A stretch of DNA of 64,000 bases, from NCBI RefSeq assembly GCF_003602005.1, contig NZ_QZWD01000012.1, forward strand, positions 62,001 through 126,000, read 5' to 3'. Position 1 is the stretch's first letter. The number at the start of each line of letters is the position of its first letter. The DNA is from Salinisphaera sp. Q1T1-3. GTDB taxonomy: Bacteria; Pseudomonadota; Gammaproteobacteria; Nevskiales; Salinisphaeraceae. The notes below the pieces were generated by a model that made no database searches, had not been told where the DNA came from, and saw only the letters and a list, made by a program, of their open reading frames with translations. The translations under genes were made by a program, and so were the position numbers. Positions 1 through 64,000 of this stretch are shown in pieces.

Positions 1-441
1 CGTCTGGTTGACGCGCTTGAAGAAACGATACACGTCGTCCTTTTCGTGTGCTTCCTCGAAGATACCGACACGAATGCCGCCGAGCTGCGCCCGACGCTTC
101 ATCAGTGCCTTGTCGCGGAACAGGACGGCCTGGCCGTGCAGCCGCGGGTTGTCCATGAGCACAGCGTTGATCGCCCCGGCCCATTCGACGACTTCCTCGA
201 ACAGCGGCACGGCGGCATCCACCCCCATCTCGCGCAGGGTCTCGGCGATTTCCATCGACCGATCGTTGAGCCGCTCGAAATTCCACGGCACATAGGGGAT
301 ATCGTGTTCCTTGCAGTAGTCCTCGGCCCATTCGGGCGCCACCACTACATAGCGGCGGTCGAATTTCGCGGCGGCCTCGATGGCCCCCATCGCCCAGCCG
401 AGAAGCGCGATATAGCCCTTGTCCGAATTCTTGTCTGCCAT
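1..441 (-). CDS. ATP-grasp family protein, N-terminal part (cut by window edge)
   Basis: The gene starts with ATG at 441 and runs off the left edge, so only the first 147 residues are visible and there is no stop. The visible part reads as the pre-ATP-grasp domain of a carboxylate-amine ligase-like protein: an initial sheet (YIALLGWAMGAIEAA), a stretch with VPLFEEVVEWAGAINAVL, and then KALMKRRAQLGGI, the usual entry into the ATP-grasp fold where a lysine contacts ATP. Enzymes of this superfamily join a carboxylate to an amine or thiol using ATP; the substrate cannot be told from this fragment. It lies 82 bases downstream of the sirtuin gene on the same strand and may share its transcript. Confidence 0.7.
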   Translation of the reverse strand, partial: MADKNSDKGYIALLGWAMGAIEAAAKFDRRYVVVAPEWAEDYCKEHDIPYVPWNFERLNDRSMEIAETLREMGVDAAVPLFEEVVEWAGAINAVLMDNPRLHGQAVLFRDKALMKRRAQLGGIRVGIFEEAHEKDDVYRFFKRVNQT

Positions 442-523
442 TTCAGCTCCGTTGGAACCAGTGTCCCATGGACTCTAGCACAACCCGGAAAAACCGAAAC
501 GGCGGGTGATTCGCGGCGTCGAA

Positions 524-1378
524 TCAATCGATCGCCTGATCGAGCACCTGGGTGCAATCGTTGTCGATCTTGGCACTGAGCAGCCCATCCGCCCGTGTAT
601 GGCCGCGATTGATCGCCATGACCGGCAGCCCTCGGGCCGCTGCCTCGCGCACGAAACGAAAACCGGACCAGACCATCAACGAGGAACCGGCGACCAGGAC
701 CGCATCCGAGGCCGCCAGGCCGGCCCATGCCCGTTCGACCCGCGACCGTGGCACCGCCCCGCCGAAAAAGACCACGTCCGGCTTGAGGACGCCACCGCAC
801 ATCGGACATGGCGGCACCGAAAAACGGTCGTAGTCCACGTCGCCGAGCTCGATGTCGCCGTCTGGCCGAATCGCTTCGGCATCGGTCAGCCAGCCGGCGT
901 TGGTCTCGATGAGTGTGGACTGCACCTCGTTGCGATGCACCCGTGTACCGCAATCCAGGCACACGACGCGATCGAGTCTGCCATGCAGATCGACCACGCT
1001 GGTGCTGCCGGCGGCCTGATGCAGGCCGTCCACGTTCTGGGTCACCAACAGCCCGATACGCCCGGCATGGCCCAGCCGTGCCAGCGCACGATGACCGATA
1101 TTCGGCCTGGCCCGCGCCACCGGCGGCCAGCCCGCCATGCTGCGCGCCCAGTAACGTCGCCGCTTGGCGAGCTGCTGGACAAATGCCTGATGCTGAATCG
1201 GACTGGCGCCTTTCCAGCCGCCCTGACGATCGCGATAGTCGGGGATGCCGGATCCCGTGCTCAGGCCGGCCCCGGTCAAGACGAAAAGACGTCGGTGCGA
1301 GGCGATGAACGCCCGGACCATCGCAACATCGTGCGGCGTATCGAGCGGATCGGTCGCTTCCGAGAGACAACCGTTCAT
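524..1378 (-). CDS. Sir2-family NAD-dependent protein deacylase (sirtuin)
   Basis: This 284-residue protein carries the full sirtuin core: the NAD-binding motif GAGLSTGSGIPDYRD (about residues 36-50), TQNVDGLH with the NAD-pocket Asn-Asp, the catalytic His in VDLHGRL, and a zinc ribbon made of CLDC and CPMC pairs. GSSLMVWSGF and AINRG further on complete the Rossmann fold. Sirtuins remove acetyl or longer acyl groups from lysines using NAD+. The residues after the first motif resemble the class II (SIRT4-like) branch more than CobB, which is inference. An acyl-CoA-binding protein gene lies upstream on the same strand, 304 bases away. Cytosolic; no signal peptide. The length is normal for the family. 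Confidence 0.93.
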   Translation of the reverse strand: MNGCLSEATDPLDTPHDVAMVRAFIASHRRLFVLTGAGLSTGSGIPDYRDRQGGWKGASPIQHQAFVQQLAKRRRYWARSMAGWPPVARARPNIGHRALARLGHAGRIGLLVTQNVDGLHQAAGSTSVVDLHGRLDRVVCLDCGTRVHRNEVQSTLIETNAGWLTDAEAIRPDGDIELGDVDYDRFSVPPCPMCGGVLKPDVVFFGGAVPRSRVERAWAGLAASDAVLVAGSSLMVWSGFRFVREAAARGLPVMAINRGHTRADGLLSAKIDNDCTQVLDQAID

Positions 1379-1682
1379 GCCGGATCCAGCGCCGCAAAAG
1401 CCGCCGTTTTAGAGCCCGGCGCGACGACGAGCCACATGACGTGTCGACATGTCCTCACCGGCCCGGACGAGATCGATTCGACGCCGGCGCCAATGCATTC
1501 GATGGCGTTATCGGGGATTGGCGGCATAGGGATTGCGGGCAGAAGCGCCTTCAGAACGTGCTGAACATACGACGCATCCGCCGCGGGCGATGCACGGTCG
1601 CGCCGCGGCGCGCCTGTTCGATGTCTCGTCACGGCAAGGCGCCCCGGTCGCGAAATCACGATGGCGCGTGCCGGCGTTTCGA
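1379..1682. other. Intergenic region without recognised gene
   Basis: These 304 bases separate the acyl-CoA-binding protein gene from the sirtuin gene; both are on the minus strand. I see no convincing coding frame, RNA gene or repeat. It presumably holds the sirtuin promoter, but I could not pick a clear -35/-10 pair. Confidence 0.5.
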
Positions 1683-1949
1683 TTAAGCGTCGGCGTCGCG
1701 GAGCTGATTGACCTTGTCGATATAGCCTTGCATGGCGGTATCCCGGCTCATGCCCTTGAGCTTGGCCCAGGCATCGTACTTGGCGCGACCCTTGAAATCC
1801 GTCATACCGGGGCGTTTGCCGCTGACGTCGCCTTCGTTGGCCTGTTTGTAGTGCGCGTAGAGCGCCAGGAGGTCGTCGTTGCTCGGACGCTTGCTCAGCG
1901 TCTCGACATCCGTCTGCGCCTGTTCGAAGTCCGCCTTGAGATCGGCCAT
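1683..1949 (-). CDS. Acyl-CoA-binding protein (ACBP)
   Basis: An 88-residue protein matching the ACBP family along its whole length. ACBPs are four-helix proteins that hold medium- and long-chain acyl-CoA esters in the cytosol and buffer them for lipid metabolism. Recognisable family features are LLALYAHYKQANEGD, then KRPGMTDFKGRAKYDAW, with the tyrosine and lysines that contact the CoA phosphate, and a closing helix ending YIDKVNQL. A possible longer start six codons upstream exists, but the ATG at 1949 has a perfect AAGGAG six bases ahead, so I use it. Bacterial ACBPs are patchily distributed, mostly in proteobacteria with active lipid turnover. Confidence 0.95.
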   Translation of the reverse strand: MADLKADFEQAQTDVETLSKRPSNDDLLALYAHYKQANEGDVSGKRPGMTDFKGRAKYDAWAKLKGMSRDTAMQGYIDKVNQLRDADA

Positions 1950-2017
1950 CTGATGCTCCTTGTTCATTATCAGTCAAACCGGGACGCGATGACCGGTCGA
2001 TCGCGCCGTTTCGCAGT

Positions 2018-2518
2018 CTACCGGCCGCCGCGCGTCCACGTCACAAAACGATGGGCCGGGGCCTGCTCGGTGGCGGCCACGGCTTCGGTCGCGATCGCCT
2101 CCCACACCGACCAGTCCACGTCCGGGAACCGCGTATCACCGTCGTACTCGGCCGCGATATGCGTCAACTCCATGCGATCGGCGTACGGCAGGGCCTGGGC
2201 ATAGATCTCCGCCCCGCCCATGACCATGATCTCGGGCACCGGCCCGGCCGCGACCATCGCCCGGTCGAGATCGCTCACCCAGGTCACGCCGTTCGACTCG
2301 GGCGGCCTTGGACGACGCGACATCACGATATTATGGCGTCGCGGCAAGGCCTTGCCGATCGACTCGTGGGTTCGCCGCCCCATGAGCACGGGCTTATCGA
2401 GCGTCAGGCGCTTGAATCGTGGCAGATCACCGGGAATGTGCCACGGCATGCCGCCATCGGCCCCGATCACACCGTTGTCGGCGATGGCGGCGATCAGTGT
2501 CAGGCGGGGTCTCGTCAT
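2018..2518 (-). CDS. folA: Dihydrofolate reductase
   Basis: This 166-residue enzyme reduces dihydrofolate to tetrahydrofolate with NADPH, restoring the cofactor oxidised by ThyA. Motifs match the family: IAAIADNGVIGADGGMPWHI at the start, with the active-site Trp and Asp/Leu loop (GDLPRFKRLT), VLMGRRTHESIGKALP for NADPH, and VMGGAEIYAQAL near the C-terminal third. Its ATG overlaps the stop of the upstream histidine kinase gene by four bases (ATGA), so translation is probably coupled. Together with thyA and lgt further upstream it forms a minus-strand block that is interrupted only by the two-component genes. Confidence 0.97.
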   Translation of the reverse strand: MTRPRLTLIAAIADNGVIGADGGMPWHIPGDLPRFKRLTLDKPVLMGRRTHESIGKALPRRHNIVMSRRPRPPESNGVTWVSDLDRAMVAAGPVPEIMVMGGAEIYAQALPYADRMELTHIAAEYDGDTRFPDVDWSVWEAIATEAVAATEQAPAHRFVTWTRGGR

Positions 2519-4068
2519 GTCTCGGCGTCACTTTCGGTCGGTGTGCTGTCGGCGGCGGCATCGCACAATGAAATGAGGAACGTCGTGCCCTGCGGCCCGG
2601 TGTCCGACAGCACCAGATCACCGCGATGCCGTCGCGCGATGCGACGTGCCAGATCGAGTCCGATGCCACTGCCCTCGATGCTCACCGCCCGGGCGTCGGT
2701 CGGCGCGTTTCGGGATTCCGCGAACCCGCGCCCGTTATCGCGATACCGCAATACGAGGTCGGCGTTGTCCGACGTCTGATCTGCTGCCACCGCGCGAATC
2801 TCGATTTGCGGGGCGGTCTCGGCACGCCGATAACGGATGCTGTTATCGATCAGATTGCGGAACAGTATCCGCAGCTGGGCCTCGTCGCCGGTGACGCTGC
2901 CCAGCGTCTGGGTGTTGATGATGGCATCGTTTTCACCGACGAGCACGGCCAGATCGTCCCGGACGCCCGCGATGAGCGCGTCCAGATCGACACGCTCGGG
3001 CAGGAAACTCGTTCGGTCGACCCGCGCCAGTCGCAACACGCCTGTGACATTATGCTGCATGCGCTCGGCCAGCCCGTCGATACGCGACAGATACTCACCG
3101 AGTCCGGGTTCGGCCGAGAAATCGCGCAGCATATCGACATAGTCGCGCATTCGCCGCAACGGCTCGCGCAGATCGTGGACGGCAGCATTGAACCACGCAC
3201 GTTCCGGCGACAGCGTATCGCCGGCCGCAGGCGCCGTGCGCCGGTCGGCATGTGACGTGCGACTGGCGAAGGCGAGCGTGAAACCAACCGGCTCCCCCGT
3301 CTGTTCATCGACCAATGCGACCACCGTCGCCGACCATGCCAGGGCGGCTTCACCGGCATCCACGCGCGCGATCTGCACGGTCTGCGGCCGCGCTGTCCGG
3401 ACCGCACGATGCAACAGCGTGTGCCAGTCCGGCGCGTCGGTGGGCACGAGAAGCTCGCTGATCTCGCAGGCGATCCATTCGCGCGCCTGGATCTGCAACG
3501 CGGCGGCGCCGTGCGGGCTGATGTGCTGAATCTCGGCCTCCAGGCTCAGCCCGATCCAGCCCGGTTCGCCGCCGATCAGCGCCAGATTCGCGCGATGCGC
3601 GGCCCGCGTCTCGGCGCCGGGCGGCGTGGACAGTCCGTCAACCTGGTGGCCTATATCCCGAATGAGTACCGTAAAGCCCGGACAGTGCTCATCCTGTGCG
3701 CTGATCTCGAGACGACAGCTCGTCAGACGTCCGTCGCGCCCGATTAGTGCCAGATCCAGCGATGCACCGTCGGCGGCCGAGGCCGCGAACAACGCACGCG
3801 GCAACGCCTGCAGGCGTCGATCGCTGGCTGGCGCCAGATGATCGAGCCGGCGACCTTCGACATCGTGCGCCGGATGGCCGAGCAGTCGCTCGGCGCTTTC
3901 ATGCCAGATCCGGATACGCCCGTCGAGCGCCAGGCCGCACAGGGCCACCGCCGCTTCGTCGGCCAGCAGGCGCTTGAGCGCACGCCGGGCAAATCCGTCG
4001 TTCGTCTCCGCGGGCGCACGGCCGGTGACGGCCTCGTCGGCGTTGTCTTTGTGCTGCTCGGTGACCAT
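2515..4068 (-). CDS. PAS-domain sensor histidine kinase
   Basis: A 517-residue kinase without obvious membrane segments, so probably cytosolic. Two PAS-like regions occupy about residues 28-140 and 155-270 (the first includes GRIRIWHESAERLLGHPAHD). The dimerisation/phosphoacceptor region has AAVHDLREPLRRMRDYVDML near residue 305, with the histidine followed by Asp-Leu-Arg-Glu-Pro, as in the phytochrome-like HisKA group. The ATPase domain has the N box FRNLIDNSIRYR, the G1 box DNGRGF and G2 GSGIGLDLARRIARRH. Its start overlaps the stop of the upstream response regulator by one base and its end overlaps folA by four, so all three are probably translated from one message. The signal it senses cannot be told. 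Confidence 0.92.
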   Translation of the reverse strand: MVTEQHKDNADEAVTGRAPAETNDGFARRALKRLLADEAAVALCGLALDGRIRIWHESAERLLGHPAHDVEGRRLDHLAPASDRRLQALPRALFAASAADGASLDLALIGRDGRLTSCRLEISAQDEHCPGFTVLIRDIGHQVDGLSTPPGAETRAAHRANLALIGGEPGWIGLSLEAEIQHISPHGAAALQIQAREWIACEISELLVPTDAPDWHTLLHRAVRTARPQTVQIARVDAGEAALAWSATVVALVDEQTGEPVGFTLAFASRTSHADRRTAPAAGDTLSPERAWFNAAVHDLREPLRRMRDYVDMLRDFSAEPGLGEYLSRIDGLAERMQHNVTGVLRLARVDRTSFLPERVDLDALIAGVRDDLAVLVGENDAIINTQTLGSVTGDEAQLRILFRNLIDNSIRYRRAETAPQIEIRAVAADQTSDNADLVLRYRDNGRGFAESRNAPTDARAVSIEGSGIGLDLARRIARRHRGDLVLSDTGPQGTTFLISLCDAAADSTPTESDAET

Positions 4069-5828
4069 CAGCGGGCGAGACAGACATGCCCGTTGCGCGC
4101 TTGCAGAGGATTCGGCATATCACCGGCCAACAGCTCGGTCATGTCCGGCGTGGCGAGACCGGGCGCGTAGAGGAATCCCTGGGCGAAATCGCAGTGATTG
4201 TCTGCCAGAAACCGTGCCTGGCACGCATTTTCGACACCGTTGGCGACTACGCGCATGCCCAATCTGGTCCCCAGCGAAATCACTGATCGGGCCATGGCCT
4301 GATCGCGCGGATCCTGATCCAGGCCGCGCAGACATCCGAGATCGATCTTGAGCGCATCCGCGGGACGCCCGTGCAGCGCTGTCAGCGATGAATCACCACA
4401 ACAGACATTGTCGATCACCACACCCACGCCGAGCGCCTGGAGTGCACTCGCTGCACTGTCGAAAGCCGGATTGCCCGGGGCGACCGCCGCCTGGCGAAAC
4501 TCGAGCGCGAGACACGAACGCGGAATACCACGCCTGGTGACCACGCGCTGGACGCTATCCACCAGAGTACCGCCCGTGATCAGCTCCGAGGGCATATTGA
4601 CGCCCAGCACGACATCCGGCTCGATCAGGCCGTAATCGCGCCATGCCTGATATTGACGACAGGCGGCTTCGAGCACCCAATCGCTGAGAAGACCGAGAAA
4701 CCCCCGGGCCGCGGCCAACGCGATGAATCGCGTCGGCGCCAGCGCCCCGAGCCTCGGATGCTGCCAGCGGACCAGCGCCTCGAGGCCGACGATCCGTCCG
4801 GTACCAAGCGCGAACTGCGGTTGATAGACGAGATAAAGCTCTTCGCGTGCCAAAGCGCGCCGCAGCTCGTTACCAAGCGTCAAGGATTCGGCCCCGGCCT
4901 GGGCCTGAGTACTGCTGGCGAACCAGCGATAACGGTCGCGCCCTGCCCGCTTGGCCGCGTACATCGCCGCATCGGCATGGGCGATGAGATGGCTGCCATC
5001 GCCGGCATCTTCGGGGTGGCGCGCCACCCCGATCGAACTGCTGAGCTGAACCCGATGCGCAGCGATGGCCATCGGCTCGCGAATGCGCGATAGCGTGCGC
5101 GCGAGCATCGAATCCACGGCCAGTCGATCGGTTTCATCGAGAACGGCGAGAAACTCATCGCCACCAACCCGCCCCAGAACCGCCCGCTCGCCGAAACCCG
5201 CCCGCAGCCGCTGAGCGGCGATGACCAGAGCACGGTCACCCACGGCGTGGCCGAGCGAATCGTTGATGCCCTTGAAACCGTCGAGATCCAGATAGACGAC
5301 GGTGAATGGCTTTGCCGTCAACGCCGCGTTCGAGCCCGCGCTCACCCGCTTTGCGATGTGCTGCTCGATGGCACGCCGGTTCAAAAGCCCCGTGACCTGA
5401 TCATGGTCGGCCAGATACTCGAAGCGTCGCTGGCTCGCACAATGGGCCAGCGCATACCGGATGACGCGCTCGAGCCTCACGCTCGTCAGCGCATCCTTGG
5501 AAACGAAATCGGTGGCACCGGCATGCATGACGGCCAGATCGATCGCCCGGTCGTCGTTCCCGGTCAAGACAACGACCGGGCCGGCGAACAACTGACACGC
5601 GGCACTTTTGAGCACATCCAGCCCGGTGGCGGCGCCGAGTCGATAATCGAGCAGGCAGATATCGTGGCTTGCCCGCGCGAGCTCTGCTTCAGCTTCAACG
5701 CTGTCGTGCGCGAACGTCAACGCATAGGCCGTATCGGGGATCCCGCCGAGCAGTCGTACCACCCGCTCGCGGTCCAGCTCCTCATCCTCGACGACGAGAA
5801 CACGAATCGAGACTTTTCTGTTTTCCAC
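4068..5828 (-). CDS. Response regulator with GGDEF and degenerate EAL domains
   Basis: A 586-residue c-di-GMP signalling protein. The receiver domain (about 8-130) keeps the acidic pair (VVEDEE), the phosphoacceptor Asp in CLLDYRLG and the Lys in VSKDA. The cyclase domain (about 165-320) has an intact RVGGDEF, so diguanylate cyclase activity is likely. The C-terminal EAL domain (about 335-570) keeps GLEALVRW, but residues needed for c-di-GMP hydrolysis in EAL enzymes are altered: DDFG reads DNVC and AEGVE reads ANGVE, so the phosphodiesterase activity is probably lost or weak. It is encoded directly before its likely partner kinase, with a one-base overlap. Confidence 0.93.
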   Translation of the reverse strand: MENRKVSIRVLVVEDEELDRERVVRLLGGIPDTAYALTFAHDSVEAEAELARASHDICLLDYRLGAATGLDVLKSAACQLFAGPVVVLTGNDDRAIDLAVMHAGATDFVSKDALTSVRLERVIRYALAHCASQRRFEYLADHDQVTGLLNRRAIEQHIAKRVSAGSNAALTAKPFTVVYLDLDGFKGINDSLGHAVGDRALVIAAQRLRAGFGERAVLGRVGGDEFLAVLDETDRLAVDSMLARTLSRIREPMAIAAHRVQLSSSIGVARHPEDAGDGSHLIAHADAAMYAAKRAGRDRYRWFASSTQAQAGAESLTLGNELRRALAREELYLVYQPQFALGTGRIVGLEALVRWQHPRLGALAPTRFIALAAARGFLGLLSDWVLEAACRQYQAWRDYGLIEPDVVLGVNMPSELITGGTLVDSVQRVVTRRGIPRSCLALEFRQAAVAPGNPAFDSAASALQALGVGVVIDNVCCGDSSLTALHGRPADALKIDLGCLRGLDQDPRDQAMARSVISLGTRLGMRVVANGVENACQARFLADNHCDFAQGFLYAPGLATPDMTELLAGDMPNPLQARNGHVCLAR

Positions 5829-5928
5829 CGCGCGTACTAGGGTTTAGACGCCATGCCGTGAAGTCTAGCGCAAGCCGAGCCCAAGACGTCCACAAACAGC
5901 CGCTGAACGAAGGAACGCGGTGCGACGT

Positions 5929-6744
5929 TCAGACCGCCACGGGCGCCTTGATCGCGGGATGATATTCATAATCAACCAATTCGATATCGTCGGCGGTGAA
6001 ATCGAAGACATTCTTCTTCTCCGGATTCAGCCACAGCCGGGGGGCGGCGAAGGGAGTCCGCGCAAGCTGTGTCGCCACCTGATCGAGATGGTTCAGATAC
6101 AGATGCGCGTCCCCGAGGGTGTGAACGAACTCGCCGACTGCCAGACCGCACGCCTGGGCGATCATGTGTGTCAGCAGCGCATAGGAGGCGATGTTGAAGG
6201 GCACGCCCAGAAAGATATCGCCGCTGCGCTGGTACAACTGACAGGATAGTCGCCCCTCGGCGACATAGAACTGGAACAGCGCATGACACGGCGGCAGGGC
6301 CATATCCTCGACCTGCGCCGGATTCCAGGCAGTCACGAGATGACGGCGTGAATCCGGGTTGTGCCTGATCGCATCGATGACTCGGGCGAGCTGATCGATC
6401 GATCGGCCGTCCGGTGCCGGCCAGCTGCGCCACTGATAGCCGTAGACCGGGCCGAGATCGCCGTTCTCGTCTGCCCACTCGTCCCAGATGCGGACCTTGT
6501 TCTGCTTGAGATAGGCAATGTTGGTATCGCCGGCGATGAACCAGAGCAATTCGTGGATGATCGAACGCAGATGCAAGCGCTTGGTCGTCAGCACCGGGAA
6601 GCCGTGTTGCAGATTGAAACGCATCTGCCGGCCGAAGACCGATTTCGTGCCGACGCCGGTGCGGTCGGCCTTGGTCACGCCGTGATCGCGCACCTCCCGC
6701 ATCAACTCGAGATACGGCTGTTCCAGCGGTTGGGAATCGGTCAT
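5929..6744 (-). CDS. thyA: Thymidylate synthase
   Basis: This 271-residue enzyme methylates dUMP to dTMP using methylenetetrahydrofolate, producing dihydrofolate that FolA recycles. The N-terminal [19 protein letters not shown], the phosphate-binding Arg region, the catalytic Cys in [31 protein letters not shown] and HLYLNHLDQ are all present. I chose ATG 6744 because the family starts just before the Tyr-Leu-Glu-Leu stretch; an upstream extension to 6822 would add 26 unrelated residues. It is downstream of lgt, the order seen in many gammaproteobacteria, 82 bases away. The gene ends 100 bases before the two-component operon, which separates it from folA. Confidence 0.97.
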
Positions 6745-6826
6745 CAACGGCCTGCCCTGCCATGGCTTGCAGAAAACACGAGGTGATGCGCGATAGGCAT
6801 CGCCTGCGACCAAAACCGGCACGTGT

Positions 6827-7639
6827 TCATTCTGCGCTGCCTGTGTCCTGCTGATTGGGGTCGGTCCGCACGTATGCCCAGATCAGCATGATCACACCCG
6901 CGATGATCATCGGCGCGGAATAGAGTTGGCCGAGCGTCATCCAGCCGAACGCGACAAAGCCGGCGAACGCATCCGGTTGCCGGAAGAACTCACAGAAGAA
7001 GCGGAACGTGCCGTAGCCGAGCAGGAACAATCCCGAGACCGCCGCGCGCGGGCGCGGCCGGGCGGCATAGACCCAAAGGATCGCGAACAGCACGAGCCCT
7101 TCGAGGGTTGCCTCGTAGAGTTCCGAGGGATGTCGCGGTTGCGGGCCGATATGCGGATAGACCATCGCCCAGGGGACATCGGTGACCCGGCCGACCAGCT
7201 CGCCGTTGATGAAATTGGCGATCCGCCCGAAGAACAGCCCAACCGGCACGATGGGCGCCACGAAGTCGGTGATCTGAAAGAAGGTGCGACGCGTCTTGCG
7301 TGCGAACCAGGCCGAGGCCAGAAACACGCCGATCATGCCGCCATGAAACGACATGCCCCCGTCCCAGATCGCAAATATCTGCAGCGGGTTGGCCAGGAAA
7401 TAGCCCGGCTGGTAGAGCAGGACATACCCCAGGCGACCGCCGAGCACGACGCCAAGCACGACGTAGAACAGCAGATCGCCCACCTCCTCGCTCTTCCAGT
7501 GGACGTGCGCCAGGCGCGTACGCAACGCACCCAGCCCCCAGCCGATGAGAAAGGACAGCAGATACATCAGACCGTACCAGTGCACGGCCAGCGGACCGAC
7601 CGAAAAGGCGACCGGGTCGAAATCGGGGCGTACGAACAT
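6827..7639 (-). CDS. lgt: Prolipoprotein diacylglyceryl transferase
   Basis: This 270-residue inner-membrane enzyme transfers a diacylglyceryl group from phosphatidylglycerol to the lipobox cysteine of prolipoproteins, the first step of lipoprotein maturation. The family signature [16 protein letters not shown] is intact near residue 140, with the essential Arg and Asn, and the HGG motif (MSFHGGMIG) near residue 98 is present. About seven hydrophobic segments are spread along the protein. Lipoproteins that would use it in this window include RlpA and the 127-residue lipoprotein at 26315. It is followed by thyA on the same strand. Confidence 0.97.
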
Positions 7640-7706
7640 GGCAGCGGATTCTAGCAGTAGGACAGGACGGACGCGTTACCGGCGCTTGTACCGGCGAACG
7701 GTCTCT

Positions 7707-8249
7707 TTAGCGGACCCAGGCAAAGACCGCATCATCACGCGGTTCGTCGGCGGCGGACAGATTCGGACGTTTCGAGCGACGACGCAACACGCCTTCACGC
7801 TGCATGCCGAGATGCTCGAGCACGCGCATCGAGGCCGTGTTATCGACATCGCAACAGGCCCAGATTCGGTAGAGATCATCAATCTCGCAGGCCGCAGCCA
7901 TGACGGCCGCGCCTGCTTCCCGGGCCAGCCCGCGCCCCCAGTGATCGGGATGCAGGATGAATCCGAGCTCGGCACCATCGTCGGAGAACTGACAGGAAAT
8001 CATGCCCACGAGCGCCTGTTCGTGGGTCGCCGTAATGGCATAGGCGAAATCATCGCCGTCATGCCATCCCCAGGCCATGTCATCGAGCAGGTTGTAGACA
8101 TCCTCGATGGTTTCGGCCATCGGCCAGACCATGTAACGCATGGCTCTGGCATCGCCTACATAGGCCAGCACCCCGGGCGCATCCTCGGCGCACGGCGCGC
8201 GCAGATGCAGGCGCGCCGTACGCAGCGTGGCCGGCATCGTGATCATCAC
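7707..8249 (-). CDS. GNAT-family N-acetyltransferase
   Basis: A 180-residue acetyltransferase of the RimJ/RimL-like GNAT type. It begins with a typical strand (TLRTARLHLRAPCAEDAPGV), has the acetyl-CoA loop around HPDHWGRGLAREAGAAVM, and ends with the motif NTASMRVLEHLGMQREGVLR that is common in ribosomal-protein-Ala or small-molecule acetyltransferases. The target is unknown. The start at 8249 has another in-frame ATG five codons later that is equally plausible. It sits 36 bases after the PfkB-type kinase gene and might be co-transcribed with it. Confidence 0.85.
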   Translation of the reverse strand: MMITMPATLRTARLHLRAPCAEDAPGVLAYVGDARAMRYMVWPMAETIEDVYNLLDDMAWGWHDGDDFAYAITATHEQALVGMISCQFSDDGAELGFILHPDHWGRGLAREAGAAVMAAACEIDDLYRIWACCDVDNTASMRVLEHLGMQREGVLRRRSKRPNLSAADEPRDDAVFAWVR

Positions 8250-8285
8250 GAAACCGGCCGGCCGGTCGCGAACCGGCGCACGAGA

Positions 8286-9221
8286 TCAGCCCAGTTCGTG
8301 GCCGAATTCACGCGCGAAGCGCGTCTTGAACTCGTCCATCGTGAAATGATGATTCTGGGTGCCCGGGCGTTCGATCTTGATCGTGCCGAGCAGCGAGGCG
8401 ATACGACCGGTGGTTTCCCAATCGTGGCCCTGCTGCAGGCCGTAGATCAGGCCTGCCCGGAACGCATCGCCACAGCCGGTGGGATCGGCCAGCGCAGACG
8501 GGCTGCCAGCCGGGATACGATGAACCTGGCCATCGGCATAGATCACCGAACCATTGCCGCCGCGGGTGACGATCAGGGCCTTGAGTTGATCGGCGATTTC
8601 CTGCTCGGACAGGCCCGTGCGGTCCTGAACGAGCTTTGATTCATAGTCGTTGACCGCGAGATAGGCCGCCTTGCCGATGATGTCCTTGAGCTCGTCGCCG
8701 TTGAACATCGGCAATCCCTGCCCCGGATCGAACATGAAATCGATACCGGCCTCGGCAAACTGCTCGGCGTGGGCGACCATCCCGTCCTTGCCGTCCGGCG
8801 ACACCACGCCCAGCGTAATGCCGGCATCGGCAGGTATCGTCTGTTCGTGGGCATGATTCATCGCCCCCGGGTGGAAGGCAGTGATCTGGTTGTCGTCCAG
8901 ATCGGTCGTGATATAGGCCTGGGCCGTGTAAGCCTCGTCGATCACCTTGACGTACTGGCGATCGATGCCGTGCGAGTCCATCCACTCGCCGTAGACATCG
9001 AAGTCCTTGCCAACGGTCGCCATGATCTGTCCCTCGCCGCCCAGAAGCGAGAGCGAGTAGCCGATATTGCCGGCGCATCCGCCGAATTCGCGCCGCATAT
9101 CCGGCACGAGGAACGACACATTCAGCATGTGAACCTGGTCCGGCAGAATCTCGTTCTTGAACTGCCCGGAATACACCATGATGGTGTCAAACGCGATGGA
9201 ACCGCAGATCAGAGCGGACAT
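8286..9221 (-). CDS. PfkB-family carbohydrate kinase, adenosine-kinase-like
   Basis: A 311-residue ribokinase-fold enzyme. The N-terminal signature is REFGGCAGNIGYSLSLLGG (about 43-61) and the C-terminal one is DPTGCGDAFRAGLIYGL with the catalytic Asp and anion-hole glycines (about 247-263). Members phosphorylate sugars or nucleosides with ATP. The length, the opening LICGSIAFDTIMVY and the nearby nucleoside genes (udp, deoB, cdd, permease) favour adenosine or another nucleoside/ribose compound as substrate, which is inference. It is on the minus strand downstream of udp with a 153-base gap, so a separate promoter is possible. Confidence 0.85.
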   Translation of the reverse strand: MSALICGSIAFDTIMVYSGQFKNEILPDQVHMLNVSFLVPDMRREFGGCAGNIGYSLSLLGGEGQIMATVGKDFDVYGEWMDSHGIDRQYVKVIDEAYTAQAYITTDLDDNQITAFHPGAMNHAHEQTIPADAGITLGVVSPDGKDGMVAHAEQFAEAGIDFMFDPGQGLPMFNGDELKDIIGKAAYLAVNDYESKLVQDRTGLSEQEIADQLKALIVTRGGNGSVIYADGQVHRIPAGSPSALADPTGCGDAFRAGLIYGLQQGHDWETTGRIASLLGTIKIERPGTQNHHFTMDEFKTRFAREFGHELG

Positions 9222-9374
9222 AGCACTTCCCTAGTCAAACCTGAGCAATCCGGCCGCACGGGCCGGCAAAGTCCGCCATGGTGCCACAGTTACCGCGTGT
9301 TTTTTTCCGGGGCAGCATCCTGCGCCATGCGTCAGGCCGCCGGGTACATCCCCGGAGGCGCTGTATCGCGCCCG

Positions 9375-10133
9375 TCATGCGGCCAGTGCCCGTGCCAGGA
9401 TCGCCTGCCAACGTTCGGCGGCAAGCCCGTAGGCCTCGTGCGCGACCGATTCGGATTCGACCCGACGCGCGATCACGCCGCACAGACAGCCTGCCTCCAG
9501 GCCGAGCGTCGAGCAGACCGTGAACAGAGCCGCGGCTTCCATCTCGAAATTCATCACCCCGAGCTGCCGCCATTCCGCCAGCGAGCCCTGAAACGCGCGA
9601 CGCACGTAGCCGCCGTGGCTGTCGTAACGTTCCTGGCCCGGCCAGAAGGTATCCGACGACGCGGTGATGCCCACATGATGCGGGATCGCGAGCTCGCGTG
9701 CGGCATCGACCAGGCGGCGCGTCAGCTCGAACGACGCCACGGCCGGATAAGTCATGGGTGCATAGTGGCTGGAGGTGCCCTCCAGCCGGACCGCGGCCTT
9801 GCTGATGACGATATCCGCATAGTCGATGAATGGCTGTATCGCCCCCGTCGTGCCGACGCGGATGAACTGCCGGATACCGATATTGGCCAGCTCCTCGACC
9901 GCCACCGCTGTCGACGGCGCGCCCAGGCCGGTCGAACAGACCAGCACACGTCGATCGCCGAGACGAGCCAGCCAGGCATGATGCTCGCGATGCTGGCCGA
10001 GCGAGATCGCATCCGGATCCAGTCCTCGGGCCAGATCCGGCACTCGGCCCGGGTCTCCCGGCAGCAATACGTGCTCTGCGTTGTCGATATCGGTCGCGGC
10101 CAGGCCGATGTGATACTGCCGCATCTTGCTCAT
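9375..10133 (-). CDS. udp: Uridine phosphorylase
   Basis: This 252-residue enzyme splits uridine and phosphate into uracil and ribose-1-phosphate. It has the phosphate-binding GDPGRV near the start, the loop VGTTGAIQPF, and the NP-family signature SLAEWRQLGVMNFEMEAAAL that closely follows the E. coli Udp pattern (EW...GVMN.EMESA). Uridine would come from cytidine through Cdd, encoded upstream, and the ribose-1-phosphate would feed DeoB. A 177-base mobile element lies between deoB and udp, so udp may no longer be transcribed with the upstream genes. Confidence 0.92.
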   Translation of the reverse strand: MSKMRQYHIGLAATDIDNAEHVLLPGDPGRVPDLARGLDPDAISLGQHREHHAWLARLGDRRVLVCSTGLGAPSTAVAVEELANIGIRQFIRVGTTGAIQPFIDYADIVISKAAVRLEGTSSHYAPMTYPAVASFELTRRLVDAARELAIPHHVGITASSDTFWPGQERYDSHGGYVRRAFQGSLAEWRQLGVMNFEMEAAALFTVCSTLGLEAGCLCGVIARRVESESVAHEAYGLAAERWQAILARALAA

Positions 10134-10160
10134 GAGGGTTGCCCTGCGGTGTTCGCGTTA

Positions 10161-10337
10161 TTAACCCGGCATAAAAATAGATGATTTTTCGGGTTGATGA
10201 CACGCGTGTGCGAAAGCACGCGCGTCACGGCCAACGGACGTGAAGCCATTGAAAATAAAAAGACGGACAAGTGCCGGCGTTTCTTTCGATGGCGTTGAAA
10301 ACAGCTGACGTCGTCAGCTGTTTTGGTGCCGGATTAA
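10161..10337. mobile_element. Family 1 non-autonomous element, copy 1
   Basis: A 177-base non-coding element bounded by imperfect 11-base inverted ends (TTAACCCGGCA at left, the reverse of TTAATCCGGCA at right) and flanked on each side by TA. It is about 95% identical to the copy at 47757 (nine differences by eye over 183 bases including flanks). Inside are three hairpins: ten pairs with a GAAA loop at 10202-10225, a seven-pair stem at 10226-10242 with one mismatch, and a perfect 12-pair stem with a 3-base loop at 10298-10324. TA target duplication is typical of IS630/Tc1-mariner-type transposition, so I read it as a MITE of that kind. No transposase is in the window. Confidence 0.85.
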
Positions 10338-10402
10338 TAATCGATGACGGCCGGACCGACAGCCTGGCGCTGCCCCATGCCGAGACCGCTAACACATCGG
10401 TC

Positions 10403-11559
10403 TCAGTCGTCCTGAAGCGCCCGGCCGACGCCGGTTCCCGTGAGGCCCAGATGCGCCGCGGCGGTCGCGCCGATATCGGCGAAGCTCTCGCGTCGGCCAT
10501 GACTGCCTGCGGCAATCCCCGGGCCGGAGACCAGCACCGGTACGTACTCACGGGTGTGGTCGCTGCCCGGGTATGTCGGGTCGTTGCCGTGGTCGGCCGT
10601 GACGATCAACAGATCGTCGGCGCCCAGTGCCGCGCGCAGCGCGCTCAGGCGCGCATCGAAGCGCTCGAGCTCGGCGGCATAGCCGCCCACGTCTCGCCGG
10701 TGCCCGTATTGGGCGTCGAAATCGCAGAAGTTCACGAAGATGAACGTCGGCCGGCTCGGCACGCTGGCCAGTTCGTCGTGCATGGCATCGAAGACCGCGT
10801 CCAGCGCGGTGACCTCGATCTCTCGACCGGTGGCCGGGCAAACAGATCGCCGATCTTGCCGATCGTAGTGATCGCCACTCCGGCCCGCTCGAACACATCG
10901 AGCAGCGTATCTTCGGGCGGCGGCATGGCGAAGTCACGTCCCCGCGCGGTGCGCTCGAACGTGTCCGGTGTCTGGCCGATGAACGGCCGGGCGATCACAC
11001 GGGCAATACGATGTGCATCGCAGAGTTCACGTGCGATGCGACAGACCTCGTAAAGCCGCTCGATACCGAAATGTCGCTCGTGCGCGGCGATCTGGAAGAC
11101 GCTGTCGGCCGAGGTATAGACTATCGGTCGGCCGCTGGCGATATGCGCGTTGCCATGTTCAGCGATGACCGTCGTCCCCGATGCCCGCCCCACCACGATC
11201 AGGCCGGGCAGTGCAGCGCGTTCGACGAGCGCCTCCAGCAGCGCGACCGGATACGGCGCCGCCGCCGCCCGGCCGAAATACCCCCAGTCGTCCATGATCG
11301 GCGCACCGGCGATTTCCCAGTGGCCGCCGGTGCTGCCCCTGGGACAGCCCTGCGGCGCGGCCCAGGCCTGTGTCGCGCCGGACTCGGCATTCGCGCCCAA
11401 CCCATCGGCCAGCGGCGCGCCACGTGCCGCGCTCGCCGCGGCCTCGATATGCCCGAACGTATCGGCACCGAGATCGTCGTAACGCGCGGCGTCGTGAGCG
11501 GCCCCGATACCCACCGAATCCATGACCACCACGATCGCGCGTCGTCCGGCCCCGGTCAT
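10403..11559 (-). pseudogene. deoB: Phosphopentomutase with a frameshift
   Basis: DeoB moves phosphate between C1 and C5 of ribose or deoxyribose. The N-terminal part (ATG at 11559, four-base ATGA overlap with cdd) reads well: AIVVVMDSVGIGAAHDAA, GADTFGHI, STGGHWEIAG, and on to TIGKIGDLFA. There, at about 10826-10842, the frame is lost. The rest (VTALDAVFDAMHDELA, VNFCDFDAQYGHRRDVGGYA, TADHGNDPTYPGSDHTREY) continues in another frame to 10403. Adding one base would restore a protein of about 385 residues, the usual length. So a single base has been lost, either in the genome or in the assembly. All metal-binding motifs of both halves are intact, which suggests a recent lesion. Confidence 0.88.
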
Positions 11560-11972
11560 CGTGGCTGCGCCTCGAAATCGACGAACGCGGCCGGCAGCAG
11601 ATCGGTCAGTCGACGCGGCGGACTCCGGCGTGTTTCGGTCACCGCCATCACGAGTGCATCGGGAGCCGCGAATTCGGCCAGTTTCTGGCGACAGTTGCCG
11701 CACGGCCAGGTCAGCGTATCGCCGCGCGTGGCCACGACCACCGCCCGGATCGGCACCGCACCCACCGCCGAGATCATGACGCCAATGGCGCTGGCCTCGG
11801 CGCACTGCGCACTCGGAAAGGCGGCGTTCTCGACGTTACAGCCGGCAAAGACCTGGCCGTCGCCGACCCACAGCGCACTGCCCACTGAAAAACCGGAATA
11901 CGGCGCGTGCGCGTTGCCGCGCGCGGCCTCGGCACGGGCAACCAGCAGATCCCAGTCCACGACGTCACTCAT
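11556..11972 (-). CDS. cdd: Cytidine deaminase
   Basis: A 138-residue, single-domain (homotetramer-type) cytidine deaminase that turns cytidine into uridine. It has NAHAPYSGFSVGSALW, the zinc site GCNVENAAFPSAQCAEASAI with the Cys and the catalytic Glu (CAE), and the second zinc motif WPCGNCRQKLAEF. The ATG at 11972 was chosen because residues before it match nothing in the family. It overlaps the upstream permease gene by eight bases and the downstream deoB start by four, so the three genes are translationally coupled. Confidence 0.95.
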   Translation of the reverse strand: MSDVVDWDLLVARAEAARGNAHAPYSGFSVGSALWVGDGQVFAGCNVENAAFPSAQCAEASAIGVMISAVGAVPIRAVVVATRGDTLTWPCGNCRQKLAEFAAPDALVMAVTETRRSPPRRLTDLLPAAFVDFEAQPR

Positions 11973-13368
11973 GGCCGGAGCGCGCCGCCACATCCGCTCG
12001 ATACACGGGCGGATCGTTGCACACGCGTAGCAGCCCCCAATACAGCCCGCAGGCAATGAGCGAGGCCACGACCGGCCACGGCAGGTGCTCGGTCAGCATC
12101 GCGGGCAACACGCCGAAGTGGCCCAGCGCCGACAAGACCACGCCGAACACGAAGGCGATGCATGCACTGGGACGGAACAGCTCGGCCGCTGTCCCCTTCT
12201 TTTCAAAGAATGCCGCCACCGGCGTCGCCCGTTTCTGTACGACGACCCAGTCGAACATCATCAGAAACGTGAACGGGAACAGAAACACGCCGAGCAGCAG
12301 CAGGAACGGTTCGACGAAGTTGAGGATACCGGCCACCGCCAGAACCGTGGCGATGGCGCCGAGCACCAAGGAGGCCAGCGGCTGATCGTAACGGCGCGGC
12401 GTGCGAAAGGTCTCGCCGGCCGCCAGAAGCTTGGTCACCGCCGGATAGAGATTCATCGCGTTCGTATGGGCGATCGCCAGGATCACGCCGAGCGCCGCAA
12501 TGGCGCCGGTCAACGGCAGGTCCTTGGCGATGAGCGCGATGTTCCACTCGCCCGTGGATGCCTTGCCGACCAGGCCGAGCGTGCCCATCAACAGAACGGG
12601 CAACAGTACGCCGACGGTCGCGGCACAGAAATACGAGGCCCGTCGCAGTCGCGATTCACTCGACGCGCGCGGCGGACAGAAACGCGACACGGTCGAGAAC
12701 TCGTATGCCCAGGCCAGCAGCGAGAAGCTCAGGATCGTCTGCACGATGGCGCCCCAGTGGACGGCGCCGCTGGGCGCAACCGGCCACACGATCGTATAAC
12801 GGCTGACCATGTAATAAATGAGCACGGCATACGAGGCGATAAAGATGAACGCGGTCCAGTTGTAGAAACGTTCCAGCCATTTCATGCCCAGGAACACGAG
12901 CGCGGTCTGGCCGATGCCGAGCAGCCAGTACCAGAGATTGCCGTGGCCGGGATACAGCGTCGACAGGATCTGGCCGCCAACATCGGTGTTGAGCCCGAAC
13001 CAGCCGGCGCCGGTGATCGTGTACAGAAGCGCGAGCAGAAAACTGGCCCCGGGGCCGAACGTGGCTCGCGCCGTCACCAGCGAAATCAACGGCACCTCGC
13101 GACCCTGCTCGGAGAACAGGCCGGCCGGGATGATGCCGATCAGGCCCGCAATGACGACCGCGATGCAGAAATTGGTCAGCCCCACGTCGTAGAGCAGCAG
13201 ACCGATGACCGGCGTGGTCGCCGACGCCGAAGCCAGCCCCCAGATCGAGAACAACGACAGGGCCGACATGTTGCGCCGGGCCTCCGGTATCGGCCGGATA
13301 CCGACGGTTTCCACATTCTCGGACTGCCGGCTAGCCGCGGCGTCTGCTTGATTCGGTCTTTCGCTCAT
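11965..13368 (-). CDS. NCS1-family nucleobase/nucleoside permease
   Basis: A 467-residue transporter with about twelve hydrophobic segments. The features of purine-cytosine permease-type NCS1 carriers are visible: an N-terminal cytosolic stretch, SLFSIWGLASASATTPVIG in TM1, PLISLVTARATFGPGASF, and SFSLLAWAYEFSTVSRFCPP near the middle. These carriers bring nucleobases, allantoin, thiamine or nucleosides across the inner membrane, driven by protons or sodium. The overlap with cdd suggests cytosine/cytidine or uridine as cargo, which is inference. It is downstream of the broken tsx, so outer- and inner-membrane uptake genes were once adjacent. Confidence 0.85.
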   Translation of the reverse strand: MSERPNQADAAASRQSENVETVGIRPIPEARRNMSALSLFSIWGLASASATTPVIGLLLYDVGLTNFCIAVVIAGLIGIIPAGLFSEQGREVPLISLVTARATFGPGASFLLALLYTITGAGWFGLNTDVGGQILSTLYPGHGNLWYWLLGIGQTALVFLGMKWLERFYNWTAFIFIASYAVLIYYMVSRYTIVWPVAPSGAVHWGAIVQTILSFSLLAWAYEFSTVSRFCPPRASSESRLRRASYFCAATVGVLLPVLLMGTLGLVGKASTGEWNIALIAKDLPLTGAIAALGVILAIAHTNAMNLYPAVTKLLAAGETFRTPRRYDQPLASLVLGAIATVLAVAGILNFVEPFLLLLGVFLFPFTFLMMFDWVVVQKRATPVAAFFEKKGTAAELFRPSACIAFVFGVVLSALGHFGVLPAMLTEHLPWPVVASLIACGLYWGLLRVCNDPPVYRADVAARSGHE

Positions 13369-13568
13369 CTCGTGCTCTCGTTGATCCCGCCGCCATCCGG
13401 CGATGTGCGGCTGTGCTGATCGAACCGAGCGCCGACCAAGCCCGGCTCGTCGCGCAACCGGGCGTCACCATCCGCTCGAAGCGACAGGCAAAGCACATGC
13501 CGACATGGCCCCGGCGACAACCATCCCTGCCCGGATTTCGATTGTTGTTGCTCTCGTCACGGTAGACA

Positions 13569-14539
13569 CTAGAAATTCCAGCCGACGGCCAGGTAATAGC
13601 CTCAGCCGGTCTCGTCGAGCCGTTCGGGGCCGTTGCCGAGATCAACCACCGCGCCGTCGCGCCACTGACCGCCGTTCTTGAAATATCGGGCAGCGAAGAA
13701 ATAGTGCAGATGGGTGTAGTCCAGAATCAGGACATTGGTGTCGACCACGGCATAGTCGGTACGCGGCGACTCCGGCGTCCGACCCAGTTTGGAATCGAAA
13801 TCCCAGTTGATGAAATTGACGTACAACAGACCGCCGCCCGCGAACTTGCCGAGCGGCGCCGACCAGTTGCCCTGCAAGCGATAGCCGTCCCAGGAATAGG
13901 CATTGGCCGCGCCGTAGTTGGCAAACTGGCGCCGGAAGAAGAAATTGACCTCGAAATTGACCGGCGAATGAGTATCGAACGCCGCGCCAGGGCCGAAATA
14001 CAGCACGTTCTGCTGGCTATCACGCCCGTGGCCGAGATCCAGGATATAGTCGCTGGCCGGAAACCATTCCTTGACCGGCCCGATCGACAGATCCTGCCCC
14101 GTCAGCCGATCGATCGACAGACGCGGTTCCAGTTCGGCAAAGACCGGCGACCCGTCGTCGTCCCAGACGCCGACGTCGTCATCACTGCCGACGCCGAATC
14201 TCTTGTTGAAGTCCACATAACCGTAGAGATCCAACGGCCCCTTGGTGCCCGAGAATTCGTACTCGAGATAGATGTCGTCGACCGGACGCGGCCATAACGG
14301 ATATCCTTCGATCCGATGATCTGGAAGCGCTGGTGGTACCAGTCCGACAGATAAGGACTGTCATCCGGCTCGGGCTGGTCCGGTGCCGCCGACGATCGGC
14401 CCTGTGGTGCATCGACGGCCTGCGCGGCCGACGGACTGTCACCGGCCGCACTCGCCAAGCCGGGCAGGAGCCACGGCAAAGCGACCAGGCACGACGCCCA
14501 CGCGCGCCATTCCCCCACGGCATTTCGTCTCCCACCCAT
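13569..14539 (-). pseudogene. tsx: Tsx-type nucleoside-specific outer-membrane channel, broken
   Basis: The frame opens at ATG 14539 with a signal peptide (CLVALPWLLPGLASAAGD) and the Tsx-like start SDWYHQRFQIIGSKDIRYG. It then breaks at about 14279-14294; one extra base would join it to VDDIYLEYEFSGTKGPLDLY in the next frame. The barrel continues (FNKRFGVGSDDD, FEVNFFFRRQF, GNWSAPLGKF) to a TGA at 13602. Beyond that TGA the same frame continues GYYLAVGWNF and stops at 13569. E. coli Tsx ends very similarly (TGWG.YLVVGYNF as I recall), so the TGA most likely replaced a Trp codon and removed the final strand with the terminal Phe needed for barrel assembly. Two independent lesions make this a real pseudogene. 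A family 2 element lies 31 bases upstream. Confidence 0.87.
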
Positions 14540-14569
14540 GCGTGTTGATGAACGCCCGTCATGCCCGGC

Positions 14570-14882
14570 CCAGGGCGTGTTGCGGTTTCGTGCGAGTCCG
14601 CGCCAAGGGCGCCCTGAAATTGACGATGGGCGGCAAGACGAGGCATAGCACGCATAGCGTGTCATTCTACGCCAGCGTGCTAGAACGCTGGATTGCCGTC
14701 GTGTTTTTGATTTTGGGGGCACTTGTCCCGAAGGGTTGGGCCGCCCATGAAAAATCGACGATGGGCGCCCGGCGGCGTTGCGAGCCTTGATCGTGGCACG
14801 CCACGATCGGCAACTCGCGCCTTGCCGGACACGATTTGTGGCGCCAACGCGGCGCTCGCGGGACGTGTTAACAGGCCCTAAC
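14570..14882 (-). mobile_element. Family 2 non-autonomous element, copy A
   Basis: A roughly 312-base element in reverse orientation to the copies at 34279, 44328 and 54982. Its core is the reverse complement of their shared CAAAATCAAAAACACGACGG block. One end reads AGGGCGTGTTG and the other GTTAACAGGCCCTAA, so the terminal CTAG has decayed here. The central hairpin (14783-14818) has mismatched arms: one arm resembles copy B and the other copy D. It lies between tsx and gcvPB and pushes any former tsx promoter at least 340 bases from its gene. Confidence 0.85.
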
Positions 14883-14943
14883 CGGCCCACGAGCAGCCCG
14901 CCCCGGTACACACACACGACAGGCTGCGATGGGCAGCCCCCGG

Positions 14944-16437
14944 TCAGGCGACCGAGCGCGTGTCCTGGGCAGCCGCGTCATGCTTCAGGTCAAGATTCTT
15001 GGCCGCGGTGACTTCATCCAGACGGCGCACTGGCAGCGTGACCGGCGCCTCGGTGAGCGTCGCCGTATCGTTCTTGGCCTCGTTCCAGATCGCGACCATG
15101 GCCTCGACGAAGCCGTCGAGCGTTTCGCGCGATTCTGTCTCGGTCGGCTCGATGAGGAAACACTCGGGCACCAGCAGCGGGAAATAGATTGTCGGCGCGT
15201 GATAGCCGTAATCGAGCAGCCGCTTGGCGAAATCGGTCGCGCTGACGTCGAGTTCGGCCTTCTGGCGTTTGAGCGTCACGATGAATTCGTGGCTGGCCCG
15301 GCGATCCGGGAATGCCAGATCGAAACCCGCCGACTTGAGGCGCGTCATCAGATAGTTCGAGTTGAGTGTGGCGAACTCGGACACACGCTGCATGCCCTCG
15401 CGCCCGAGCAGACGCGCATAGACATAAGCGCGCAACAGCACGCCGGCGTTGCCCATGAACGCCGACAGCCGGCCGATGGAGTGCGGTACATCGGTCTCGT
15501 CGAGCCAGTGGTAGCGCGGATCGTCGCCGCCGCCGCTGCACCCGACCACGGGGATCGGCATGAAATCAAGCAGACGTTTGGAGACCCCGACCGCGCCAGA
15601 GCCCGGCCCACCGCCGCCGTGCGGCGTGGAGAACGTCTTGTGCAGGTTCATGTGGATGACATCGAAGCCCATGTCGCCCGGCCGAACCTTGCCCAGAATC
15701 GCGTTGAGGTTGGCACCGTCGTAGTACAGCAGACCACCGGTCTCATGAATCATCTTCGAAATCGTCAGGATGTCCTGTTCGAACACTCCCAGCGTGGACG
15801 GGTTCGTGAGCATGATGCCGGCGGTCTTCGGCCCGATCTTCTCGGCCAGTGCGTCGACATCGACGTCACCGTCGCTGTCCGTGGGGATCTCGACGACCTT
15901 GCAGCCACACATCACGGCCGTGGCCGGGTTGGTACCGTGTGCGGCATCGGGCACCAGAATCTCGGTGCGCTCGGTGTCACCGCGGGCCTCGTGATAGGCC
16001 TTGATCATGGCCACGCCGGCGAACTCGCCCTGGGCGCCGGCCATCGGCGTCAACGACACACCGGCCATGCCGGTCACGGTCTTGAGCATTTCCTGCAACT
16101 CGTACAGACAGGCCATGTAGCCCTGGCCGTGCGAAGCCGGCGCCAGCGGATGACGATTCAGAAACCCGGGCAGCGAGGCCAGGGTATTACAGGCCCGCGG
16201 GTTGTACTTCATCGTGCACGACCCGAGCGGATAGAAATGCGTGTCGATCGAGAAGTTGGCCTGTGACAGACGCGTGTAGTGTCGCACCACGTCCAGCTCG
16301 GAGACTTCAGGCAGCCCGAGCGGTGTATCGCGGCGCATCGCGGCCGGCAGGTCATCAATCGTCGGGGCCTCGGCCGGCACCTGTGCGGCGGCGGCGCGCC
16401 CCGGACGGCTGTGTTCGAAGATGAGCTTTTCGGTCAT
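14944..16437 (-). CDS. gcvPB: Glycine decarboxylase (P-protein) subunit 2
   Basis: This 497-residue protein is the C-terminal half of a split P-protein. With GcvPA it decarboxylates glycine and passes the aminomethyl group to the lipoyl arm of GcvH. The PLP lysine is in [19 protein letters not shown] (about residue 270), and the family start SRPGRAA...[18 protein letters not shown] is present. It is the last gene of the riboswitch-controlled operon, 67 bases after tpx. Its C-terminus ends in a long, variable tail ([17 protein letters not shown]). The separate PA/PB arrangement differs from the single gcvP of enterobacteria. Confidence 0.96.
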
Positions 16438-16504
16438 GAGCGTTGTTCAGTTGTGGCGCCGCGCACAGGGCACGGCACGGAACAAGAAAGGCGAAAACGC
16501 CGGA

Positions 16505-17014
16505 TCAGGCGCGCGCCAGCGCTGCGATGGCTGCGTCGTAATCCGGCTCATCGGCAATTTCGGCAACGAGTTCGGCATGCCGCACGCGGTTGTCGGCATC
16601 GGCGACGATGACGGCTCGGGCGCATAGCCCGGCCATCGCCCCGGACTCGATCAGCACGCCGTAGTCGGTCGCGAACGTCTTGTCGCGCATCATCGACAGC
16701 GTGACGCCGTGAGTCAGTCCTTCGGCCGCACAGAAACGGCTGTGCGCGAACGGCAGATCGGCCGAGATCTGAAGCAGTGTGACGCCCTCGAGTGATTCGA
16801 CGCGGGCATTGAACTGCTTGACCGACAGCGCACAGGTCGGCGTGTCCAGGCTCGGAAAGATATTGAATATCTTGGCGCGCCCGGCGAAATCGTCCAGACC
16901 GACGTCGACGAGGTCGTGCCCCGTCAGACGCAACCCCGGCAACGTCTCGTCGACACCCGGAAAGCCGTCGACCACGGCCATCTCGGTACCGCGTCGCGTG
17001 ATCGTCACAGACAT
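16505..17014 (-). CDS. tpx: Thiol peroxidase (Tpx, atypical 2-Cys peroxiredoxin)
   Basis: A 169-residue peroxiredoxin that reduces hydrogen peroxide and alkyl peroxides using thioredoxin. The peroxidatic Cys is in SLDTPTCALSVKQFN (about residue 62) and the resolving Cys in HSRFCAAEGL (about 96), as in Tpx enzymes. Its ATG begins one base after the gcvPA stop, and gcvPB follows 67 bases later, so it is embedded in the glycine-cleavage operon and should answer to the same glycine riboswitch. That placement is unusual: in most species tpx is a separate gene. Confidence 0.95.
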   Translation of the reverse strand: MSVTITRRGTEMAVVDGFPGVDETLPGLRLTGHDLVDVGLDDFAGRAKIFNIFPSLDTPTCALSVKQFNARVESLEGVTLLQISADLPFAHSRFCAAEGLTHGVTLSMMRDKTFATDYGVLIESGAMAGLCARAVIVADADNRVRHAELVAEIADEPDYDAAIAALARA

Positions 17015-17015
17015 G

Positions 17016-18395
17016 TCAGGCAGCCTCGCTGGATTCGGTGAGTACGTCCGTCAGAGCGTCGGCATAGGCCTGCAGATCCTCGCCGGTCTTGGTTTCGGTC
17101 GCGCAGACGAGCACGCAATCGTCCATGCCCTCGTAGAACCGCCCCAGGTCGACGCCACCGAAGATGTCGCGCGCGGCCAGTGCCTCGAGCACATCCTGCG
17201 CGCGGCCCGGCACGCGCAGGGCGCACTCGTGGAAGAACACGGCGTCGTGCACACGCTCGACGCCGTCGATCGCGGTCAGGCGCGAGACCAGATCGCGCGT
17301 GGTCGCGGCACAGGTCGATGCGACATTCTCCAGCCCGGTCGCACCCAGCAGGCTCATGTGAATCGTGGCGGCCGTGACCAGCAGACCCTGGTTGGTGCAG
17401 ATATTGGACGTGGCCTTGGAGCGGCGGATGTGCTGTTCGCGCGGCTGAAGCGTGAGCACGTAGCCGTCGCGTCCGTCGAGATCGGTGGTGCGGCCCACCA
17501 CGCGACCGGGCATCTGACGCACGTGCTTCTTGCGACAGCACAGGATGCCGAAATACGGCCCGCCGCCGGCCATCGGTGCGCCCAGCGGCTGCCCCTCACC
17601 GACCACGATATCGACGCCCTCACCGTGCCCCCACTGGCCGGGGGCCTTCAATAGCGCCAGCGACAACGGGTTGACCACACCGATGGCCAGCGCGTCATGG
17701 TTCTGTGCCCAGTCGGTCAGCGCATCGACATCCTCGAGCACGCCGAAGAAATTCGGCTGCGGGATGACCAGCGCCGTCACATCCTCATCGGCCCAAGCCG
17801 CCAGCGCGTCACGATCGATCCGGCCGCTCGTCGCCTCCGCGGGGATGGTCTCGAACACGATCTGCTGGTTTGCGCAGATGTTATGAGCAACCTGCCGATA
17901 GAACGGATGCACGCTCTCCGGCATGAGAATCCGCGCGGACTTGGACTTGCGATTGGCGCGCACGGCCATCAGCACGGCTTCGGCCAGCGCCGAGGCCCCG
18001 TCGTAGAGCGAGGCGTTGGCCACGTCCATGCCGGTCAGCCCGGTCATCATCGACTGATATTCGTAGACGACCTGCAGCGTGCCCTGACTGGCCTCGGGCT
18101 GATACGGCGTGTACGCGCTGTAGAACTCACCGCGCGTGGTGATCTCCCAGACCGCGGCGGGCACATGGTGCTCATAGGCGCCGGCGCCGATGAAGCACAG
18201 GCCGCCGGAATCGCGCTGGGCCCGCGCCTGCATCAGACGCGTGATCGCCTGCTCGGAGGCACGGGTCGGCACGGCGGAAATATCGACATCGCGCAGGCTG
18301 GTATCGATTTCGGAGAACAGCTCGTCGATCGAGCCGGCACCGATGGTCGCCAGCATCTGCTTGATATCGTCTTCGGTGTGCGGAATGAACGGCAT
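17016..18395 (-). CDS. gcvPA: Glycine decarboxylase (P-protein) subunit 1
   Basis: A 459-residue N-terminal half of the split P-protein; partners with GcvPB. The family start [19 protein letters not shown], then [37 protein letters not shown] and [18 protein letters not shown], are typical. A longer start at TTG 18419 is possible, but ATG 18395 matches where the family begins. It has no PLP lysine of its own, as expected for this half. It lies 60 bases after gcvH and is directly followed by tpx. Confidence 0.96.
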
Positions 18396-18455
18396 GGCGT
18401 AGTACGTCTGCGTTGGCAAATCATGCCGGAGCGAGGACGCCCCGGCGCGAAGCGA

Positions 18456-18851
18456 TCAGTCCTGCTCGGCTTCCACGATCTCGCCATAGGCCTCGGCATC
18501 CAGCAGGTCAGCCAGATGCTCGGGGTCGACGATCGACATCTTGAACAGCCAGCCCTGGCCGAACGGATCCTCGTTCACGCGCTCGGGCGATTCCTCGAGG
18601 TCTTCGTTGATCTCGACGATCTCGCCCTCGACCGGCGCATAGATATCGGAGGCAGCCTTGACCGATTCCACGACCGCCACCGCGTCACCCGCCGCGAACT
18701 TGCTGCCGGCCTCGGGCAGTTCCACGAAGACCAGATCGCCGAGCGAGCCCTGGGCGTATTCGGTGATGCCGATGGTGATCGTGCCGTCGCCGTCGTTGGA
18801 CACCCATTCGTGGGTCTTGGTATAGGACAGATCCTTCGGGATTTCGCTCAT
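18456..18851 (-). CDS. gcvH: Glycine cleavage system H protein
   Basis: A 131-residue lipoyl carrier. The lipoylated lysine is in VVESVKAASDIYAPVEGEI (about residue 65), and the protein opens with the usual LSYTKTHEWVSNDGD. GcvH carries the aminomethyl group from GcvP to GcvT and then the reduced dithiol to the shared lipoamide dehydrogenase, which is not encoded here. The length is normal. It is 104 bases after gcvT on the same strand. Confidence 0.97.
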   Translation of the reverse strand: MSEIPKDLSYTKTHEWVSNDGDGTITIGITEYAQGSLGDLVFVELPEAGSKFAAGDAVAVVESVKAASDIYAPVEGEIVEINEDLEESPERVNEDPFGQGWLFKMSIVDPEHLADLLDAEAYGEIVEAEQD

Positions 18852-18955
18852 GGTCTTGCTTCCTCTGATAACGCGGGTTGTTTGCGTCGGTCTCGCGGGT
18901 CGTCGCCGAACGACTCCTGCGGACAGGTCGGCCGCCTGAGGCAGCCGGCATACGC

Positions 18956-20068
18956 TCAGTCGAGCGCAATACGAATCTTGCCGTGACGAACGAAGGGATA
19001 GGACACGATATGCGCAGCCCGCCACTTGCCGCGCAGTGAGACTTCGACAGCCCCTTCCCAATCGACCGGCACCCGGGCCAGGCCGATCGAGCGCTGGACG
19101 GTCGGGCCGAAGCTACCGCTCGTGACCTCGCCGCCTGTCGACTCCTCGGCCCCGGCTTCGTCACCGGCCCGGCGCACGGCCGCGCCTTCACGGATCACAC
19201 CGCGTGCATCGAGCACGAGCCCAACGAGCTTGTGTGCGTTGCCGGCGTCGCGCGCCATTTCCAATGCATCACGACCGACGAAATCTCGCGCGGCGGGCTC
19301 GAAGGCCACGGTCCAGCCCAGCCCCGAGGCCAGGGGCGTCACATCCTCGTCCATCTCGTGGCCGTAGAGATTGAGCCCGGCTTCCAGGCGCAACGTATCG
19401 CGCGCGCCGAGACCGATGGGCTGCACACCGGCAGCAGCGAGCGCCTGCCAGGTATCCACGGCCTCTGCGGCCGGCAGCACGATCTCGAATCCGTCCTCGC
19501 CGGTATAGCCGGTCCGTCCGATCGACCAGTTGCCGACCGCCAGGGCTCGAAACGGCGCCAGATCCATGACCTCGTCCTCGGCCGCCCCCAGTACGGCCCG
19601 GCATTTTTCGCGTGCCTCGGGGCCCTGCACCGCGATGATCGACGAATCCTCGAATTCGGTCACCGTGACCTCGTAATCGCTGGCCAGGCTGTGCAGCCAG
19701 CCGAGATCCTTGTCCGCGGTCGCGGCGTTGACCACGATGCGATACCACGTCTCGCCGAGGTGATAGACGATCAGATCGTCGATGACGCCGCCGCGCGTGT
19801 TGAGCATGCAGGTATACAGCGCGCGCCCGACGGTATCGATCTTGGCGACGTCGTTGGCCAGCACATGGCGCAGGAAATCGCGCGCGTCCGCGCCTTCGAC
19901 GTCGACCGGTCGCATGTGCGAGACATCGAACATGCCGGCGGACTCACGCACCGCATTGTGCTCAGCGATCTGCGAGCCGTAGTTGATCGGCATGTCCCAG
20001 CCGGCGAAATCCACCAGCTTGGCGCCGGCGGTCTTGTGTTCGTCGTGAAGCGGCGTGTGCTTGCCCAT
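18956..20068 (-). CDS. gcvT: Glycine cleavage system aminomethyltransferase (T protein)
   Basis: A 370-residue folate enzyme that moves the one-carbon unit from GcvH to tetrahydrofolate and releases ammonia. It has TPLHDEHKTAGAKLVDFAGW at the N-terminus, SHMRPVDVEG, RTGYTGEDGFEIVLP and the C-terminal barrel part SGSFGPTVQRSIGLARVP. The start ATG 20068 follows the riboswitch by about 65 bases. First gene of the gcvT-gcvH-gcvPA-tpx-gcvPB operon. A roughly 14-residue Glu/Gly/Ala-rich insert near residue 320 is not usual for the family but does not break any motif. Confidence 0.96.
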   Translation of the reverse strand: MGKHTPLHDEHKTAGAKLVDFAGWDMPINYGSQIAEHNAVRESAGMFDVSHMRPVDVEGADARDFLRHVLANDVAKIDTVGRALYTCMLNTRGGVIDDLIVYHLGETWYRIVVNAATADKDLGWLHSLASDYEVTVTEFEDSSIIAVQGPEAREKCRAVLGAAEDEVMDLAPFRALAVGNWSIGRTGYTGEDGFEIVLPAAEAVDTWQALAAAGVQPIGLGARDTLRLEAGLNLYGHEMDEDVTPLASGLGWTVAFEPAARDFVGRDALEMARDAGNAHKLVGLVLDARGVIREGAAVRRAGDEAGAEESTGGEVTSGSFGPTVQRSIGLARVPVDWEGAVEVSLRGKWRAAHIVSYPFVRHGKIRIALD

Positions 20069-20129
20069 GCGATCGACTCTCGTTGCGGTGGCGGCGCGAC
20101 GGCATTGCAATGAACCGCGCTCCTGAATC

Positions 20130-20320
20130 CGCCGCCCCTCTGTCCTGGCACCTGAGAGATTAGCCCCGTCGGTGAATCGCGTCCCGCGATTGCTCTCCAG
20201 AGTCGACCGTGGCTGCTTCACGCAGCCGACACGCAGTCCATGGGCCTGAGCGTTTCCGGGCGGGAATTGCGCCTTCGGCGGCGACGGTCCGAGCCCGTCG
20301 CGCTCTCCCACGCGTCTTGC
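20130..20320 (-). promoter_or_regulatory. Tandem glycine riboswitch upstream of gcvT
   Basis: Read on the minus strand, the leader holds two glycine aptamers in a row. The first has GGGAGAGC (about 20311-20304), CGCCGAAGGCGCAA and CGCTCAGGC; the second has CTCTGGAGAGC (20202-20192), CCGACGGGGC and CTCTCAGGTGCCAGGACAGAGG ending near 20134. CTCTG pairs with CAGAG to close the second aptamer. These are the conserved cores of the gcvT riboswitch class, which in bacteria normally turns on glycine cleavage when glycine is plentiful. It should therefore control gcvT, gcvH, gcvPA, tpx and gcvPB. Confidence 0.93.
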
Positions 20321-20332
20321 GATCGTGGCACG

Positions 20333-20361
20333 ACTATACCGGGCGTACCCGGCCACGCCAA
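20333..20361 (-). promoter_or_regulatory. Candidate sigma-70 promoter of the gcv operon
   Basis: On the minus strand TTGGCG (20361-20356) and TATAGT (20338-20333) are separated by exactly 17 bases, a near-consensus vegetative promoter. Transcription would start near 20326, just before the first glycine aptamer. The spacer contains a small inverted repeat, CCGGGTACGCCCGG. Confidence 0.7.
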
Positions 20362-20397
20362 GCCACGGCGCGGCCCTGGGGCCCGGCGCACGCCGTC

Positions 20398-21600
20398 TCA
20401 GCGCAGCAAACGCGCGCCGCTGTCCGACAGGCCAACGGCCTGATGCAACATGATCTGGCGCACCGGCGATAGTGCCGACGCACCGGAGATCGCCAGCCCG
20501 CGCAGGCGCCGCAGCACCGGGTTGGCACTGCCGTAGAGCCGTTTCAGTCCGTCGGTCGCCGCCAGCATGGCCAGATTGTCGCTCATGCGGGCGCGCTGAT
20601 ATCGCCGCAGATACGTCAGCGCCCCGGCATCAGCTCCGGCCTCGCGCCCGGTTTCCAGGGCTTCGACCAGCTCGGCCACATCCAGCAGCCCGAGGTTCAC
20701 GCCCTGACCCGCCATCGGGTGGACGACATGGGCTGCGTCGCCGATGAGGGCCACTCTGGGCTCGACATAGCGCTCTGCGTGCATCAGCTTGAGCGGAAAC
20801 GCCGCCCGGGTATCCATGCGCTCGATACGCCCGAGCACCCCGCCGCTGGCCTCGGTCAGCCGTGCACAGAAGGCATCGTGATCCAGATCGGCCAGCTCGG
20901 CGGCCAGTGCATCATCGGCGTGCCAGGCCAGCGAACAACGACCGTCCGAGAGCGGCAGAAAAGCCACGGGCCCGGTCTCGGTGAAACGTTGCCAGGCGAT
21001 ATGCTGATGATGTCGTTCGGTAGTCACGGCCCCCACCGTGCAACGCTGATCATAGGACCAGCCAGTGGTGCCGATGCCCACGGCATCGCGAACCGCCGAA
21101 TTCGCCCCCTCGGCGCCGACCACCAGCGACGCCGTGACCTCGGTTTCGTCGTCGAGATGCAGGGTAACGAATGCCTCGTGGATATCCAGACCGGCAAGCA
21201 TGGCCGGACAGAACACGTCCACCGTATCGAGCGCCTGCCAGGCCGCATCAACGACCAGTCCGTTCTCGACGATATGGCCGAGTTCCGGCAGCCCGATCGC
21301 GGTGTGCTCGAGAAACAGACGTGCTTCATGCCCGGCGTCCCAGACTTTCATCCCGGTGAAGGCACAGATGCGCGAATCGGCCACGCGCGCCCACAGGCCC
21401 AGGTTATCCAGCAGACGCCGCGGGCCCGGCGCGATCGCCGACTGGCGCAGATCGAAATCCGCCGCCGGGTCGAACGCGGCCGGCGCCTTGGCCTCGACCA
21501 GCGCGACATCGAAACCGGCCTGCCCGAGGGCGACGGCCGCCACGGCCCCCACCATGCCACCGCCGACGATGGCCACGTCGTATCGCGCGTTTCTTTTCAT
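20398..21600 (-). CDS. ubiI: Ubiquinone-biosynthesis FAD hydroxylase, UbiI-like
   Basis: A 400-residue aromatic-ring monooxygenase of the UbiH/UbiI/UbiF family. The FAD site is VAIVGGGMVGAVAAVALGQA at the start, DG-type motif VVGAEGANSAVRDAVG in the middle, and RVALIGDAAHVVHPMAGQGV near residue 290. These enzymes add hydroxyl groups to the benzene ring of ubiquinone precursors at the inner membrane. The call UbiI rests on gene order: in E. coli visC (ubiI) also sits between ubiH and gcvT. Start overlaps the ubiH stop by four bases. A UbiF-type role cannot be excluded by motifs alone. Confidence 0.85.
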   Translation of the reverse strand: MKRNARYDVAIVGGGMVGAVAAVALGQAGFDVALVEAKAPAAFDPAADFDLRQSAIAPGPRRLLDNLGLWARVADSRICAFTGMKVWDAGHEARLFLEHTAIGLPELGHIVENGLVVDAAWQALDTVDVFCPAMLAGLDIHEAFVTLHLDDETEVTASLVVGAEGANSAVRDAVGIGTTGWSYDQRCTVGAVTTERHHQHIAWQRFTETGPVAFLPLSDGRCSLAWHADDALAAELADLDHDAFCARLTEASGGVLGRIERMDTRAAFPLKLMHAERYVEPRVALIGDAAHVVHPMAGQGVNLGLLDVAELVEALETGREAGADAGALTYLRRYQRARMSDNLAMLAATDGLKRLYGSANPVLRRLRGLAISGASALSPVRQIMLHQAVGLSDSGARLLR

Positions 21601-22850
21601 CGTGTCTGTCTCGATTGGGCGCCCTGCAACGACGCGGCGCGCGGCATGTCCTCGAGCAGCGCCAGCCCCATGCTGCGGCGTGCCATGTCAGCTCGCACAC
21701 CGGGCGCCAGCGACAGACCGAACAGGCCGGCGCCACGGACATGGCCGAGCAACGGGATTCGATTGGAGAACAACCGCACGATGCCATCGGTGAAATTCGC
21801 GACCCGGTGCTGGTCCGGGCGTCGCTTGTCCGCCCAGCCGGCCAGCACATCGGCCGCGCCCGGGTCGAACGCCGCGCCGCGAAGCTGTTGCTGTTCGGTC
21901 AGAGTGGCGGCCAGCGCCAGGGCATCCCGGATCGACAGATTGAACCCCTGGGCGGCCGCCGGATGCAACGCATGACCGGCGTTGCCGATCAATGCCGCAC
22001 GATGCGCGACGGCTCGATCGGCCAGGACGCGCGACAACGGATACGCACCGCGCGGACCGGCAAGACGCAACCGACCGAGCCTGTGGCCAAACGCGGCATT
22101 GATCTCGTGTGTGAAACGCTCGTCGGCGGTCTCGCACAACGCCTGGGCCCGCGCCGTCGGTACCGCCCAGACCGCGGCACAGGTATCGGGCGTGCGCGGC
22201 AGAATCGCCAACGGCCCGTCGGGCAGGAAACGCTCGTAGGCCCGGCCGCCGTGCGCCCGCTCCGGCTCGACGATGGTGATGATCGCCGACTGTTCGTAAT
22301 CGTCGACCTGGGCGCCGATACCCAGCGCCCGGCGGACCGCCGAGTGCGTACCGTCGGCCCCGATCACGAGCCGGGTGTCCAGCGTGCGCGATGTCTCGCC
22401 CGCCGCCAGCTGCAGCGTGACCGTCCCGTCGTTCGTGACCAGCGATTCGAAGCGGGCCGGCGCGATCACGTCCACGTGATGAAGCTCGGCCAGCCTGGCC
22501 CGCAGGGCCTCGATCATCGTCACGTTGGGCACGACATAGCCGAGCGCCGGCAAACCGTATTCACTCGCAGCCACGGTCACGCGGCCGAAATGACCGGCCT
22601 GGGAGACGTGCAGATCGGTGATCGCCGCGGCATCGTCGGCCATGGCGCCCCATAGCCCGAGGTCGTCGAACATCGCCCGCGTGCCCCAGGCCAGCGCGGT
22701 AGTACGGGCACGCATGTTGTCGTCGGTCGGCGCATCGAAGGCCGCTGCCTCGATCAGGGCGATCGACAACCCGCTGTCGGCCAGCGCACAGGCCAGGCTG
22801 GCCCCGGCCAGACCGCCGCCGACAACGGCGATGTCATAGGGCGCGCTCAC
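21597..22850 (-). CDS. ubiH: Ubiquinone-biosynthesis FAD hydroxylase UbiH
   Basis: A 417-residue FAD monooxygenase, paralogous to its downstream neighbour. It has IAVVGGGLAGASLACALADS, VIGADGTHSAVRRALGIG and RAALIGNAGHALHPAAAQGF; GNA instead of GDA in the last motif is also seen in UbiH of E. coli. It hydroxylates the 2-octaprenyl-6-methoxyphenol ring in ubiquinone synthesis. Four-base overlaps with pepP upstream and ubiI downstream indicate tight coupling. Gene order ygfB-pepP-ubiH-ubiI matches E. coli. Confidence 0.9.
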   Translation of the reverse strand: MSAPYDIAVVGGGLAGASLACALADSGLSIALIEAAAFDAPTDDNMRARTTALAWGTRAMFDDLGLWGAMADDAAAITDLHVSQAGHFGRVTVAASEYGLPALGYVVPNVTMIEALRARLAELHHVDVIAPARFESLVTNDGTVTLQLAAGETSRTLDTRLVIGADGTHSAVRRALGIGAQVDDYEQSAIITIVEPERAHGGRAYERFLPDGPLAILPRTPDTCAAVWAVPTARAQALCETADERFTHEINAAFGHRLGRLRLAGPRGAYPLSRVLADRAVAHRAALIGNAGHALHPAAAQGFNLSIRDALALAATLTEQQQLRGAAFDPGAADVLAGWADKRRPDQHRVANFTDGIVRLFSNRIPLLGHVRGAGLFGLSLAPGVRADMARRSMGLALLEDMPRAASLQGAQSRQTR

Positions 22851-24193
22851 GAGCGCGCGTTCGAGGCCATCAGTGCCTCGATCCGGTCCGGCGTCTTCGG
22901 CACATCGCCCGTGAGCACCTCCGGTCCGTCGTCGGTGATGACCACGTCATCCTCGACACGAATGCCGATGCCCCAGTAGGCCTCGTCGATGCCTTCGCTG
23001 CCCGGCGGCACGTAGAGCCCGGGCTCGATGGTCAACACCATGCCGGCAGCAAGCGGGCGCCATTCACCATCTTTCTTGTAGGCCCCGACATCGTGCACGT
23101 CCATGCCCAGCCAATGGCTGGTACCGTGCATGAAGAACGGCTTGTAACGTTCGTTCTCGATCACGGTCTGGCGATCACCGGTCACGAAACCCAACGCGAT
23201 CAGGCCATCGACCAGAACCGCGAGCGCAGCCTGGTGCGGCGCGCTGGCCGGTGCGCCGACCGTACAGGCCGCGATACCGGCCTCGTTGGCCGCGAGCACG
23301 ATATCGTAGAGTCGGCGCTGCACGTCCGAGAAGCGACCGTTGGCCGGGAACGTGCGGGTGATATCGCCGGCGTAGCCGCGATACTCGGCGCCGGAATCGA
23401 TGAGCACGAGATCCCCGTCGGCCAGCGGCGCGGCATTCTCGATGTAATGGAGGATACAGCCGTTGGCCCCGGCGCCGACGATCGTCGGATAGGCCCAGTG
23501 CATGCCGGCCAGGCCGTAGACGTAATGCAGCGTGGCCTCGAGCTGATATTCCATGACGCCCGGCTCTGCCGCCTGCATCGCGGCGATGTGGCCGGCGGCT
23601 GATGTGGCCGCGGCCTGGCGCATCAGCGCGATCTCGTCGGCGTCCTTGATCAGACGCATCTCGTGGACAACGCTGTTGAGTGAAACGATCGTTTCCGGCG
23701 GCTCCGCATGGCGACCTCGCGCGCGCAGACCGTTGAGCCGTGCCAGCAGCTGTGTCTCGAATTCCGGGTTGATGCCCTGCGTGGTATAGAGCGTCTTGCG
23801 GCGCGCCAGCAGATCGCCGATGCGTGCCTCGAATTCATCGATCGGAAAGGCCGCGTCCGCGCCGTACTCCCGCGCGACACCTTCGGTGCCGGCCCGCTTG
23901 CCGATCCAGGTCTCGGCCGCCGGATCCCGCTCGCGACAGAACACGATGTACTCTCCGATCTCGGCGCCCGGCGCCAGGACCGCAATTGCCGAGGGCTCGA
24001 CGAAGCCGGTGAGATAGCGGAAGTCGCTGTTCGCCCGGTACGGATAGTCCACGTCGTTGTTGCGATTGCGCTCGGGCGTGGCCGCCAGCACGGCGATGCC
24101 GTCACGGCCCAGCACAGCGGCGAGTGCGGCCCGGCGACGTGCCGGGCCGGCCAGATCATCGGCGTGGTCTAGATGCGATACGTCGGAAATCAA
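22847..24193 (-). CDS. pepP: Xaa-Pro aminopeptidase
   Basis: A 448-residue M24B metallopeptidase that removes N-terminal residues next to proline. The two-metal site is complete: Asp in DLVLIDSGAEYRGYAGDITR, His in MHGTSHWLGMDVHDVG, Glu in TIEPGLYVPPG and Glu in GIGIRVEDDVVIT. The N-terminal AMP_N domain (about 20-150) includes NSDFRYLTGFVEPSAIAVL. Overlaps ygfB by four bases and ubiH by four bases. Cytosolic. Confidence 0.96.
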   Translation of the reverse strand: MISDVSHLDHADDLAGPARRRAALAAVLGRDGIAVLAATPERNRNNDVDYPYRANSDFRYLTGFVEPSAIAVLAPGAEIGEYIVFCRERDPAAETWIGKRAGTEGVAREYGADAAFPIDEFEARIGDLLARRKTLYTTQGINPEFETQLLARLNGLRARGRHAEPPETIVSLNSVVHEMRLIKDADEIALMRQAAATSAAGHIAAMQAAEPGVMEYQLEATLHYVYGLAGMHWAYPTIVGAGANGCILHYIENAAPLADGDLVLIDSGAEYRGYAGDITRTFPANGRFSDVQRRLYDIVLAANEAGIAACTVGAPASAPHQAALAVLVDGLIALGFVTGDRQTVIENERYKPFFMHGTSHWLGMDVHDVGAYKKDGEWRPLAAGMVLTIEPGLYVPPGSEGIDEAYWGIGIRVEDDVVITDDGPEVLTGDVPKTPDRIEALMASNARS

Positions 24194-24732
24194 TGGAGCG
24201 TCTCTCGGGTTTCGGGACCTTCACGCTTCGGCTGACATTCCAGAAAGATCATCTGGACGCCGACGCGCACGTATTCGACCAGTTCGGCATAATCCGTCTC
24301 GGCTGACTCGTCGTCCTGGTCGGCCGACAGCTCTGCCTTGGACAGTTCGGTCAGATCGGAGACGACCTCGCGGATTTCGGCGGACAACCGGGCCGGGTTG
24401 AAGTCACCGAAAAAGCTCAAGCCGTAGAGGAAACCGCCGCACCATCGGGCGAGTGCCGCGACCCGCGTCTCAAGCGGCGTCTCGTCATCCGGCAGCAAGG
24501 GCCGGAACGACAGATCGGGATCGAACAGGCCTTCCAGCGTGATCTCGCGCAGCGCATCGAGCGCGGAGGTCAGCGACGGGGCCGTCACGTCGTCGACAGC
24601 TGCAGCCGGCGCCGCTTCGTTATCCATGCAGAGCATGCCGGTGAGCGTGCCGTGCGTCTCGCCGGGCGTCTGCACCGAGCCGGCCTGCGTGAGGCCGGTC
24701 TTCAGGGCAGCAAAAATATCGGTTTGGCTCAT
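24190..24732 (-). CDS. ygfB: YgfB/UPF0149 family protein
   Basis: A 180-residue, acidic, helical protein of the YecA/YgfB group. Recognisable are the N-terminal TPGETHGTLTGMLCM (about 22-36) and the C-terminal ARWCGGFLYGLSFFGDF (about 94-110), with a long acidic linker (ADQDDESAETDYAELVEYVR). In E. coli ygfB also starts this operon. Its molecular role is only partly known; in Pseudomonas aeruginosa a homologue affects ampDh3 expression and beta-lactam resistance. It overlaps pepP by four bases and is probably the first gene of the ygfB-pepP-ubiH-ubiI unit. Confidence 0.93.
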   Translation of the reverse strand: MSQTDIFAALKTGLTQAGSVQTPGETHGTLTGMLCMDNEAAPAAAVDDVTAPSLTSALDALREITLEGLFDPDLSFRPLLPDDETPLETRVAALARWCGGFLYGLSFFGDFNPARLSAEIREVVSDLTELSKAELSADQDDESAETDYAELVEYVRVGVQMIFLECQPKREGPETRETLH

Positions 24733-24891
24733 GGGGCTCTTGTGGATCGCAGGCCCCGCAGACCGAGGCCTTGGATGTATTGTCGGTACGTGTCGGCGTC
24801 TCGCCGCGTCGAGCGAGGCGCGACACGTCGATTCCCTGCAGTGTAGCCCAGCCGACCAAGCGCGAGACAGGCCCGGCCGGGACGATCGCGT

Positions 24892-26181
24892 CTACGGCCT
24901 CGATGCGTGTCGATATCGGCGCCGGATCAGCACCACGCCGACGGACAGGCCGAGCAGCATCAGCCAGATCGGGTCGAAACGCGCCTGCGGGTCGAGAGTA
25001 CAGCCCCCGCCGCCGCCGCCGTCGTTGTCGTTGTCGTCATCGCCGCTCGAGAGGTTGTCCGGATCGCCGCGCGACCAGTCGTCGGCGTCGGCGACGAAGC
25101 CACCGGCCACGTCACCGGCCAGGGGCGGCGTCTCGATGTCTGGACAGCGCGCCCCCCCGGCCAGCCGCCAGCCGAGATCCTGGAGCGCGCAGGCCGCCAT
25201 GCCGATGCCGGACAACACGCTCGTGTCCGGCGACTCGTAGGGCGCCATGATCTGGTCCGGCGACAGCGTGCTCGCCCAGTGCGAGATCGAGCTGCCCTCG
25301 ACCAGAGGCGACGGCGCGAACATCTCAACGCGCCCTTGATTGAGCCCGGCCGAGAGATAACCGTATGCGGCGTTGCTGGTCGTCGCCGAATCCCAGACCA
25401 CGTCCGGACCGTGTGTGAGCGAGGCTGCGCGCTGGTCGTCGCTGAGCCGGGGCCAGCGGGGCTGGCCGTCCAGCGAGAGATCCTGGATGAAGGTACTGAA
25501 GACATCCGGATAGCGCGCGCCGTCCGGCAACAAGGGAAACTGGCCCGGCCGCGCATCATCGCGTGCGGTGAGCGCGACCAGCGACTCAAAGCCCAGGCCG
25601 TGGATGATTTCGTGCACGGCGGTGGCCACGAAATCAAGCTGGTCGGCACCGGGCTTGCCGTCGAGGCCGTAATACCAGCGCGTACCCTGGAGACAGCTGT
25701 CGCGACCGGCATCCAACCGCGAATTGAACATCAGCTGGATGTCGGGCGTGGTACGGCGATCGGCGAGTCGGCGACCCGCCAGAGCATTGGCCAGCGCCAA
25801 CGGATAGAGCACATCGGCCTGCGGCGCATCGCGGAAGCCATAGACATAGTTCGTCGGCCCGCCGTAACCCAGCGTGGCCGAATTCCGGCGGCAGGACAGA
25901 TCGCTGTCGTTGCGCGTGTCGAAGGTGGCCTCGATATTGATCGGTACCGGGCTGGATAGCCGGCTCAGCACGATGCTGGCGGCATAGGTCAGCGCATTGC
26001 GTCGCTGGGCGCCAAGCGTTTTGGCATCGTTGCCACCGACCGGCGAGACGCTGCGCGTGCTGTCGAATCCGCGCATTGTGCCGACGTCCGGACTCGTGAT
26101 GTTGAAATCCGCTGCCGCCGCGCCGGTGGCCAGCCCCAACAGACCGATCGCCAGCGCGATACGGCTTCCCCCTCGCCTCAT
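24892..26181 (-). CDS. Secreted zinc metallopeptidase with C-terminal sorting tail
   Basis: A 429-residue exported protein. A signal peptide (RIALAIGLLGLATGAAA) precedes a domain with VATAVHEIIHGLGFESLVAL near residue 190: HEIIHGLGF fits the HExxHxxGF zinc site of metzincin-like peptidases. NISTSHW-type context (SSISHWASTLSPDQIMAPY) near residue 300 resembles the Met-turn region of such peptidases. The C-terminus has an Asp/Gly-rich linker, then GGGGGGCTLDPQARFDP, a hydrophobic segment and RRRYR. This Gly-Cys-helix-Arg pattern matches the JDVT-CTERM/GlyGly-CTERM type of sorting signal that is cut by a dedicated intramembrane protease. That protease is not in the window. The substrate is unknown. 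Confidence 0.82.
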   Translation of the reverse strand: MRRGGSRIALAIGLLGLATGAAAADFNITSPDVGTMRGFDSTRSVSPVGGNDAKTLGAQRRNALTYAASIVLSRLSSPVPINIEATFDTRNDSDLSCRRNSATLGYGGPTNYVYGFRDAPQADVLYPLALANALAGRRLADRRTTPDIQLMFNSRLDAGRDSCLQGTRWYYGLDGKPGADQLDFVATAVHEIIHGLGFESLVALTARDDARPGQFPLLPDGARYPDVFSTFIQDLSLDGQPRWPRLSDDQRAASLTHGPDVVWDSATTSNAAYGYLSAGLNQGRVEMFAPSPLVEGSSISHWASTLSPDQIMAPYESPDTSVLSGIGMAACALQDLGWRLAGGARCPDIETPPLAGDVAGGFVADADDWSRGDPDNLSSGDDDNDNDGGGGGGCTLDPQARFDPIWLMLLGLSVGVVLIRRRYRHASRP

Positions 26182-26314
26182 TGTTCATCCCTCGGAGCGG
26201 CGCGGACCGCTCTATCTTGATTTTCGTGGGCGGACTCGGCCCGCCTTGCAATGGCCGCTCGACATGACCGGCCACCGGCCGTTCATCTCGGCCGGCTGCG
26301 TGTGGATGCCGGCG

Positions 26315-26698
26315 TCAGTCGCCGGATTGCGCACCGCCGGCGCGACAAAGCGCTTTGCGATCGGCCTCGTCAGACCCATCGCCGGCATGGCCCATGCGCA
26401 GGCTGCCATCGGGGCAATGCACGACGGTTTCGGCTGCACCGCCACCCGGCGCCACCGACAGCATCTTCGTGCCGTCCTCGGTCTGCCAGGCCTTGTAGGG
26501 CGAATCGCCATCGTTCGTGCGCGTGGCGCGCTGCGCGGATCCGTGGGCCTCGCCGGGCGCGTCGATCACGTCGCCGGTCGCCGGATCGAGATAGATCCGC
26601 TGCTGGCTGGCCTGCCCCTCGGCATGTGCACATCCGACCATCAGCAGCCCGAGCGCCGCTGCGGCCATGCCGAGCCATCGATAGCCTTGTCGCTGCAT
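26315..26698 (-). CDS. Small lipoprotein of unknown function
   Basis: A 127-residue protein with a lipoprotein signal peptide: Arg-rich start, hydrophobic helix and the lipobox LMVGC with the Cys at about residue 23. The mature part is short and hydrophilic (QQRIYLDPATGDVIDAPG, KAWQTEDGTKMLSVAPGG) and has three Cys in all. I do not recognise a family, although the LDPATGDVI stretch looks like a repeat of some periplasmic proteins. ATG 26698 is preferred to the GTG one codon earlier. It lies upstream of the metallopeptidase gene, 133 bases away, on the same strand, so the two may be co-expressed. Confidence 0.75.
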   Translation of the reverse strand: MQRQGYRWLGMAAAALGLLMVGCAHAEGQASQQRIYLDPATGDVIDAPGEAHGSAQRATRTNDGDSPYKAWQTEDGTKMLSVAPGGGAAETVVHCPDGSLRMGHAGDGSDEADRKALCRAGGAQSGD

Positions 26699-26780
26699 CA
26701 CGGGCCTCGCTCCGATTGTCCGTTCGTAACGTACGTCTTATAGCACGGACTGCGCCCTCGACCGGCGCGGCACGCGTATC

Positions 26781-27980
26781 ATGAACGCCACGTCTTTATC
26801 GAATCACGATGCCATGACGGCCCTGCACTGGCGAGACCTGCTCGAACGAATGATCGCTCATCGCACGATCAGCAGCGACGACCCGGCGCTGGACTGCGGT
26901 AATCGGACCGCGGTCGAATCGCTGGCCGACCAACTGGCCGACGCCGGTTTCACTTGTCGTCTCACGCCGCTGCCCGGACGTGATGACAAGGTCAATCTGG
27001 TTGCGACGCTGGGCGGCGACGAATACGAGAGATCGCCCGGCGGGCTGGCCCTGGCCGGTCATATCGATACGGTGCCCTACGATATCGATGGCTGGACGAG
27101 CGATCCGTTCCGCTTGACCGAACGCGACGGCCGACTCTACGGGTTGGGCACCACCGACATGAAAGGTTTCATCGCGCTGGCCGCGGCCACAGCCGGCGAA
27201 TATGCGACAACGCCCCTGGCCGCGCCGTTGTCGATCGTGGTCTCGGCCGACGAGGAATGCGGCATGGACGGCGCCCGTCTGCTTGCCGAGACGGCCGCCC
27301 CGGCGCGCTTCTGTGTGATCGGCGAGCCGACCTCGCTCGTGCCGATTCGCCAGCACAAGGGTATCTTCATGGAGACCATCGAAACGCTGGGTGCCGCCGG
27401 CCATTCGAGCAATCCGGCGCATGGCGCGAATGCGATCGAAGCCATGCATCAGGCGCTCGGCGCGGTGCTCTCGTTTCGTGATGCGCTGCGCGCACGAGGT
27501 GAGGCGGCCGGCTTTCCAGTGGCCCATAGCACGCTCAACGCCGGCGCGATCCGCGGCGGCGACGCGGCCAACCGTATTCCGGCGCGCTGCCGTCTGGACA
27601 TCGATCTGCGTTTTCTGCCTGGCATGGCAATCGACGAGCTACGCGACGAACTGCGCTCGCGCGTGAACCGCGCCTTGGCCGGCAGCGACTGTCAGGTCCG
27701 TTTCACACCGCTGTTTCCCGGCACACCGGCGTTCGAGACACCGGCCGATTCGCCGATCGTCGCCGCCTGCGAAACACTGACCGGGCAGACCGCCGCGGCG
27801 GTCGATTTCGCCACCGAAGGCGCCTTCTACAACGCCATGGGCATGGAAAGCATCGTCCTCGGGCCCGGCGACATCGCACTCGCGCACCAGCCGGACGAAT
27901 ATCTGGCGCTCGACCGCATCCCCCCGACGCAGCGAATATTGCACGGGCTCATCGATCGATTCTGTCGCAACCCGGTATGA
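26781..27980 (+). CDS. argE: Acetylornithine deacetylase
   Basis: A 399-residue M20-family zinc hydrolase that frees ornithine from N-acetylornithine in arginine synthesis. The metal motifs are LALAGHIDTVPYDIDGW, LGTTDMKGFIAL and SADEECGMDGA, followed by the dimerisation domain with KGIFMETIETLGAAGHSSNP and a C-terminal metal His in DIALAHQPDEYL. An alternative ATG lies eleven codons in. It is followed by argA (gap 63 bases), so first and fifth steps of the acetyl cycle are encoded side by side. With ArgE present, the cell uses the linear rather than the recycling (ArgJ) route for at least part of the flux. Confidence 0.94.
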   Translation: MNATSLSNHDAMTALHWRDLLERMIAHRTISSDDPALDCGNRTAVESLADQLADAGFTCRLTPLPGRDDKVNLVATLGGDEYERSPGGLALAGHIDTVPYDIDGWTSDPFRLTERDGRLYGLGTTDMKGFIALAAATAGEYATTPLAAPLSIVVSADEECGMDGARLLAETAAPARFCVIGEPTSLVPIRQHKGIFMETIETLGAAGHSSNPAHGANAIEAMHQALGAVLSFRDALRARGEAAGFPVAHSTLNAGAIRGGDAANRIPARCRLDIDLRFLPGMAIDELRDELRSRVNRALAGSDCQVRFTPLFPGTPAFETPADSPIVAACETLTGQTAAAVDFATEGAFYNAMGMESIVLGPGDIALAHQPDEYLALDRIPPTQRILHGLIDRFCRNPV

Positions 27981-28043
27981 TCGGCGGCTGGCCGAAACGA
28001 TCCGGCCGCCGCACCGCCGTTTTTCGCACCCACTGATATTGCC

Positions 28044-29399
28044 ATGGCCTGGACACCCGCGCCCGCTACGGATTCCGACGATACCGGCCTGGTGGCCGCC
28101 CTGCGTGCCTCGGCCCCCTACGTGCACGCCCATCGGGGCCGGACGTTCGTCATCCATATCCCGGGCGAGGCCGCCGCCTCACCGCGCTTCGCCGACCTGA
28201 TCTACGACATCGCCCTGCTGCACAGCCTGGGCGTGCGTCTGGTCCTGGTGGCCGGCGCCCGCCCCCAGATCGATGCCGCGCTTGCTGCCGACGATGTCCC
28301 CACCCGCTTCATCGAGGGCGTGCGTGTCACCGATTCGGCGGCCCTGGCCTGCGTGCGCCAGTCGGTCGGCAGCCTGTTGATGACGCTGGAGGCGCATCTG
28401 TCGACCAGCCTGGCGAGCACGCCGATGGGCGGCGCGCGCATTGCCACGGTCTCCGGCAATCTCGTCACCGCCCGACCGGTCGGCGTGGCCGGCGGCGTCG
28501 ATCACGGCCATACCGGTGAGGTCCGTCGGATCGACACGGCCAGCCTGAACGCGCATCTGGCGCGCGGCCATATCGTGCTGCTTTCGTGCATCGGTTATTC
28601 GCCGTCCGGCGAGATCTTCAATCTCGTCGCCGAGGACGTGGCGGCGGCCAGTGCCACGGCGCTGGCCGCCGACAAGTTCGTGCTGCTGCACCCCGGTGCG
28701 GCCATGCACGCCCGTTTCAGCGATACCGCCCCCGGCCTGTCGATCGAAGCCGCGCGGCGCCTGCTCGCCACGGACGATGACCGGCTCTCGGGCGCCGACC
28801 GTGCGCGCCTGGCGGCCGCCATTGCTGCCTGCCAGGCCGGCGTTGATCGCACCCATCTGGTCTCGTTCGAAACCGACGGCGCGCTGCTGCGCGAGCTGTA
28901 TTCGCGCGACGGCATCGGCACCATGGTCGCCGCCGATTCCTACGATGCCCTGCGCACGGCCAATCCGGAGGATCTGGGCGGCGTACTGGCCCTGATCGAA
29001 CCGCTGGCCGCGGCCGGATTGCTGGTACCACGCTCGCGCGAGGCCATCGAGCTGGACATCGGCCATTACATCGTCATGGCCCGCGACGGGCTGATCACGG
29101 CCTGTTGTGCGTTGATTCCCTACGCCGACGAGGCGATCGGTGAGCTGGCGTGCGTGGCCGTGCACCCGTCCTATCGCGGTCAGCATCGTGCCGGCGCCCT
29201 GCTCGGCGAGGCCGAGCGACGGGCCCGGGCGGCCGGGCTCGACCGGCTGTTCGTGCTGACCACCAAGGCCCCGCACTGGTTCATTGAACACGGATTCTCG
29301 GCCGCGACGATCGAGGATCTGCCGCTGGCCAAGCGCGCGCTCTACAACTACCAGCGCAATTCGACCGTCTTCATCAAACCGCTCGCTGACAACGCCTGA
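28044..29399 (+). CDS. argA: N-acetylglutamate synthase
   Basis: A 451-residue enzyme making N-acetylglutamate, the entry to arginine synthesis. It has an N-terminal amino-acid-kinase-fold domain (about 20-290; LGVRLVLVAGARPQID, LVTARPVGVAGGVDHGHTG) that binds arginine as feedback inhibitor in this family, and a C-terminal GNAT domain (about 310-450) with ELACVAVHPSYRGQHRAGAL and LTTKAPHWFIEHGFSA. The domain order and length match the classical bacterial ArgA. It sits between argE and rsmE on the plus strand, four bases before rsmE. Confidence 0.95.
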   Translation: MAWTPAPATDSDDTGLVAALRASAPYVHAHRGRTFVIHIPGEAAASPRFADLIYDIALLHSLGVRLVLVAGARPQIDAALAADDVPTRFIEGVRVTDSAALACVRQSVGSLLMTLEAHLSTSLASTPMGGARIATVSGNLVTARPVGVAGGVDHGHTGEVRRIDTASLNAHLARGHIVLLSCIGYSPSGEIFNLVAEDVAAASATALAADKFVLLHPGAAMHARFSDTAPGLSIEAARRLLATDDDRLSGADRARLAAAIAACQAGVDRTHLVSFETDGALLRELYSRDGIGTMVAADSYDALRTANPEDLGGVLALIEPLAAAGLLVPRSREAIELDIGHYIVMARDGLITACCALIPYADEAIGELACVAVHPSYRGQHRAGALLGEAERRARAAGLDRLFVLTTKAPHWFIEHGFSAATIEDLPLAKRALYNYQRNSTVFIKPLADNA

Positions 29400-29402
29400 G
29401 CC

Positions 29403-30149
29403 ATGGCACGTGCCCGACACATCCCACGCGTCCACCTGCCCGAGCCCCTGGCCGTCGGCCAGCGGGTGCCCCTGCCCGACGACAAACGTCATCATCTGGC
29501 CACCGTACTGCGTCTGCGCGCGGGTGATCCGCTCATCTTGTTCAACGATACCGACTGCGAATTCACGGCCACGCTCGTCCACGCCGATCGCAAGCGGGCC
29601 GAGATCGAGATCACTGCCGCCGAGACACCGGGGCGCGAATCCCCCCTGGATGTCACGCTGGTCCAGGCGATCGCCCGCGGTGATCGCATGGATTTCGCCC
29701 TTGCCAAGGCGGTCGAGCTGGGTGTGACCCGTATCCAGCCGGTGTTCACCGCGCGCGGCCAGGTCAAGCTGGCCGGCGAGCGGCTGGCCAAGAAACAGGT
29801 TCACTGGCAGCGGGTCGTGGTTTCGGCCGCGGAGCAGTCCGGCCGACTCGTCTGCCCGTGCGTGGATACCGCCGCCGACCTGGCCGAGGTGCTCGATCTG
29901 CCGATGCACGTCGAACGCGCGTTGATGCTGGCCCCGGACGCCGGGCAGCCGCTATCCGCGCACGGGCGATGCACCCGGGCGGCCCTGCTGATCGGCCCCG
30001 AATCCGGCCTGGCCGACGACGAGATCGTCCGCGCCGCGGCCGCCGGCTGGCAAGGCATCACGCTCGGGCCGCGCGTGCTGCGCACCGAGACGGCCGGCAT
30101 GGCCGCGCTGGCCGCGCTCCAGACGCAGTGGGGCGATCTTGTCGTCTGA
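29403..30149 (+). CDS. rsmE: 16S rRNA m3U1498 methyltransferase
   Basis: A 248-residue SPOUT-fold methyltransferase that methylates U1498 of 16S rRNA. The N-terminal PUA-like part holds KRHHLATVLRLRAGD (reading DDKRHHL), and the knotted C-terminal part has LIGPESGLADDEIVRAA and ITLGPRVLRTETAGMAAL, the SAM-binding trefoil signature. The gene begins three bases after argA ends and is followed by gshB; rsmE-gshB is a common pair in gammaproteobacteria. Confidence 0.96.
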   Translation: MARARHIPRVHLPEPLAVGQRVPLPDDKRHHLATVLRLRAGDPLILFNDTDCEFTATLVHADRKRAEIEITAAETPGRESPLDVTLVQAIARGDRMDFALAKAVELGVTRIQPVFTARGQVKLAGERLAKKQVHWQRVVVSAAEQSGRLVCPCVDTAADLAEVLDLPMHVERALMLAPDAGQPLSAHGRCTRAALLIGPESGLADDEIVRAAAAGWQGITLGPRVLRTETAGMAALAALQTQWGDLVV

Positions 30150-30263
30150 TAAGCGCTCCGCCCCGCGGCGGGCGCCGGCACTCTCGTGCCGATGCACGAC
30201 AAGGCCTACCATGCGCGACAATATGCAAGCATCGGCGGCAGCGACCGCCAAGGGATGACGGTT

Positions 30264-31226
30264 ATGGGCTATTCGCTCGGCGTGGTGATGGATCCGATCG
30301 AGGACATCACCCCCTATAAGGACACCACTCTGGCCCTGTTGCTGGAAGCACAGCGGCGTGGCTACACGATCCATTACTTCACCATGAGCGATCTGTTCGT
30401 CGCCGACGGCGTCGGCTACGGCACCACACGCCCCATTGCGGTCGCCGACGACAACGATCACTGGTTCGATTACACCGGCGAGTCGCACACGATCCCATTG
30501 TCGGCGCTGGACGTGATCCTCATGCGCAAGGACCCGCCCTTCGACACCGAATACATCTATGCGACCTATATCCTCGAGCTGGCCGAAAACGAAGGCACGC
30601 TGGTGGTCAACCGCTGCGATGCACTGCGCGATGTCAACGAAAAGATGGCGATCAATCGTTTCGCTCATCTGTGCGGGCCGACGCTGGTCGCCCGTCGTGC
30701 CGATGCCTTCAAGCGCTTCATCGCCGAACACAAGGACGTGGTCCTCAAACCGCTTGACGGCATGGGCGGCTCGCGCATCTTCCGGGTCACCGAAGGCAAC
30801 GACAACACGAGCGTGATTCTCGAAGTGCTGACCGAGCACGGCAGCAACTATGCGATGGCCCAGGCCTATCTGCCGGCGATCACCGACGGCGACAAGCGCG
30901 TGCTGCTGGTCGACGGCGAGCCGGTCGGCTATGCGCTGGCGCGGGTGCCTGCCCAGGGCGAGCTGCGCGGCAATCTGGCGGCCGGCGGGCGCGGCGTCGG
31001 CCGCGAACTGACCGAGGACGATCTGCGTATCGCGCGCGAAGTCGGGCCCTACGTACGTGACAAGGGCCTGTTGTTCGTCGGCCTGGACGTGATTGGCGAC
31101 AAACTGACCGAGATCAACGTCACCAGCCCGACCTGCGTGCGCGAACTCGAGGCGCAGTTCGACATCAACATCGCGGCGCAGCTCTTCGAGGCCATCGAGA
31201 AACGTCTGCCCGGCCCGGCCGGCTGA
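30264..31226 (+). CDS. gshB: Glutathione synthetase
   Basis: A 320-residue ATP-grasp enzyme joining gamma-glutamylcysteine and glycine. Motifs: GVVMDPIEDITPYKDTTLAL at the N-terminus, VLKPLDGMGGSRIFRV for ATP, QAYLPAITDGDKRVLLVDGE and DVIGDKLTEINVTSPTCVRE for metal and substrate. ATG 30264 has AAGGG nine bases ahead and fits the family start; an ATG three codons upstream has no room for a binding site. Its substrate glycine links it loosely to the glycine-cleavage genes. A small hairpin follows directly after the stop. Confidence 0.96.
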   Translation: MGYSLGVVMDPIEDITPYKDTTLALLLEAQRRGYTIHYFTMSDLFVADGVGYGTTRPIAVADDNDHWFDYTGESHTIPLSALDVILMRKDPPFDTEYIYATYILELAENEGTLVVNRCDALRDVNEKMAINRFAHLCGPTLVARRADAFKRFIAEHKDVVLKPLDGMGGSRIFRVTEGNDNTSVILEVLTEHGSNYAMAQAYLPAITDGDKRVLLVDGEPVGYALARVPAQGELRGNLAAGGRGVGRELTEDDLRIAREVGPYVRDKGLLFVGLDVIGDKLTEINVTSPTCVRELEAQFDINIAAQLFEAIEKRLPGPAG

Positions 31227-31242
31227 CGCCGGTAGCCGGCGT
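31226..31242. terminator. Hairpin between convergent gshB and acyl-CoA dehydrogenase genes
   Basis: ACGCCGG and CCGGCGT form a perfect seven-pair stem with a TAG loop immediately after the gshB stop. No T-run follows, so it would be a weak or Rho-assisted terminator at best. The convergent gene on the minus strand ends only 13 bases further on. Confidence 0.4.
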
Positions 31243-31254
31243 GCGGGCATCCCG

Positions 31255-33609
31255 TCAGTCGATGCCCGCCGCACCGGCCGCCTCGGTCGCGTCTTTTTTC
31301 AGCGGTTCGCGACCGATGTAGTGTTCGAAGGCGATCGGCGCCGATAGACAACCCTCCGGAATGGCGAATGCCTCGCAGTAACCCAGCGCGTCCGGACGGA
31401 TCTCGCCGAGCAATCGGATTCGCAGCTTGCGCAGCGCCTTGGTCTTGGCCGGGGCGAAATAGCCGTTTTCAAGATACCAGCCGCCATCCTCGACGAGCGT
31501 GTCGATCACGGCGAGCTGGCGCATGCGCTCCAGCGCGTCCCGAACCGGGCCTTCCGGCTGGCTGGCAACCGCACTCGCGAAACAGCTTGCGATGTGATGA
31601 TCCATCTCGGCGCGGGCATAGGCCATGAGATGATCCTGAATCGCGGTGAACGCGATGTATGGATCCATGCCGTCGGTGATGCGCTTGCGTAGCCGACGCG
31701 CGGCCGAGACCAGCAGGTTGTGAGCACGAAGCGCCAGGACCTCGAGATGAAAATCGGCGCTGCGCAGATGGGCCTCGTCGGTACGCCGGCCCGTGACCGG
31801 ATTGAGCTCCTTGAACTGATCGCGCGCCTGTCGGGCAAGCTCGCGGGCGACGGTCATCACCAGATTCTGCTCGAAACCCCGGGCGTAGCGGGCCAGCCGA
31901 TTCTTGGCCAGCAGGTTCAGCAGCACGATGTTATCGCCCTCGAAAGTCGCAAAGACATCGATGTCGCGCCGGATCGTGGCGATCTGGTTCTCGGACAGGA
32001 ATCCGAGGCCACCGCAGCATTCGCGTGCCTGCTGACTGGCGTCGATCGCATGCCAAGAGGCCATCGCCTTGAGACCGGCCGCGAGTGTCTCGACCTCGCG
32101 CGCCGTCTCCTCGGTCCGGTGCTTGAACCGATCGATCAGATCCTCGACGGCGAAATGCAGCGCATAGGTATGCGCGAGCTTCGGAAACAGGCGCATCTGA
32201 TGCGTGACGTAATCGAGCACGCACAGCTCGCCGCCATCCGCACCGCCGAACTGACGCCGCAGCGCGCCATAGCGGGTCGCGATCGACAACGCTTTCTTCG
32301 CCGCGGTCACGCAGGCCGAAGCGACACTGATGCGACCGCCGACCAGCGTACCGAGCGTGACGAAGAAGCGTTTGTTGTCGCTGGCGATCGGACTTTCGTA
32401 GGTCCCGTCCGGCGCGACCTGACCGTAGCGATCCAGCAGGTTCTCACGTGGGATGCGCACGTGGTCGAAATAGAGTCGCCCGTTGTCCACGCCGTTGAGG
32501 CCCATCTTCGGGCCGCAGTCCTCGATGCGCACGCCCGGCATCGGCCGTCCGGCGGCATCGCGAATCGGCACCACGAACGCATGTACGCCAAAACTCTCGC
32601 CGGCGGTACGTAGCTGAGCGAACACGGTCACCGCATGACCGTCACGTGCGGCGTTGCCGATCCATTCCTTGCGGGCCGAAAGACTCGGCGTATCGACCAC
32701 GAACTCCCCGGCTTCGGCATCGTAGGTGGCCGTGGTCTCGAGCTCCTGGACGTTCGAGCCGTGCCCGGATTCGGTCATCGCGAAACCACCGAGCAGATCG
32801 AGCGAGGCGATATCGGGCAGATAACGCTGGTGGTGCGTCTCATTGCCGAGAAACATGATGCTGCCGCCGAACAGCCCGTATTGCACGCCGAACTTGACCA
32901 CGAGCGACAGATCGAACATCGCCAGTGCGGTGAACACATGGATGAAGCCGGCCATGTCGCCACGCCCGCCCACGCTTTCCGGCAGCGCTTCCAGCGCCAT
33001 CCCGCGATGGGCGGCGATATGCTGAAGCCAGCCCAGGACACGCGCACGCTGCTGTTCACCGGTTTCGTCGTAGGCAAAGGCAAACACATCGTCGGCCAGC
33101 ACCGCACGAACATCCGCCCACTGGCCTGCATAGTCGCCTTCGAGCACGGCCTGGACCGCGCGCGGATTGAATCCGGTCGGCGACTCGTCGAACGTCATGC
33201 ACACCGGCGCGCCGGCGTCCTGAAAGATCTCCGCCGAGACGCCGACGCCGCTGATGCCGCGCTCGCGCGCATAGGCCGCCACGGCTGGTGCAATCCCCGA
33301 ACCGGCGCCTTCGGCCGTCTCCAGGCGAGCACTCAGATCCGCCAGCGACCCCTGTCGGTGCGCCACACGCTCGCGAATACAGCGTCGCAGGCGCGACATC
33401 TCGCGCGGGCCCGGGGCGCTGCCGGGATCGAGCCATGCATCCAGCACCCTACGATCAGCCGCGTCGAGCGTCGGGATCCCGTCGGCGATCTCGCGGATGC
33501 GTTCGCCTTCGGAAACCACGAGCTCGCCGTCGGCCCAGGCGACGTAGAGTACGGGCATCAAGGGCGCCAGGCTGTCGCGGCTGGCCAGCGCGTTCATGCG
33601 TTCGGTCAC
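31255..33609 (-). CDS. Acyl-CoA dehydrogenase/oxidase family protein with TerB-like N-terminal region
   Basis: A 784-residue flavoenzyme of fatty-acyl-CoA oxidation. Residues about 125-520 are the acyl-CoA dehydrogenase fold: LLGGFAMTESGHGSNVQELE and KEWIGNAARDGHAVTVFAQL for the FAD/substrate site, then GGRISVASACVTAAKKALSI. The C-terminal part (ECCGGLGFLSENQI, ATFEGDNIVLL) resembles eukaryotic-type acyl-CoA oxidases. Residues 1-100 resemble a TerB/DnaJ-N-like helical region (LYVAWADGELVVSEGERIRE), which is unusual in front of this enzyme. GTG 33609 has AGGAG five bases ahead; ATG 33597 lies four codons downstream. Whether electrons go to ETF or oxygen cannot be told. Confidence 0.86.
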   Translation of the reverse strand: MTERMNALASRDSLAPLMPVLYVAWADGELVVSEGERIREIADGIPTLDAADRRVLDAWLDPGSAPGPREMSRLRRCIRERVAHRQGSLADLSARLETAEGAGSGIAPAVAAYARERGISGVGVSAEIFQDAGAPVCMTFDESPTGFNPRAVQAVLEGDYAGQWADVRAVLADDVFAFAYDETGEQQRARVLGWLQHIAAHRGMALEALPESVGGRGDMAGFIHVFTALAMFDLSLVVKFGVQYGLFGGSIMFLGNETHHQRYLPDIASLDLLGGFAMTESGHGSNVQELETTATYDAEAGEFVVDTPSLSARKEWIGNAARDGHAVTVFAQLRTAGESFGVHAFVVPIRDAAGRPMPGVRIEDCGPKMGLNGVDNGRLYFDHVRIPRENLLDRYGQVAPDGTYESPIASDNKRFFVTLGTLVGGRISVASACVTAAKKALSIATRYGALRRQFGGADGGELCVLDYVTHQMRLFPKLAHTYALHFAVEDLIDRFKHRTEETAREVETLAAGLKAMASWHAIDASQQARECCGGLGFLSENQIATIRRDIDVFATFEGDNIVLLNLLAKNRLARYARGFEQNLVMTVARELARQARDQFKELNPVTGRRTDEAHLRSADFHLEVLALRAHNLLVSAARRLRKRITDGMDPYIAFTAIQDHLMAYARAEMDHHIASCFASAVASQPEGPVRDALERMRQLAVIDTLVEDGGWYLENGYFAPAKTKALRKLRIRLLGEIRPDALGYCEAFAIPEGCLSAPIAFEHYIGREPLKKDATEAAGAAGID

Positions 33610-33790
33610 GATGTCTCCTGCGCGCGCGTCGGACTTCTGTCGTTGTAACAGACAATCGACGGCCGCGGGCAGACCGTTCGGCACGACGGTTCCGGGTCGC
33701 CCCAGTTGCCCGGCCTTGCCGCGGCGCACCGAACGACGGCTGCTACACTCGGCGACCCACTTGATTCATGCCCCGTTCAAAGGAATCCTC

Positions 33791-34282
33791 TTGGCCACGA
33801 TAATCGTCTTTTCGCTGATCATCGGCATCGTATCGACGCTGGTTCTGGATATCTGGGCACAGATCCAGCAACGCGTGGCGGGCGTACCGGCACCGGATTG
33901 GGGCACGGCCGGGCGCTGGGTACGCGGGCTGAGCCGCGGCGAATGGGTGCTGCGGGATGGCACCGCGGCGCCGAGTGCGACCGACCGGACCGTCGGGTGG
34001 CTGTTCCACTACGGCGTCGGCATCGTCTACGGCTTTTTCCTGTTTCTCATCGCTGGCGCGGCGTTTGCGGTGCATCCGACGCTCATACCGCCGCTGATCG
34101 TGGGCGTGATCATTGCCACGCTGGCCGGCCTGTTCATCTTTCTGCCGGGGCTGGGCGCCGGCGTGGCCGGCGCCGGGCTGGCGGATCAGAAGACCGCGAT
34201 CCGCAACATGCTGATCGGCCATCTGATCTTCGCAGTGGCGCAATATCTGACGGCCGTCTGTCTGGCCGCGATCGTCTTCTAG
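33791..34282 (+). CDS. DUF2938 family membrane protein
   Basis: A 163-residue protein with four hydrophobic segments, fitting the DUF2938 family: VFSLIIGIVSTLVLDIWAQI at the start, GRWVRGLSRGEWV in the first loop, WLFHYGVGIVYGFFLFLIAG, and a C-terminal helix pair around KTAIRNMLIGHLIFAVAQY. Function unknown. I chose TTG 33791 because AAAGGA lies seven bases upstream and the residues further upstream are not family-like. Its TAG stop (34280-34282) is part of the CTAG at the edge of family 2 element copy B. Confidence 0.82.
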   Translation: MATIIVFSLIIGIVSTLVLDIWAQIQQRVAGVPAPDWGTAGRWVRGLSRGEWVLRDGTAAPSATDRTVGWLFHYGVGIVYGFFLFLIAGAAFAVHPTLIPPLIVGVIIATLAGLFIFLPGLGAGVAGAGLADQKTAIRNMLIGHLIFAVAQYLTAVCLAAIVF

Positions 34283-34565
34283 GGCCTGTTGAGGTTTCCT
34301 TCGAGCGCCTTTTCGTCGAGAGACCGCAGTGTGTCCGGCAAGACGCGAGCCTTGATCGTGGCGTGCCACGATCAAGGCTCGCAACGCCGCCGGACGGGAT
34401 TCGCGGCCCAACCCGAAGGGACAAGCGCCCCAAAATCAAAAACACGACGGCAATCCGGCGTTGTCGTTCGCTAGGCCAGAATGACGGCCGTACGCACCCG
34501 ATGCCTTGATCTTGCAAAAAAACGAGCGCCGGCGCGGCGCACGCAAGACGTATTAACAAGCCCTG
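34279..34565 (+). mobile_element. Family 2 non-autonomous element, copy B
   Basis: About 287 bases from CTAGGGCCTGTTGAG to ATTAACAAGCCCTGG. The left CTAG provides the TAG stop of the DUF2938 gene. A perfect 17-pair hairpin with a CGTG loop lies at about 34346-34383 (arms begin GCGAGCCTTGATCGTGG). Downstream are the family block CCCGAAGGGACAAGCG and CAAAATCAAAAACACGACGG. The right third (from about 34481) is not like copies C and D but like the element at 47591, so two sub-types share a left half. No coding capacity. Confidence 0.85.
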
Positions 34566-34847
34566 GGGCGCGTCGTCAGGACAAAGCGCGCCGCATTGCC
34601 CCCGCGGGGTGTCGCAGCATGGCGCTGCCGGCGGGAATAACCCGGGGAGCCAAGGGCGGCCAAGCGCCGGCAAGCCGGCGTTATCGCGCGTTCACCTAGC
34701 GCCTCTACCAGGCCGCACTCGCGATGGCCTGTGGTGCCGCCGTCCGGGGTCCGCCGGGGCGCGGCTGCCGATCGGCTGACGACACGTCCCCGGCCCTCTT
34801 GCGCGTCGCGGCCCCGGCCCGCCTGCGCGGTCCGAGGCCGGGCTCGA
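34566..34847. other. Intergenic region with hairpins, no gene seen
   Basis: These 282 bases lie between element copy B and the 3-prime end of the PQQ dehydrogenase gene. I see a short stem-loop CGCCGGCAAGCCGGCG near 34669-34684 and GC-rich filler, but no coding frame with family features. Confidence 0.45.
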
Positions 34848-36833
34848 TCACTGCTTCTTCGGCAAGGCGTAGACGACCACCTGATCGCCGACCTGATCCT
34901 TGAGGATCGTGTTGCCACCGGCCACGAAGGCCACGTATTCCCGGCCCTTGTATTCATACACCGCCGGATTGGCCACCGCCGGCGCCTCGGCCTGATCGGA
35001 CCAGAGTTCCTTGCCCGTGGCCAGCGAGTACGCCCGTACCTTGGCATCCATCGATGCGCCAATGAAGATCACCCCGCCGGCCGTGACCGCCGGCCCGCCG
35101 ATCGTGGGCGACCCCCAGCTTTCCGGCATGAAGAAACCGTACTGTTGCGACGCACCGACCGGATGCCGCCACTTGACGTCACCGGTGTGCATGTCGATCG
35201 CCACGATCTCGCCGTAGGGCGGTTTCCAGCACGGCATGCCGAGCCAGTTCCGCGCGACCTTCAGGCGCATGCCGTACGGCGCACCGGTCTGGGGCGAAAA
35301 CCCGGACTCGTTGCCCGAGCTCTTGTTCGCCTTGTCGTAGGCAGCCCGATCGTAGAGCTTGATGTACTGCACGATGCGCGAGGTGTTGACGATCGCGGTC
35401 TCACTGGCCGGATCGAAGGCGACACCGCCCCACTGGACCGCCCCGGCACTGTCGGGGAAGGCCATCGTCCCTTCGCCACGGGTGGTCGGCGGCGTGTACA
35501 TGCCGCGGTATTCGAGCTTGTTCCAGAGACGCGAGCACTGACCGCCGCCGACAATATCGGCGAGCTTCCAGACATCGGGCTTTTTCGACTGGTCGAGCAG
35601 CGGCGCCGGCTTGGTGGGAAACGGCTGAGTCGGCGCGAGCTTCTCGCCCTTGACCGAGCCGTCACCGCCGGGCACCGGGCGTTCCTCGATCGGCCAGACA
35701 TCCTTGCCGGTCTTGCGATTGACCACGAACAGAAAGCCCATCTTCGTGGCCTGGACCAACGCCGGAATCTTCTTGCCGTCGACGGTGATATCCATCAGCG
35801 TCGGCGCGGCGTTGATGTCGTAGTCCCAGACATCGTGATGAACCCATTGACGCGACCAGACCACCTTTCCGGTCTCGATGTCGAGCGCGGTCGTCGAAGT
35901 CGCCAGCGGGGCCTTCTCGGTCCGGTTGCCGCCCCAGTAGTTCGGCGACGGCGAGGAGACCGGCAGATAGACCAGACCGAGCTTCGGATCGGCGGACATC
36001 TGAGTCCACACGTTGGCCGTGCCGCTCTTTTCGCGCATTTCGTCGGACAGGGCCTGGAAGGTCCACTCGCGCTTGCCGGTACGGGCATTGATCGACCAGA
36101 TCGTGCCCGGCGGGGCCTGCTCGAACGCCCAGTCCTTGCCGGCCCAGCCGAGCAGCAGATGGTCGCCGACCACGGTCGGCGGCTGCAGCAGCGACAACGG
36201 CCACTTGTCGTGCGTGGTGTTCCACTGATTCACGTCGAGCACGCCGTTGTCGGCGAAACCCTGACATTTCTTGCCGGTATCGGCATCGATCGCGAACAGC
36301 CGGGCATCCATCGTGCCCATGTAGACGATCTTCTGACAGGGCTTGCCGGGCACCGGATCATCCGCGGCCCAATAGGCGACGCCGCGATTCTTCAGCACCG
36401 GCTGCGTGAGCGCCTTTTTCGGCGTATGCGTATCGAACGACCATTTCTTCTTGCCGGTCGCCGGATCCAGGGCGATCAGCCGATAGAACGGCGTGCCGAT
36501 GTAGAGCGTGTCGTTGGCGAACACCGGCGTGGCCGACCAGACCGTGGCCGGCACATCCCCGCTGCCGTCCGACACGTCGCCGGTATGGTAGCTCCAGACT
36601 TTTTCCAGCTGGCCGACGTTGTCGGCGGTGATCTGTTTCAGCGGACTGTATTTCTGGGCGTTGAGCTGACCGTGGAAACTATTCCAGACCGGCTGGTCGG
36701 TATTGATCGAGCTGCCGACGGCATCGGCGCTGTCATTGCCGGCCGCGATCACTGGCGCGCTCGCGCCGACGAGCGCGGCGGCCACGGCGAGATGTCGGAA
36801 ACGGCGGACGAGAGAAGCGTGACGTTGCGTCAT
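34848..36833 (-). CDS. PQQ-dependent dehydrogenase, glucose/quinate-dehydrogenase-like, soluble domain
   Basis: A 661-residue periplasmic quinoprotein. A signal peptide ends near ASAPVIAA (residue 31). The eight-bladed propeller has the family Trp-docking style repeats, e.g. VWSATPVFANDTLYIGTPF, LIALDPATGKKKWSFDTHTP, YMGTMDARLFAIDADTGK and GGVIFIGASMDAKVRAYSLA. It most resembles the C-terminal catalytic domain of membrane-bound glucose/quinate dehydrogenases, which oxidise a sugar or cyclic polyol and pass electrons to ubiquinone. In those enzymes a five-helix anchor is fused at the N-terminus; here it is separate (next gene upstream, four bases away). PQQ synthesis genes are not in the window. 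The substrate is not decided. Confidence 0.88.
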   Translation of the reverse strand: MTQRHASLVRRFRHLAVAAALVGASAPVIAAGNDSADAVGSSINTDQPVWNSFHGQLNAQKYSPLKQITADNVGQLEKVWSYHTGDVSDGSGDVPATVWSATPVFANDTLYIGTPFYRLIALDPATGKKKWSFDTHTPKKALTQPVLKNRGVAYWAADDPVPGKPCQKIVYMGTMDARLFAIDADTGKKCQGFADNGVLDVNQWNTTHDKWPLSLLQPPTVVGDHLLLGWAGKDWAFEQAPPGTIWSINARTGKREWTFQALSDEMREKSGTANVWTQMSADPKLGLVYLPVSSPSPNYWGGNRTEKAPLATSTTALDIETGKVVWSRQWVHHDVWDYDINAAPTLMDITVDGKKIPALVQATKMGFLFVVNRKTGKDVWPIEERPVPGGDGSVKGEKLAPTQPFPTKPAPLLDQSKKPDVWKLADIVGGGQCSRLWNKLEYRGMYTPPTTRGEGTMAFPDSAGAVQWGGVAFDPASETAIVNTSRIVQYIKLYDRAAYDKANKSSGNESGFSPQTGAPYGMRLKVARNWLGMPCWKPPYGEIVAIDMHTGDVKWRHPVGASQQYGFFMPESWGSPTIGGPAVTAGGVIFIGASMDAKVRAYSLATGKELWSDQAEAPAVANPAVYEYKGREYVAFVAGGNTILKDQVGDQVVVYALPKKQ

Positions 36834-36837
36834 GATT

Positions 36838-37197
36838 TCAGACTCCCTGGGCCCGGGCGGGCGAGCACATGTCGATGATCAGGCCGATCAGCCCGACGCC
36901 CATCGCGATACAGAGCCACCACTCGTGCAGCAGCGCCGCGGCAAAGGCGTTGCCGGCGAGCGCGATGAGAATCAGCACGCGCCAGGCGATGCGGCCGCCG
37001 CCGGCCGACAACGCCATCAGCACGAGCGCCATGACGATGAGCAGTGCGCTGACGCCGATCACGAGCAGTGCGCCGAGGGTGCCGGTCACACCGGTCAACG
37101 GCGCCAGATAGGCGTACAACGCGATGATCAGACCGGCGAGCGCGCTGAGACCCAGCACGACGGCGCCCAGTCTGGACGGTTTTATGGCTTGCGGCAT
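36838..37197 (-). CDS. Small four-helix membrane protein, probable anchor of the PQQ dehydrogenase
   Basis: A 119-residue protein that is almost entirely four hydrophobic helices (about 11-30, 39-60, 69-88 and 92-110). The pattern resembles the N-terminal membrane part of membrane-bound glucose dehydrogenase. The start ATG 37197 has GGGAG eight bases upstream, and the gene ends four bases before the dehydrogenase ATG, so the two are surely co-expressed. I infer that it anchors the soluble domain and hands electrons to quinone; the sequence alone does not show quinone ligands. Confidence 0.75.
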   Translation of the reverse strand: MPQAIKPSRLGAVVLGLSALAGLIIALYAYLAPLTGVTGTLGALLVIGVSALLIVMALVLMALSAGGGRIAWRVLILIALAGNAFAAALLHEWWLCIAMGVGLIGLIIDMCSPARAQGV

Positions 37198-37644
37198 GGT
37201 CGAAACTCCCTGACGACCGTTCTGGATCGAGCCGAACTCCCCCGGCCCGGATAGCGGCACGGCGCGGTGTGGACCCAACCACGCATTTGCCGTTCGTTGT
37301 ATGGCTAATGTTAAACCACTGTGATATGGCCCGCGACCGTCGATTATCGTCCTCGGACATAAAGAATGACGGTGGCGACGGGGCGACGGGGCGACGTCGC
37401 TAGGGTCTGTCGTCGTGAGACAAGGCCTCGCACCGGTGGGCGCGCCATGCGGTATTGCAGGCCTTGACCGTGGGGCCCGATCAGCGAAACGCGGCGTGGC
37501 GCCCCCGACGGGGCCACCCGAAGGGCCGGCGATGACGCCCGTTTGTCTGCGCCGGACACGGCACTTCAGCGGGATCAACCGCCAGACGGGCTGGCGGCGG
37601 GTGCTATTGTCTGCATGATTCAACCATTCCAGGAAGCTTCCCGC
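37198..37644. other. Divergent promoter region with a decayed family 2 element
   Basis: This 447-base gap separates the minus-strand PQQ dehydrogenase pair from a plus-strand MFS gene. Its AT-richest part (37285-37330) probably holds a promoter, but no pair of boxes is convincing. Three tandem copies of GGCGACGG lie at 37374-37396. From 37400 a relic of element family 2 begins (listed separately). Confidence 0.5.
37400..37535 (+). mobile_element. Family 2 element, decayed copy G
   Basis: The left end CTAGGGTCTGT (37400-37410) equals that of copy C. Further in, GCCTTGACCGTGG and CCACCCGAAGGGCCGGCG line up with GCCTTGATCGTGG and CCAACCCGAAGGGACAAGCG of copy B. The match then fades and no right end is visible, so this is a diverged relic. 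Confidence 0.5.
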
Positions 37645-39009
37645 ATGGCCCGCACATCGCACGCCTCGAGCCCGGCGCGTTCGAATCCGACCCGGTATCG
37701 CTGGGTCGTCGTCGCGCTGCTGTTCGCGATCATCGTCATCAATTACATCGATCGTTCCGCGATTTCCTATGCCATCGGGCCGATGGCGCGCGATCTCGGC
37801 TTCGATGACGCCCAGCGCGGTCTGGTACTCGGGGCATTCGGCATCGGATATGCGCTGACGACGTTTCTGGGCGGCATCCTGGTCGACCGTTTCGGCGCCC
37901 GTATCGTGCTGGCGTTCTCGGTGGCCCTGTGGGTGGTCTCGATCGGCGTGACCGGCCTCGTGCAAGGCTTCGCGCTGGCACTGGTCGCCCGGGCGGCACT
38001 GGGTCTCGCCGAAGGCCCGATGTTCCCCGGCATGACAGGGGCGATCAGCCGCTGGCTGTCGCCGCGCGAGCGCGGCAAGGCCATGGGATCGTCGTTGACC
38101 GCTGTGCCGGTCTCGCTGGCCATCGGCGCGCCGATCATCTCCACGCTGATCGCGGCCTTCGGCTGGCGCGGCACATTCTACGTGCTGGCGCTGATCAGTT
38201 TCCTATGGCTGCCGCTGTGGTGGTTCCTGTTTCGTGACGAACCGCGCCAGTCGCGCTTCGTCAACGCCGGAGAACTGGCCCGCATCGCTGATCGAGAATC
38301 GGCGGACGAGGCCGGCACCGCCGGCGCGAATCGTCGTCGCCGGCCTGCCCGCAGCGACGGCGCGATACATTCGTCCTGGAAACGTCTGGCGACCAATCCG
38401 ACCCTGCTGGCCAATTACTGGGCGTTCTTCGTGTTCGGCTATTTCCTGTTCTTCTTCATGACGTGGCTGCCCGGCTATCTCGAGTCGCTGTTCCATCTCA
38501 GCGTCAAGCAGATCGGCTGGTTCTCGGTCGTGCCTTGGGCCGCGGCCGCCGTTGTCCTGTTCTGTCTGGGCCATGTCTCGGACGCGCTGCTGGCGCGCAC
38601 GCACCGTCTGCGCGTGGCACGGACCTATCTCATCGCGGGCACGCAGGCTGTCGCGGCCATCGCCATCGTGCCCGTGGCCTTCTCGCCCAGTCTGACGCTG
38701 TCGCTGGTCCTGATCACGATCGCACTGGCGGCCTCGATGGGCGCCAATTCGGCTTATTACGCGATCAACGTCGACATCGCCCCGGACCGATCGGCCACGG
38801 CACTGGGCGTGATGGACTTCGGATTCGCCATCGCCGGCTTTCTGGCCCCGGCCGTCACCGGCTGGGTGGTCGGCCGGCAGGACAGCTTCGCCGAGGCTTT
38901 CATCGTGCTGGCCGCACTGGCGGCCTCGTCGGTAGTGCTGACACTGCTGTTTCACCGACCGGACGCCCACGCGATCGATCATCCCTATCCTGAATCGGCC
39001 TCCCACTGA
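37645..39009 (+). CDS. MFS transporter, anion:cation symporter (ACS) type
   Basis: A 454-residue, twelve-helix carrier. It has the ACS family hallmarks INYIDRSAISYAIGPMARDL in TM1 and the following loop, GGILVDRFGARIVL between TM2 and TM3, and LGLAEGPMFPGMTGAISRWL in TM4-5. ACS members take up organic anions such as hexuronates, tartrate, galactarate and phthalate. Being divergent from a PQQ dehydrogenase that may make a sugar acid or quinate product, it could import that product; this is inference. ATG 37645 is chosen because AGGA lies upstream; an in-frame ATG at 37615 is possible. Confidence 0.86.
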   Translation: MARTSHASSPARSNPTRYRWVVVALLFAIIVINYIDRSAISYAIGPMARDLGFDDAQRGLVLGAFGIGYALTTFLGGILVDRFGARIVLAFSVALWVVSIGVTGLVQGFALALVARAALGLAEGPMFPGMTGAISRWLSPRERGKAMGSSLTAVPVSLAIGAPIISTLIAAFGWRGTFYVLALISFLWLPLWWFLFRDEPRQSRFVNAGELARIADRESADEAGTAGANRRRRPARSDGAIHSSWKRLATNPTLLANYWAFFVFGYFLFFFMTWLPGYLESLFHLSVKQIGWFSVVPWAAAAVVLFCLGHVSDALLARTHRLRVARTYLIAGTQAVAAIAIVPVAFSPSLTLSLVLITIALAASMGANSAYYAINVDIAPDRSATALGVMDFGFAIAGFLAPAVTGWVVGRQDSFAEAFIVLAALAASSVVLTLLFHRPDAHAIDHPYPESASH

Positions 39010-39094
39010 GCCGAGACCGCCGGGCGGCGTGGCCCGCCCGGCGGCCGCTCAGGCATGATGGGCATCCGCCCATGACTGCCCCCGGCCCGATTCA

Positions 39095-40015
39095 ATGCGC
39101 CGTGACGAATTCACACGACGAGACGGCGCATCCGTCTGGCCGCGCGACATCCCTGCGACCGGGTGGTGGTCGATCCTGCGCAGCGTGATGCGGGCCCTGG
39201 CCCGTCACGAAGTCAGCGTGGATGCCGCGGCGATTTCTTTCCTTGCCCTGTTCGCGATCTTCTCGGCGATTTCTGCCTTCGTGGCGTTCTATGGCCTGTT
39301 CGCCGATCCGGGCGTGGTGGTTGCGGACATGCGTGCCCTGTCCGGCTTCGTGCCGGCCGATGTGGTCGTCAATCTCATCGGCCAGATGCACGACGTGGCC
39401 ACCCGTGCGACACGCACGCTCTGGGTGGCCGGTTTCTTCAGTGCGATCATTGCGCTGTGGTGCGCCCAACAGGGCGTAGGCGCGCTGATGATCGCCTTCA
39501 ACGCGGCCTATGAACGACGGCCGGACGTCGGCACCTGGGGTCATGTCCTGCGCTCGCTCGGTCTGGCGCTGGCCGTGATCGCCGGGTTGCTGCTCGTTTC
39601 GATGCTGGCGATCGGGGCGCCGGTCATTGCCCAGTCGCTCGGCAAACCGATCTGGTTCTCGGAAATGGCCCGGGCGATCGGCATGACCCTCGGCGGCCTG
39701 GTCCTGTTCTTCGGACTGGCGTTGCTGTATCGGTTCATTCCGGATCGCACGCACCCGCCGCGCTGGCGCTGGGTGCGGCTGAGCGCCGGCGTGGTCGTGC
39801 TGTTCTGGGCCATTGCCTCGATACTGTTCTCGGTCTTTCTGGCTTATTCGGATTCCTATACCGCGGTCTATGGTTCCCTGTCCGGCGTGGTGCTGTTGCT
39901 GACGCTGACCTACGTCACCGTGGTCACCGTTCTGATGGGAGCCGAATTCAACGCCCAGCTCGAAGCCGAGGCGCGGGACCGCGACCACGCGGGCGACGAC
40001 GACGCACCGGCCTGA
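39095..40015 (+). CDS. YihY/BrkB family membrane protein
   Basis: A 306-residue inner-membrane protein with six hydrophobic helices. The family pattern is visible: HEVSVDAAAISFLALFAIFS at the first helix, then AFNAAYERRPDVGTW before helix three, and LYRFIPDRTHPPRWRWVRLS with helices following, ending TVLMGAEFNAQLE. The family was once annotated as ribonuclease BN in error; its real role is unknown. Located 85 bases after the MFS gene on the same strand. Confidence 0.92.
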   Translation: MRRDEFTRRDGASVWPRDIPATGWWSILRSVMRALARHEVSVDAAAISFLALFAIFSAISAFVAFYGLFADPGVVVADMRALSGFVPADVVVNLIGQMHDVATRATRTLWVAGFFSAIIALWCAQQGVGALMIAFNAAYERRPDVGTWGHVLRSLGLALAVIAGLLLVSMLAIGAPVIAQSLGKPIWFSEMARAIGMTLGGLVLFFGLALLYRFIPDRTHPPRWRWVRLSAGVVVLFWAIASILFSVFLAYSDSYTAVYGSLSGVVLLLTLTYVTVVTVLMGAEFNAQLEAEARDRDHAGDDDAPA

Positions 40016-40344
40016 TCGCCCCGGTGTCGCGGGCCGATTGATGGACGTACCGGCTTGCGGCGACGCGAAAACCGCCCGAAACGCGTCTCGTCGTCGATAG
40101 GACTGCCCAGCCCGGCACCGCCCGCGGATCGCGACCGTCAGCGCGGGGATGACGAATTTTTGACCATTCCGCTCGGAGCGAGGTGCTTGCAGGCAAAGAA
40201 CCAATCCGCCCACCGGCTTATCCACAGCTTCTGTGAGTTGTTCAGATACCGGACAGCCCCCGATAGCTGTATCGGTTTGTCAAGCCGGCCACGCCGCGCC
40301 GGCCGCTCGCCAACGGCCGAGCGAACACACGTACGTCGAGCCCA
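40016..40344. other. Intergenic region between convergent genes, with a DnaA-box match
   Basis: A 329-base gap with no gene. It contains a perfect TTATCCACA (40218-40226), followed by a CACAGCTTCTGTG dyad, and a terminator-like hairpin CCGATA-GCTG-TATCGG at 40260-40275 followed by TTTGT. The single DnaA-box match is probably coincidental. Confidence 0.5.
40260..40275. terminator. Terminator-like hairpin between convergent membrane-protein genes
   Basis: CCGATA and TATCGG form a six-pair stem with a GCTG loop; TTTGT follows on the plus strand. It lies 245 bases after the BrkB gene and about 70 bases past the YrhK-like gene end, so it could serve the convergent pair, but the stem is short. Confidence 0.35.
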
Positions 40345-41148
40345 TCAGGGCCGCGGTCCACGCTGTTGATGCTCGAACTCGTATTCGTCGATCTCGCCCC
40401 GCAGGAAGGACATCAGACGCTCATCGGCCTTCGGATCGCGGGCGATCGCCTGACGACGATGATTCAGAACCAGATGCGATCGATAATGGTTGAGCAGCCC
40501 GCCGATCAGAAACAACCCGCTGCCCGCCAGATACTGCCAGGCCAGAAATCCGTGCACGACCTGTCGGTCCGCTTCGGCCTCGAACTGCCACAGATACGGA
40601 ACGGAAGCGACCAGGAACAACAGCGAGCCGGCGATGAACATCACGGCGATGAGATTCATCAGCTGCAGGGTGATCACCGACGAGGCCCGAATGATCATCA
40701 ACACGTTCAGGCACGCACCCACCACGAACAACGCCGAGCCGATGACGAACGTCCAGGCGCCCGTCGTTCGCCAGCCCCACCACGACAGGAAGAACAGGCT
40801 GCCCGCCGTGAACAGGAGCGTCCCGACGATGTAGCACCACAGTGCGGCAACCTCGAGAAGACGGCTGATCGAGATCGGCCGCGGCTTGGGCCAGAAATGA
40901 CTGGTCTCGAGCAGGTCATCGATGAGCACCACCAGATAGACCAGCGAGCCCACGAAGAACAGCCAGGCCCCGATATCCTGCCAGGCCTCGAAACGCGGCA
41001 GGAAGAGCGCGCTCCCGACGATGAACAACACCCCGCCGAGTTCGTAGAGCAGTGCGTTACGGGTCTCCCAGAGCCAGCTGAGATCAAGTGTTTCGGTATC
41101 CGGCTCGCGCGACGGAACACGCGGCCGGTTCGTGAAGAGATGCGGCAT
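40345..41148 (-). CDS. YrhK-like domain membrane protein
   Basis: A 267-residue protein with about eight hydrophobic helices arranged as repeated pairs: ELGGVLFIVGSALFLPRFEA, GAWLFFVGSLVYLVVLIDDL, LWCYIVGTLLFTAGSLFFLS, GAWTFVIGSALFVVGACLNV, and so on. The alternating GGVLF/GSxLFL helices match the YrhK domain, here apparently three times in tandem. The C-terminal 30 residues are charged and cytosolic. Function unknown. ATG 41148 precedes the sequence PHLFTNRPRVPSREPD; upstream residues look non-coding. Confidence 0.8.
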   Translation of the reverse strand: MPHLFTNRPRVPSREPDTETLDLSWLWETRNALLYELGGVLFIVGSALFLPRFEAWQDIGAWLFFVGSLVYLVVLIDDLLETSHFWPKPRPISISRLLEVAALWCYIVGTLLFTAGSLFFLSWWGWRTTGAWTFVIGSALFVVGACLNVLMIIRASSVITLQLMNLIAVMFIAGSLLFLVASVPYLWQFEAEADRQVVHGFLAWQYLAGSGLFLIGGLLNHYRSHLVLNHRRQAIARDPKADERLMSFLRGEIDEYEFEHQQRGPRP

Positions 41149-41416
41149 GACAACCAGGATCCGGAAATGAATTCGGCCGACGCGCAATGCGCGGCCGCGC
41201 GAAAAGCAGGCACGAACCCGCTCTGCTCGTTCGAGTATGCCGTTTTCATGCCCTGAAGAGCGGCTCGGATTCCGGCCGTGCACGCGGCCGTGCCATGTCC
41301 CGGCTCGTGGCCCTCACTGCCGACGCCCGCTCAGCGACCGTGCGATTATCGATGGCAGGCAGCACGGTGTGCCGCATCCGCGGACTCAGCCGGCTGGCGA
41401 CAGCCCGGCGTCTGTG

Positions 41417-41674
41417 TCATTCGTGGTTCACGTCGCCCGCATCGACCGGCGGTAGACGTGATGCCGCGGCCTCATCCGACTCGAACGACTGCTGTTTCTC
41501 GACCGCGGCCTCGGCCAGCGCCTGAAATTCAGACCAGCCGGTCACGGCGACGACGGCCTCGGCCTGCAGACGCACGGCCTCGACGGCAAGCAGATTGTCG
41601 GCCTGAGCCAACGCTTTCTGACGGCTTTGATGATAGGTCGCGCGACGGTCGTCGGTATTTCGCATCGATGGCAT
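41417..41674 (-). CDS. Small hypothetical protein
   Basis: An 85-residue, Ala- and Glu-rich, probably helical protein with no signal peptide. It begins MPSMRNTDDRRATYHQSRQK and carries LLAVEAVRLQAEAVVAVTGW. I do not recognise a family. An ATG three codons downstream is an alternative start. Support is limited to base composition, a clean frame and an isolated intergenic position, so it could be spurious. Confidence 0.45.
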   Translation of the reverse strand: MPSMRNTDDRRATYHQSRQKALAQADNLLAVEAVRLQAEAVVAVTGWSEFQALAEAAVEKQQSFESDEAAASRLPPVDAGDVNHE

Positions 41675-41926
41675 CCGGTTGGCTTTCAGCGCAAATCGTC
41701 AATAGATCGGCAGCGGCCTGACCGCGACGGTGGTATCAGGCCAGGCGCGGGCGACAGCACGTGGCGCGCCGGACCGCAACGCGGCCTCCTGCCGCTGGCG
41801 GACTGCCGATCTCCTGACGACTCGCTTTCATTCCATCGTATGGGCCAAACCGACAAACGGATGCGTCGGTGGACGGCGCGGTCTCAAGGGCCGACTGCCA
41901 TCGAGACCGGCCGAATGCGTGCGTGA

Positions 41927-41948
41927 GTCCCGGCCGAACGGCCGGGAC
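41927..41948. terminator. Strong hairpin after the DUF2501 gene
   Basis: GTCCCGGCC and GGCCGGGAC form a perfect nine-pair stem with a GAAC loop, starting 11 bases beyond the stop of the minus-strand DUF2501 gene. No T-run follows on either strand, so it may be a Rho-independent-like or mRNA-protecting structure. Confidence 0.5.
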
Positions 41949-41959
41949 CGGAGCTCGAC

Positions 41960-42421
41960 CTAGCCGCCCAGAAACGAGGACGCGGCCTTGTTGGCAATCA
42001 GGCGACAGGCTCGCTTGCCGACCTCTGCCTTCATGCCGGTCAACGAGTAACCGTGTCCTTGCTTGCTGTTGAGCACGCCCGACAGCCCCTTCTGGTAATC
42101 GGCATCGTTCTGTGCGTTCTGATCACCACCGAGCTTGCCCATGAGCTGGCTCTTGACGCGATCCACCGGGCCCTCGGTGAAGCCCTGCTTTTGGCAATAG
42201 CCGAGCACCCCGGCGACGCTGTTCACGTTGCCCAGATTGAGCGAACCGGTGGTCAGCTGCGAGAGCAGTGCACTGCCGCCGGCTGCATTGTGCGTATTCG
42301 ATGCGCCGTTCACGGCGTTATCGGCACTGTTCTTCAGGTTGTCGAGCGCACCGGCGCTGGCCGTCGTCGAAACCAGCGCGCCGGCCAGAAGAATCGCGGC
42401 GGCTTGCGTGTACTTGTTCAT
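41960..42421 (-). CDS. DUF2501 domain secreted protein (YjjA-like)
   Basis: A 153-residue exported protein. The signal peptide (AAAILLAGALVSTTASA) is cut near residue 23. The mature part has SALLSQLTTGSLNLGNVNSV, AGVLGYCQKQGFTEGPVDRV and KRACRLIANKAASSFL, with two conserved Cys likely to form a disulphide. These match the DUF2501 family to which E. coli YjjA belongs; function unknown. AGAGG lies five bases before the ATG. Periplasmic. Confidence 0.9.
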   Translation of the reverse strand: MNKYTQAAAILLAGALVSTTASAGALDNLKNSADNAVNGASNTHNAAGGSALLSQLTTGSLNLGNVNSVAGVLGYCQKQGFTEGPVDRVKSQLMGKLGGDQNAQNDADYQKGLSGVLNSKQGHGYSLTGMKAEVGKRACRLIANKAASSFLGG

Positions 42422-42719
42422 CTCATCCTCTTTGGAACGGACGCAGCCACCGATCGATCTCGTGGCGGTCTGCGCATGTATTTCTGAACCGGCGAGATTC
42501 TGCCAGATACCGTGACCGCCAGGCCGCGGTGGCCAGCTTTCGCCTTCGGTTCGATCAAATCCGCGCCATCACCGCACAGCGTTACTGAACCGCAAGTGAC
42601 GACGCGGGCCGTCGATCGCGGTTGCGCGGGTTTCAACATGCCCGCCAGGCACTATCCCCAGACGAAAACGACGATCAGGGCTCGCACAAAACGACGACAG
42701 GGCCTAGAATCAGCACCAC

Positions 42720-42796
42720 GCGCCCGTAGCTCAGCTGGATAGAGCACCGGCCTTCGAAGCCGGGTGTCGTAGGTTCGAATCCTACCGGGCGCACCA
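42720..42796 (+). tRNA. tRNA-Arg (anticodon TCG)
   Basis: A 77-base cloverleaf: acceptor GCGCCCG/CGGGCGC, D arm GCTC-AGCTGGATA-GAGC, anticodon stem CCGGC/GCCGG around the loop CTTCGAA with anticodon TCG, variable GTGTC, T arm GTAGG-TTCGAAT-CCTAC, and an encoded ACCA end. It reads CGA (and by wobble other CGN) arginine codons. A TAGAAT lies ten bases ahead and could be its -10 box, though no good -35 was found. Confidence 0.97.
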
Positions 42797-42899
42797 TGCA
42801 CCTCGGATCGGCGCTTTTTTCGCCCATCCCCAATCGACGGCGCGGGCTTTTCGACATGTCGATCGGCGACGCGGCCGACGATGTATGATGAGGTTTTCG

Positions 42900-43826
42900 A
42901 TGGCGAACACCGCTCCCGAGATGTCTGAATCGATGCCGCGACGCTGGGACGTCGCGACCGTGGTCGCGGATCTGCGCGAGGCACGCCGCAAGTGGCGGGC
43001 CCATGTCGATCGCGAGACCGATCTCGGCGACCGTGAGTTTCCCTCCGTCGAGCGCATCGAAGGACTGATCAAGCAACTGCGCGGCGCGCTGTTCCCGCTG
43101 CGGCTCGGCCCGGCCGATCTGCAGCGGGAAGCCGAGGATCATTACGTCGGCTATGCCATCGACCTCGCGCTATCCGGCCTGGTCGAGGAAGCACGCCTGG
43201 AACTCGACTGTCGTGAACGCTCGGGGGGCGACGCTCATCGCCGCGAGGCCGTGGATCGGGTTCGACGATTCGCCGAACGCCTGGCCGACATCCGACTGGC
43301 GCTCGACGAGGACATCGATGCGGCTTATGCGGGGGATCCCGCCGCGCGATTCGTCGACGAGATCCTGCTGTGCTACCCCGGCATCCACGCCCTCCTCCAT
43401 TATCGCGTGGCGCACGTCCTGCACGAACTGGGCCTACCGCTCATTGCGCGCATCATCACTGAACTCGCGCATTCGTCCACGGGGATCGATATCCATCCCG
43501 GCGCGGTGATCGGGCGTGCATTCTTCATCGATCACGGCACGGGCGTGGTGATCGGCGAGACCGCGCGCATCGGCGATCGCGTCCGGCTCTATCAAGCCGT
43601 CACACTCGGTGCCAAGAGCTTCGAGACGACCACCGGTGGGCAACTGGTCAAGGGCAAGGCAAGACACCCCGTGGTCGAGGACGACGTGGTGATCTATGCC
43701 GGCGCCACAGTCCTCGGTCGAGTGACGATCGGCACTGGCTCGACGATCGGTGGCAACGTCTGGCTGACACACGACGTCGCCCCCGGCAGCGTCATCACGC
43801 AGGCACGCTGCGCACAGCACGACTAA
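42900..43826 (+). CDS. cysE: Serine O-acetyltransferase
   Basis: A 308-residue enzyme making O-acetylserine for cysteine synthesis. The N-terminal helical part is long (about 1-185; DEILLCYPGIHALLHYRVAH), as in the EpsC-like plant/bacterial form rather than the 273-residue E. coli CysE. The left-handed beta-helix follows with STGIDIHPGAVIGRAFFIDH, the catalytic His region (FIDHGTGVVIGE), and ATVLGRVTIGTGSTIGGNVW. ATG 42900 has GAGG six bases ahead. It stands alone next to tRNA-Arg. The C-terminus lacks the usual final Ile tail that docks into CysK, ending CAQHD. Confidence 0.92.
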   Translation: MANTAPEMSESMPRRWDVATVVADLREARRKWRAHVDRETDLGDREFPSVERIEGLIKQLRGALFPLRLGPADLQREAEDHYVGYAIDLALSGLVEEARLELDCRERSGGDAHRREAVDRVRRFAERLADIRLALDEDIDAAYAGDPAARFVDEILLCYPGIHALLHYRVAHVLHELGLPLIARIITELAHSSTGIDIHPGAVIGRAFFIDHGTGVVIGETARIGDRVRLYQAVTLGAKSFETTTGGQLVKGKARHPVVEDDVVIYAGATVLGRVTIGTGSTIGGNVWLTHDVAPGSVITQARCAQHD

Positions 43827-44327
43827 CGCCGACCGGACACAGCCCGCACCCATCGGCAGCATATCGACGGCCGTCTTTCGGTGCCGTCCTCGGCCCGATG
43901 CCACGTGTCGCGCAACGGCGTCGCCCGGAGTCGTTCACCCACCGACCCGCCCGGTCGATTCGACGAGCCGAGCAGCGACCAAGGTACGCGCCGTCGAGAC
44001 CATTTCGGCATCGGCCCGTCGTCCGTTTTTCAATGGTTTCATGGCCGAGCCCGCCAGCTGGCGGGCTCGGGGCATGTTGCGCTGACGAAGGGTAACTACA
44101 TTGCCGCCTCGGCGGACGTATCCGACACATGGTACGGCCCATCCAGTGCAGCGCCCGCCGGATCAAGGATCGCAACACTGCCTCACGGAGCCGACAGACG
44201 GGCACGCCGGGCGGCCGGAGCGGCGCTTTGTGGTGCTGATCATGTGGTCCGACGAAGCCGGGGTCCACGACTTGCGTATCGCAGAATACAACTGGCGAGC
44301 GCCAACGCGGCGCTCACACGAAACATC
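43827..44327. other. Long intergenic region with a 26-base palindrome
   Basis: About 500 bases after cysE without a convincing gene. It contains the palindrome at 44045-44070 and, at 44299-44315, a 17-base stretch GCGCCAACGCGGCGCTC also found at the right end of family 2 copy A, so a relic of another element probably sits just before copy C. Confidence 0.5.
44045..44070. repeat. Perfect 26-base palindrome
   Basis: CCGAGCCCGCCAG is followed directly by its reverse complement, giving a 13+13 perfect inverted repeat without loop, 219 bases after the cysE stop. It may act as a cruciform or terminator-like structure, or as a binding site; its role is unknown. Confidence 0.6.
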
Positions 44328-44602
44328 CTAGGGTCTGTTGATGTTTCGTTCGAGCGCCTTTCGTCGAGAGACCGCCGTGTGTCCGGCAAGGCGCGAGTCG
44401 CCGGGCACCCATCGTCGATTTTTCATGGGCGGCCCAACCCGAAGGGACAAGCGCCCCAAAATCAAAAACACGACGGCAATCCAGCGTTCTAGCACGCTGG
44501 CGCAGAATGACACGCTATGCGTGCTATGCCTCGTCTTGCCGCCCATCGTCAATTTCAGGGCGCACTTGGCGCGGACTCGCACGACACATCAACAGGCCCT
44601 AG
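44328..44602 (+). mobile_element. Family 2 non-autonomous element, copy C
   Basis: About 275 bases from CTAGGGTCTGTTGATGT to ACATCAACAGGCCCTAG, with nearly perfect inverted ends and CTAG on both sides. It shares the CGAGAGACCGCCGTGTGTCC and CAAAATCAAAAACACGACGG blocks with the other copies, but the central hairpin has been deleted (the sequence jumps from GCGAGTCGCC to the CATCGTCGA block). The right CTAG supplies the TAG stop of the minus-strand gene ending at 44599. Confidence 0.88.
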
Positions 44603-44820
44603 CGCGATTTCTGGTCGCGCCAGATCTTGATCGCGAGCGAGACGATCAACAACGCGCCCAGTGTCTCGATGGCGATCGTCACGATATAGCCGGCGGTCAG
44701 GTTGCCGCCGCGGGCCGCCCAGAATATCGGGCACAGCACGAGTGCCAGCACGACCGGTGTCCAGATCGTGAAGACCCAGCGGTCGAGCCAGTGGCGGTTT
44801 TTTTCGGGTGATCCGGGCAT
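44599..44820 (-). CDS. Small two-helix membrane protein
   Basis: A 73-residue protein with two hydrophobic helices (VFTIWTPVVLALVLCPIFWA and TIAIETLGALLIVSLAIKIW) separated by a short Gly-rich turn, and charged ends. No family recognised. ATG 44820 is chosen because upstream residues are Arg-rich and read like non-coding sequence. Its stop codon is the TAG within the CTAG at the edge of family 2 copy C, so the true 3-prime end may have been altered by the insertion. Confidence 0.65.
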   Translation of the reverse strand: MPGSPEKNRHWLDRWVFTIWTPVVLALVLCPIFWAARGGNLTAGYIVTIAIETLGALLIVSLAIKIWRDQKSR

Positions 44821-45004
44821 CAGGGTCGCCGGGTTCGGGGCTTGTCGCCATTGTACGTGGCGACTGCCCCGACGACGACAATCCGGGGCGCGGCCGGCCT
44901 TGAGCACGGATTGTTCGGCCCGCGGGTACAGTCCGGCCCGCTCGGGTCGCCGCCAGCGCAGACGATCTTTCGATCGCCATGACGCCGGATTCGCCAATGC
45001 GTTG

Positions 45005-45033
45005 TTGGCAAATGGTTTTTTCCGAATTAAACT
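45005..45033 (+). promoter_or_regulatory. Candidate sigma-70 promoter for the DUF457 gene
   Basis: TTGGCA (45005-45010) and TAAACT (45028-45033) are 17 bases apart, in an AT-rich island unusual for this sequence. A transcript would start near 45040, about 20 bases before the proposed GTG start of the membrane hydrolase gene. Confidence 0.6.
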
Positions 45034-45058
45034 GCACGTTTATACACCGGCCTACGCC

Positions 45059-45751
45059 GTGGCGAACTTTCGCACTCATTTGACCGTGGCGGCCGGTGTG
45101 GGCGCCGCTGCGACCAGCTACGGCCTGTATGCCGGATGGTGGACGCTGGTGCACGCGCCGAGTCTGGTGCTGCTGACCACGCTCGGCGGCATCATGCCGG
45201 ATATCGATGCCGACAAGTCGCATTCGGTCCGTCTGATCTTCACCGTGCTGGCCGTGGTGGCCGCGTTCATCGCACTGTCGATCGGGCGCGGCTATCTGTC
45301 GACGATGGGCGTGCTATGTCTGGCGCTCGGGCTCTATATCGCGATTCGTGACGGCGTGAGCGTGGGTTTCCGCATGACGACCCGCCACCGGGCGAGCTGG
45401 CACTCGCTGCTCGCAACCGCCGGGGTCACCGTGGCCACGAGCGTGATCAGCTATCGCTTTTTCGCCCAGCCGGCACGCGCTGCCTGGCTGGACGGTGGCG
45501 CCATGGCGCTCGGCATGGTCGTCCATCTGCTGCTCGACGAATGCTTTGCGATCGATCTCGAGGGTGCGCGTCTGAAGCGCTCGTTCGGTACCGCACTCAA
45601 GCTTTTCGATTATCGACGCCCGATCGCCACCGTGTTGATGGCAGGCGCGGCGATCGCGCTCGTCCCCTGGCTGCCGCCCTGGCCGGCCGCCTTCGGTACG
45701 GCGACGCGCGCCCTGCAGGCCGCGCTCGGCGGCAGCCAGCCGGGCGCCTGA
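45059..45751 (+). CDS. Metal-dependent hydrolase-like membrane protein (DUF457/YdjM)
   Basis: A 230-residue protein of the YdjM/LexA-regulated membrane-bound hydrolase group. The family hallmarks are NFRTHLTVAAGVGAAAT near the start with His, TLGGIMPDIDADKSHSVRLI with the Asp cluster, TRHRASWHSLLATAG with the His motif, and VHLLLDECFAIDLEG near residue 160. Four to five hydrophobic helices. Enzymatic activity is only predicted for the family. GTG 45059 follows a good promoter but has no clear ribosome-binding site, so the start is uncertain. Confidence 0.85.
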   Translation: MANFRTHLTVAAGVGAAATSYGLYAGWWTLVHAPSLVLLTTLGGIMPDIDADKSHSVRLIFTVLAVVAAFIALSIGRGYLSTMGVLCLALGLYIAIRDGVSVGFRMTTRHRASWHSLLATAGVTVATSVISYRFFAQPARAAWLDGGAMALGMVVHLLLDECFAIDLEGARLKRSFGTALKLFDYRRPIATVLMAGAAIALVPWLPPWPAAFGTATRALQAALGGSQPGA

Positions 45752-45812
45752 AACCGGGCCCGTGGCACGTGCCGCCCCACCGGGTATCGGAGCCAGGCCG
45801 GCACGGGCACGC

Positions 45813-46070
45813 GAGAGCCTGTTGATGTTCCGTGCGTGTCCGCGCCCCGTGCGCACTGCAATCGACGACGGCCGGCAAGACAGGGCGTAGCGCGCCTAGC
45901 GTGTCATTCGGTGCCAGCGTGCGGGAACGCTGGATGGCCGTCGTGTTGCTGCTCCCAGGGCGCTTGTCCGAAAGGGGCGCGCCGCTCACGAACAATCGAC
46001 AATGGCTGCCCTGCAGCGTTTTCAGTCCGGATCGTGGCACGCCACGATCGGCGGCTCGTCTCCGGTACCA
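45813..46070 (-). mobile_element. Family 2 element, decayed copy F
   Basis: A diverged copy in the same orientation as copy A. Recognisable are GAGCCTGTTGATG at the left, GCGTGTCATTCGGTGCCAGC and GCTGGATGGCCGTCGTGTTG (compare GCTGGATTGCCGTCGTGTTT in copy A), and the hairpin GATCGTGGCACGCCACGATC at 46031-46050. It lies between the DUF457 gene and ilvE. Confidence 0.7.
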
Positions 46071-46155
46071 TCGATGATGCACAATACACAGGATATCGAC
46101 CGGCCACGCCGACGGACGTACCCCGACCCGTCGTTTATCATGTGGCTCGGTGCCC

Positions 46156-47286
46156 ATGAGCGATGCCCAGCAATCGGAGACGTACGCAGTGCCCAGCCCC
46201 CGTTTTGAGATCCGCGCGACGACCACGCCTGTGTCAGACAATCTACGCGAGTCGATTCTGGCCGCCCCCGGGTTCGGCCAGTATTTCACCGATCACATGA
46301 GTCATGTGCGCTGGACGCGCGATGCCGGCTGGCACGGCGCGGAACTGGTGCCCTATGGTCCGCTCGCCCTGGACCCGGCCGCACCGGTCTTTCACTACGC
46401 ACAGGAAATCTTCGAGGGCTTGAAAGCCTATCGGCATGCAGACGGTTCGGTCTGGTGTTTCCGTCCGGAGCGCAACGCTGCACGGTTCCGTCGTTCCGCC
46501 GCACGTCTGGCACTGCCGCAGCTCGACGACGAAACATTCATTGAGTCACTGCGGGCGCTGGTCGCCCGGGATTCGGCCTGGGTCCCGACCCCACGCGATG
46601 CGCATGACGAATGCAGCCTCTATCTACGGCCGTTCATGATCGCCAACGGGCGATTTCTGGGTGTGAAACCGGCCGCGGAGGTGGATTACTACGTGATCGC
46701 CTCACCGGCCGCCTCTTATTTCAAGGGCGCCGGCAAACCGGTCTCGATCTGGCTGTCGTCGCATTACAACCGCGCCGCACCCGGCGGTACCGGCTTTGCC
46801 AAGACCGGCGGCAACTATGCTTCGTCGCTGGTTGCCCAGCAGGAAGCCATCGACCACGGCTGTGATCAGGTTGCCTTCCTCGACGCGGCGGAGAACAAAT
46901 GGGTCGAGGAACTTGGCGGGATGAATCTGTTCTTCGTCTATGCCGACGGCCGGCTGGTTACCCCGCCCACCGGCGGGACGATTCTGGAAGGTGTGACCCG
47001 CGATTCCGTGCTGACGCTGGCCGCCGATCTGGATCTGACTCCGGAGGAACGTCCGATCAGCATCGACGAGTGGCGTGACGGCGTGCGCAGCGGCGAGATC
47101 GTGGAAGTCTTTGCCTGCGGCACGGCTGCCGTGATCACGAGCATCGGCAAGCTGGTCACCGAAGACGAGACCATCGAGACGCCAGAGACCAACAACGACG
47201 TCAGCCAGCGACTGCGGCGCCAGCTTCTGGACATCCAGTACGGCCACAGCGCCGATACGCGCGGCTGGCTCACCCAGCTGGCCTGA
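46156..47286 (+). CDS. ilvE: Branched-chain amino acid aminotransferase
   Basis: A 376-residue class IV PLP aminotransferase that transfers the amino group to the keto acids of Leu, Ile and Val. The PLP lysine is in GGTGFAKTGGNYASSLVAQ (about residue 220), with HYAQEIFEGLKAYRHADGSV, LYLRPFMIANGRFLG and EELGGMNLFFVYADGRLVTP. The length and VTRDSVLTLAADL pattern match the larger BCAT form shared with eukaryotes and many bacteria. ATG 46156 is the family-like start; a GTG lies two codons upstream. Stands alone, after element copy F. Confidence 0.95.
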   Translation: MSDAQQSETYAVPSPRFEIRATTTPVSDNLRESILAAPGFGQYFTDHMSHVRWTRDAGWHGAELVPYGPLALDPAAPVFHYAQEIFEGLKAYRHADGSVWCFRPERNAARFRRSAARLALPQLDDETFIESLRALVARDSAWVPTPRDAHDECSLYLRPFMIANGRFLGVKPAAEVDYYVIASPAASYFKGAGKPVSIWLSSHYNRAAPGGTGFAKTGGNYASSLVAQQEAIDHGCDQVAFLDAAENKWVEELGGMNLFFVYADGRLVTPPTGGTILEGVTRDSVLTLAADLDLTPEERPISIDEWRDGVRSGEIVEVFACGTAAVITSIGKLVTEDETIETPETNNDVSQRLRRQLLDIQYGHSADTRGWLTQLA

Positions 47287-47590
47287 GCAGCGAGCAGCGT
47301 AGGCGCTCGCCGTCGCGGGCGCTTTCAGCCGATCCAACAGCTGATACGGCGGCTTGCCGGGCGCATCGGCCCGACGCGCGGCCCGGTTTCCGAGACCACG
47401 GCTGAACGCCCGGCCGGCTCGAATACGCCGCGCCAAGCCGGGTTCGCGAGCGGCCCGCCTGTGCAAACAGTACCGAAACCACCGTCAAGCGGATCGATTG
47501 CAGGGCGTATCGATGGCATCGATCCGCCGCATCCGCTGCCCGGCGCCGGGCGGGCACGTGCAGCCGCGCGCCCGCGAAGTCGCATCGTGA
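47287..47590. other. Intergenic region after ilvE, no gene seen
   Basis: A 304-base GC-rich stretch between ilvE and family 2 copy E. I see no coding frame, RNA gene or clear terminator; a GCGCTCGC...GCGGGCGC-type imperfect inverted repeat near 47306-47322 is the only structure noted. Confidence 0.45.
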
Positions 47591-47946
47591 TCCAGGGCCT
47601 GTCAACACCTCGGGCGTGGCCGCGTTGCCGCCCAAAAACCGGCCACGCAAGGCGCATGGCCGGTTTTTACGCGCAACCCGACAGGACGGCCGTACGCGCC
47701 CGATGCCTTGCCTTGCAACCAAACGAGCGCCGGCGCGGCGCACGCGGGACGTGTTATTCACCCGGCATGAAAATAGATGATTTTTCGGGTTGATAATGCG
47801 CGTGTGCGACAGCACGCGCGCCACGGCCAACGGCCGTGAAGCCATTGAAAATAAAAAGACGGACAAGGGCCGGCGTTTCTTTCGATGGCGTTGAAAACAG
47901 CTGACGTCGTCAGCTGTTTTGGTGCCGGATTAATAACAGACCCTAG
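47591..47946 (+). mobile_element. Family 2 element, copy E, split by a family 1 insertion
   Basis: The left end CCAGGGCCTGTCAACAC starts at 47592 and the body shares ACGGCCGTACGC.CCCGATGCCTTG and AACGAGCGCCGGCGCGGCGC with copy B. The right end is interrupted: GACGTGT and ACAGACCCTAG lie on either side of a complete family 1 element and its TA duplication. Without the insertion the end would read GACGTGTAACAGACCCTAG plus one duplicated TA unit, like copy A. The final CTAG supplies the stop of the 3-hydroxyacyl-CoA dehydrogenase-type gene. Confidence 0.82.
47757..47933. mobile_element. Family 1 non-autonomous element, copy 2 (nested)
   Basis: A 177-base element starting TTCACCCGGCA and ending TGCCGGATTAA, flanked by TA at 47755-47756 and 47934-47935. 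About 95% identical to the copy at 10161. The first hairpin changes one closing pair from A-T to G-C and the second hairpin is fully paired here. It is inserted in the right end of family 2 copy E. Confidence 0.88.
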
Positions 47947-48893
47947 TCGATCGGCGGCGGCCCCAGCTCGGCCATCAGCTCGTTGAGCTTCACATAGGCC
48001 TTGTTGCGATAGGCGATCAGCTCCGGAATCCGCTCGGCCGGCACGTCGGTGAAGCCGCCGCCGCTCTTGGTGCCGAGCTTGCCGGACTCCACCAGCTCGG
48101 ACAGCACGCGCGGCGTCGCGAAGCGCTCCGGGAAATCGGTCTGCAACGACTTGTAGCAGAAGTTGTAGACATCCAGTCCGGCCATGTCCGCGATCGCGAA
48201 CGGCCCGAAGAACGGCAGCCGAAAACCGAAGGTGGTCCGCACGAGCGTATCGATGTCCTCGGCGGTGGCCACGCCCTCGTCGAGCAGCTGGGTCGCCTCA
48301 TGAAACAGCGCATACTGAAGACGGTTGAGCACGAAGCCTGTCACGTCGCGCACGACCGCGGTCTCCTTGCCGGTCTCATGCACGAACGCACAGGCCTGAT
48401 CGATCGTGGCCTGATCGGTGCTGGCATGCGGGATGACTTCCACACCCGGAATGAACGGCGACGGGTTGGAGAAATGCACGCCCAGGAACCGGCCGGGCGA
48501 TGTCACCGCCTCGGCCAGCGCGCCGATCGAGATCGTCGACGTATTGGAGGCGATGATGGCGTCGCCCGGGGCGGCCGCGGCGATACGGCGCAGCGTCTCG
48601 TGCTTGATCTCGATCTTCTCGGGCACCGCCTCCTCGACGAGCACGGCGTCGGCGACCGCGGTCTCGATGTCCTTGGCCGCGGTCAACCGGGCCTCGATGC
48701 GCTCGACGGCGTCGGCCGGGAACAGATCGTCAGCGACGAAATCCGCGGTTTCCTTCATGAGCCGCGCGCGATTGTCCTTGGTGACATCGAAGGAAACATC
48801 CGCGATGTGGACGTCGTAGCCGGCCAGGGCCATGACCTGGGCGATGCCGCCGCCCATGTAGCCCGAGCCGATGATAGCGATCTTGTCGGTCAT
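47943..48893 (-). CDS. 3-hydroxyacyl-CoA dehydrogenase-family protein, possibly a sugar-acid dehydrogenase
   Basis: A 316-residue NAD enzyme of the 3HCDH superfamily. The NAD site is AIIGSGYMGGGIAQVMALAG, the catalytic His is in LGVHFSNPSPFIPGVEVIPH, and Glu in LVEEAVPEKIEI. The C-terminal part (GFVLNRLQYALFHEATQLLD, RLPFFGPFAIADMAGLDVYN) resembles lambda-crystallin/L-gulonate 3-dehydrogenase more than beta-oxidation enzymes, as I recall those sequences. With a sugar-phosphate-isomerase-like gene 23 bases upstream, a sugar transporter and a GntR regulator nearby, a sugar-acid substrate is plausible but unproven. Its TAG stop is the CTAG edge of element copy E. Confidence 0.85.
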   Translation of the reverse strand: MTDKIAIIGSGYMGGGIAQVMALAGYDVHIADVSFDVTKDNRARLMKETADFVADDLFPADAVERIEARLTAAKDIETAVADAVLVEEAVPEKIEIKHETLRRIAAAAPGDAIIASNTSTISIGALAEAVTSPGRFLGVHFSNPSPFIPGVEVIPHASTDQATIDQACAFVHETGKETAVVRDVTGFVLNRLQYALFHEATQLLDEGVATAEDIDTLVRTTFGFRLPFFGPFAIADMAGLDVYNFCYKSLQTDFPERFATPRVLSELVESGKLGTKSGGGFTDVPAERIPELIAYRNKAYVKLNELMAELGPPPID

Positions 48894-48916
48894 GTATTGC
48901 TCCTTGTCGGTGAGGA

Positions 48917-49882
48917 TCAGTTCTGACGCACGCGGCTTTCGCCGAGTGCATAGTCGGCACTGCGTGGCAGCACCTGTTCGCGCAGATAACGCTGGTTCGA
49001 AGCCGAGACGGACAGACCGTCACCGCCGTAGTGCTCGCAGCAGATCACGCCCTGGAACCCGTTGGCGATGGCGATCTGGAAGGCCTTGCGATAGCTGATC
49101 AGGCCGGATTCCAGCGGCGCCGGCATCGCGACATACATATCGCGCGCGATGTCTTCGTCGCGCTGATAGTTCTTCACGTGCCAGTAGTTCGCATAGGGCA
49201 TGATCTTCTCGGCCATGGCCTCCCAGTTCTCGATCGGCCGATGCAACCGGATCAGGTTGCCCATGTCCGGATTCAGGCCCACACAGGGATGGTCGATGGC
49301 CTCGACGAGGGCGACCGAGGAGTCGGCCGTGCCGAGATAGGTGTCCTCGTACATTTCCAGCGAGAGAATCAGCCCGAGTTCCTCGGCGTGCTTGCCGAGT
49401 TCACGCAGACGAGCCACCGCCAGATCCCAGGCCTCACGCTCATCCGGGTCCTTGTAACCTTCGACGGTCCAGAACCAGAGCTGGGCCTTCTGGGCCGGTG
49501 TGAGCGCCTGATGCAGCCCGACCGAGACCACGCGCGAACCGAGCGCAGCAGCCGCTTCGAGCGTGCGATGGCTATAGTCCAGATTGGCCTGGCCGTTGGC
49601 GGCATCGATCACGCTGCTGCGCACGACCGAGATCGCCGGCAGACCGACACCGACATCGTCGGCGGCCTCCTTCAGGGCGGTCAGCCGTGCGCTCGACAGA
49701 TCGCCCGGCCGGACCCAGCCGTCGAACAGATCGACATCCGAGAAGCCGGCATCGCGGACTTCGGCGAATACATCGCGCCAGTGCGCCACGTCGGCCTCGT
49801 TGACGTGGCGCCCATCGTCGAGCGTGCCGGGAAATTGCAACAACGCGGCCGAAATCAACCAGTCTTGTGCGGTGTAGGGCAT
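48917..49882 (-). CDS. Sugar phosphate isomerase/epimerase-family TIM barrel
   Basis: A 321-residue protein of the AP-endonuclease-2-like xylose isomerase superfamily. The probable metal ligands are Glu in LILSLEMYED, Asp in VGLNPDMGN, His in YANYWHVKNYQ and Glu in VICCEHYGGDG. Members isomerise or epimerise sugars, inosose or keto-acids; the substrate is unknown here. ATG 49882 has GGAG six bases ahead. It is the first gene of a two-gene operon with the dehydrogenase, divergent from the GntR gene, with one of the two TGTTGAACA operators in the shared promoter region. Confidence 0.87.
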   Translation of the reverse strand: MPYTAQDWLISAALLQFPGTLDDGRHVNEADVAHWRDVFAEVRDAGFSDVDLFDGWVRPGDLSSARLTALKEAADDVGVGLPAISVVRSSVIDAANGQANLDYSHRTLEAAAALGSRVVSVGLHQALTPAQKAQLWFWTVEGYKDPDEREAWDLAVARLRELGKHAEELGLILSLEMYEDTYLGTADSSVALVEAIDHPCVGLNPDMGNLIRLHRPIENWEAMAEKIMPYANYWHVKNYQRDEDIARDMYVAMPAPLESGLISYRKAFQIAIANGFQGVICCEHYGGDGLSVSASNQRYLREQVLPRSADYALGESRVRQN

Positions 49883-50351
49883 AGGGGGCTCCATGGATAA
49901 TTGAGTGGACCGGCGTGTCATGCCGGGATCGCGTTGCGCGCCTCGCGGTCGGCAACCGACACAGCGGGCCGGGCCGGCACCGAGGCCGAACGCGGCGCCG
50001 CAGACCCCGGCGCTCGTCGATAAAGCCGGCCGCTGCGACTTGCATTAAGCGGCTCGGAGGCGTATCGAATCGAGACAAGGGCATGCAACCGAGACGAGCG
50101 CCGTTGCACGACGCGTATCTTCGCAGGGGGCGCGCGGCTTGCCGCGACGCCCCGGCGAGCCGCGAATATCGACGTGTCATGATGCGCTCCTCGGCTAATT
50201 ATTCGACATATACTATTTTTTGTTGAACATTTACATCAGACCGACTTTCGTCGGAGCTGGTTGACCGGTTCCGATCACCCGCGGACGGCCTTCGATCACG
50301 CGGGTGATATCATGTCCGGTCAGACTGTCTTGATCACAATCGTTTTCGCCG
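49883..50351. promoter_or_regulatory. Divergent promoter region of the sugar locus
   Basis: A 469-base gap between the isomerase and GntR genes with no gene. An AT-rich island at 50195-50240 holds TATACT (50209-50214, plus strand) as a possible -10 box, and on the minus strand TTCAAC and AATAAT 18 bases apart. The candidate operator TGTTGAACA at 50221-50229 overlaps the predicted start of one and the -35 of the other. Confidence 0.6.
50221..50229. promoter_or_regulatory. Candidate GntR operator, site 1
   Basis: TGTTGAACA is an inverted repeat (TGTT-G-AACA) followed by TTT. It is identical over 12 bases to the site at 51137. The GT-TGA-AC core fits the GT-N(0-3)-AC pattern known for operators of the FadR subfamily of GntR regulators. 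It lies between the isomerase and GntR genes. Confidence 0.65.
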
Positions 50352-51092
50352 ATGTCCCGACGCGCCGTGCAATCCGAACGCAATCTCAGCGAAGAGCTCG
50401 CGTCCGACATTCTGGCCGGCCGATATCAGCCCGGCGATTTCATCCCCAAGGAAATGCAGATCTGCGAGGCCTCCGGGCTCAGTCGCACGGTCGTGCGCCG
50501 GCATCTGGCCCAGCTGGTCGACGGCGGCCTGATCGAGCGGATCTCCGGCTACGGTTCGCGTGTCCGTGAAGTCTCCGAATGGCATATCCTCGATCCGCTC
50601 GTCACGCGGTGGCTGTCGCGCTACGCGGCCCCGAACGAGGAGATCCAGCGCGAAATCCTGTCGTTTCGCCTGTCCGTCGAGCCCCAGGTCGCGATGGTGG
50701 CCGCACGCAACGCCAGTGCCCGCGATCTGGTCGCCATCGAGGAAGCGTTCGAGGGCATGGCCCGGCACATGCGTGGTGCCGGCCAGAATGAGGCTCGTCG
50801 GCTGCACAGCGAATCCGACGTTGCCTTTCACGTGGCGATCTACCGTGCAACGCACAACATCGTCTGGGCTCAGCTGTCGCATATCCTGCGTCCGTCGATC
50901 GATCTGCTCGTCGTGGAATCCAACAGCAGCGCACGCGATCCGGATGACAGCCTCCAACGCCATCGCGATCTCATGGAGGCCATTCGAATGCGTCAGCCGC
51001 AGGCCGCCTTTCACGCGGCCTATGCCGTGCTCGAAGGCACCAGCCATGCGCTCGGCCTCAAGCATGAGCACCACGATCTGACCCCCAACTGA
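50352..51092 (+). CDS. GntR-family (FadR subfamily) transcriptional regulator
   Basis: A 246-residue regulator. The winged helix (about 10-75) has LSEELASDILAGRYQPGDFI and LSRTVVRRHLAQLVDGGLIE as recognition region. The C-terminal FCD helical bundle (about 95-235) carries the metal/ligand residues: ESDVAFHVAIYRATHN with Asp and His, and QRHRDLMEAIRMRQPQAAFH with His. Regulators of this type bind sugar acids or other small acids and usually repress neighbouring catabolic genes. The two TGTTGAACA sites flanking this gene are its likely targets. No second GntR gene is in the window. Confidence 0.92.
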   Translation: MSRRAVQSERNLSEELASDILAGRYQPGDFIPKEMQICEASGLSRTVVRRHLAQLVDGGLIERISGYGSRVREVSEWHILDPLVTRWLSRYAAPNEEIQREILSFRLSVEPQVAMVAARNASARDLVAIEEAFEGMARHMRGAGQNEARRLHSESDVAFHVAIYRATHNIVWAQLSHILRPSIDLLVVESNSSARDPDDSLQRHRDLMEAIRMRQPQAAFHAAYAVLEGTSHALGLKHEHHDLTPN

Positions 51093-51136
51093 CCCCGAGG
51101 GACGGCGCGCCCATGCCGGTCTCAACCCAAAGTCTA

Positions 51137-51145
51137 TGTTGAACA
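51137..51145. promoter_or_regulatory. Candidate GntR operator, site 2
   Basis: A second TGTTGAACA followed by TTT, 45 bases after the GntR stop and 64 bases before the sugar transporter ATG. It overlaps a possible -35 (TTGAAC), which fits repression of the transporter by the adjacent regulator. Confidence 0.65.
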
Positions 51146-51208
51146 TTTGATCGCATAAGTTGATTGTTTCCGCCGAGCGCAGCGCCCCTGCGTCCACGGA
51201 GGAAACCC

Positions 51209-52615
51209 ATGAGCACATCACAGACCGTTGCGCCGGAGCGTACCCCCGCCGCTCGCGGCACGATCTGGACCATCGGCTTCGTTGCCGCCCTCGCCGGCCT
51301 GCTGTTCGGCATGGATATCGGCGTCATTTCCGGCGCGCTGCCGTTGATCAAGGACGCGTTCGCGATCAGCGATTTCATGCAGGAGATGATCGTCAGCGCC
51401 ATGATGCTGGGCGCGGCCATCGGTGCCGCCGGCAGCGGCACCATTTCGCGGCGCTACGGTCGTCGTCGCACCCTGCTCATCAGCGGCCTCGTCTTCGCCC
51501 TCGGAGCGATCGCCTGTGCCCTGTCCTGGTCGCCCGGTGCACTCGTCGGGGCCCGCATCCTGCTCGGGATCGCGGTCGGCATGTCGTCCTACATCGCGCC
51601 GATCTACCTGTCCGAGATCGCACCGGAATACATCCGCGGCCGGCTGATCTCGTTCTATCAGCTGATGATCATGGGCGGCATTCTCGCGGCCTATCTCGTC
51701 AACGCCGTATTCGTCGACCTGGGCGGCTGGCGCCTGATGCTCGGCGTCATCGCCCTGCCGGCACTGGCCATGGTGATCGGCATGGCCGCCCTGCCGCGCA
51801 GCCCGCGCTGGCTGATGGACTCCGGCCACGAGCACGAGGCACGACAGGTCCTGGCACAGCTGCGCGGCGACGACGCGAGACGCATCGATGCCGAAATCGA
51901 CCTGATCCGCAAGAGTGCGAACCTGTCCGAGGCCGGCTGGTCGCTTTTCAAACGCAACCGGAATTTCCGGCGCTCCACCGGACTGGGCATGCTGCTGCAG
52001 TTCATGCAGCAATTCACCGGCGCCAACGTCATCCTCTACTACGCGCCCCACATTCTTGAACTGGCCGGCTACGCGAGTGCTCGAGAACAGCTCTGGGGCA
52101 CGGTGTTGATCGGCCTGCTGATGACGCTGGCCACGTTCATCGCCATCGGTTTCGTCGACCGCCTGGGGCGCAAGCCGCTGCTCTACACCGGGTTTTCGGT
52201 GATGGGCATCTGCATGGTGTTGCTGGGCACGCTCTATGAATACGGCCTGGACAGCGCCTCGGCCCAGTATGTCGCCATCGGTCTGCTGTGCCTGTTCGTG
52301 ATCAGCTATGCGATGTCGGCCGCGCCGATGGTATGGATTCTGTGCTCCGAGATTCAGCCGCTCAAGGGCCGGGATTTCGGGGTAACCTGCTCGACGGTCA
52401 CGAACTGGGTCTCGAACATGGTCATCGGCGCCACGTTCCTGACCCTACTCAACGTCGCCGGCAATGCCGGAACCTTCGGGCTCTATGCCGCGCTCAATTT
52501 CCTGTTCATCGTTTTCACACTCCTGCTCATCCCCGAAACCAAGGGGATCTCACTGGAGCGCATCGAAGAAAATCTGATGGCCGGCAAGCCGCTGCGCCGG
52601 ATCGGCATCAATTGA
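51209..52615 (+). CDS. Sugar porter family MFS transporter
   Basis: A 468-residue, twelve-helix sugar:proton symporter. Family motifs: GLLFGMDIGVISGALPLIKD in TM1, RRYGRRRTLLISGL between TM2 and TM3, PIYLSEIAPEYIRGRLISFY after TM4, the substrate motif QFMQQFTGANVILYYAPHIL in TM7, and FVDRLGRKPLLYTG before TM9, ending PETKGISLERIEE. These are the marks of XylE/GalP-like carriers. ATG 51209 has GGAGG seven bases ahead; the longer frame upstream is not used. The sugar carried is unknown but should be the substrate of the regulated isomerase/dehydrogenase genes. Confidence 0.94.
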   Translation: MSTSQTVAPERTPAARGTIWTIGFVAALAGLLFGMDIGVISGALPLIKDAFAISDFMQEMIVSAMMLGAAIGAAGSGTISRRYGRRRTLLISGLVFALGAIACALSWSPGALVGARILLGIAVGMSSYIAPIYLSEIAPEYIRGRLISFYQLMIMGGILAAYLVNAVFVDLGGWRLMLGVIALPALAMVIGMAALPRSPRWLMDSGHEHEARQVLAQLRGDDARRIDAEIDLIRKSANLSEAGWSLFKRNRNFRRSTGLGMLLQFMQQFTGANVILYYAPHILELAGYASAREQLWGTVLIGLLMTLATFIAIGFVDRLGRKPLLYTGFSVMGICMVLLGTLYEYGLDSASAQYVAIGLLCLFVISYAMSAAPMVWILCSEIQPLKGRDFGVTCSTVTNWVSNMVIGATFLTLLNVAGNAGTFGLYAALNFLFIVFTLLLIPETKGISLERIEENLMAGKPLRRIGIN

Positions 52616-52670
52616 CGAAGAACCGGCCCGTCGTCGCCGACACGGCAGCGACGGGCCGCCGGCCGTCCTT

Positions 52671-52988
52671 TCAATTGCCTGCCGAGGTATCCGCGTGATC
52701 GGCGCGGCTGGCCTCGAAACGGGCTTTCTGTGCTTCGCTGGCCTCGTCCTGATAGGCCTGTTTCCAGCTGTCGTAGGGCATGCCGTAGACCCGCTCGCGG
52801 GCCTCGTCATAGTCCATCGCCACACCGTGGGCCTCGGCCTCGGCGAGATACCACTTCGACAGGCAGTTTCGACAGAAGCCGGCCAGATTCATGAGATCGA
52901 TGTTCTGCACATCGGTGCGTTTCTGCAGATGCTTGACGAGACCGCGAAACGCGGCGGCTTCGACTTCGATACGGGTCTGATCGTCCAT
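52671..52988 (-). CDS. DUF1244 domain protein
   Basis: A 105-residue protein whose core (residues 10-80) matches DUF1244: EVEAAAFRGLVKHLQKRTDV, LMNLAGFCRNCLSKWYLAEA and AMDYDEARERVYGMPYDSWK. The family is small, all-alpha, and of unknown function; the two close cysteines (FCRNC) are conserved in it and could bind metal. ATG 52988 fits the family start. It is convergent with the sugar transporter gene, 55 bases apart. Confidence 0.9.
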   Translation of the reverse strand: MDDQTRIEVEAAAFRGLVKHLQKRTDVQNIDLMNLAGFCRNCLSKWYLAEAEAHGVAMDYDEARERVYGMPYDSWKQAYQDEASEAQKARFEASRADHADTSAGN

Positions 52989-53034
52989 GACGTGCTTGAT
53001 TGCAAAAAGCGATACGCCATGATGCCATGCCGTC

Positions 53035-53496
53035 TCAACGCGCGGGCGGCGTCCGCACCAGTTCGAGCGTCGTCGGAACCACGCCATGGCCGATCATGTG
53101 CAGCCGCCGCGCGGCCGCACGTGATAGATCGATGACGCGACCACCGGCGAACGGCCCACGATCATTGATGCGCACCACCACCGAGCGGCCGTTGAGCCGG
53201 TTGGTCACTCGGACGCGACTGCCGAAGGCAAGCCGTTTGTGGGCGGCTGTCAGCCGAGACGGTCGATAGATCTCGCCGCTGGCGGTGCGTCGCCCGGCCA
53301 GCGCATCGCTGTAATAGCTCGCCTTGCCGCGCTGAAAGACCGACCCAGGCTGCGGCGGATGGTTTGCACAACCGGCCAGAAGCACGAGCCACGCCGCCAC
53401 GAGCAGCAGACGGCCGGCGCCGCCTGTGCGCGGTGCCCCGGCCGCCGGCCGCCTTGCGTGTCTGACGCGCACCGTTACCGCGCCCTGCGCTCCCAT
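53035..53496 (-). CDS. rlpA: RlpA-like lipoprotein (septal ring lytic transglycosylase family)
   Basis: A 153-residue protein with a basic N-terminus, hydrophobic helix and lipobox LLAGC (Cys at about 43), so a lipoprotein. The double-psi beta-barrel follows: GKASYYSDALAGRRTASGEI, LAFGSRVRVTNRLNGRSVVV and INDRGPFAGGRVIDLSRAAA with the catalytic Asp and the GGR stretch. RlpA cleaves naked glycan strands at the septum or binds them. There is no C-terminal SPOR domain, so this is the short form; a catalytic role is not certain. Confidence 0.9.
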   Translation of the reverse strand: MGAQGAVTVRVRHARRPAAGAPRTGGAGRLLLVAAWLVLLAGCANHPPQPGSVFQRGKASYYSDALAGRRTASGEIYRPSRLTAAHKRLAFGSRVRVTNRLNGRSVVVRINDRGPFAGGRVIDLSRAAARRLHMIGHGVVPTTLELVRTPPAR

Positions 53497-53505
53497 GCCT
53501 GTGCC

Positions 53506-53802
53506 TCAGTCGCCGCCGCGGCCCGTGTAGCGATCGAAATGCTTCAGACATTCGCCGAAGTGGTCCTCGAACATCTTGCGGTACTGCGAGGTGAAATAAT
53601 TGACGGCGGCCTCGCGTTCGGCCGCCATTTCCTCGGCGTTCTCTGCGGTCGCCGCGACCTGGAAGGCATTGAAGCGGGCCGCGGCGTACATGACCGAGGC
53701 ACTGACCTGCCCGGTCGGCACCTCGCTGGCCTGCTGGTTCAACAGATCGATGATGGCATCCGCGCGTGCGCGAAATTCAGGCGTGAGGCTGTTTTCACTC
53801 AT
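53506..53802 (-). CDS. DUF3144 family protein
   Basis: A 98-residue, mostly helical protein matching DUF3144, a small family in marine gammaproteobacteria: LTPEFRARADAIIDLLNQQA, VSASVMYAAARFNAFQVAA and AAVNYFTSQYRKMFEDHFGE. Function unknown; no membrane segment or signal peptide. It is nine bases upstream of rlpA on the same strand and might be co-transcribed. Confidence 0.85.
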   Translation of the reverse strand: MSENSLTPEFRARADAIIDLLNQQASEVPTGQVSASVMYAAARFNAFQVAATAENAEEMAAEREAAVNYFTSQYRKMFEDHFGECLKHFDRYTGRGGD

Positions 53803-53860
53803 GTATTGGATTCCGTGACTGGCATGGACAGGCGCGCAAGAATAACGAATTCACCGCGTT

Positions 53861-54910
53861 CTATGCGCGTGGATCGCCCGTCGGCGGCCGACGTGCCGCG
53901 ATCACGGCCTCGGCAAGCGCACGCACCGAGCATGGCGCGCTGCCCTCGGCCTTGTTGTTGATCGTGACAAACGCCGGCTGGCCGGCGCCGGTGGTCCCGG
54001 CGATTACGCGCGCAAGCGCGTCACGCGTGGCCGGATCCGGGTCGATGAGCGTGTCGAACGGCGCGTAATCGGCCCGTGCTTTTTCGTAACCGTAGGCGCC
54101 GTGTCGCATGTTCAGATTCCAGCGCGCCACGAAGGGCCCTGGCCAGAGCGCCCGCAGGATTGGCAGCTGCTCGGCAATCGGCGGCATGCGTGGATGCAAC
54201 CCGAGACAATACGTCGCCCCGTGCGCCTTGAGCGTGGCCACGAACGTCCGGCCGAGCCACTCGGGATTGCGGACCTCGACCGCGATCACGACACCGGGCT
54301 GACCGGCCACGATCTCGGCCGCCGTCGCGAGCATCCGATCGAGACGCGCGACAAGCCCGGCCATATCGCCGAGCAGATCCCTCGGCAGCGGGCTCAGCTG
54401 CCAGACGAGCACCCCGAGCCGTTCGCCCAGCCCGCGACAGGCCGGTTCGACAAAGATATCGCGGGCGATTCGGGCATCCAGGAAATCCGGGTTGGCCGCT
54501 GTCGCTCGCCCACCGGTACCGCGCACCAGGGCATCGCTGATACGCGCCGGCGCCTTGACCACGAACCGGAAATCGCGCGGGACCTGGGCCGCGTAGTCGG
54601 CGTACTGAGCGACGCTGAGCGGCTGATAGAACGCACGGTCCAGACTGACCGTGCCGAACAGCGGATGCTGTGCATAGGCGGCAAGCCCGTCGCGCGACAG
54701 CCGTTTTTCGTCGTAGTCCCCGTCCCAGACCAGCCCGTTCCAGCCCGGAAAATTCCAGGACGATGTGCCGAAACGGGCACGCCCGGGCAAGGCGTCGGCC
54801 AGACCGCCCAGATGTGCATCGGAAACAACCGGCGCAACCCCCGGTCGCGGCGCTTGATCGGCATCGAACAATTCATCGGTTCGGGCACCGGACGGCGCAT
54901 CAACAGCCAT
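53861..54910 (-). CDS. DUF72 family protein (YecE-like)
   Basis: A 349-residue TIM-barrel-like protein of the DUF72 family: ARFGTSSWNFPGWNGLVWDG near the start, FRFVVKAPARISDALVRGTG in strand 3, LGVLVWQLSPLPRDLLGD, and ARWNLNMRHGAYGYEKARAD with FVTINNKAEGSAPCSVRALA near the end. The family is widespread with unknown function. A 40-residue Asp/Pro-rich N-terminal extension precedes the domain. On the minus strand, downstream of element copy D and upstream of the DUF3144 gene. Confidence 0.9.
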   Translation of the reverse strand: MAVDAPSGARTDELFDADQAPRPGVAPVVSDAHLGGLADALPGRARFGTSSWNFPGWNGLVWDGDYDEKRLSRDGLAAYAQHPLFGTVSLDRAFYQPLSVAQYADYAAQVPRDFRFVVKAPARISDALVRGTGGRATAANPDFLDARIARDIFVEPACRGLGERLGVLVWQLSPLPRDLLGDMAGLVARLDRMLATAAEIVAGQPGVVIAVEVRNPEWLGRTFVATLKAHGATYCLGLHPRMPPIAEQLPILRALWPGPFVARWNLNMRHGAYGYEKARADYAPFDTLIDPDPATRDALARVIAGTTGAGQPAFVTINNKAEGSAPCSVRALAEAVIAARRPPTGDPRA

Positions 54911-54981
54911 GCCTCAGACCGCAGGATGGAAACGGGCGGCTTATTCTGCCCGATCGCGGACGCTCCATGCAGTGCTTCCGG

Positions 54982-55295
54982 CTAGGGCGTGTTGATGTTT
55001 CGTTCGAGCGCGTTTTCGTCGAGAGACCGCCGTGTGTCCGGCAAGGCGCGAGTCGCCGATCGTGGCGTGCCACGATCGGCGACTCGCAACGCCGCAGGGC
55101 GCTCATCGTCGAGTTTCATGGGCGGCCCAGCCCTTCGGGACAAGCGCCCCAAAATCAAAAACACGACGGCAATACAGCGTTCTAGCACGCTGGCGCAGAA
55201 TGACACGCTATGCCTGCGACGCCTCGTCTTGCCGCCCATCGTCAATTTCAGGGCGCGCTTGGCGCGGACTCGCACGACACATCAACAGGCCCTAG
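54982..55295 (+). mobile_element. Family 2 non-autonomous element, copy D (most complete)
   Basis: 314 bases including CTAG at each end. The inverted ends are CTAGGGCGTGTTGATGT and ACATCAACAGGCCCTAG. The central hairpin at about 55047-55087 has perfect 18-pair arms (GCGAGTCGCCGATCGTGG and its complement) around CGTG. The blocks CAAAATCAAAAACACGACGG and CCGTGTGTCCGGCAAGGCGC are shared with copies A-C. The right edge lies four bases beyond the stop of the FixJ-type regulator gene. No open frame of a transposase. Confidence 0.9.
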
Positions 55296-55299
55296 CGGT

Positions 55300-55944
55300 T
55301 CAGGGCCGTGCGGGCCCGCGATTCTCCATCGCCGTCGGCGATGCCCCGGTGGCGGTCAGGTGCAGACGCACCAACTCGGCCAGCGAACCGGCCGACATCT
55401 TGTGCATGACGTTGGCCCGGTGTAGTTCGACGGTCTTGGGGCTGATGTCCAGTCGTCGCGCGATATGCTTGTTGGACCACCCCGCCACGACCTCGTCCAT
55501 GACATCCACCTCGCGCGGCGTCAGGCGGCCGAGGCGCGCGCGTGCCTCGTCGCTCTGGCGACGTTCGGCCATCATCGCCTGGCTATCGTCAATGGCCTCG
55601 CGCACGGTGGCGATCAGTAGATCGTCATCGACCGGCTTCTCCAGGAAATGCACGGCGCCGCCCCGCATGGCCTCGACCGTCGCCGCGACATCGCCGTAGC
55701 CGGACATGAAGATGATCGGCAGGTGCGGATCGGTCTGGCAGATCGCACGCTGGACAGCCAGACCGCTCATGTCCGGGATCCGCAGATCCAACAGCACGCA
55801 GCCGGAATGAGGCGTGCGCGAACGGTCGACGAACGCATGGCCCGAGGCATATTCCGCACAATCGACCGGGATCGTTTCCAAAAGACACCGCAACGAGTCG
55901 CGAACGGCGTCGTCGTCATCCACGATGTGTACCAGCGCATCCAT
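55300..55944 (-). CDS. FixJ-type response regulator (REC plus LuxR HTH)
   Basis: A 214-residue transcriptional regulator. The receiver (about 1-118) has HIVDDDDAVRDSLRCL, phosphoacceptor Asp in CVLLDLRIPDMSGL and Lys in LEKPVDD. The LuxR-type helix-turn-helix (about 145-205) reads LTPREVDVMDEVVAGWSNKH with KTVELHRANVMHKM. FixJ/TodR-like regulators usually work with a PAS-containing kinase; none is adjacent. ATG 55944 fits the receiver start. The TauE/SafE exporter gene lies directly upstream on the same strand, so it may be in its operon or regulate it. Confidence 0.92.
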   Translation of the reverse strand: MDALVHIVDDDDAVRDSLRCLLETIPVDCAEYASGHAFVDRSRTPHSGCVLLDLRIPDMSGLAVQRAICQTDPHLPIIFMSGYGDVAATVEAMRGGAVHFLEKPVDDDLLIATVREAIDDSQAMMAERRQSDEARARLGRLTPREVDVMDEVVAGWSNKHIARRLDISPKTVELHRANVMHKMSAGSLAELVRLHLTATGASPTAMENRGPARP

Positions 55945-56061
55945 GGCGGTTCCGTGGCTGCAGAATCGAAGATTTGATCGTAACAAGCCCGGCGGCTTTG
56001 CGAACCCGTATTTTTTCGCATGTTTCGCCGTCCATCGCGGGCGGTGCCGACCGCCCCGCGT

Positions 56062-56895
56062 TCAGACGAACAACCGCTCGGCCAGCATGAAAAGGCCGGT
56101 CGCGGCCATGAGTATCGCGAACACGAGCTGCAACGTCCGACCGGCCAGATACCGCGCCAGACCGCGGCCGCCGATCATGCCGATCGCCCCGCCGAGCACG
56201 AACAGCCCGGCGATCGCCGGATCGATCGATCGTCCGCCTGCCACGTTCGAGACGACGCCCGACAGGCCCACGAGCGTGATGACGAAAAGCGACGTGGCGA
56301 CCGCCCGATGAATCCCCATGTCCGTGATCAGTATCAGGGCCGGCACGATAAGAAAACCGCCCCCCACGCCGAAGAAACCGGACAGCACGCCGACCACGAG
56401 CCCGGCGACCACCAGGGCCGCGCTGCAGGGCGCATTCAGGCGGAGACGCCCGTCGCGTGCGTAGTGACAGACCGTTCCTGCATCGGTCACGGCCTCGGGC
56501 GCGATGCGGGCACGAATCACGGCAGCCTCGGCCGGGGCGTGCCGCGCCCTGATCAACAGACGCAGCGCGACCGCCAACATGAGGAGGGCGAACGCACCGA
56601 GCGTCGTGCCATCAGCGGCGTACTGCCCCAGCCAGACGCCGGCCGGCGCGGCCGCGACCCCGGCCAGCGCGAAGATCAATCCCGCCCGCCATTCGATGAC
56701 CCGCCGACGCGCAGCCTCGACGACACCGGTGCCGGCCGTCAGCGCCACCGCGACCAGCGATATCGCGATCGCCTCGCGCGCCGACAGGCCCAGCCCGTAG
56801 ACCAGAAGCGGCACGGCAAAGATCGAGCCGCCCCCGCCGGTCAATCCGAGCGCCAGACCCACCACGATTCCAAAGACAATACTCAGCACAAGCAC
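56062..56895 (-). CDS. TauE/SafE family sulfite/organosulfonate exporter
   Basis: A 277-residue membrane protein with eight helices and the internal duplication typical of the family: first half LGLTGGGGSIFAVPLLVYGL, second half LSGFFGVGGGFLIVPALILI. These carriers export sulfite, sulfonates or thiosulfate-related anions. The start is GTG 56895. The gene is divergent from the K+/H+ antiporter with an unusual AT-rich region between them, and upstream of the FixJ-type regulator. Confidence 0.92.
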   Translation of the reverse strand: MLVLSIVFGIVVGLALGLTGGGGSIFAVPLLVYGLGLSAREAIAISLVAVALTAGTGVVEAARRRVIEWRAGLIFALAGVAAAPAGVWLGQYAADGTTLGAFALLMLAVALRLLIRARHAPAEAAVIRARIAPEAVTDAGTVCHYARDGRLRLNAPCSAALVVAGLVVGVLSGFFGVGGGFLIVPALILITDMGIHRAVATSLFVITLVGLSGVVSNVAGGRSIDPAIAGLFVLGGAIGMIGGRGLARYLAGRTLQLVFAILMAATGLFMLAERLFV

Positions 56896-56929
56896 GGCGC
56901 CTGTGACCAGCGCCCCCTGTCAATCTCGA

Positions 56930-56965
56930 TAGCATTTTATATTATTTGTATATTCTATTTATCGA
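56930..56965. promoter_or_regulatory. AT-rich divergent promoter element
   Basis: A low-GC island in an otherwise GC-rich sequence, with TATATT repeated at 56938-56943 and 56949-56954, eleven bases (one helical turn) apart, followed by TCTATTTATCGAT. It lies 40-150 bases upstream of both the TauE/SafE and antiporter genes. It probably holds promoter elements or a regulator site; which gene it serves is unclear. Confidence 0.5.
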
Positions 56966-57085
56966 TTTGAAGAGGCATAACAGCGCCGCACCGACCGCTC
57001 GCTTGCCTCGGGATCCAAGCGGCGCGCAACGCATCACCGGGCGTGCTGTCCATAATGGCGCTGTATCCGGCACGCTTTTCGCGCA

Positions 57086-58831
57086 ATGACCGAAACCAAC
57101 ATCATTCTCTTTGTCGTCGGCCTGATCCTCTTTCTGAGCGTGCTCGCCAGCGCGCTCGCCCGGTTCGGCCCGCCCCTGCTGCTCATCTTTCTGGTCTGCG
57201 GCATGCTGGCCGGCAACGAAGGGATCGGTCAGATCGGCTATTCGAACGTGCCGCTGACCTATTTCATCGCCAATCTCGCGCTGGCGATCATTCTGCTCGA
57301 CGGCGGCCTGCGAACACCGATCCGGGCGTTTCGCGTCGGTCTCAGGCCGGCCCTGTCGCTGGCCACGGTCGGCGTGCTCATCTCGGCCTCGCTGTCGGGT
57401 GCGTTCATCGCTTACGTCTTGGCCGTGGACTGGCGTTACGGTCTGCTGCTCGGCGCGATCGTGGCCAGTACGGATGCCGCCGCCGTGTTCTCGCAGCTGC
57501 GCAGCAGCGGCGTGACGCTCAACGAGCGTGTCTCGGCGACGCTGGAGATCGAATCGGGCACGAACGACCCGATGGCGATCTTCCTCGTGACCTATCTGAT
57601 GACCGCGATCGGCCAGAGCCGGCCCTTCGAATTCACGAACGTGGTCATCGAACTGCTGCAACAGTTCGGCATCGGCATCGTCGGCGGGCTGGCGCTCGGC
57701 TACGCCCTGTCCTGGCTGGTCGCCCGTCTGCCGCTGGTCGAGGGGCTGTATGCCCTGTTGATCGCCTCCGGCGGCGTCATGGCGTTCACGGCCATCAACC
57801 AGCTCGGCGGCAGTGGTTTTCTCGGCATCTATCTGGTCGGACTCGTGGTCGGCAATCGACGTGCCCAGGCCACGGAGCATGTCTTCCGCGTCATGGACGG
57901 CCTGGCCTGGCTGGCGCAGGCCGGCATGTTCCTCGTGCTCGGACTGCTGGTGAATCCGAGCCAGATCTGGGCGGATGCCGCACCGGCGTTCCTGATCGCG
58001 GTGTTGCTGATCTTCGTCGCTCGCCCGGCGGCCGTCTGGGTCAGCCTGTTGCCGTTTCGTTTCCCGATCCGCGAACAGGGTTTCATCGCCTGGGTGGGGC
58101 TGCGCGGTGCTGTACCCATCGTGCTGGCGCTGTTTCCGCTGATGGCCAATCTGGAGGATGCTCAATTCCTCTTCGATATCGCGTTCGCCGTGGTGCTCAT
58201 GTCGTTGATCATTCAGGGGACATCGCTGGGCACCATGGCCCGGCTACTGCGCCTGGAAGTTCCGCCCGAGCCGGCGCCGATCGCAGCGTTCCCGCTGAGC
58301 GGGCGACGCGACGACCATTTCCACGTGCTGGCCTATGTCATCGAGAAGGAATCGCCGTTGGCGAACACCGCCGGCGATGCGCTCGCCCGGTACGACGGGC
58401 TGCGGGTGATCGCGACGACACGCGGCGAGCGGCTGCGGTTCCCGCGCGACGGCTTCGTCTATGCGGTGGGCGATACGGTCTATGTTCTCGCCCCGCAACG
58501 TTTCCAGACCGAACTCGGGCGACTGTTCCGCGGCGAGGGACGCGACCGCGCGACCCAACCGGCCCGTTTCTTCGGCCCGTTCACGGTGCACGGCGAGGCC
58601 ACCGCCGGCGAATTCGCACAGGTCTATGGCATTGAACTGACCGCGGAAGAAGCCGGGCAGACGCTCGGTACACTGGTCCGCCGGCGCCTGCGACGACGCC
58701 CGGTGGCCGGCGACGTGGTCGAGCTCGGCCCGGTGCGTCTGATCGTGCGCGATCTATCGGATGGCGCCATCGCCGAGCTGGGCCTGCAGTTGCGCGATCG
58801 CGAGCCGGACAAGGCCATCGAACAGGCCTGA
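57086..58831 (+). CDS. nhaP2: K+/H+ antiporter (NhaP2/CvrA family)
   Basis: A 581-residue monovalent cation:proton antiporter of the CPA1 NhaP2 branch. About twelve helices include AIVASTDAAAVFSQLRSSGV with the functional Asp, TLEIESGTNDPMAIFLVTYL and GFIAWVGLRGAVPIVLALFP. The long C-terminal cytosolic part (about 395-581) holds a RCK/TrkA_C-like region (LANTAGDALARYDGLRVIAT, YAVGDTVYVLAP) and a CorC-like end. NhaP2 exports potassium (and ammonium or sodium) in exchange for protons and guards against high internal K+. Fits a salty habitat. A strong hairpin follows the stop. Confidence 0.93.
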   Translation: MTETNIILFVVGLILFLSVLASALARFGPPLLLIFLVCGMLAGNEGIGQIGYSNVPLTYFIANLALAIILLDGGLRTPIRAFRVGLRPALSLATVGVLISASLSGAFIAYVLAVDWRYGLLLGAIVASTDAAAVFSQLRSSGVTLNERVSATLEIESGTNDPMAIFLVTYLMTAIGQSRPFEFTNVVIELLQQFGIGIVGGLALGYALSWLVARLPLVEGLYALLIASGGVMAFTAINQLGGSGFLGIYLVGLVVGNRRAQATEHVFRVMDGLAWLAQAGMFLVLGLLVNPSQIWADAAPAFLIAVLLIFVARPAAVWVSLLPFRFPIREQGFIAWVGLRGAVPIVLALFPLMANLEDAQFLFDIAFAVVLMSLIIQGTSLGTMARLLRLEVPPEPAPIAAFPLSGRRDDHFHVLAYVIEKESPLANTAGDALARYDGLRVIATTRGERLRFPRDGFVYAVGDTVYVLAPQRFQTELGRLFRGEGRDRATQPARFFGPFTVHGEATAGEFAQVYGIELTAEEAGQTLGTLVRRRLRRRPVAGDVVELGPVRLIVRDLSDGAIAELGLQLRDREPDKAIEQA

Positions 58832-58841
58832 CCACCCCGCA

Positions 58842-58871
58842 CGGCCCGATCGCCGCGATGCGATCGGGCCG
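58842..58871. terminator. Hairpin between convergent nhaP2 and DUF1249 genes
   Basis: CGGCCCGATCG and CGATCGGGCCG form an eleven-pair stem with an eight-base loop, 10 bases after the nhaP2 stop. No T-run on either strand. It could end transcripts from both convergent genes. Confidence 0.5.
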
Positions 58872-58932
58872 GCGACGGAATATTGGACATCTCGGCCGCC
58901 GCGAGATGGCCGGACGGCAACCGGGAGCTACG

Positions 58933-59421
58933 TCAGCCCGAGACGTCGGCCGGCTGTCGACGCGGCCGGTTCGCGCCACCGAACCCGTGGCCCTGGGCCA
59001 GGCAGTAGGCCAGCCACTTGTTGAGCAGAAGATTGCGTGGCCACTGCTCCGAAAGCACGTCTTCGTCGATGTTCGGCACACCGGCCAGCGCTGCATACCG
59101 CGACCGGGCATCGCAATAGATGGCTTCGGCCAGCTCGGCATCACGATACACCCGCAACGTGAGATCCGGATCCGGATGGGCCGCCGCCCCCTCACCGAAC
59201 CAATAGGTCAGGTTGACCGTGGTCGTGTAGCGACAGCGTTCGATGACTCGCAGATGCAGTACGGCGTCCTCGCCCTGGGAAGTCGCCGATTCGAACGGCA
59301 GTTCGAGCTCCGGCGCCAGCCGCTCGAAACGCCGGAAATTGCTCTCGTAGAGCCCCATGAGGCCGGTGAAACTGCGCGGCTGAGCAGACGCGAGCCAGTG
59401 ATTTCGCTTCAATTTCGGCAT
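58933..59421 (-). CDS. DUF1249 family protein (YqiB-like)
   Basis: A 162-residue protein of the DUF1249/YqiB family: SFTGLMGLYESNFRRFERLA, YTTTVNLTYWFG, DLTLRVYRDAELAEAIYCDA and LLLNKWLAYCLAQGHGF at the end. Cytosolic, function unknown; E. coli yqiB is next to a phosphodiesterase gene cpdA, which is not seen here. Start ATG 59421 gives a family-like N-terminus MPKLKRNHWLAS. It is 40 bases after the ppsR stop, on the same strand. Confidence 0.9.
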   Translation of the reverse strand: MPKLKRNHWLASAQPRSFTGLMGLYESNFRRFERLAPELELPFESATSQGEDAVLHLRVIERCRYTTTVNLTYWFGEGAAAHPDPDLTLRVYRDAELAEAIYCDARSRYAALAGVPNIDEDVLSEQWPRNLLLNKWLAYCLAQGHGFGGANRPRRQPADVSG

Positions 59422-59461
59422 AGATGGACTATAAGGCAGGCGCCGCGGTTTTCAAATGACA

Positions 59462-60298
59462 TCAGAAGGATCGGCGGCGGAGATCGCGGTCCTGCATGAT
59501 CACGGCGGCCACTTCCTCGATTGAGCGGTTGGTGGTCTCGACGTAAGGAATGCCGTGACGCTTGTAGAGGGCGGCGGCCTGTCGCAATTCATAGCTGACC
59601 TGACCGATCGCGGCATAATGACTGCCGCGTCGGCGCTCGCTGCGAATCTGGTGCAGCCGATCGGCGGCGATGTACAGCCCGTAGAGCTTGTGCTTGTACG
59701 GCGCGAGCGCCGCCGGCAGTCGATTCGATTCGAACTGGTCTTCGGTCAATGGGTAATTGGCGGCGAAGATGCCGTGCTGCATGGCCATGTAGACACAGAC
59801 CGGGGTCTTGCCGCAACGCGACGGGGCCATGAGGATGATCTCGGCACGCTCATAGCCGTTCTCGCCGACGCCGTCGTCATGGGCAAGCGCGAAATTCATG
59901 GCTTCGATGCGCGATTCGTAGACCGCCTGATCGGCGATACCGTGAGCCCGGCCGCTCTGATGCGACGATTTGGCCTCGAGTGCGGCCTCGAGTTGTGGCA
60001 CGAACGCATCGAACAGGTCGAGAAAGACCACCGCCCCGCCCCGCAGGATCTCGCGAACATCGTCCGAGACGGTGGTCGAGAACACGATCGGCCGGGTGCC
60101 GAGATTCCGACCGGTATGTTCGATGTATTCGAGCGCAGTCCGCGCCTTGTCGGCCGAATTGATGAACGGCAGCGTCGACTGACGGAACTGGCGTTCGTCG
60201 AACTGGGTGAGCAGTGTCGCCCCGAGTGTCTCGGCCGTGATGCCGGTTCGATCGGAGACGAAGAACACCGCGCGGCTGGGCTGGTTCGTATCGTTCAT
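59462..60298 (-). CDS. ppsR: PEP synthase regulatory protein (kinase/pyrophosphorylase)
   Basis: A 278-residue DUF299-family enzyme that inactivates PEP synthase by ADP-dependent phosphorylation of a Thr near the catalytic His and reactivates it by phosphorolysis. It has AVFFVSDRTGITAETLGATL, the P-loop-like EIILMAPSRCGKTPVCVYMA and KLYGLYIAADRLHQIRSERR. ATG 60298 is the family start; the longer frame upstream crosses the ppsA promoter. Divergent from ppsA, 157 bases apart, the standard arrangement for this pair. Confidence 0.95.
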   Translation of the reverse strand: MNDTNQPSRAVFFVSDRTGITAETLGATLLTQFDERQFRQSTLPFINSADKARTALEYIEHTGRNLGTRPIVFSTTVSDDVREILRGGAVVFLDLFDAFVPQLEAALEAKSSHQSGRAHGIADQAVYESRIEAMNFALAHDDGVGENGYERAEIILMAPSRCGKTPVCVYMAMQHGIFAANYPLTEDQFESNRLPAALAPYKHKLYGLYIAADRLHQIRSERRRGSHYAAIGQVSYELRQAAALYKRHGIPYVETTNRSIEEVAAVIMQDRDLRRRSF

Positions 60299-60455
60299 CG
60301 CGGCATAGTGCCCGGCCGTTGGCCGCCCGTCGACGCCCCAGCGGACCGTGTCCCCGGCGCCGCCCGGGCAGGGAATCGTTACCACCACGCAGCGCCGCAA
60401 CGGCTGTGTAGAATGCCATCCGACCTTGGTATGCCCTGTTGCAAGGAGCGCAAGC

Positions 60456-62825
60456 GTGGATAAATCGCACGTGATCTGGTTCAGCCAGCTCGGGATGAAC
60501 AATGTCGACTCGGTCGGCGGCAAGAACGCCTCGCTCGGCGAGATGATCAGCCATCTGGCGGATGCCGGTGTATCGGTACCGGACGGTTTTGCCACCACCG
60601 CCGATGCCTATCGCGAGTTTCTCGCGCACGACGGCCTGGCCGATCGCATCAATGCCCGGCTCGACGCGCTCGATATCGAGGATGTCGACGCGCTGGCCGA
60701 GACCGGCGAAGCGATCCGCCAGTGGGTGATGGATCATCCCTTCCCGCCAGCCCTGGAAGCCGACATTCGCGAAGCTTTTCAGACGCTGTCCGCCGATCAC
60801 GATGACATCGCCGTGGCGGTACGCAGCTCGGCGACCGCCGAGGACCTGCCCGATGCCTCGTTCGCCGGCCAGCAGGAGACATTCCTCAACGTCCGCGGCC
60901 TGGACAACATCATGCTGGCCATCAAGGACGTGTTCGCCTCGTTGTTCAACGACCGCGCAATCTCCTATCGCGTGCACAAGGGCTTCGATCACAGCCAGGT
61001 GGCCTTGTCCGCCGGCATCCAGCGCATGGTGCGTTCGGATACCGGCGCCTCCGGCGTGATGTTCACGATCGATACCGAATCCGGTTTCGACAAGGTCGTG
61101 TTCATCACCAGCTCCTGGGGGCTCGGCGAGGCCGTGGTCCAGGGCGCCGTCAACCCCGACGAGTTCTACGTCTACAAGGACAACATCGACGCCGGCCGCC
61201 CGGCGATCCTGCGACGGGTCAAGGGCGGCAAGGCGGTCAAGATGGTCTATACCGCCGATCGATCGCACGGCAAGACAACCGAATTCGTCGACGTCGACGC
61301 CGCCGAGCAGGCGAGATTCTCGATCACCGACGACGACGCCGAAGCCCTGGCCGCCCAGGCGCTGATCATCGAGCGCCACTACGGACGCCCGATGGATATC
61401 GAGTGGGGCAAGGACGGCGAGACCGGCCAGTTGTTCATCCTGCAGGCGCGTCCAGAGACGGTGAAGTCCAACAGCACCACGCTGGAACGTTACAACCTCG
61501 ATGCGAGCGGGCATGAGGTGCTCGTCGAGGGCCGCTCGATCGGCCAGCGAGTCGGCGCCGGTCGCGTACGCAACGTCGCCTCGATCAAGGAAATGAACAA
61601 GGTCGAGGACGGCGACATCCTGGTCACCGACATGACCGATCCGGACTGGGAACCGGTGATGAAACGGGCCGCCGCGATCGTGACCAACCGTGGCGGCCGG
61701 ACCTGTCATGCGGCCATTATCGCCCGCGAGCTCGGCATTCCGGCCGTGGTGGGCACGGGCGATGCGACCGAGCGGCTGGCCGACAAGGCCGAAGTGACCG
61801 TCTCCTGTGCCGAGGGCGACACCGGCTATGTCTACGAGGGCATCGTCGATTTCAAGATCGACGAGATCTCGCTGGACAAGATGCCGCCGATCGACACCAA
61901 GATCATGATGAACGTCGGCAACCCGGACCGGGCCTTCGATTTCGCTACCCTGCCCAATGCAGGCGTCGGCCTGGCCCGGCTCGAGTTCATCATCAATCGC
62001 CAGATCGGTGTACATCCGCGTGCCCTGCTCGAGTACGACGACCAGCCCGACGATCTCAAGCGGCAGATCGATGCCCATATCGCCGGCTACGCGAGCCCGC
62101 GCGATTTCTATGTCGATCGCCTGGTCGAGGGCATCTCGACGCTGGCTGCCGCATTTCATCCCAAGCCGGTGATCGTGCGGCTTTCGGATTTCAAGTCCAA
62201 CGAATACGCCAACCTGCTGGGCGGCGAGGCCTTCGAGCCGGATGAAGAGAATCCGATGATCGGCTGGCGCGGCGCCTCGCGTTATCTGTCGGACGACTTC
62301 CGGGCCTGCTTCGAGCTGGAGCTTGCTGCCATGAGTCGCGTCCGGGGCGAGATGGGGCTGACCAACGTGCAGATCATGATCCCGTTCGTGCGCACACTCT
62401 CCGAAGCCCGGGGCGTGACCGACCTGCTTGCCTCGCATGGGTTCAAGCGCGGCGAGAACGATCTCAGGATCATCATGATGTGCGAGTTGCCCTCGAACGC
62501 CGTGCTGGCCGACGAGTTCCTGGAATACTTCGACGGGTTCTCGATCGGTTCGAACGACATGACCCAGCTCTCGCTGGGCCTGGACCGCGACTCGGGGCTG
62601 ATCTCGCACCTGTTCGACGAACGCGACCCGGCGATCAAGATCATGCTCGAAAAAGCCATTGCTGCCTGCAAACGTCACGACAAGTACGTGGGCATCTGTG
62701 GCCAGGGGCCGTCGGACTATCCCGATCTCGCCCGCTGGCTGCTCGATCAGGGTATCGAATCGATGTCGCTGAACCCGGACACCGTTGTGGCAACATGGCT
62801 GTATCTGGCTGACAAGAAAGTCTGA
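60456..62825 (+). CDS. ppsA: Phosphoenolpyruvate synthase
   Basis: A 789-residue enzyme turning pyruvate, ATP and water into PEP, AMP and phosphate for gluconeogenesis. The ATP-binding domain (about 10-350) has [20 protein letters not shown] and [12 protein letters not shown]; the phosphohistidine domain has [20 protein letters not shown] with the regulated Thr and catalytic His; the C-terminal barrel has [20 protein letters not shown] and [15 protein letters not shown] 60456 has AAGGAG seven bases ahead and gives the family start [13 protein letters not shown]. Partner of PpsR. Confidence 0.97.
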
Positions 62826-62856
62826 CCGTGACACACGACAAAACAGACGCCGCGCA

Positions 62857-63891
62857 TTGCTGAGCCGAGGACGCGGTGATCTGCCCGAGCACCCGCACGA
62901 TCATTTCGACGGCGAGCGCTTTTTCAATCCCGGACTGGCCCGGCCGACGCGTTCGCGCCGGGCGTTCTGGCACTGGCTGCTGGTCGAGCGACGTCAGCTG
63001 GCGCCGTGGACCATCCCGGCACGTCGCCCCGGCGCACGGCCGCCGATGCGTGTTCGGCGAACTCAAGTCACGTGGATCGGCCATGCCACGGCGCTGATCC
63101 AGACGGACGGCTGCAATCTGCTGACCGACCCCGTCTATGCCCGGACCGTGAACCCGATTCCCGGCCTCGGCCCTGCACGCGTGCACCCACCGGGCATCGC
63201 CTGGGCCGATCTACCGCCGATCGATATCGTGGTCATCAGCCACGCCCATTACGATCATCTCGACAGTGCCACGGTACGCCGGCTGGTCGACACACACGAT
63301 CCACTCTTCGTCGCCGGGCTGGGCCTGCACGGCTGGCTGGCGCGTCGCGGCGCGCGACGGATCGTCACGCTCGACTGGTGGCAAGGCCACGACGTGCCGG
63401 GCAACGCAACGCACACCCCCATCCGGCTGACCGCGGTGCCCGCGCAACACTGGTCAAGACGCAGCCTGGGCGATCGCAATCGCGTACTCTGGGCGGGCTA
63501 TATGATCGAAACCGATACGACACGACTCTATTTCGCGGGCGATACCGGTTTCCGGGCCGAACTGTTTCGTGATATCGCAGCACACACCGGCCAGCCGGAT
63601 CTGGCGCTGCTGCCGATCGGCGCCTACGAGCCACGCCGGTTCATGGCGCGCCAACACATGAATCCCGACGAAGCCGTACAGGCTCATGAGCTGCTGGGAG
63701 CTCGACGCTCGATGGCCATACATTTCGGCACGTTCCGGCTGACCGATGAAGACCGGGCGCAACCGGCCATTGATCTGGTCGCCGCCCTGCAGCAACACGA
63801 GGTACCGGACTCGCAGTTCGTGGTCCCCGATTTCGGTCAGACGGTCACGCCGTCCGAGGATTACGAGACAACAGATCAGTCGGCCGTCTGA
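62857..63891 (+). CDS. Metallo-beta-lactamase-fold hydrolase (NAPE-PLD/UlaG-like)
   Basis: A 344-residue enzyme. The metal motif ISHAHYDHLD (HxHxDH) near residue 132 is typical of the MBL fold, and further ligands are visible in PAQHWSRRSLGDRNR, YFAGDTGFRAELF and MAIHFGTFRLTDEDRA. The N-terminal HFDGERFFNPGLARP and the DRNRVLWAGYMIE stretch match the NAPE-PLD/lipid-phosphodiesterase-like branch. The substrate is unknown. No ATG with a ribosome-binding site is in frame near the start; TTG 62857 is a guess and the real start may be a few codons off. It follows ppsA by 31 bases. Confidence 0.85.
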   Translation: MLSRGRGDLPEHPHDHFDGERFFNPGLARPTRSRRAFWHWLLVERRQLAPWTIPARRPGARPPMRVRRTQVTWIGHATALIQTDGCNLLTDPVYARTVNPIPGLGPARVHPPGIAWADLPPIDIVVISHAHYDHLDSATVRRLVDTHDPLFVAGLGLHGWLARRGARRIVTLDWWQGHDVPGNATHTPIRLTAVPAQHWSRRSLGDRNRVLWAGYMIETDTTRLYFAGDTGFRAELFRDIAAHTGQPDLALLPIGAYEPRRFMARQHMNPDEAVQAHELLGARRSMAIHFGTFRLTDEDRAQPAIDLVAALQQHEVPDSQFVVPDFGQTVTPSEDYETTDQSAV

Positions 63892-64000
63892 TTCCGGATC
63901 GAGCATTGATGCGGCGCGCGGCGCGCTCGCCCGGGCAGCCTGTCGCTAGCGCGCGGAGCCGAGCCGACGGCTGGATCAGCGCGTCGTGGCAACACCAAGA

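Follow-up and report, generated by a model that had tools for sequence, protein, structure and literature searches.

The closest described system is that of AraR2, a predicted GntR-family regulator of L-arabinose and L-arabinonate use in Halomonas HL-48 and HL-93, whose predicted targets are araD-araT-araR2-araA, araE and a TRAP transporter (PMC5507952). By sequence, the nearest solved protein is DgoR of Escherichia coli (PDB 7C7E; E=3e-21), which has a sugar-acid ligand and is reported to bind two inverted repeats at its own promoter (PMC7674646). Searches of the literature for L-arabinonate together with GntR or AraR2 and Halomonas returned only PMC5507952, and those for the core string of the sites described below together with GntR returned only work on biotin uptake in C. 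glutamicum.

We analyzed a 64,000-nucleotide stretch (the window) of the Salinisphaera sp. Q1T1-3 genome, here G000. The window encodes an AraR2-like GntR/FCD regulator of 246 aa (50352..51092, plus strand). On either side of this gene is an exact copy of the 12-base string TGTTGAACATTT, site 1 at 50221-50232 and site 2 at 51137-51148, both on the plus strand. The original prediction held that such a pair is unlikely to arise by chance, that it contains an inverted repeat of the GT-N3-AC type, and that it marks FadR-subfamily operators at both promoters around the regulator gene. The observation itself is confirmed: the two copies are the sole exact ones in the 3,871,222-base assembly (59 contigs; two forward, none in reverse), and a reversed-pattern control gave 0 and 0. 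Window-derived Markov models of order 1-3 predict 0.07-0.18 copies per 3.87 Mb. The inverted repeat is seen as TGT-TGA-ACA. With up to two mismatches, three matches occur in the window versus 1.14 expected, and 9 of 100 shuffles also reach three. It is therefore exactness rather than a loose motif that is the remarkable feature. The neighboring GntR-type regulator very probably docks on a sequence that includes the repeated string.

Site 1 is best described on the minus strand, where its core reads TGTTCAACA. On this strand, a partner palindrome TGTCGAATA is found at 50200..50208 (seven of eight positions; start-to-start spacing 21) and a box, GACGAAAGTC, at 50243..50252, 13 bp upstream of the core. 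The standard gap between box and core is 2 bp, and the site 1 box lies 11 bp beyond that position, a spacing shared with G010 and G013. A sigma-70-like promoter match for the isomerase operon (50198..50226, minus strand; TCAACA-17-AATAAT) overlaps both the core and the partner. It matches 9 of 12 consensus positions, with 0.3 such matches expected in shuffles, and is the only match between 49850 and 51300. Having the -35 element in the core and the -10 element over the partner fits promoter occlusion. The operon faced by this putative promoter encodes a xylose-isomerase-like TIM barrel protein (48917..49885, minus strand; Pfam AP_endonuc_2; ATG taken at 49885), followed by a 3-hydroxyacyl-CoA-dehydrogenase-type NAD oxidoreductase (47943..48893, minus strand; Pfam 3HCDH_N/3HCDH) whose partners in G013 and G001 are 83% and 78% identical. 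Both genes are predicted targets.

At site 2, a box, CCAAAGTCTA (51127..51136, plus strand), abuts the core, and a weak partner half-site AAGTTGATTG (51157..51166, plus strand) falls short of the strict seven-of-eight partner threshold; the same string is found at the same spacing in G013. Site 2 is the predicted operator of a sugar porter family MFS transporter (51209..52615, plus strand; ATG taken at 51209) that was identified by Pfam Sugar_tr and NCBIfam TIGR00879, the latter above cut-off. A porter 69% identical to it stands after the regulator ortholog in Kushneria. The promoter scan of 49850-51300 found no sigma-70-like match at site 2. The expected overlap with a -35 element therefore holds for site 1, toward the isomerase gene, and not for site 2. 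Site 1 appears to be laid out as the promoter of the divergent isomerase operon and not of the regulator gene, for which autoregulation is putative.

In G010 and G013, a GntP permease heads the isomerase operon, where the window has a leader of about 300 bases (49886-50200). A GntP remnant between the isomerase gene and site 1 was considered and rejected (best tblastn E=5.4). Separately, common strings in mechanical ORF translations at 43881-44582, 45597-46289, 54982-55699 and L116:1255-1557 hint at a dispersed repeat that is present in several intergenic regions of the window and before the GntP gene on C6.

The regulator has an N-terminal winged helix (Pfam GntR, 1.7e-13) and a C-terminal FCD domain (1.8e-19), both above cut-off. 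Scores were below the NCBIfam cut-offs for LldR, GlcC, PdhR, NanR, UxuR and FadR, with LldR the best at 72 bits versus the 311 required. Residues D156, H160 and H204 of the FCD domain align with the DgoR metal ligands D146, H150 and H195. A contact argument for Met35 is weak, position 28 of the published protein having been mapped onto residue 35 by us; this residue is Leu or Ile in some Halomonadaceae orthologs and Arg in none of those inspected.

Regulator orthologs were found in 6 of the 60 relatives searched. The core TGTTSAACA occurs near the regulator in four of these six orthologous loci (G010, G013, G007 and G005); none was seen near the regulator of G014, and that of G001 lies at a contig end. 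Absence of the motif from orthologous loci would have counted against the original prediction. Alignment of intergenic sites revealed a composite that, in one reading direction, consists of the box ACNAAAGTMTA, the core TGTTGAACA, N11 and the partner TGTTCAACA. In this unit, two palindromes at a distance of 20 bp are accompanied by a box on one side only. The composite lies between regulator and porter in five of seven Kushneria loci. In K. aurantia and in Phytohalomonas, it precedes the gene that follows the regulator, and the seventh Kushneria locus, that of K. sinocarnis, has only weak sites between regulator and porter. The TKGT-N3-ACMA-type palindrome of the FadR subfamily is represented by ATGT-TGA-ACAT at the conserved sites of orthologous loci, which are predicted operators. 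Comparative evidence supports a FadR-subfamily (GntR/FCD) operator and a testable regulon consensus, of which the 12-mer is one arm only.

The spacing of the composite is also evident in loci collected in a model-free way. Eighteen loci, retrieved through either the regulator or the bare core, contain 19 exact cores. A partner (at least seven of eight positions) occurs at +20 in six of them, with at most one at any other offset, and AAAG occurs at -8 in eight and at -19 in two. The remaining 13 cores have no +20 partner, and some are in coding sequence. In 41 loci, 24 of which were chosen with models that include the partner, 43 of 61 non-redundant cores have a partner at +20 (other offsets, at most one each), and 28 have AAAG at -8 (next best offset, two). 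Because symmetric pairs are read twice, 66 core instances correspond to 32 distinct paired operators and 19 unpaired cores. Both window copies are among the unpaired cores under the strict +20 partner definition. We did not adopt an interpretation of the AAAGT box as a sigma-70 spacer because the promoter scan finds no promoter at site 2; some Salinisphaera sites fit by eye and Kushneria sites do not. The occurrence of this one-sided box in two families raises a question regarding how FadR-type dimers assemble on DNA.

The short core alone is a poor guide to the regulon. Markov models predict 8.5-29 copies of the 9-base core per genome, and WTGTTGAACAW was found in all 17 Salinisphaeraceae genomes, with 3-15 copies in the seven that have the regulator and 3-9 in the ten that do not. 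The bare core was rejected as a regulon marker, given these similar counts. One exact ATGTTGAACAT, at C54:47455, lies within a predicted gene. For a genome-wide scan, the composite is required, as the frequency of the short core is close to background. A motif at random frequency would have counted against the original prediction; this applies to the short core genome-wide and not to the composite model.

We built a sequence-only model (R1) from 11 sites, all from genomes other than G000. Excluded were the GntP-type promoters of G010 and G013 (different spacing), the GPH site of G007, which has a one-base insertion, and the K. sinocarnis locus, which lacks a clear composite, as well as every G000 site. 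In G000 (3.87 Mb), R1 identified sites at C58:12167 (E=2.4e-7) and C58:16768 (E=1.5e-6) and site 2 of the window (E=4.7e-5; model positions 1-29 of 41). Site 1 was a marginal fourth (E=2.7), and no further match at E<=10 was present among the 150 of 452 first-look candidates that were scored. Matches at E<1e-3 occurred in six of seven regulator-bearing versus none of ten regulator-less Salinisphaeraceae genomes, the best E values of the latter being 0.15 and 0.18; four of the six matched genomes had contributed training sites, and G000 and G001 had not. G010 has no R1 match, and its regulator has an internal stop. The gene (L043:9100-9615) contains one TAG within the match, and the genome is 81% complete. 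A site at C6:18620, before a GntP permease, was rejected as a confident target: it is a core without partner or box, and R1 does not match it. With the GntP encoded in the G010/G013 operon, this permease shares only 39% identity.

A second model (R2) was built from eight Salinisphaeraceae sites, omitting site 1, the C6 site and the GntP-type promoters. In eight Halomonadaceae genomes, the best R2 matches have E values of 2.2e-6 to 4.5e-3. The best match adjoins the regulator in six, and in the other two it precedes a mutarotase (86% identical to that of C58) and a porter (74% identical to that of the window). Of 61 Halomonadaceae genomes, scored with stricter filters, 35 have a regulator ortholog and 26 do not; R2 matched 34 and 1 of these, respectively, at E<=0.1 and 28 and 0 at E<=0.01, although Fisher values for such counts overstate independence because the genomes are related. 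The exceptions are G109, which has an ortholog and no match, and G095, which has a partial match (0.029) and no ortholog. The line defining orthologs (at least 59% identity, versus at most 54% for the next group) was set after the gap was seen. This search gave 62 match rows, and regions were fetched for 20 of the 35 matched genomes. Separately, of 57 pattern-matched stretches, 13 were confirmed, with L091 (27% identity) left out. Halomonadaceae also have further regulator paralog groups at 43-54% identity. Genomes with paralog groups only (e.g., G078, G097, G111, G116 and G122) gave no R2 match at E<=0.1; therefore, the motif of the paralogs probably differs.

The genes beside the sites point to use of L-arabinose or arabinosides. 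In G000, one C58 site precedes a sugar porter (start codon assumed), a GPH transporter and GH51 ArfA, and the other precedes a mutarotase and an ABC sugar transporter set. A site precedes an IlvD/EDD dehydratase in G007 and G005; the G007 enzyme scores 888.6 versus the NCBIfam L-arabinonate dehydratase cut-off of 882 and is followed by an SDR. In G001, one site is before a mutarotase/ABC set, and another lies some 770 bases upstream of an ORF that matches aldehyde dehydrogenases and AraD1. Assignments of the ArfA arabinofuranosidase, L-arabinonate dehydratase and AraD1 are above curated cut-offs, and those of the mutarotase, ABC and MFS transporters were made by Pfam. In each of the 20 fetched Halomonadaceae regions, the site is close to homologs of IlvD/EDD, AraD1, Gfo/Idh, lactonase-like or porter proteins, and the regulator ortholog is also present in 16. 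The site-adjacent genes correspond to the oxidative L-arabinose set as described for Halomonas (PMC5507952). From the position of the predicted sites next to ArfA, mutarotase, L-arabinonate dehydratase, AraD1 and Gfo/Idh genes, we predict control of L-arabinose and L-arabonate genes. In G016, an exact core occurs about 18 bases before an L-arabinonate dehydratase homolog (L167:7462); this genome has neither a regulator match at E<=1e-20 nor a composite.

The sites may, in principle, have origins other than binding by the GntR/FCD protein. A short string might arise twice by chance in AT-rich intergenic DNA, given how often the 9-base core is expected and the marginal model match of site 1, but the tests with models from other genomes and across families make coincidence barely credible. 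The sites could instead be operators of another co-located regulator, such as the LysR-type AraR of the Halomonas ara locus. A LysR gene does occur within the same Halomonadaceae cluster (L150), and the published reconstruction for Halomonas involves two regulators and two motifs (PMC5507952). However, GT-N3-AC palindromes suit the FadR subfamily, the GntR gene is the regulator adjoining the site at the window and Kushneria porter loci, and presence of the ortholog predicts sites genome by genome. We consider assignment to a different regulator very unlikely.

It is a realistic possibility, although not the one we favor, that a second protein (an activator or promoter element) accounts for the AAAGT box while the regulator binds the palindromes, so that two factors are involved. 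The box is one-sided and strongly conserved where present: in 40 sites chosen for AAAG or AAGG at -8, the unselected position -10 is C in all 40 and -11 is A in 31. In the isomerase/GntP-type promoters it is also shifted, by 11 bp or roughly one helical turn, but all of these examples come from a single operon whose promoters are orthologous in three genomes. Moreover, extra, weaker boxes 7-12 nt from the site center are reported for GntR-family operators (PMC4494728), and the AAAGT box, in which GT is also present, lies at about this distance. It may be either an extra half-site, as in GntR-family operators, or the mark of another factor. Our preferred reading, to which we assign high confidence on comparative sequence grounds, is that both 12-mer copies serve as operators for the GntR/FCD regulator whose gene they flank, with each copy forming one arm of a composite.

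We infer binding, repression rather than activation, the ligand and the role of the AAAGT box from what is observed, namely, the sites, their architecture and conservation, their co-occurrence with the regulator and their position beside L-arabinose and arabinoside genes. Under the preferred reading, two regulator dimers would sit on the same face of the DNA, as the palindromes are about two helical turns apart, and would lie over the promoter. Without inducer, dimers would cover the isomerase/dehydrogenase promoter at site 1 (minus strand) and the porter promoter at site 2 (plus strand), and arabinoside genes elsewhere in the genome would be covered likewise. A pentose-derived acid, e.g., L-arabonate, may enter the FCD pocket and cause release of the dimers.

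Perhaps the most unexpected predicted target is the operon at site 1. Across 17 Salinisphaeraceae genomes, the TIM-barrel protein (E<=1e-40) is found only in G000, G001, G010 and G013, and close orthologs (at least 80%) of L-arabinonate dehydratase are found in G005, G007, G014 and G016. The two never occur in one genome, and nine genomes have neither. Each of the four genomes with the TIM-barrel protein has the regulator, as do three of the four with the dehydratase, the exception being G016. In G001, the TIM-barrel/3HCDH pair follows a xylose-dehydrogenase-like SDR that in G007 follows the dehydratase, and a 15-residue IlvD-like stretch (11 of 15 identical) is found upstream. NCBIfam matches to the TIM-barrel protein were all weak and below cut-off. 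Given the mutual exclusion in this small sample of 17 genomes, the site 1 operon may do the job of the dehydratase by other chemistry. We suggest, tentatively and with considerable doubt, that it is an undescribed replacement for L-arabinonate dehydratase in which the dehydrogenase oxidizes a pentonate at C3 and the TIM-barrel protein isomerizes or decarboxylates the resulting 3-oxo acid. The predicted operator ties these two enzymes of unassigned substrate to pentose catabolism.

Overall, a 12-base repeat leads to a defined operator and a predicted regulon in two halophilic families, and it indicates the class of sugar sensed and the genes to test. The likeness to AraR2 lies in the GntR family and in the L150 locus of G123, where the order is IlvD/EDD - EamA - regulator - Gfo/Idh. 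On the other side of the operator is a TRAP operon; the locus also includes a LysR gene and, ahead of AraD1 and an aldehyde dehydrogenase, a further operator. The regulator ortholog in this gene order has 63-65% identity, and the same ORF order is found in L153, where the ORF at the EamA position is putatively EamA-like. That the L150 genes are the published araD, araT and araA is our reading, from gene order only. With a Halomonadaceae ortholog in the AraR2 gene order, the sugar-response system appears to have been predicted already in part. Unlike the AraR2 regulon, that of Salinisphaera is predicted to include a sugar porter, a GPH transporter, ArfA and the isomerase/dehydrogenase operon. 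The gene order of the window locus also differs from the AraR2 group, and the likeness to HL-48 and HL-93 is by described gene order and not by motif. Neither the composite, with a box on one side only, nor the alternative operon appeared in the literature searched, although the supplement of PMC5507952 might hold the composite.

DgoR has in common with the regulator the FadR subfamily and the aligned, conserved D, H and H metal ligands, and differs in its distant sequence, its D-galactonate ligand and its other target genes. The extra boxes described for GntR-family operators consist of a palindrome and a half-site 7-12 nt from its center, as here (PMC4494728). As described there, such boxes are weaker than the site, whereas here the box, where present, is about as conserved as the core, and a second palindrome is found at a fixed 20 bp, unlike in those operators. 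AraR of Bacillus similarly combines a GntR-type DNA-binding domain with an arabinose regulon, but its C-terminal domain is of the GalR/LacI type (PMC4494728) and that of the window regulator is FCD. Against these systems, the new leads are the AAAGT box and the isomerase/dehydrogenase operon, a seeming substitute for arabonate dehydratase.
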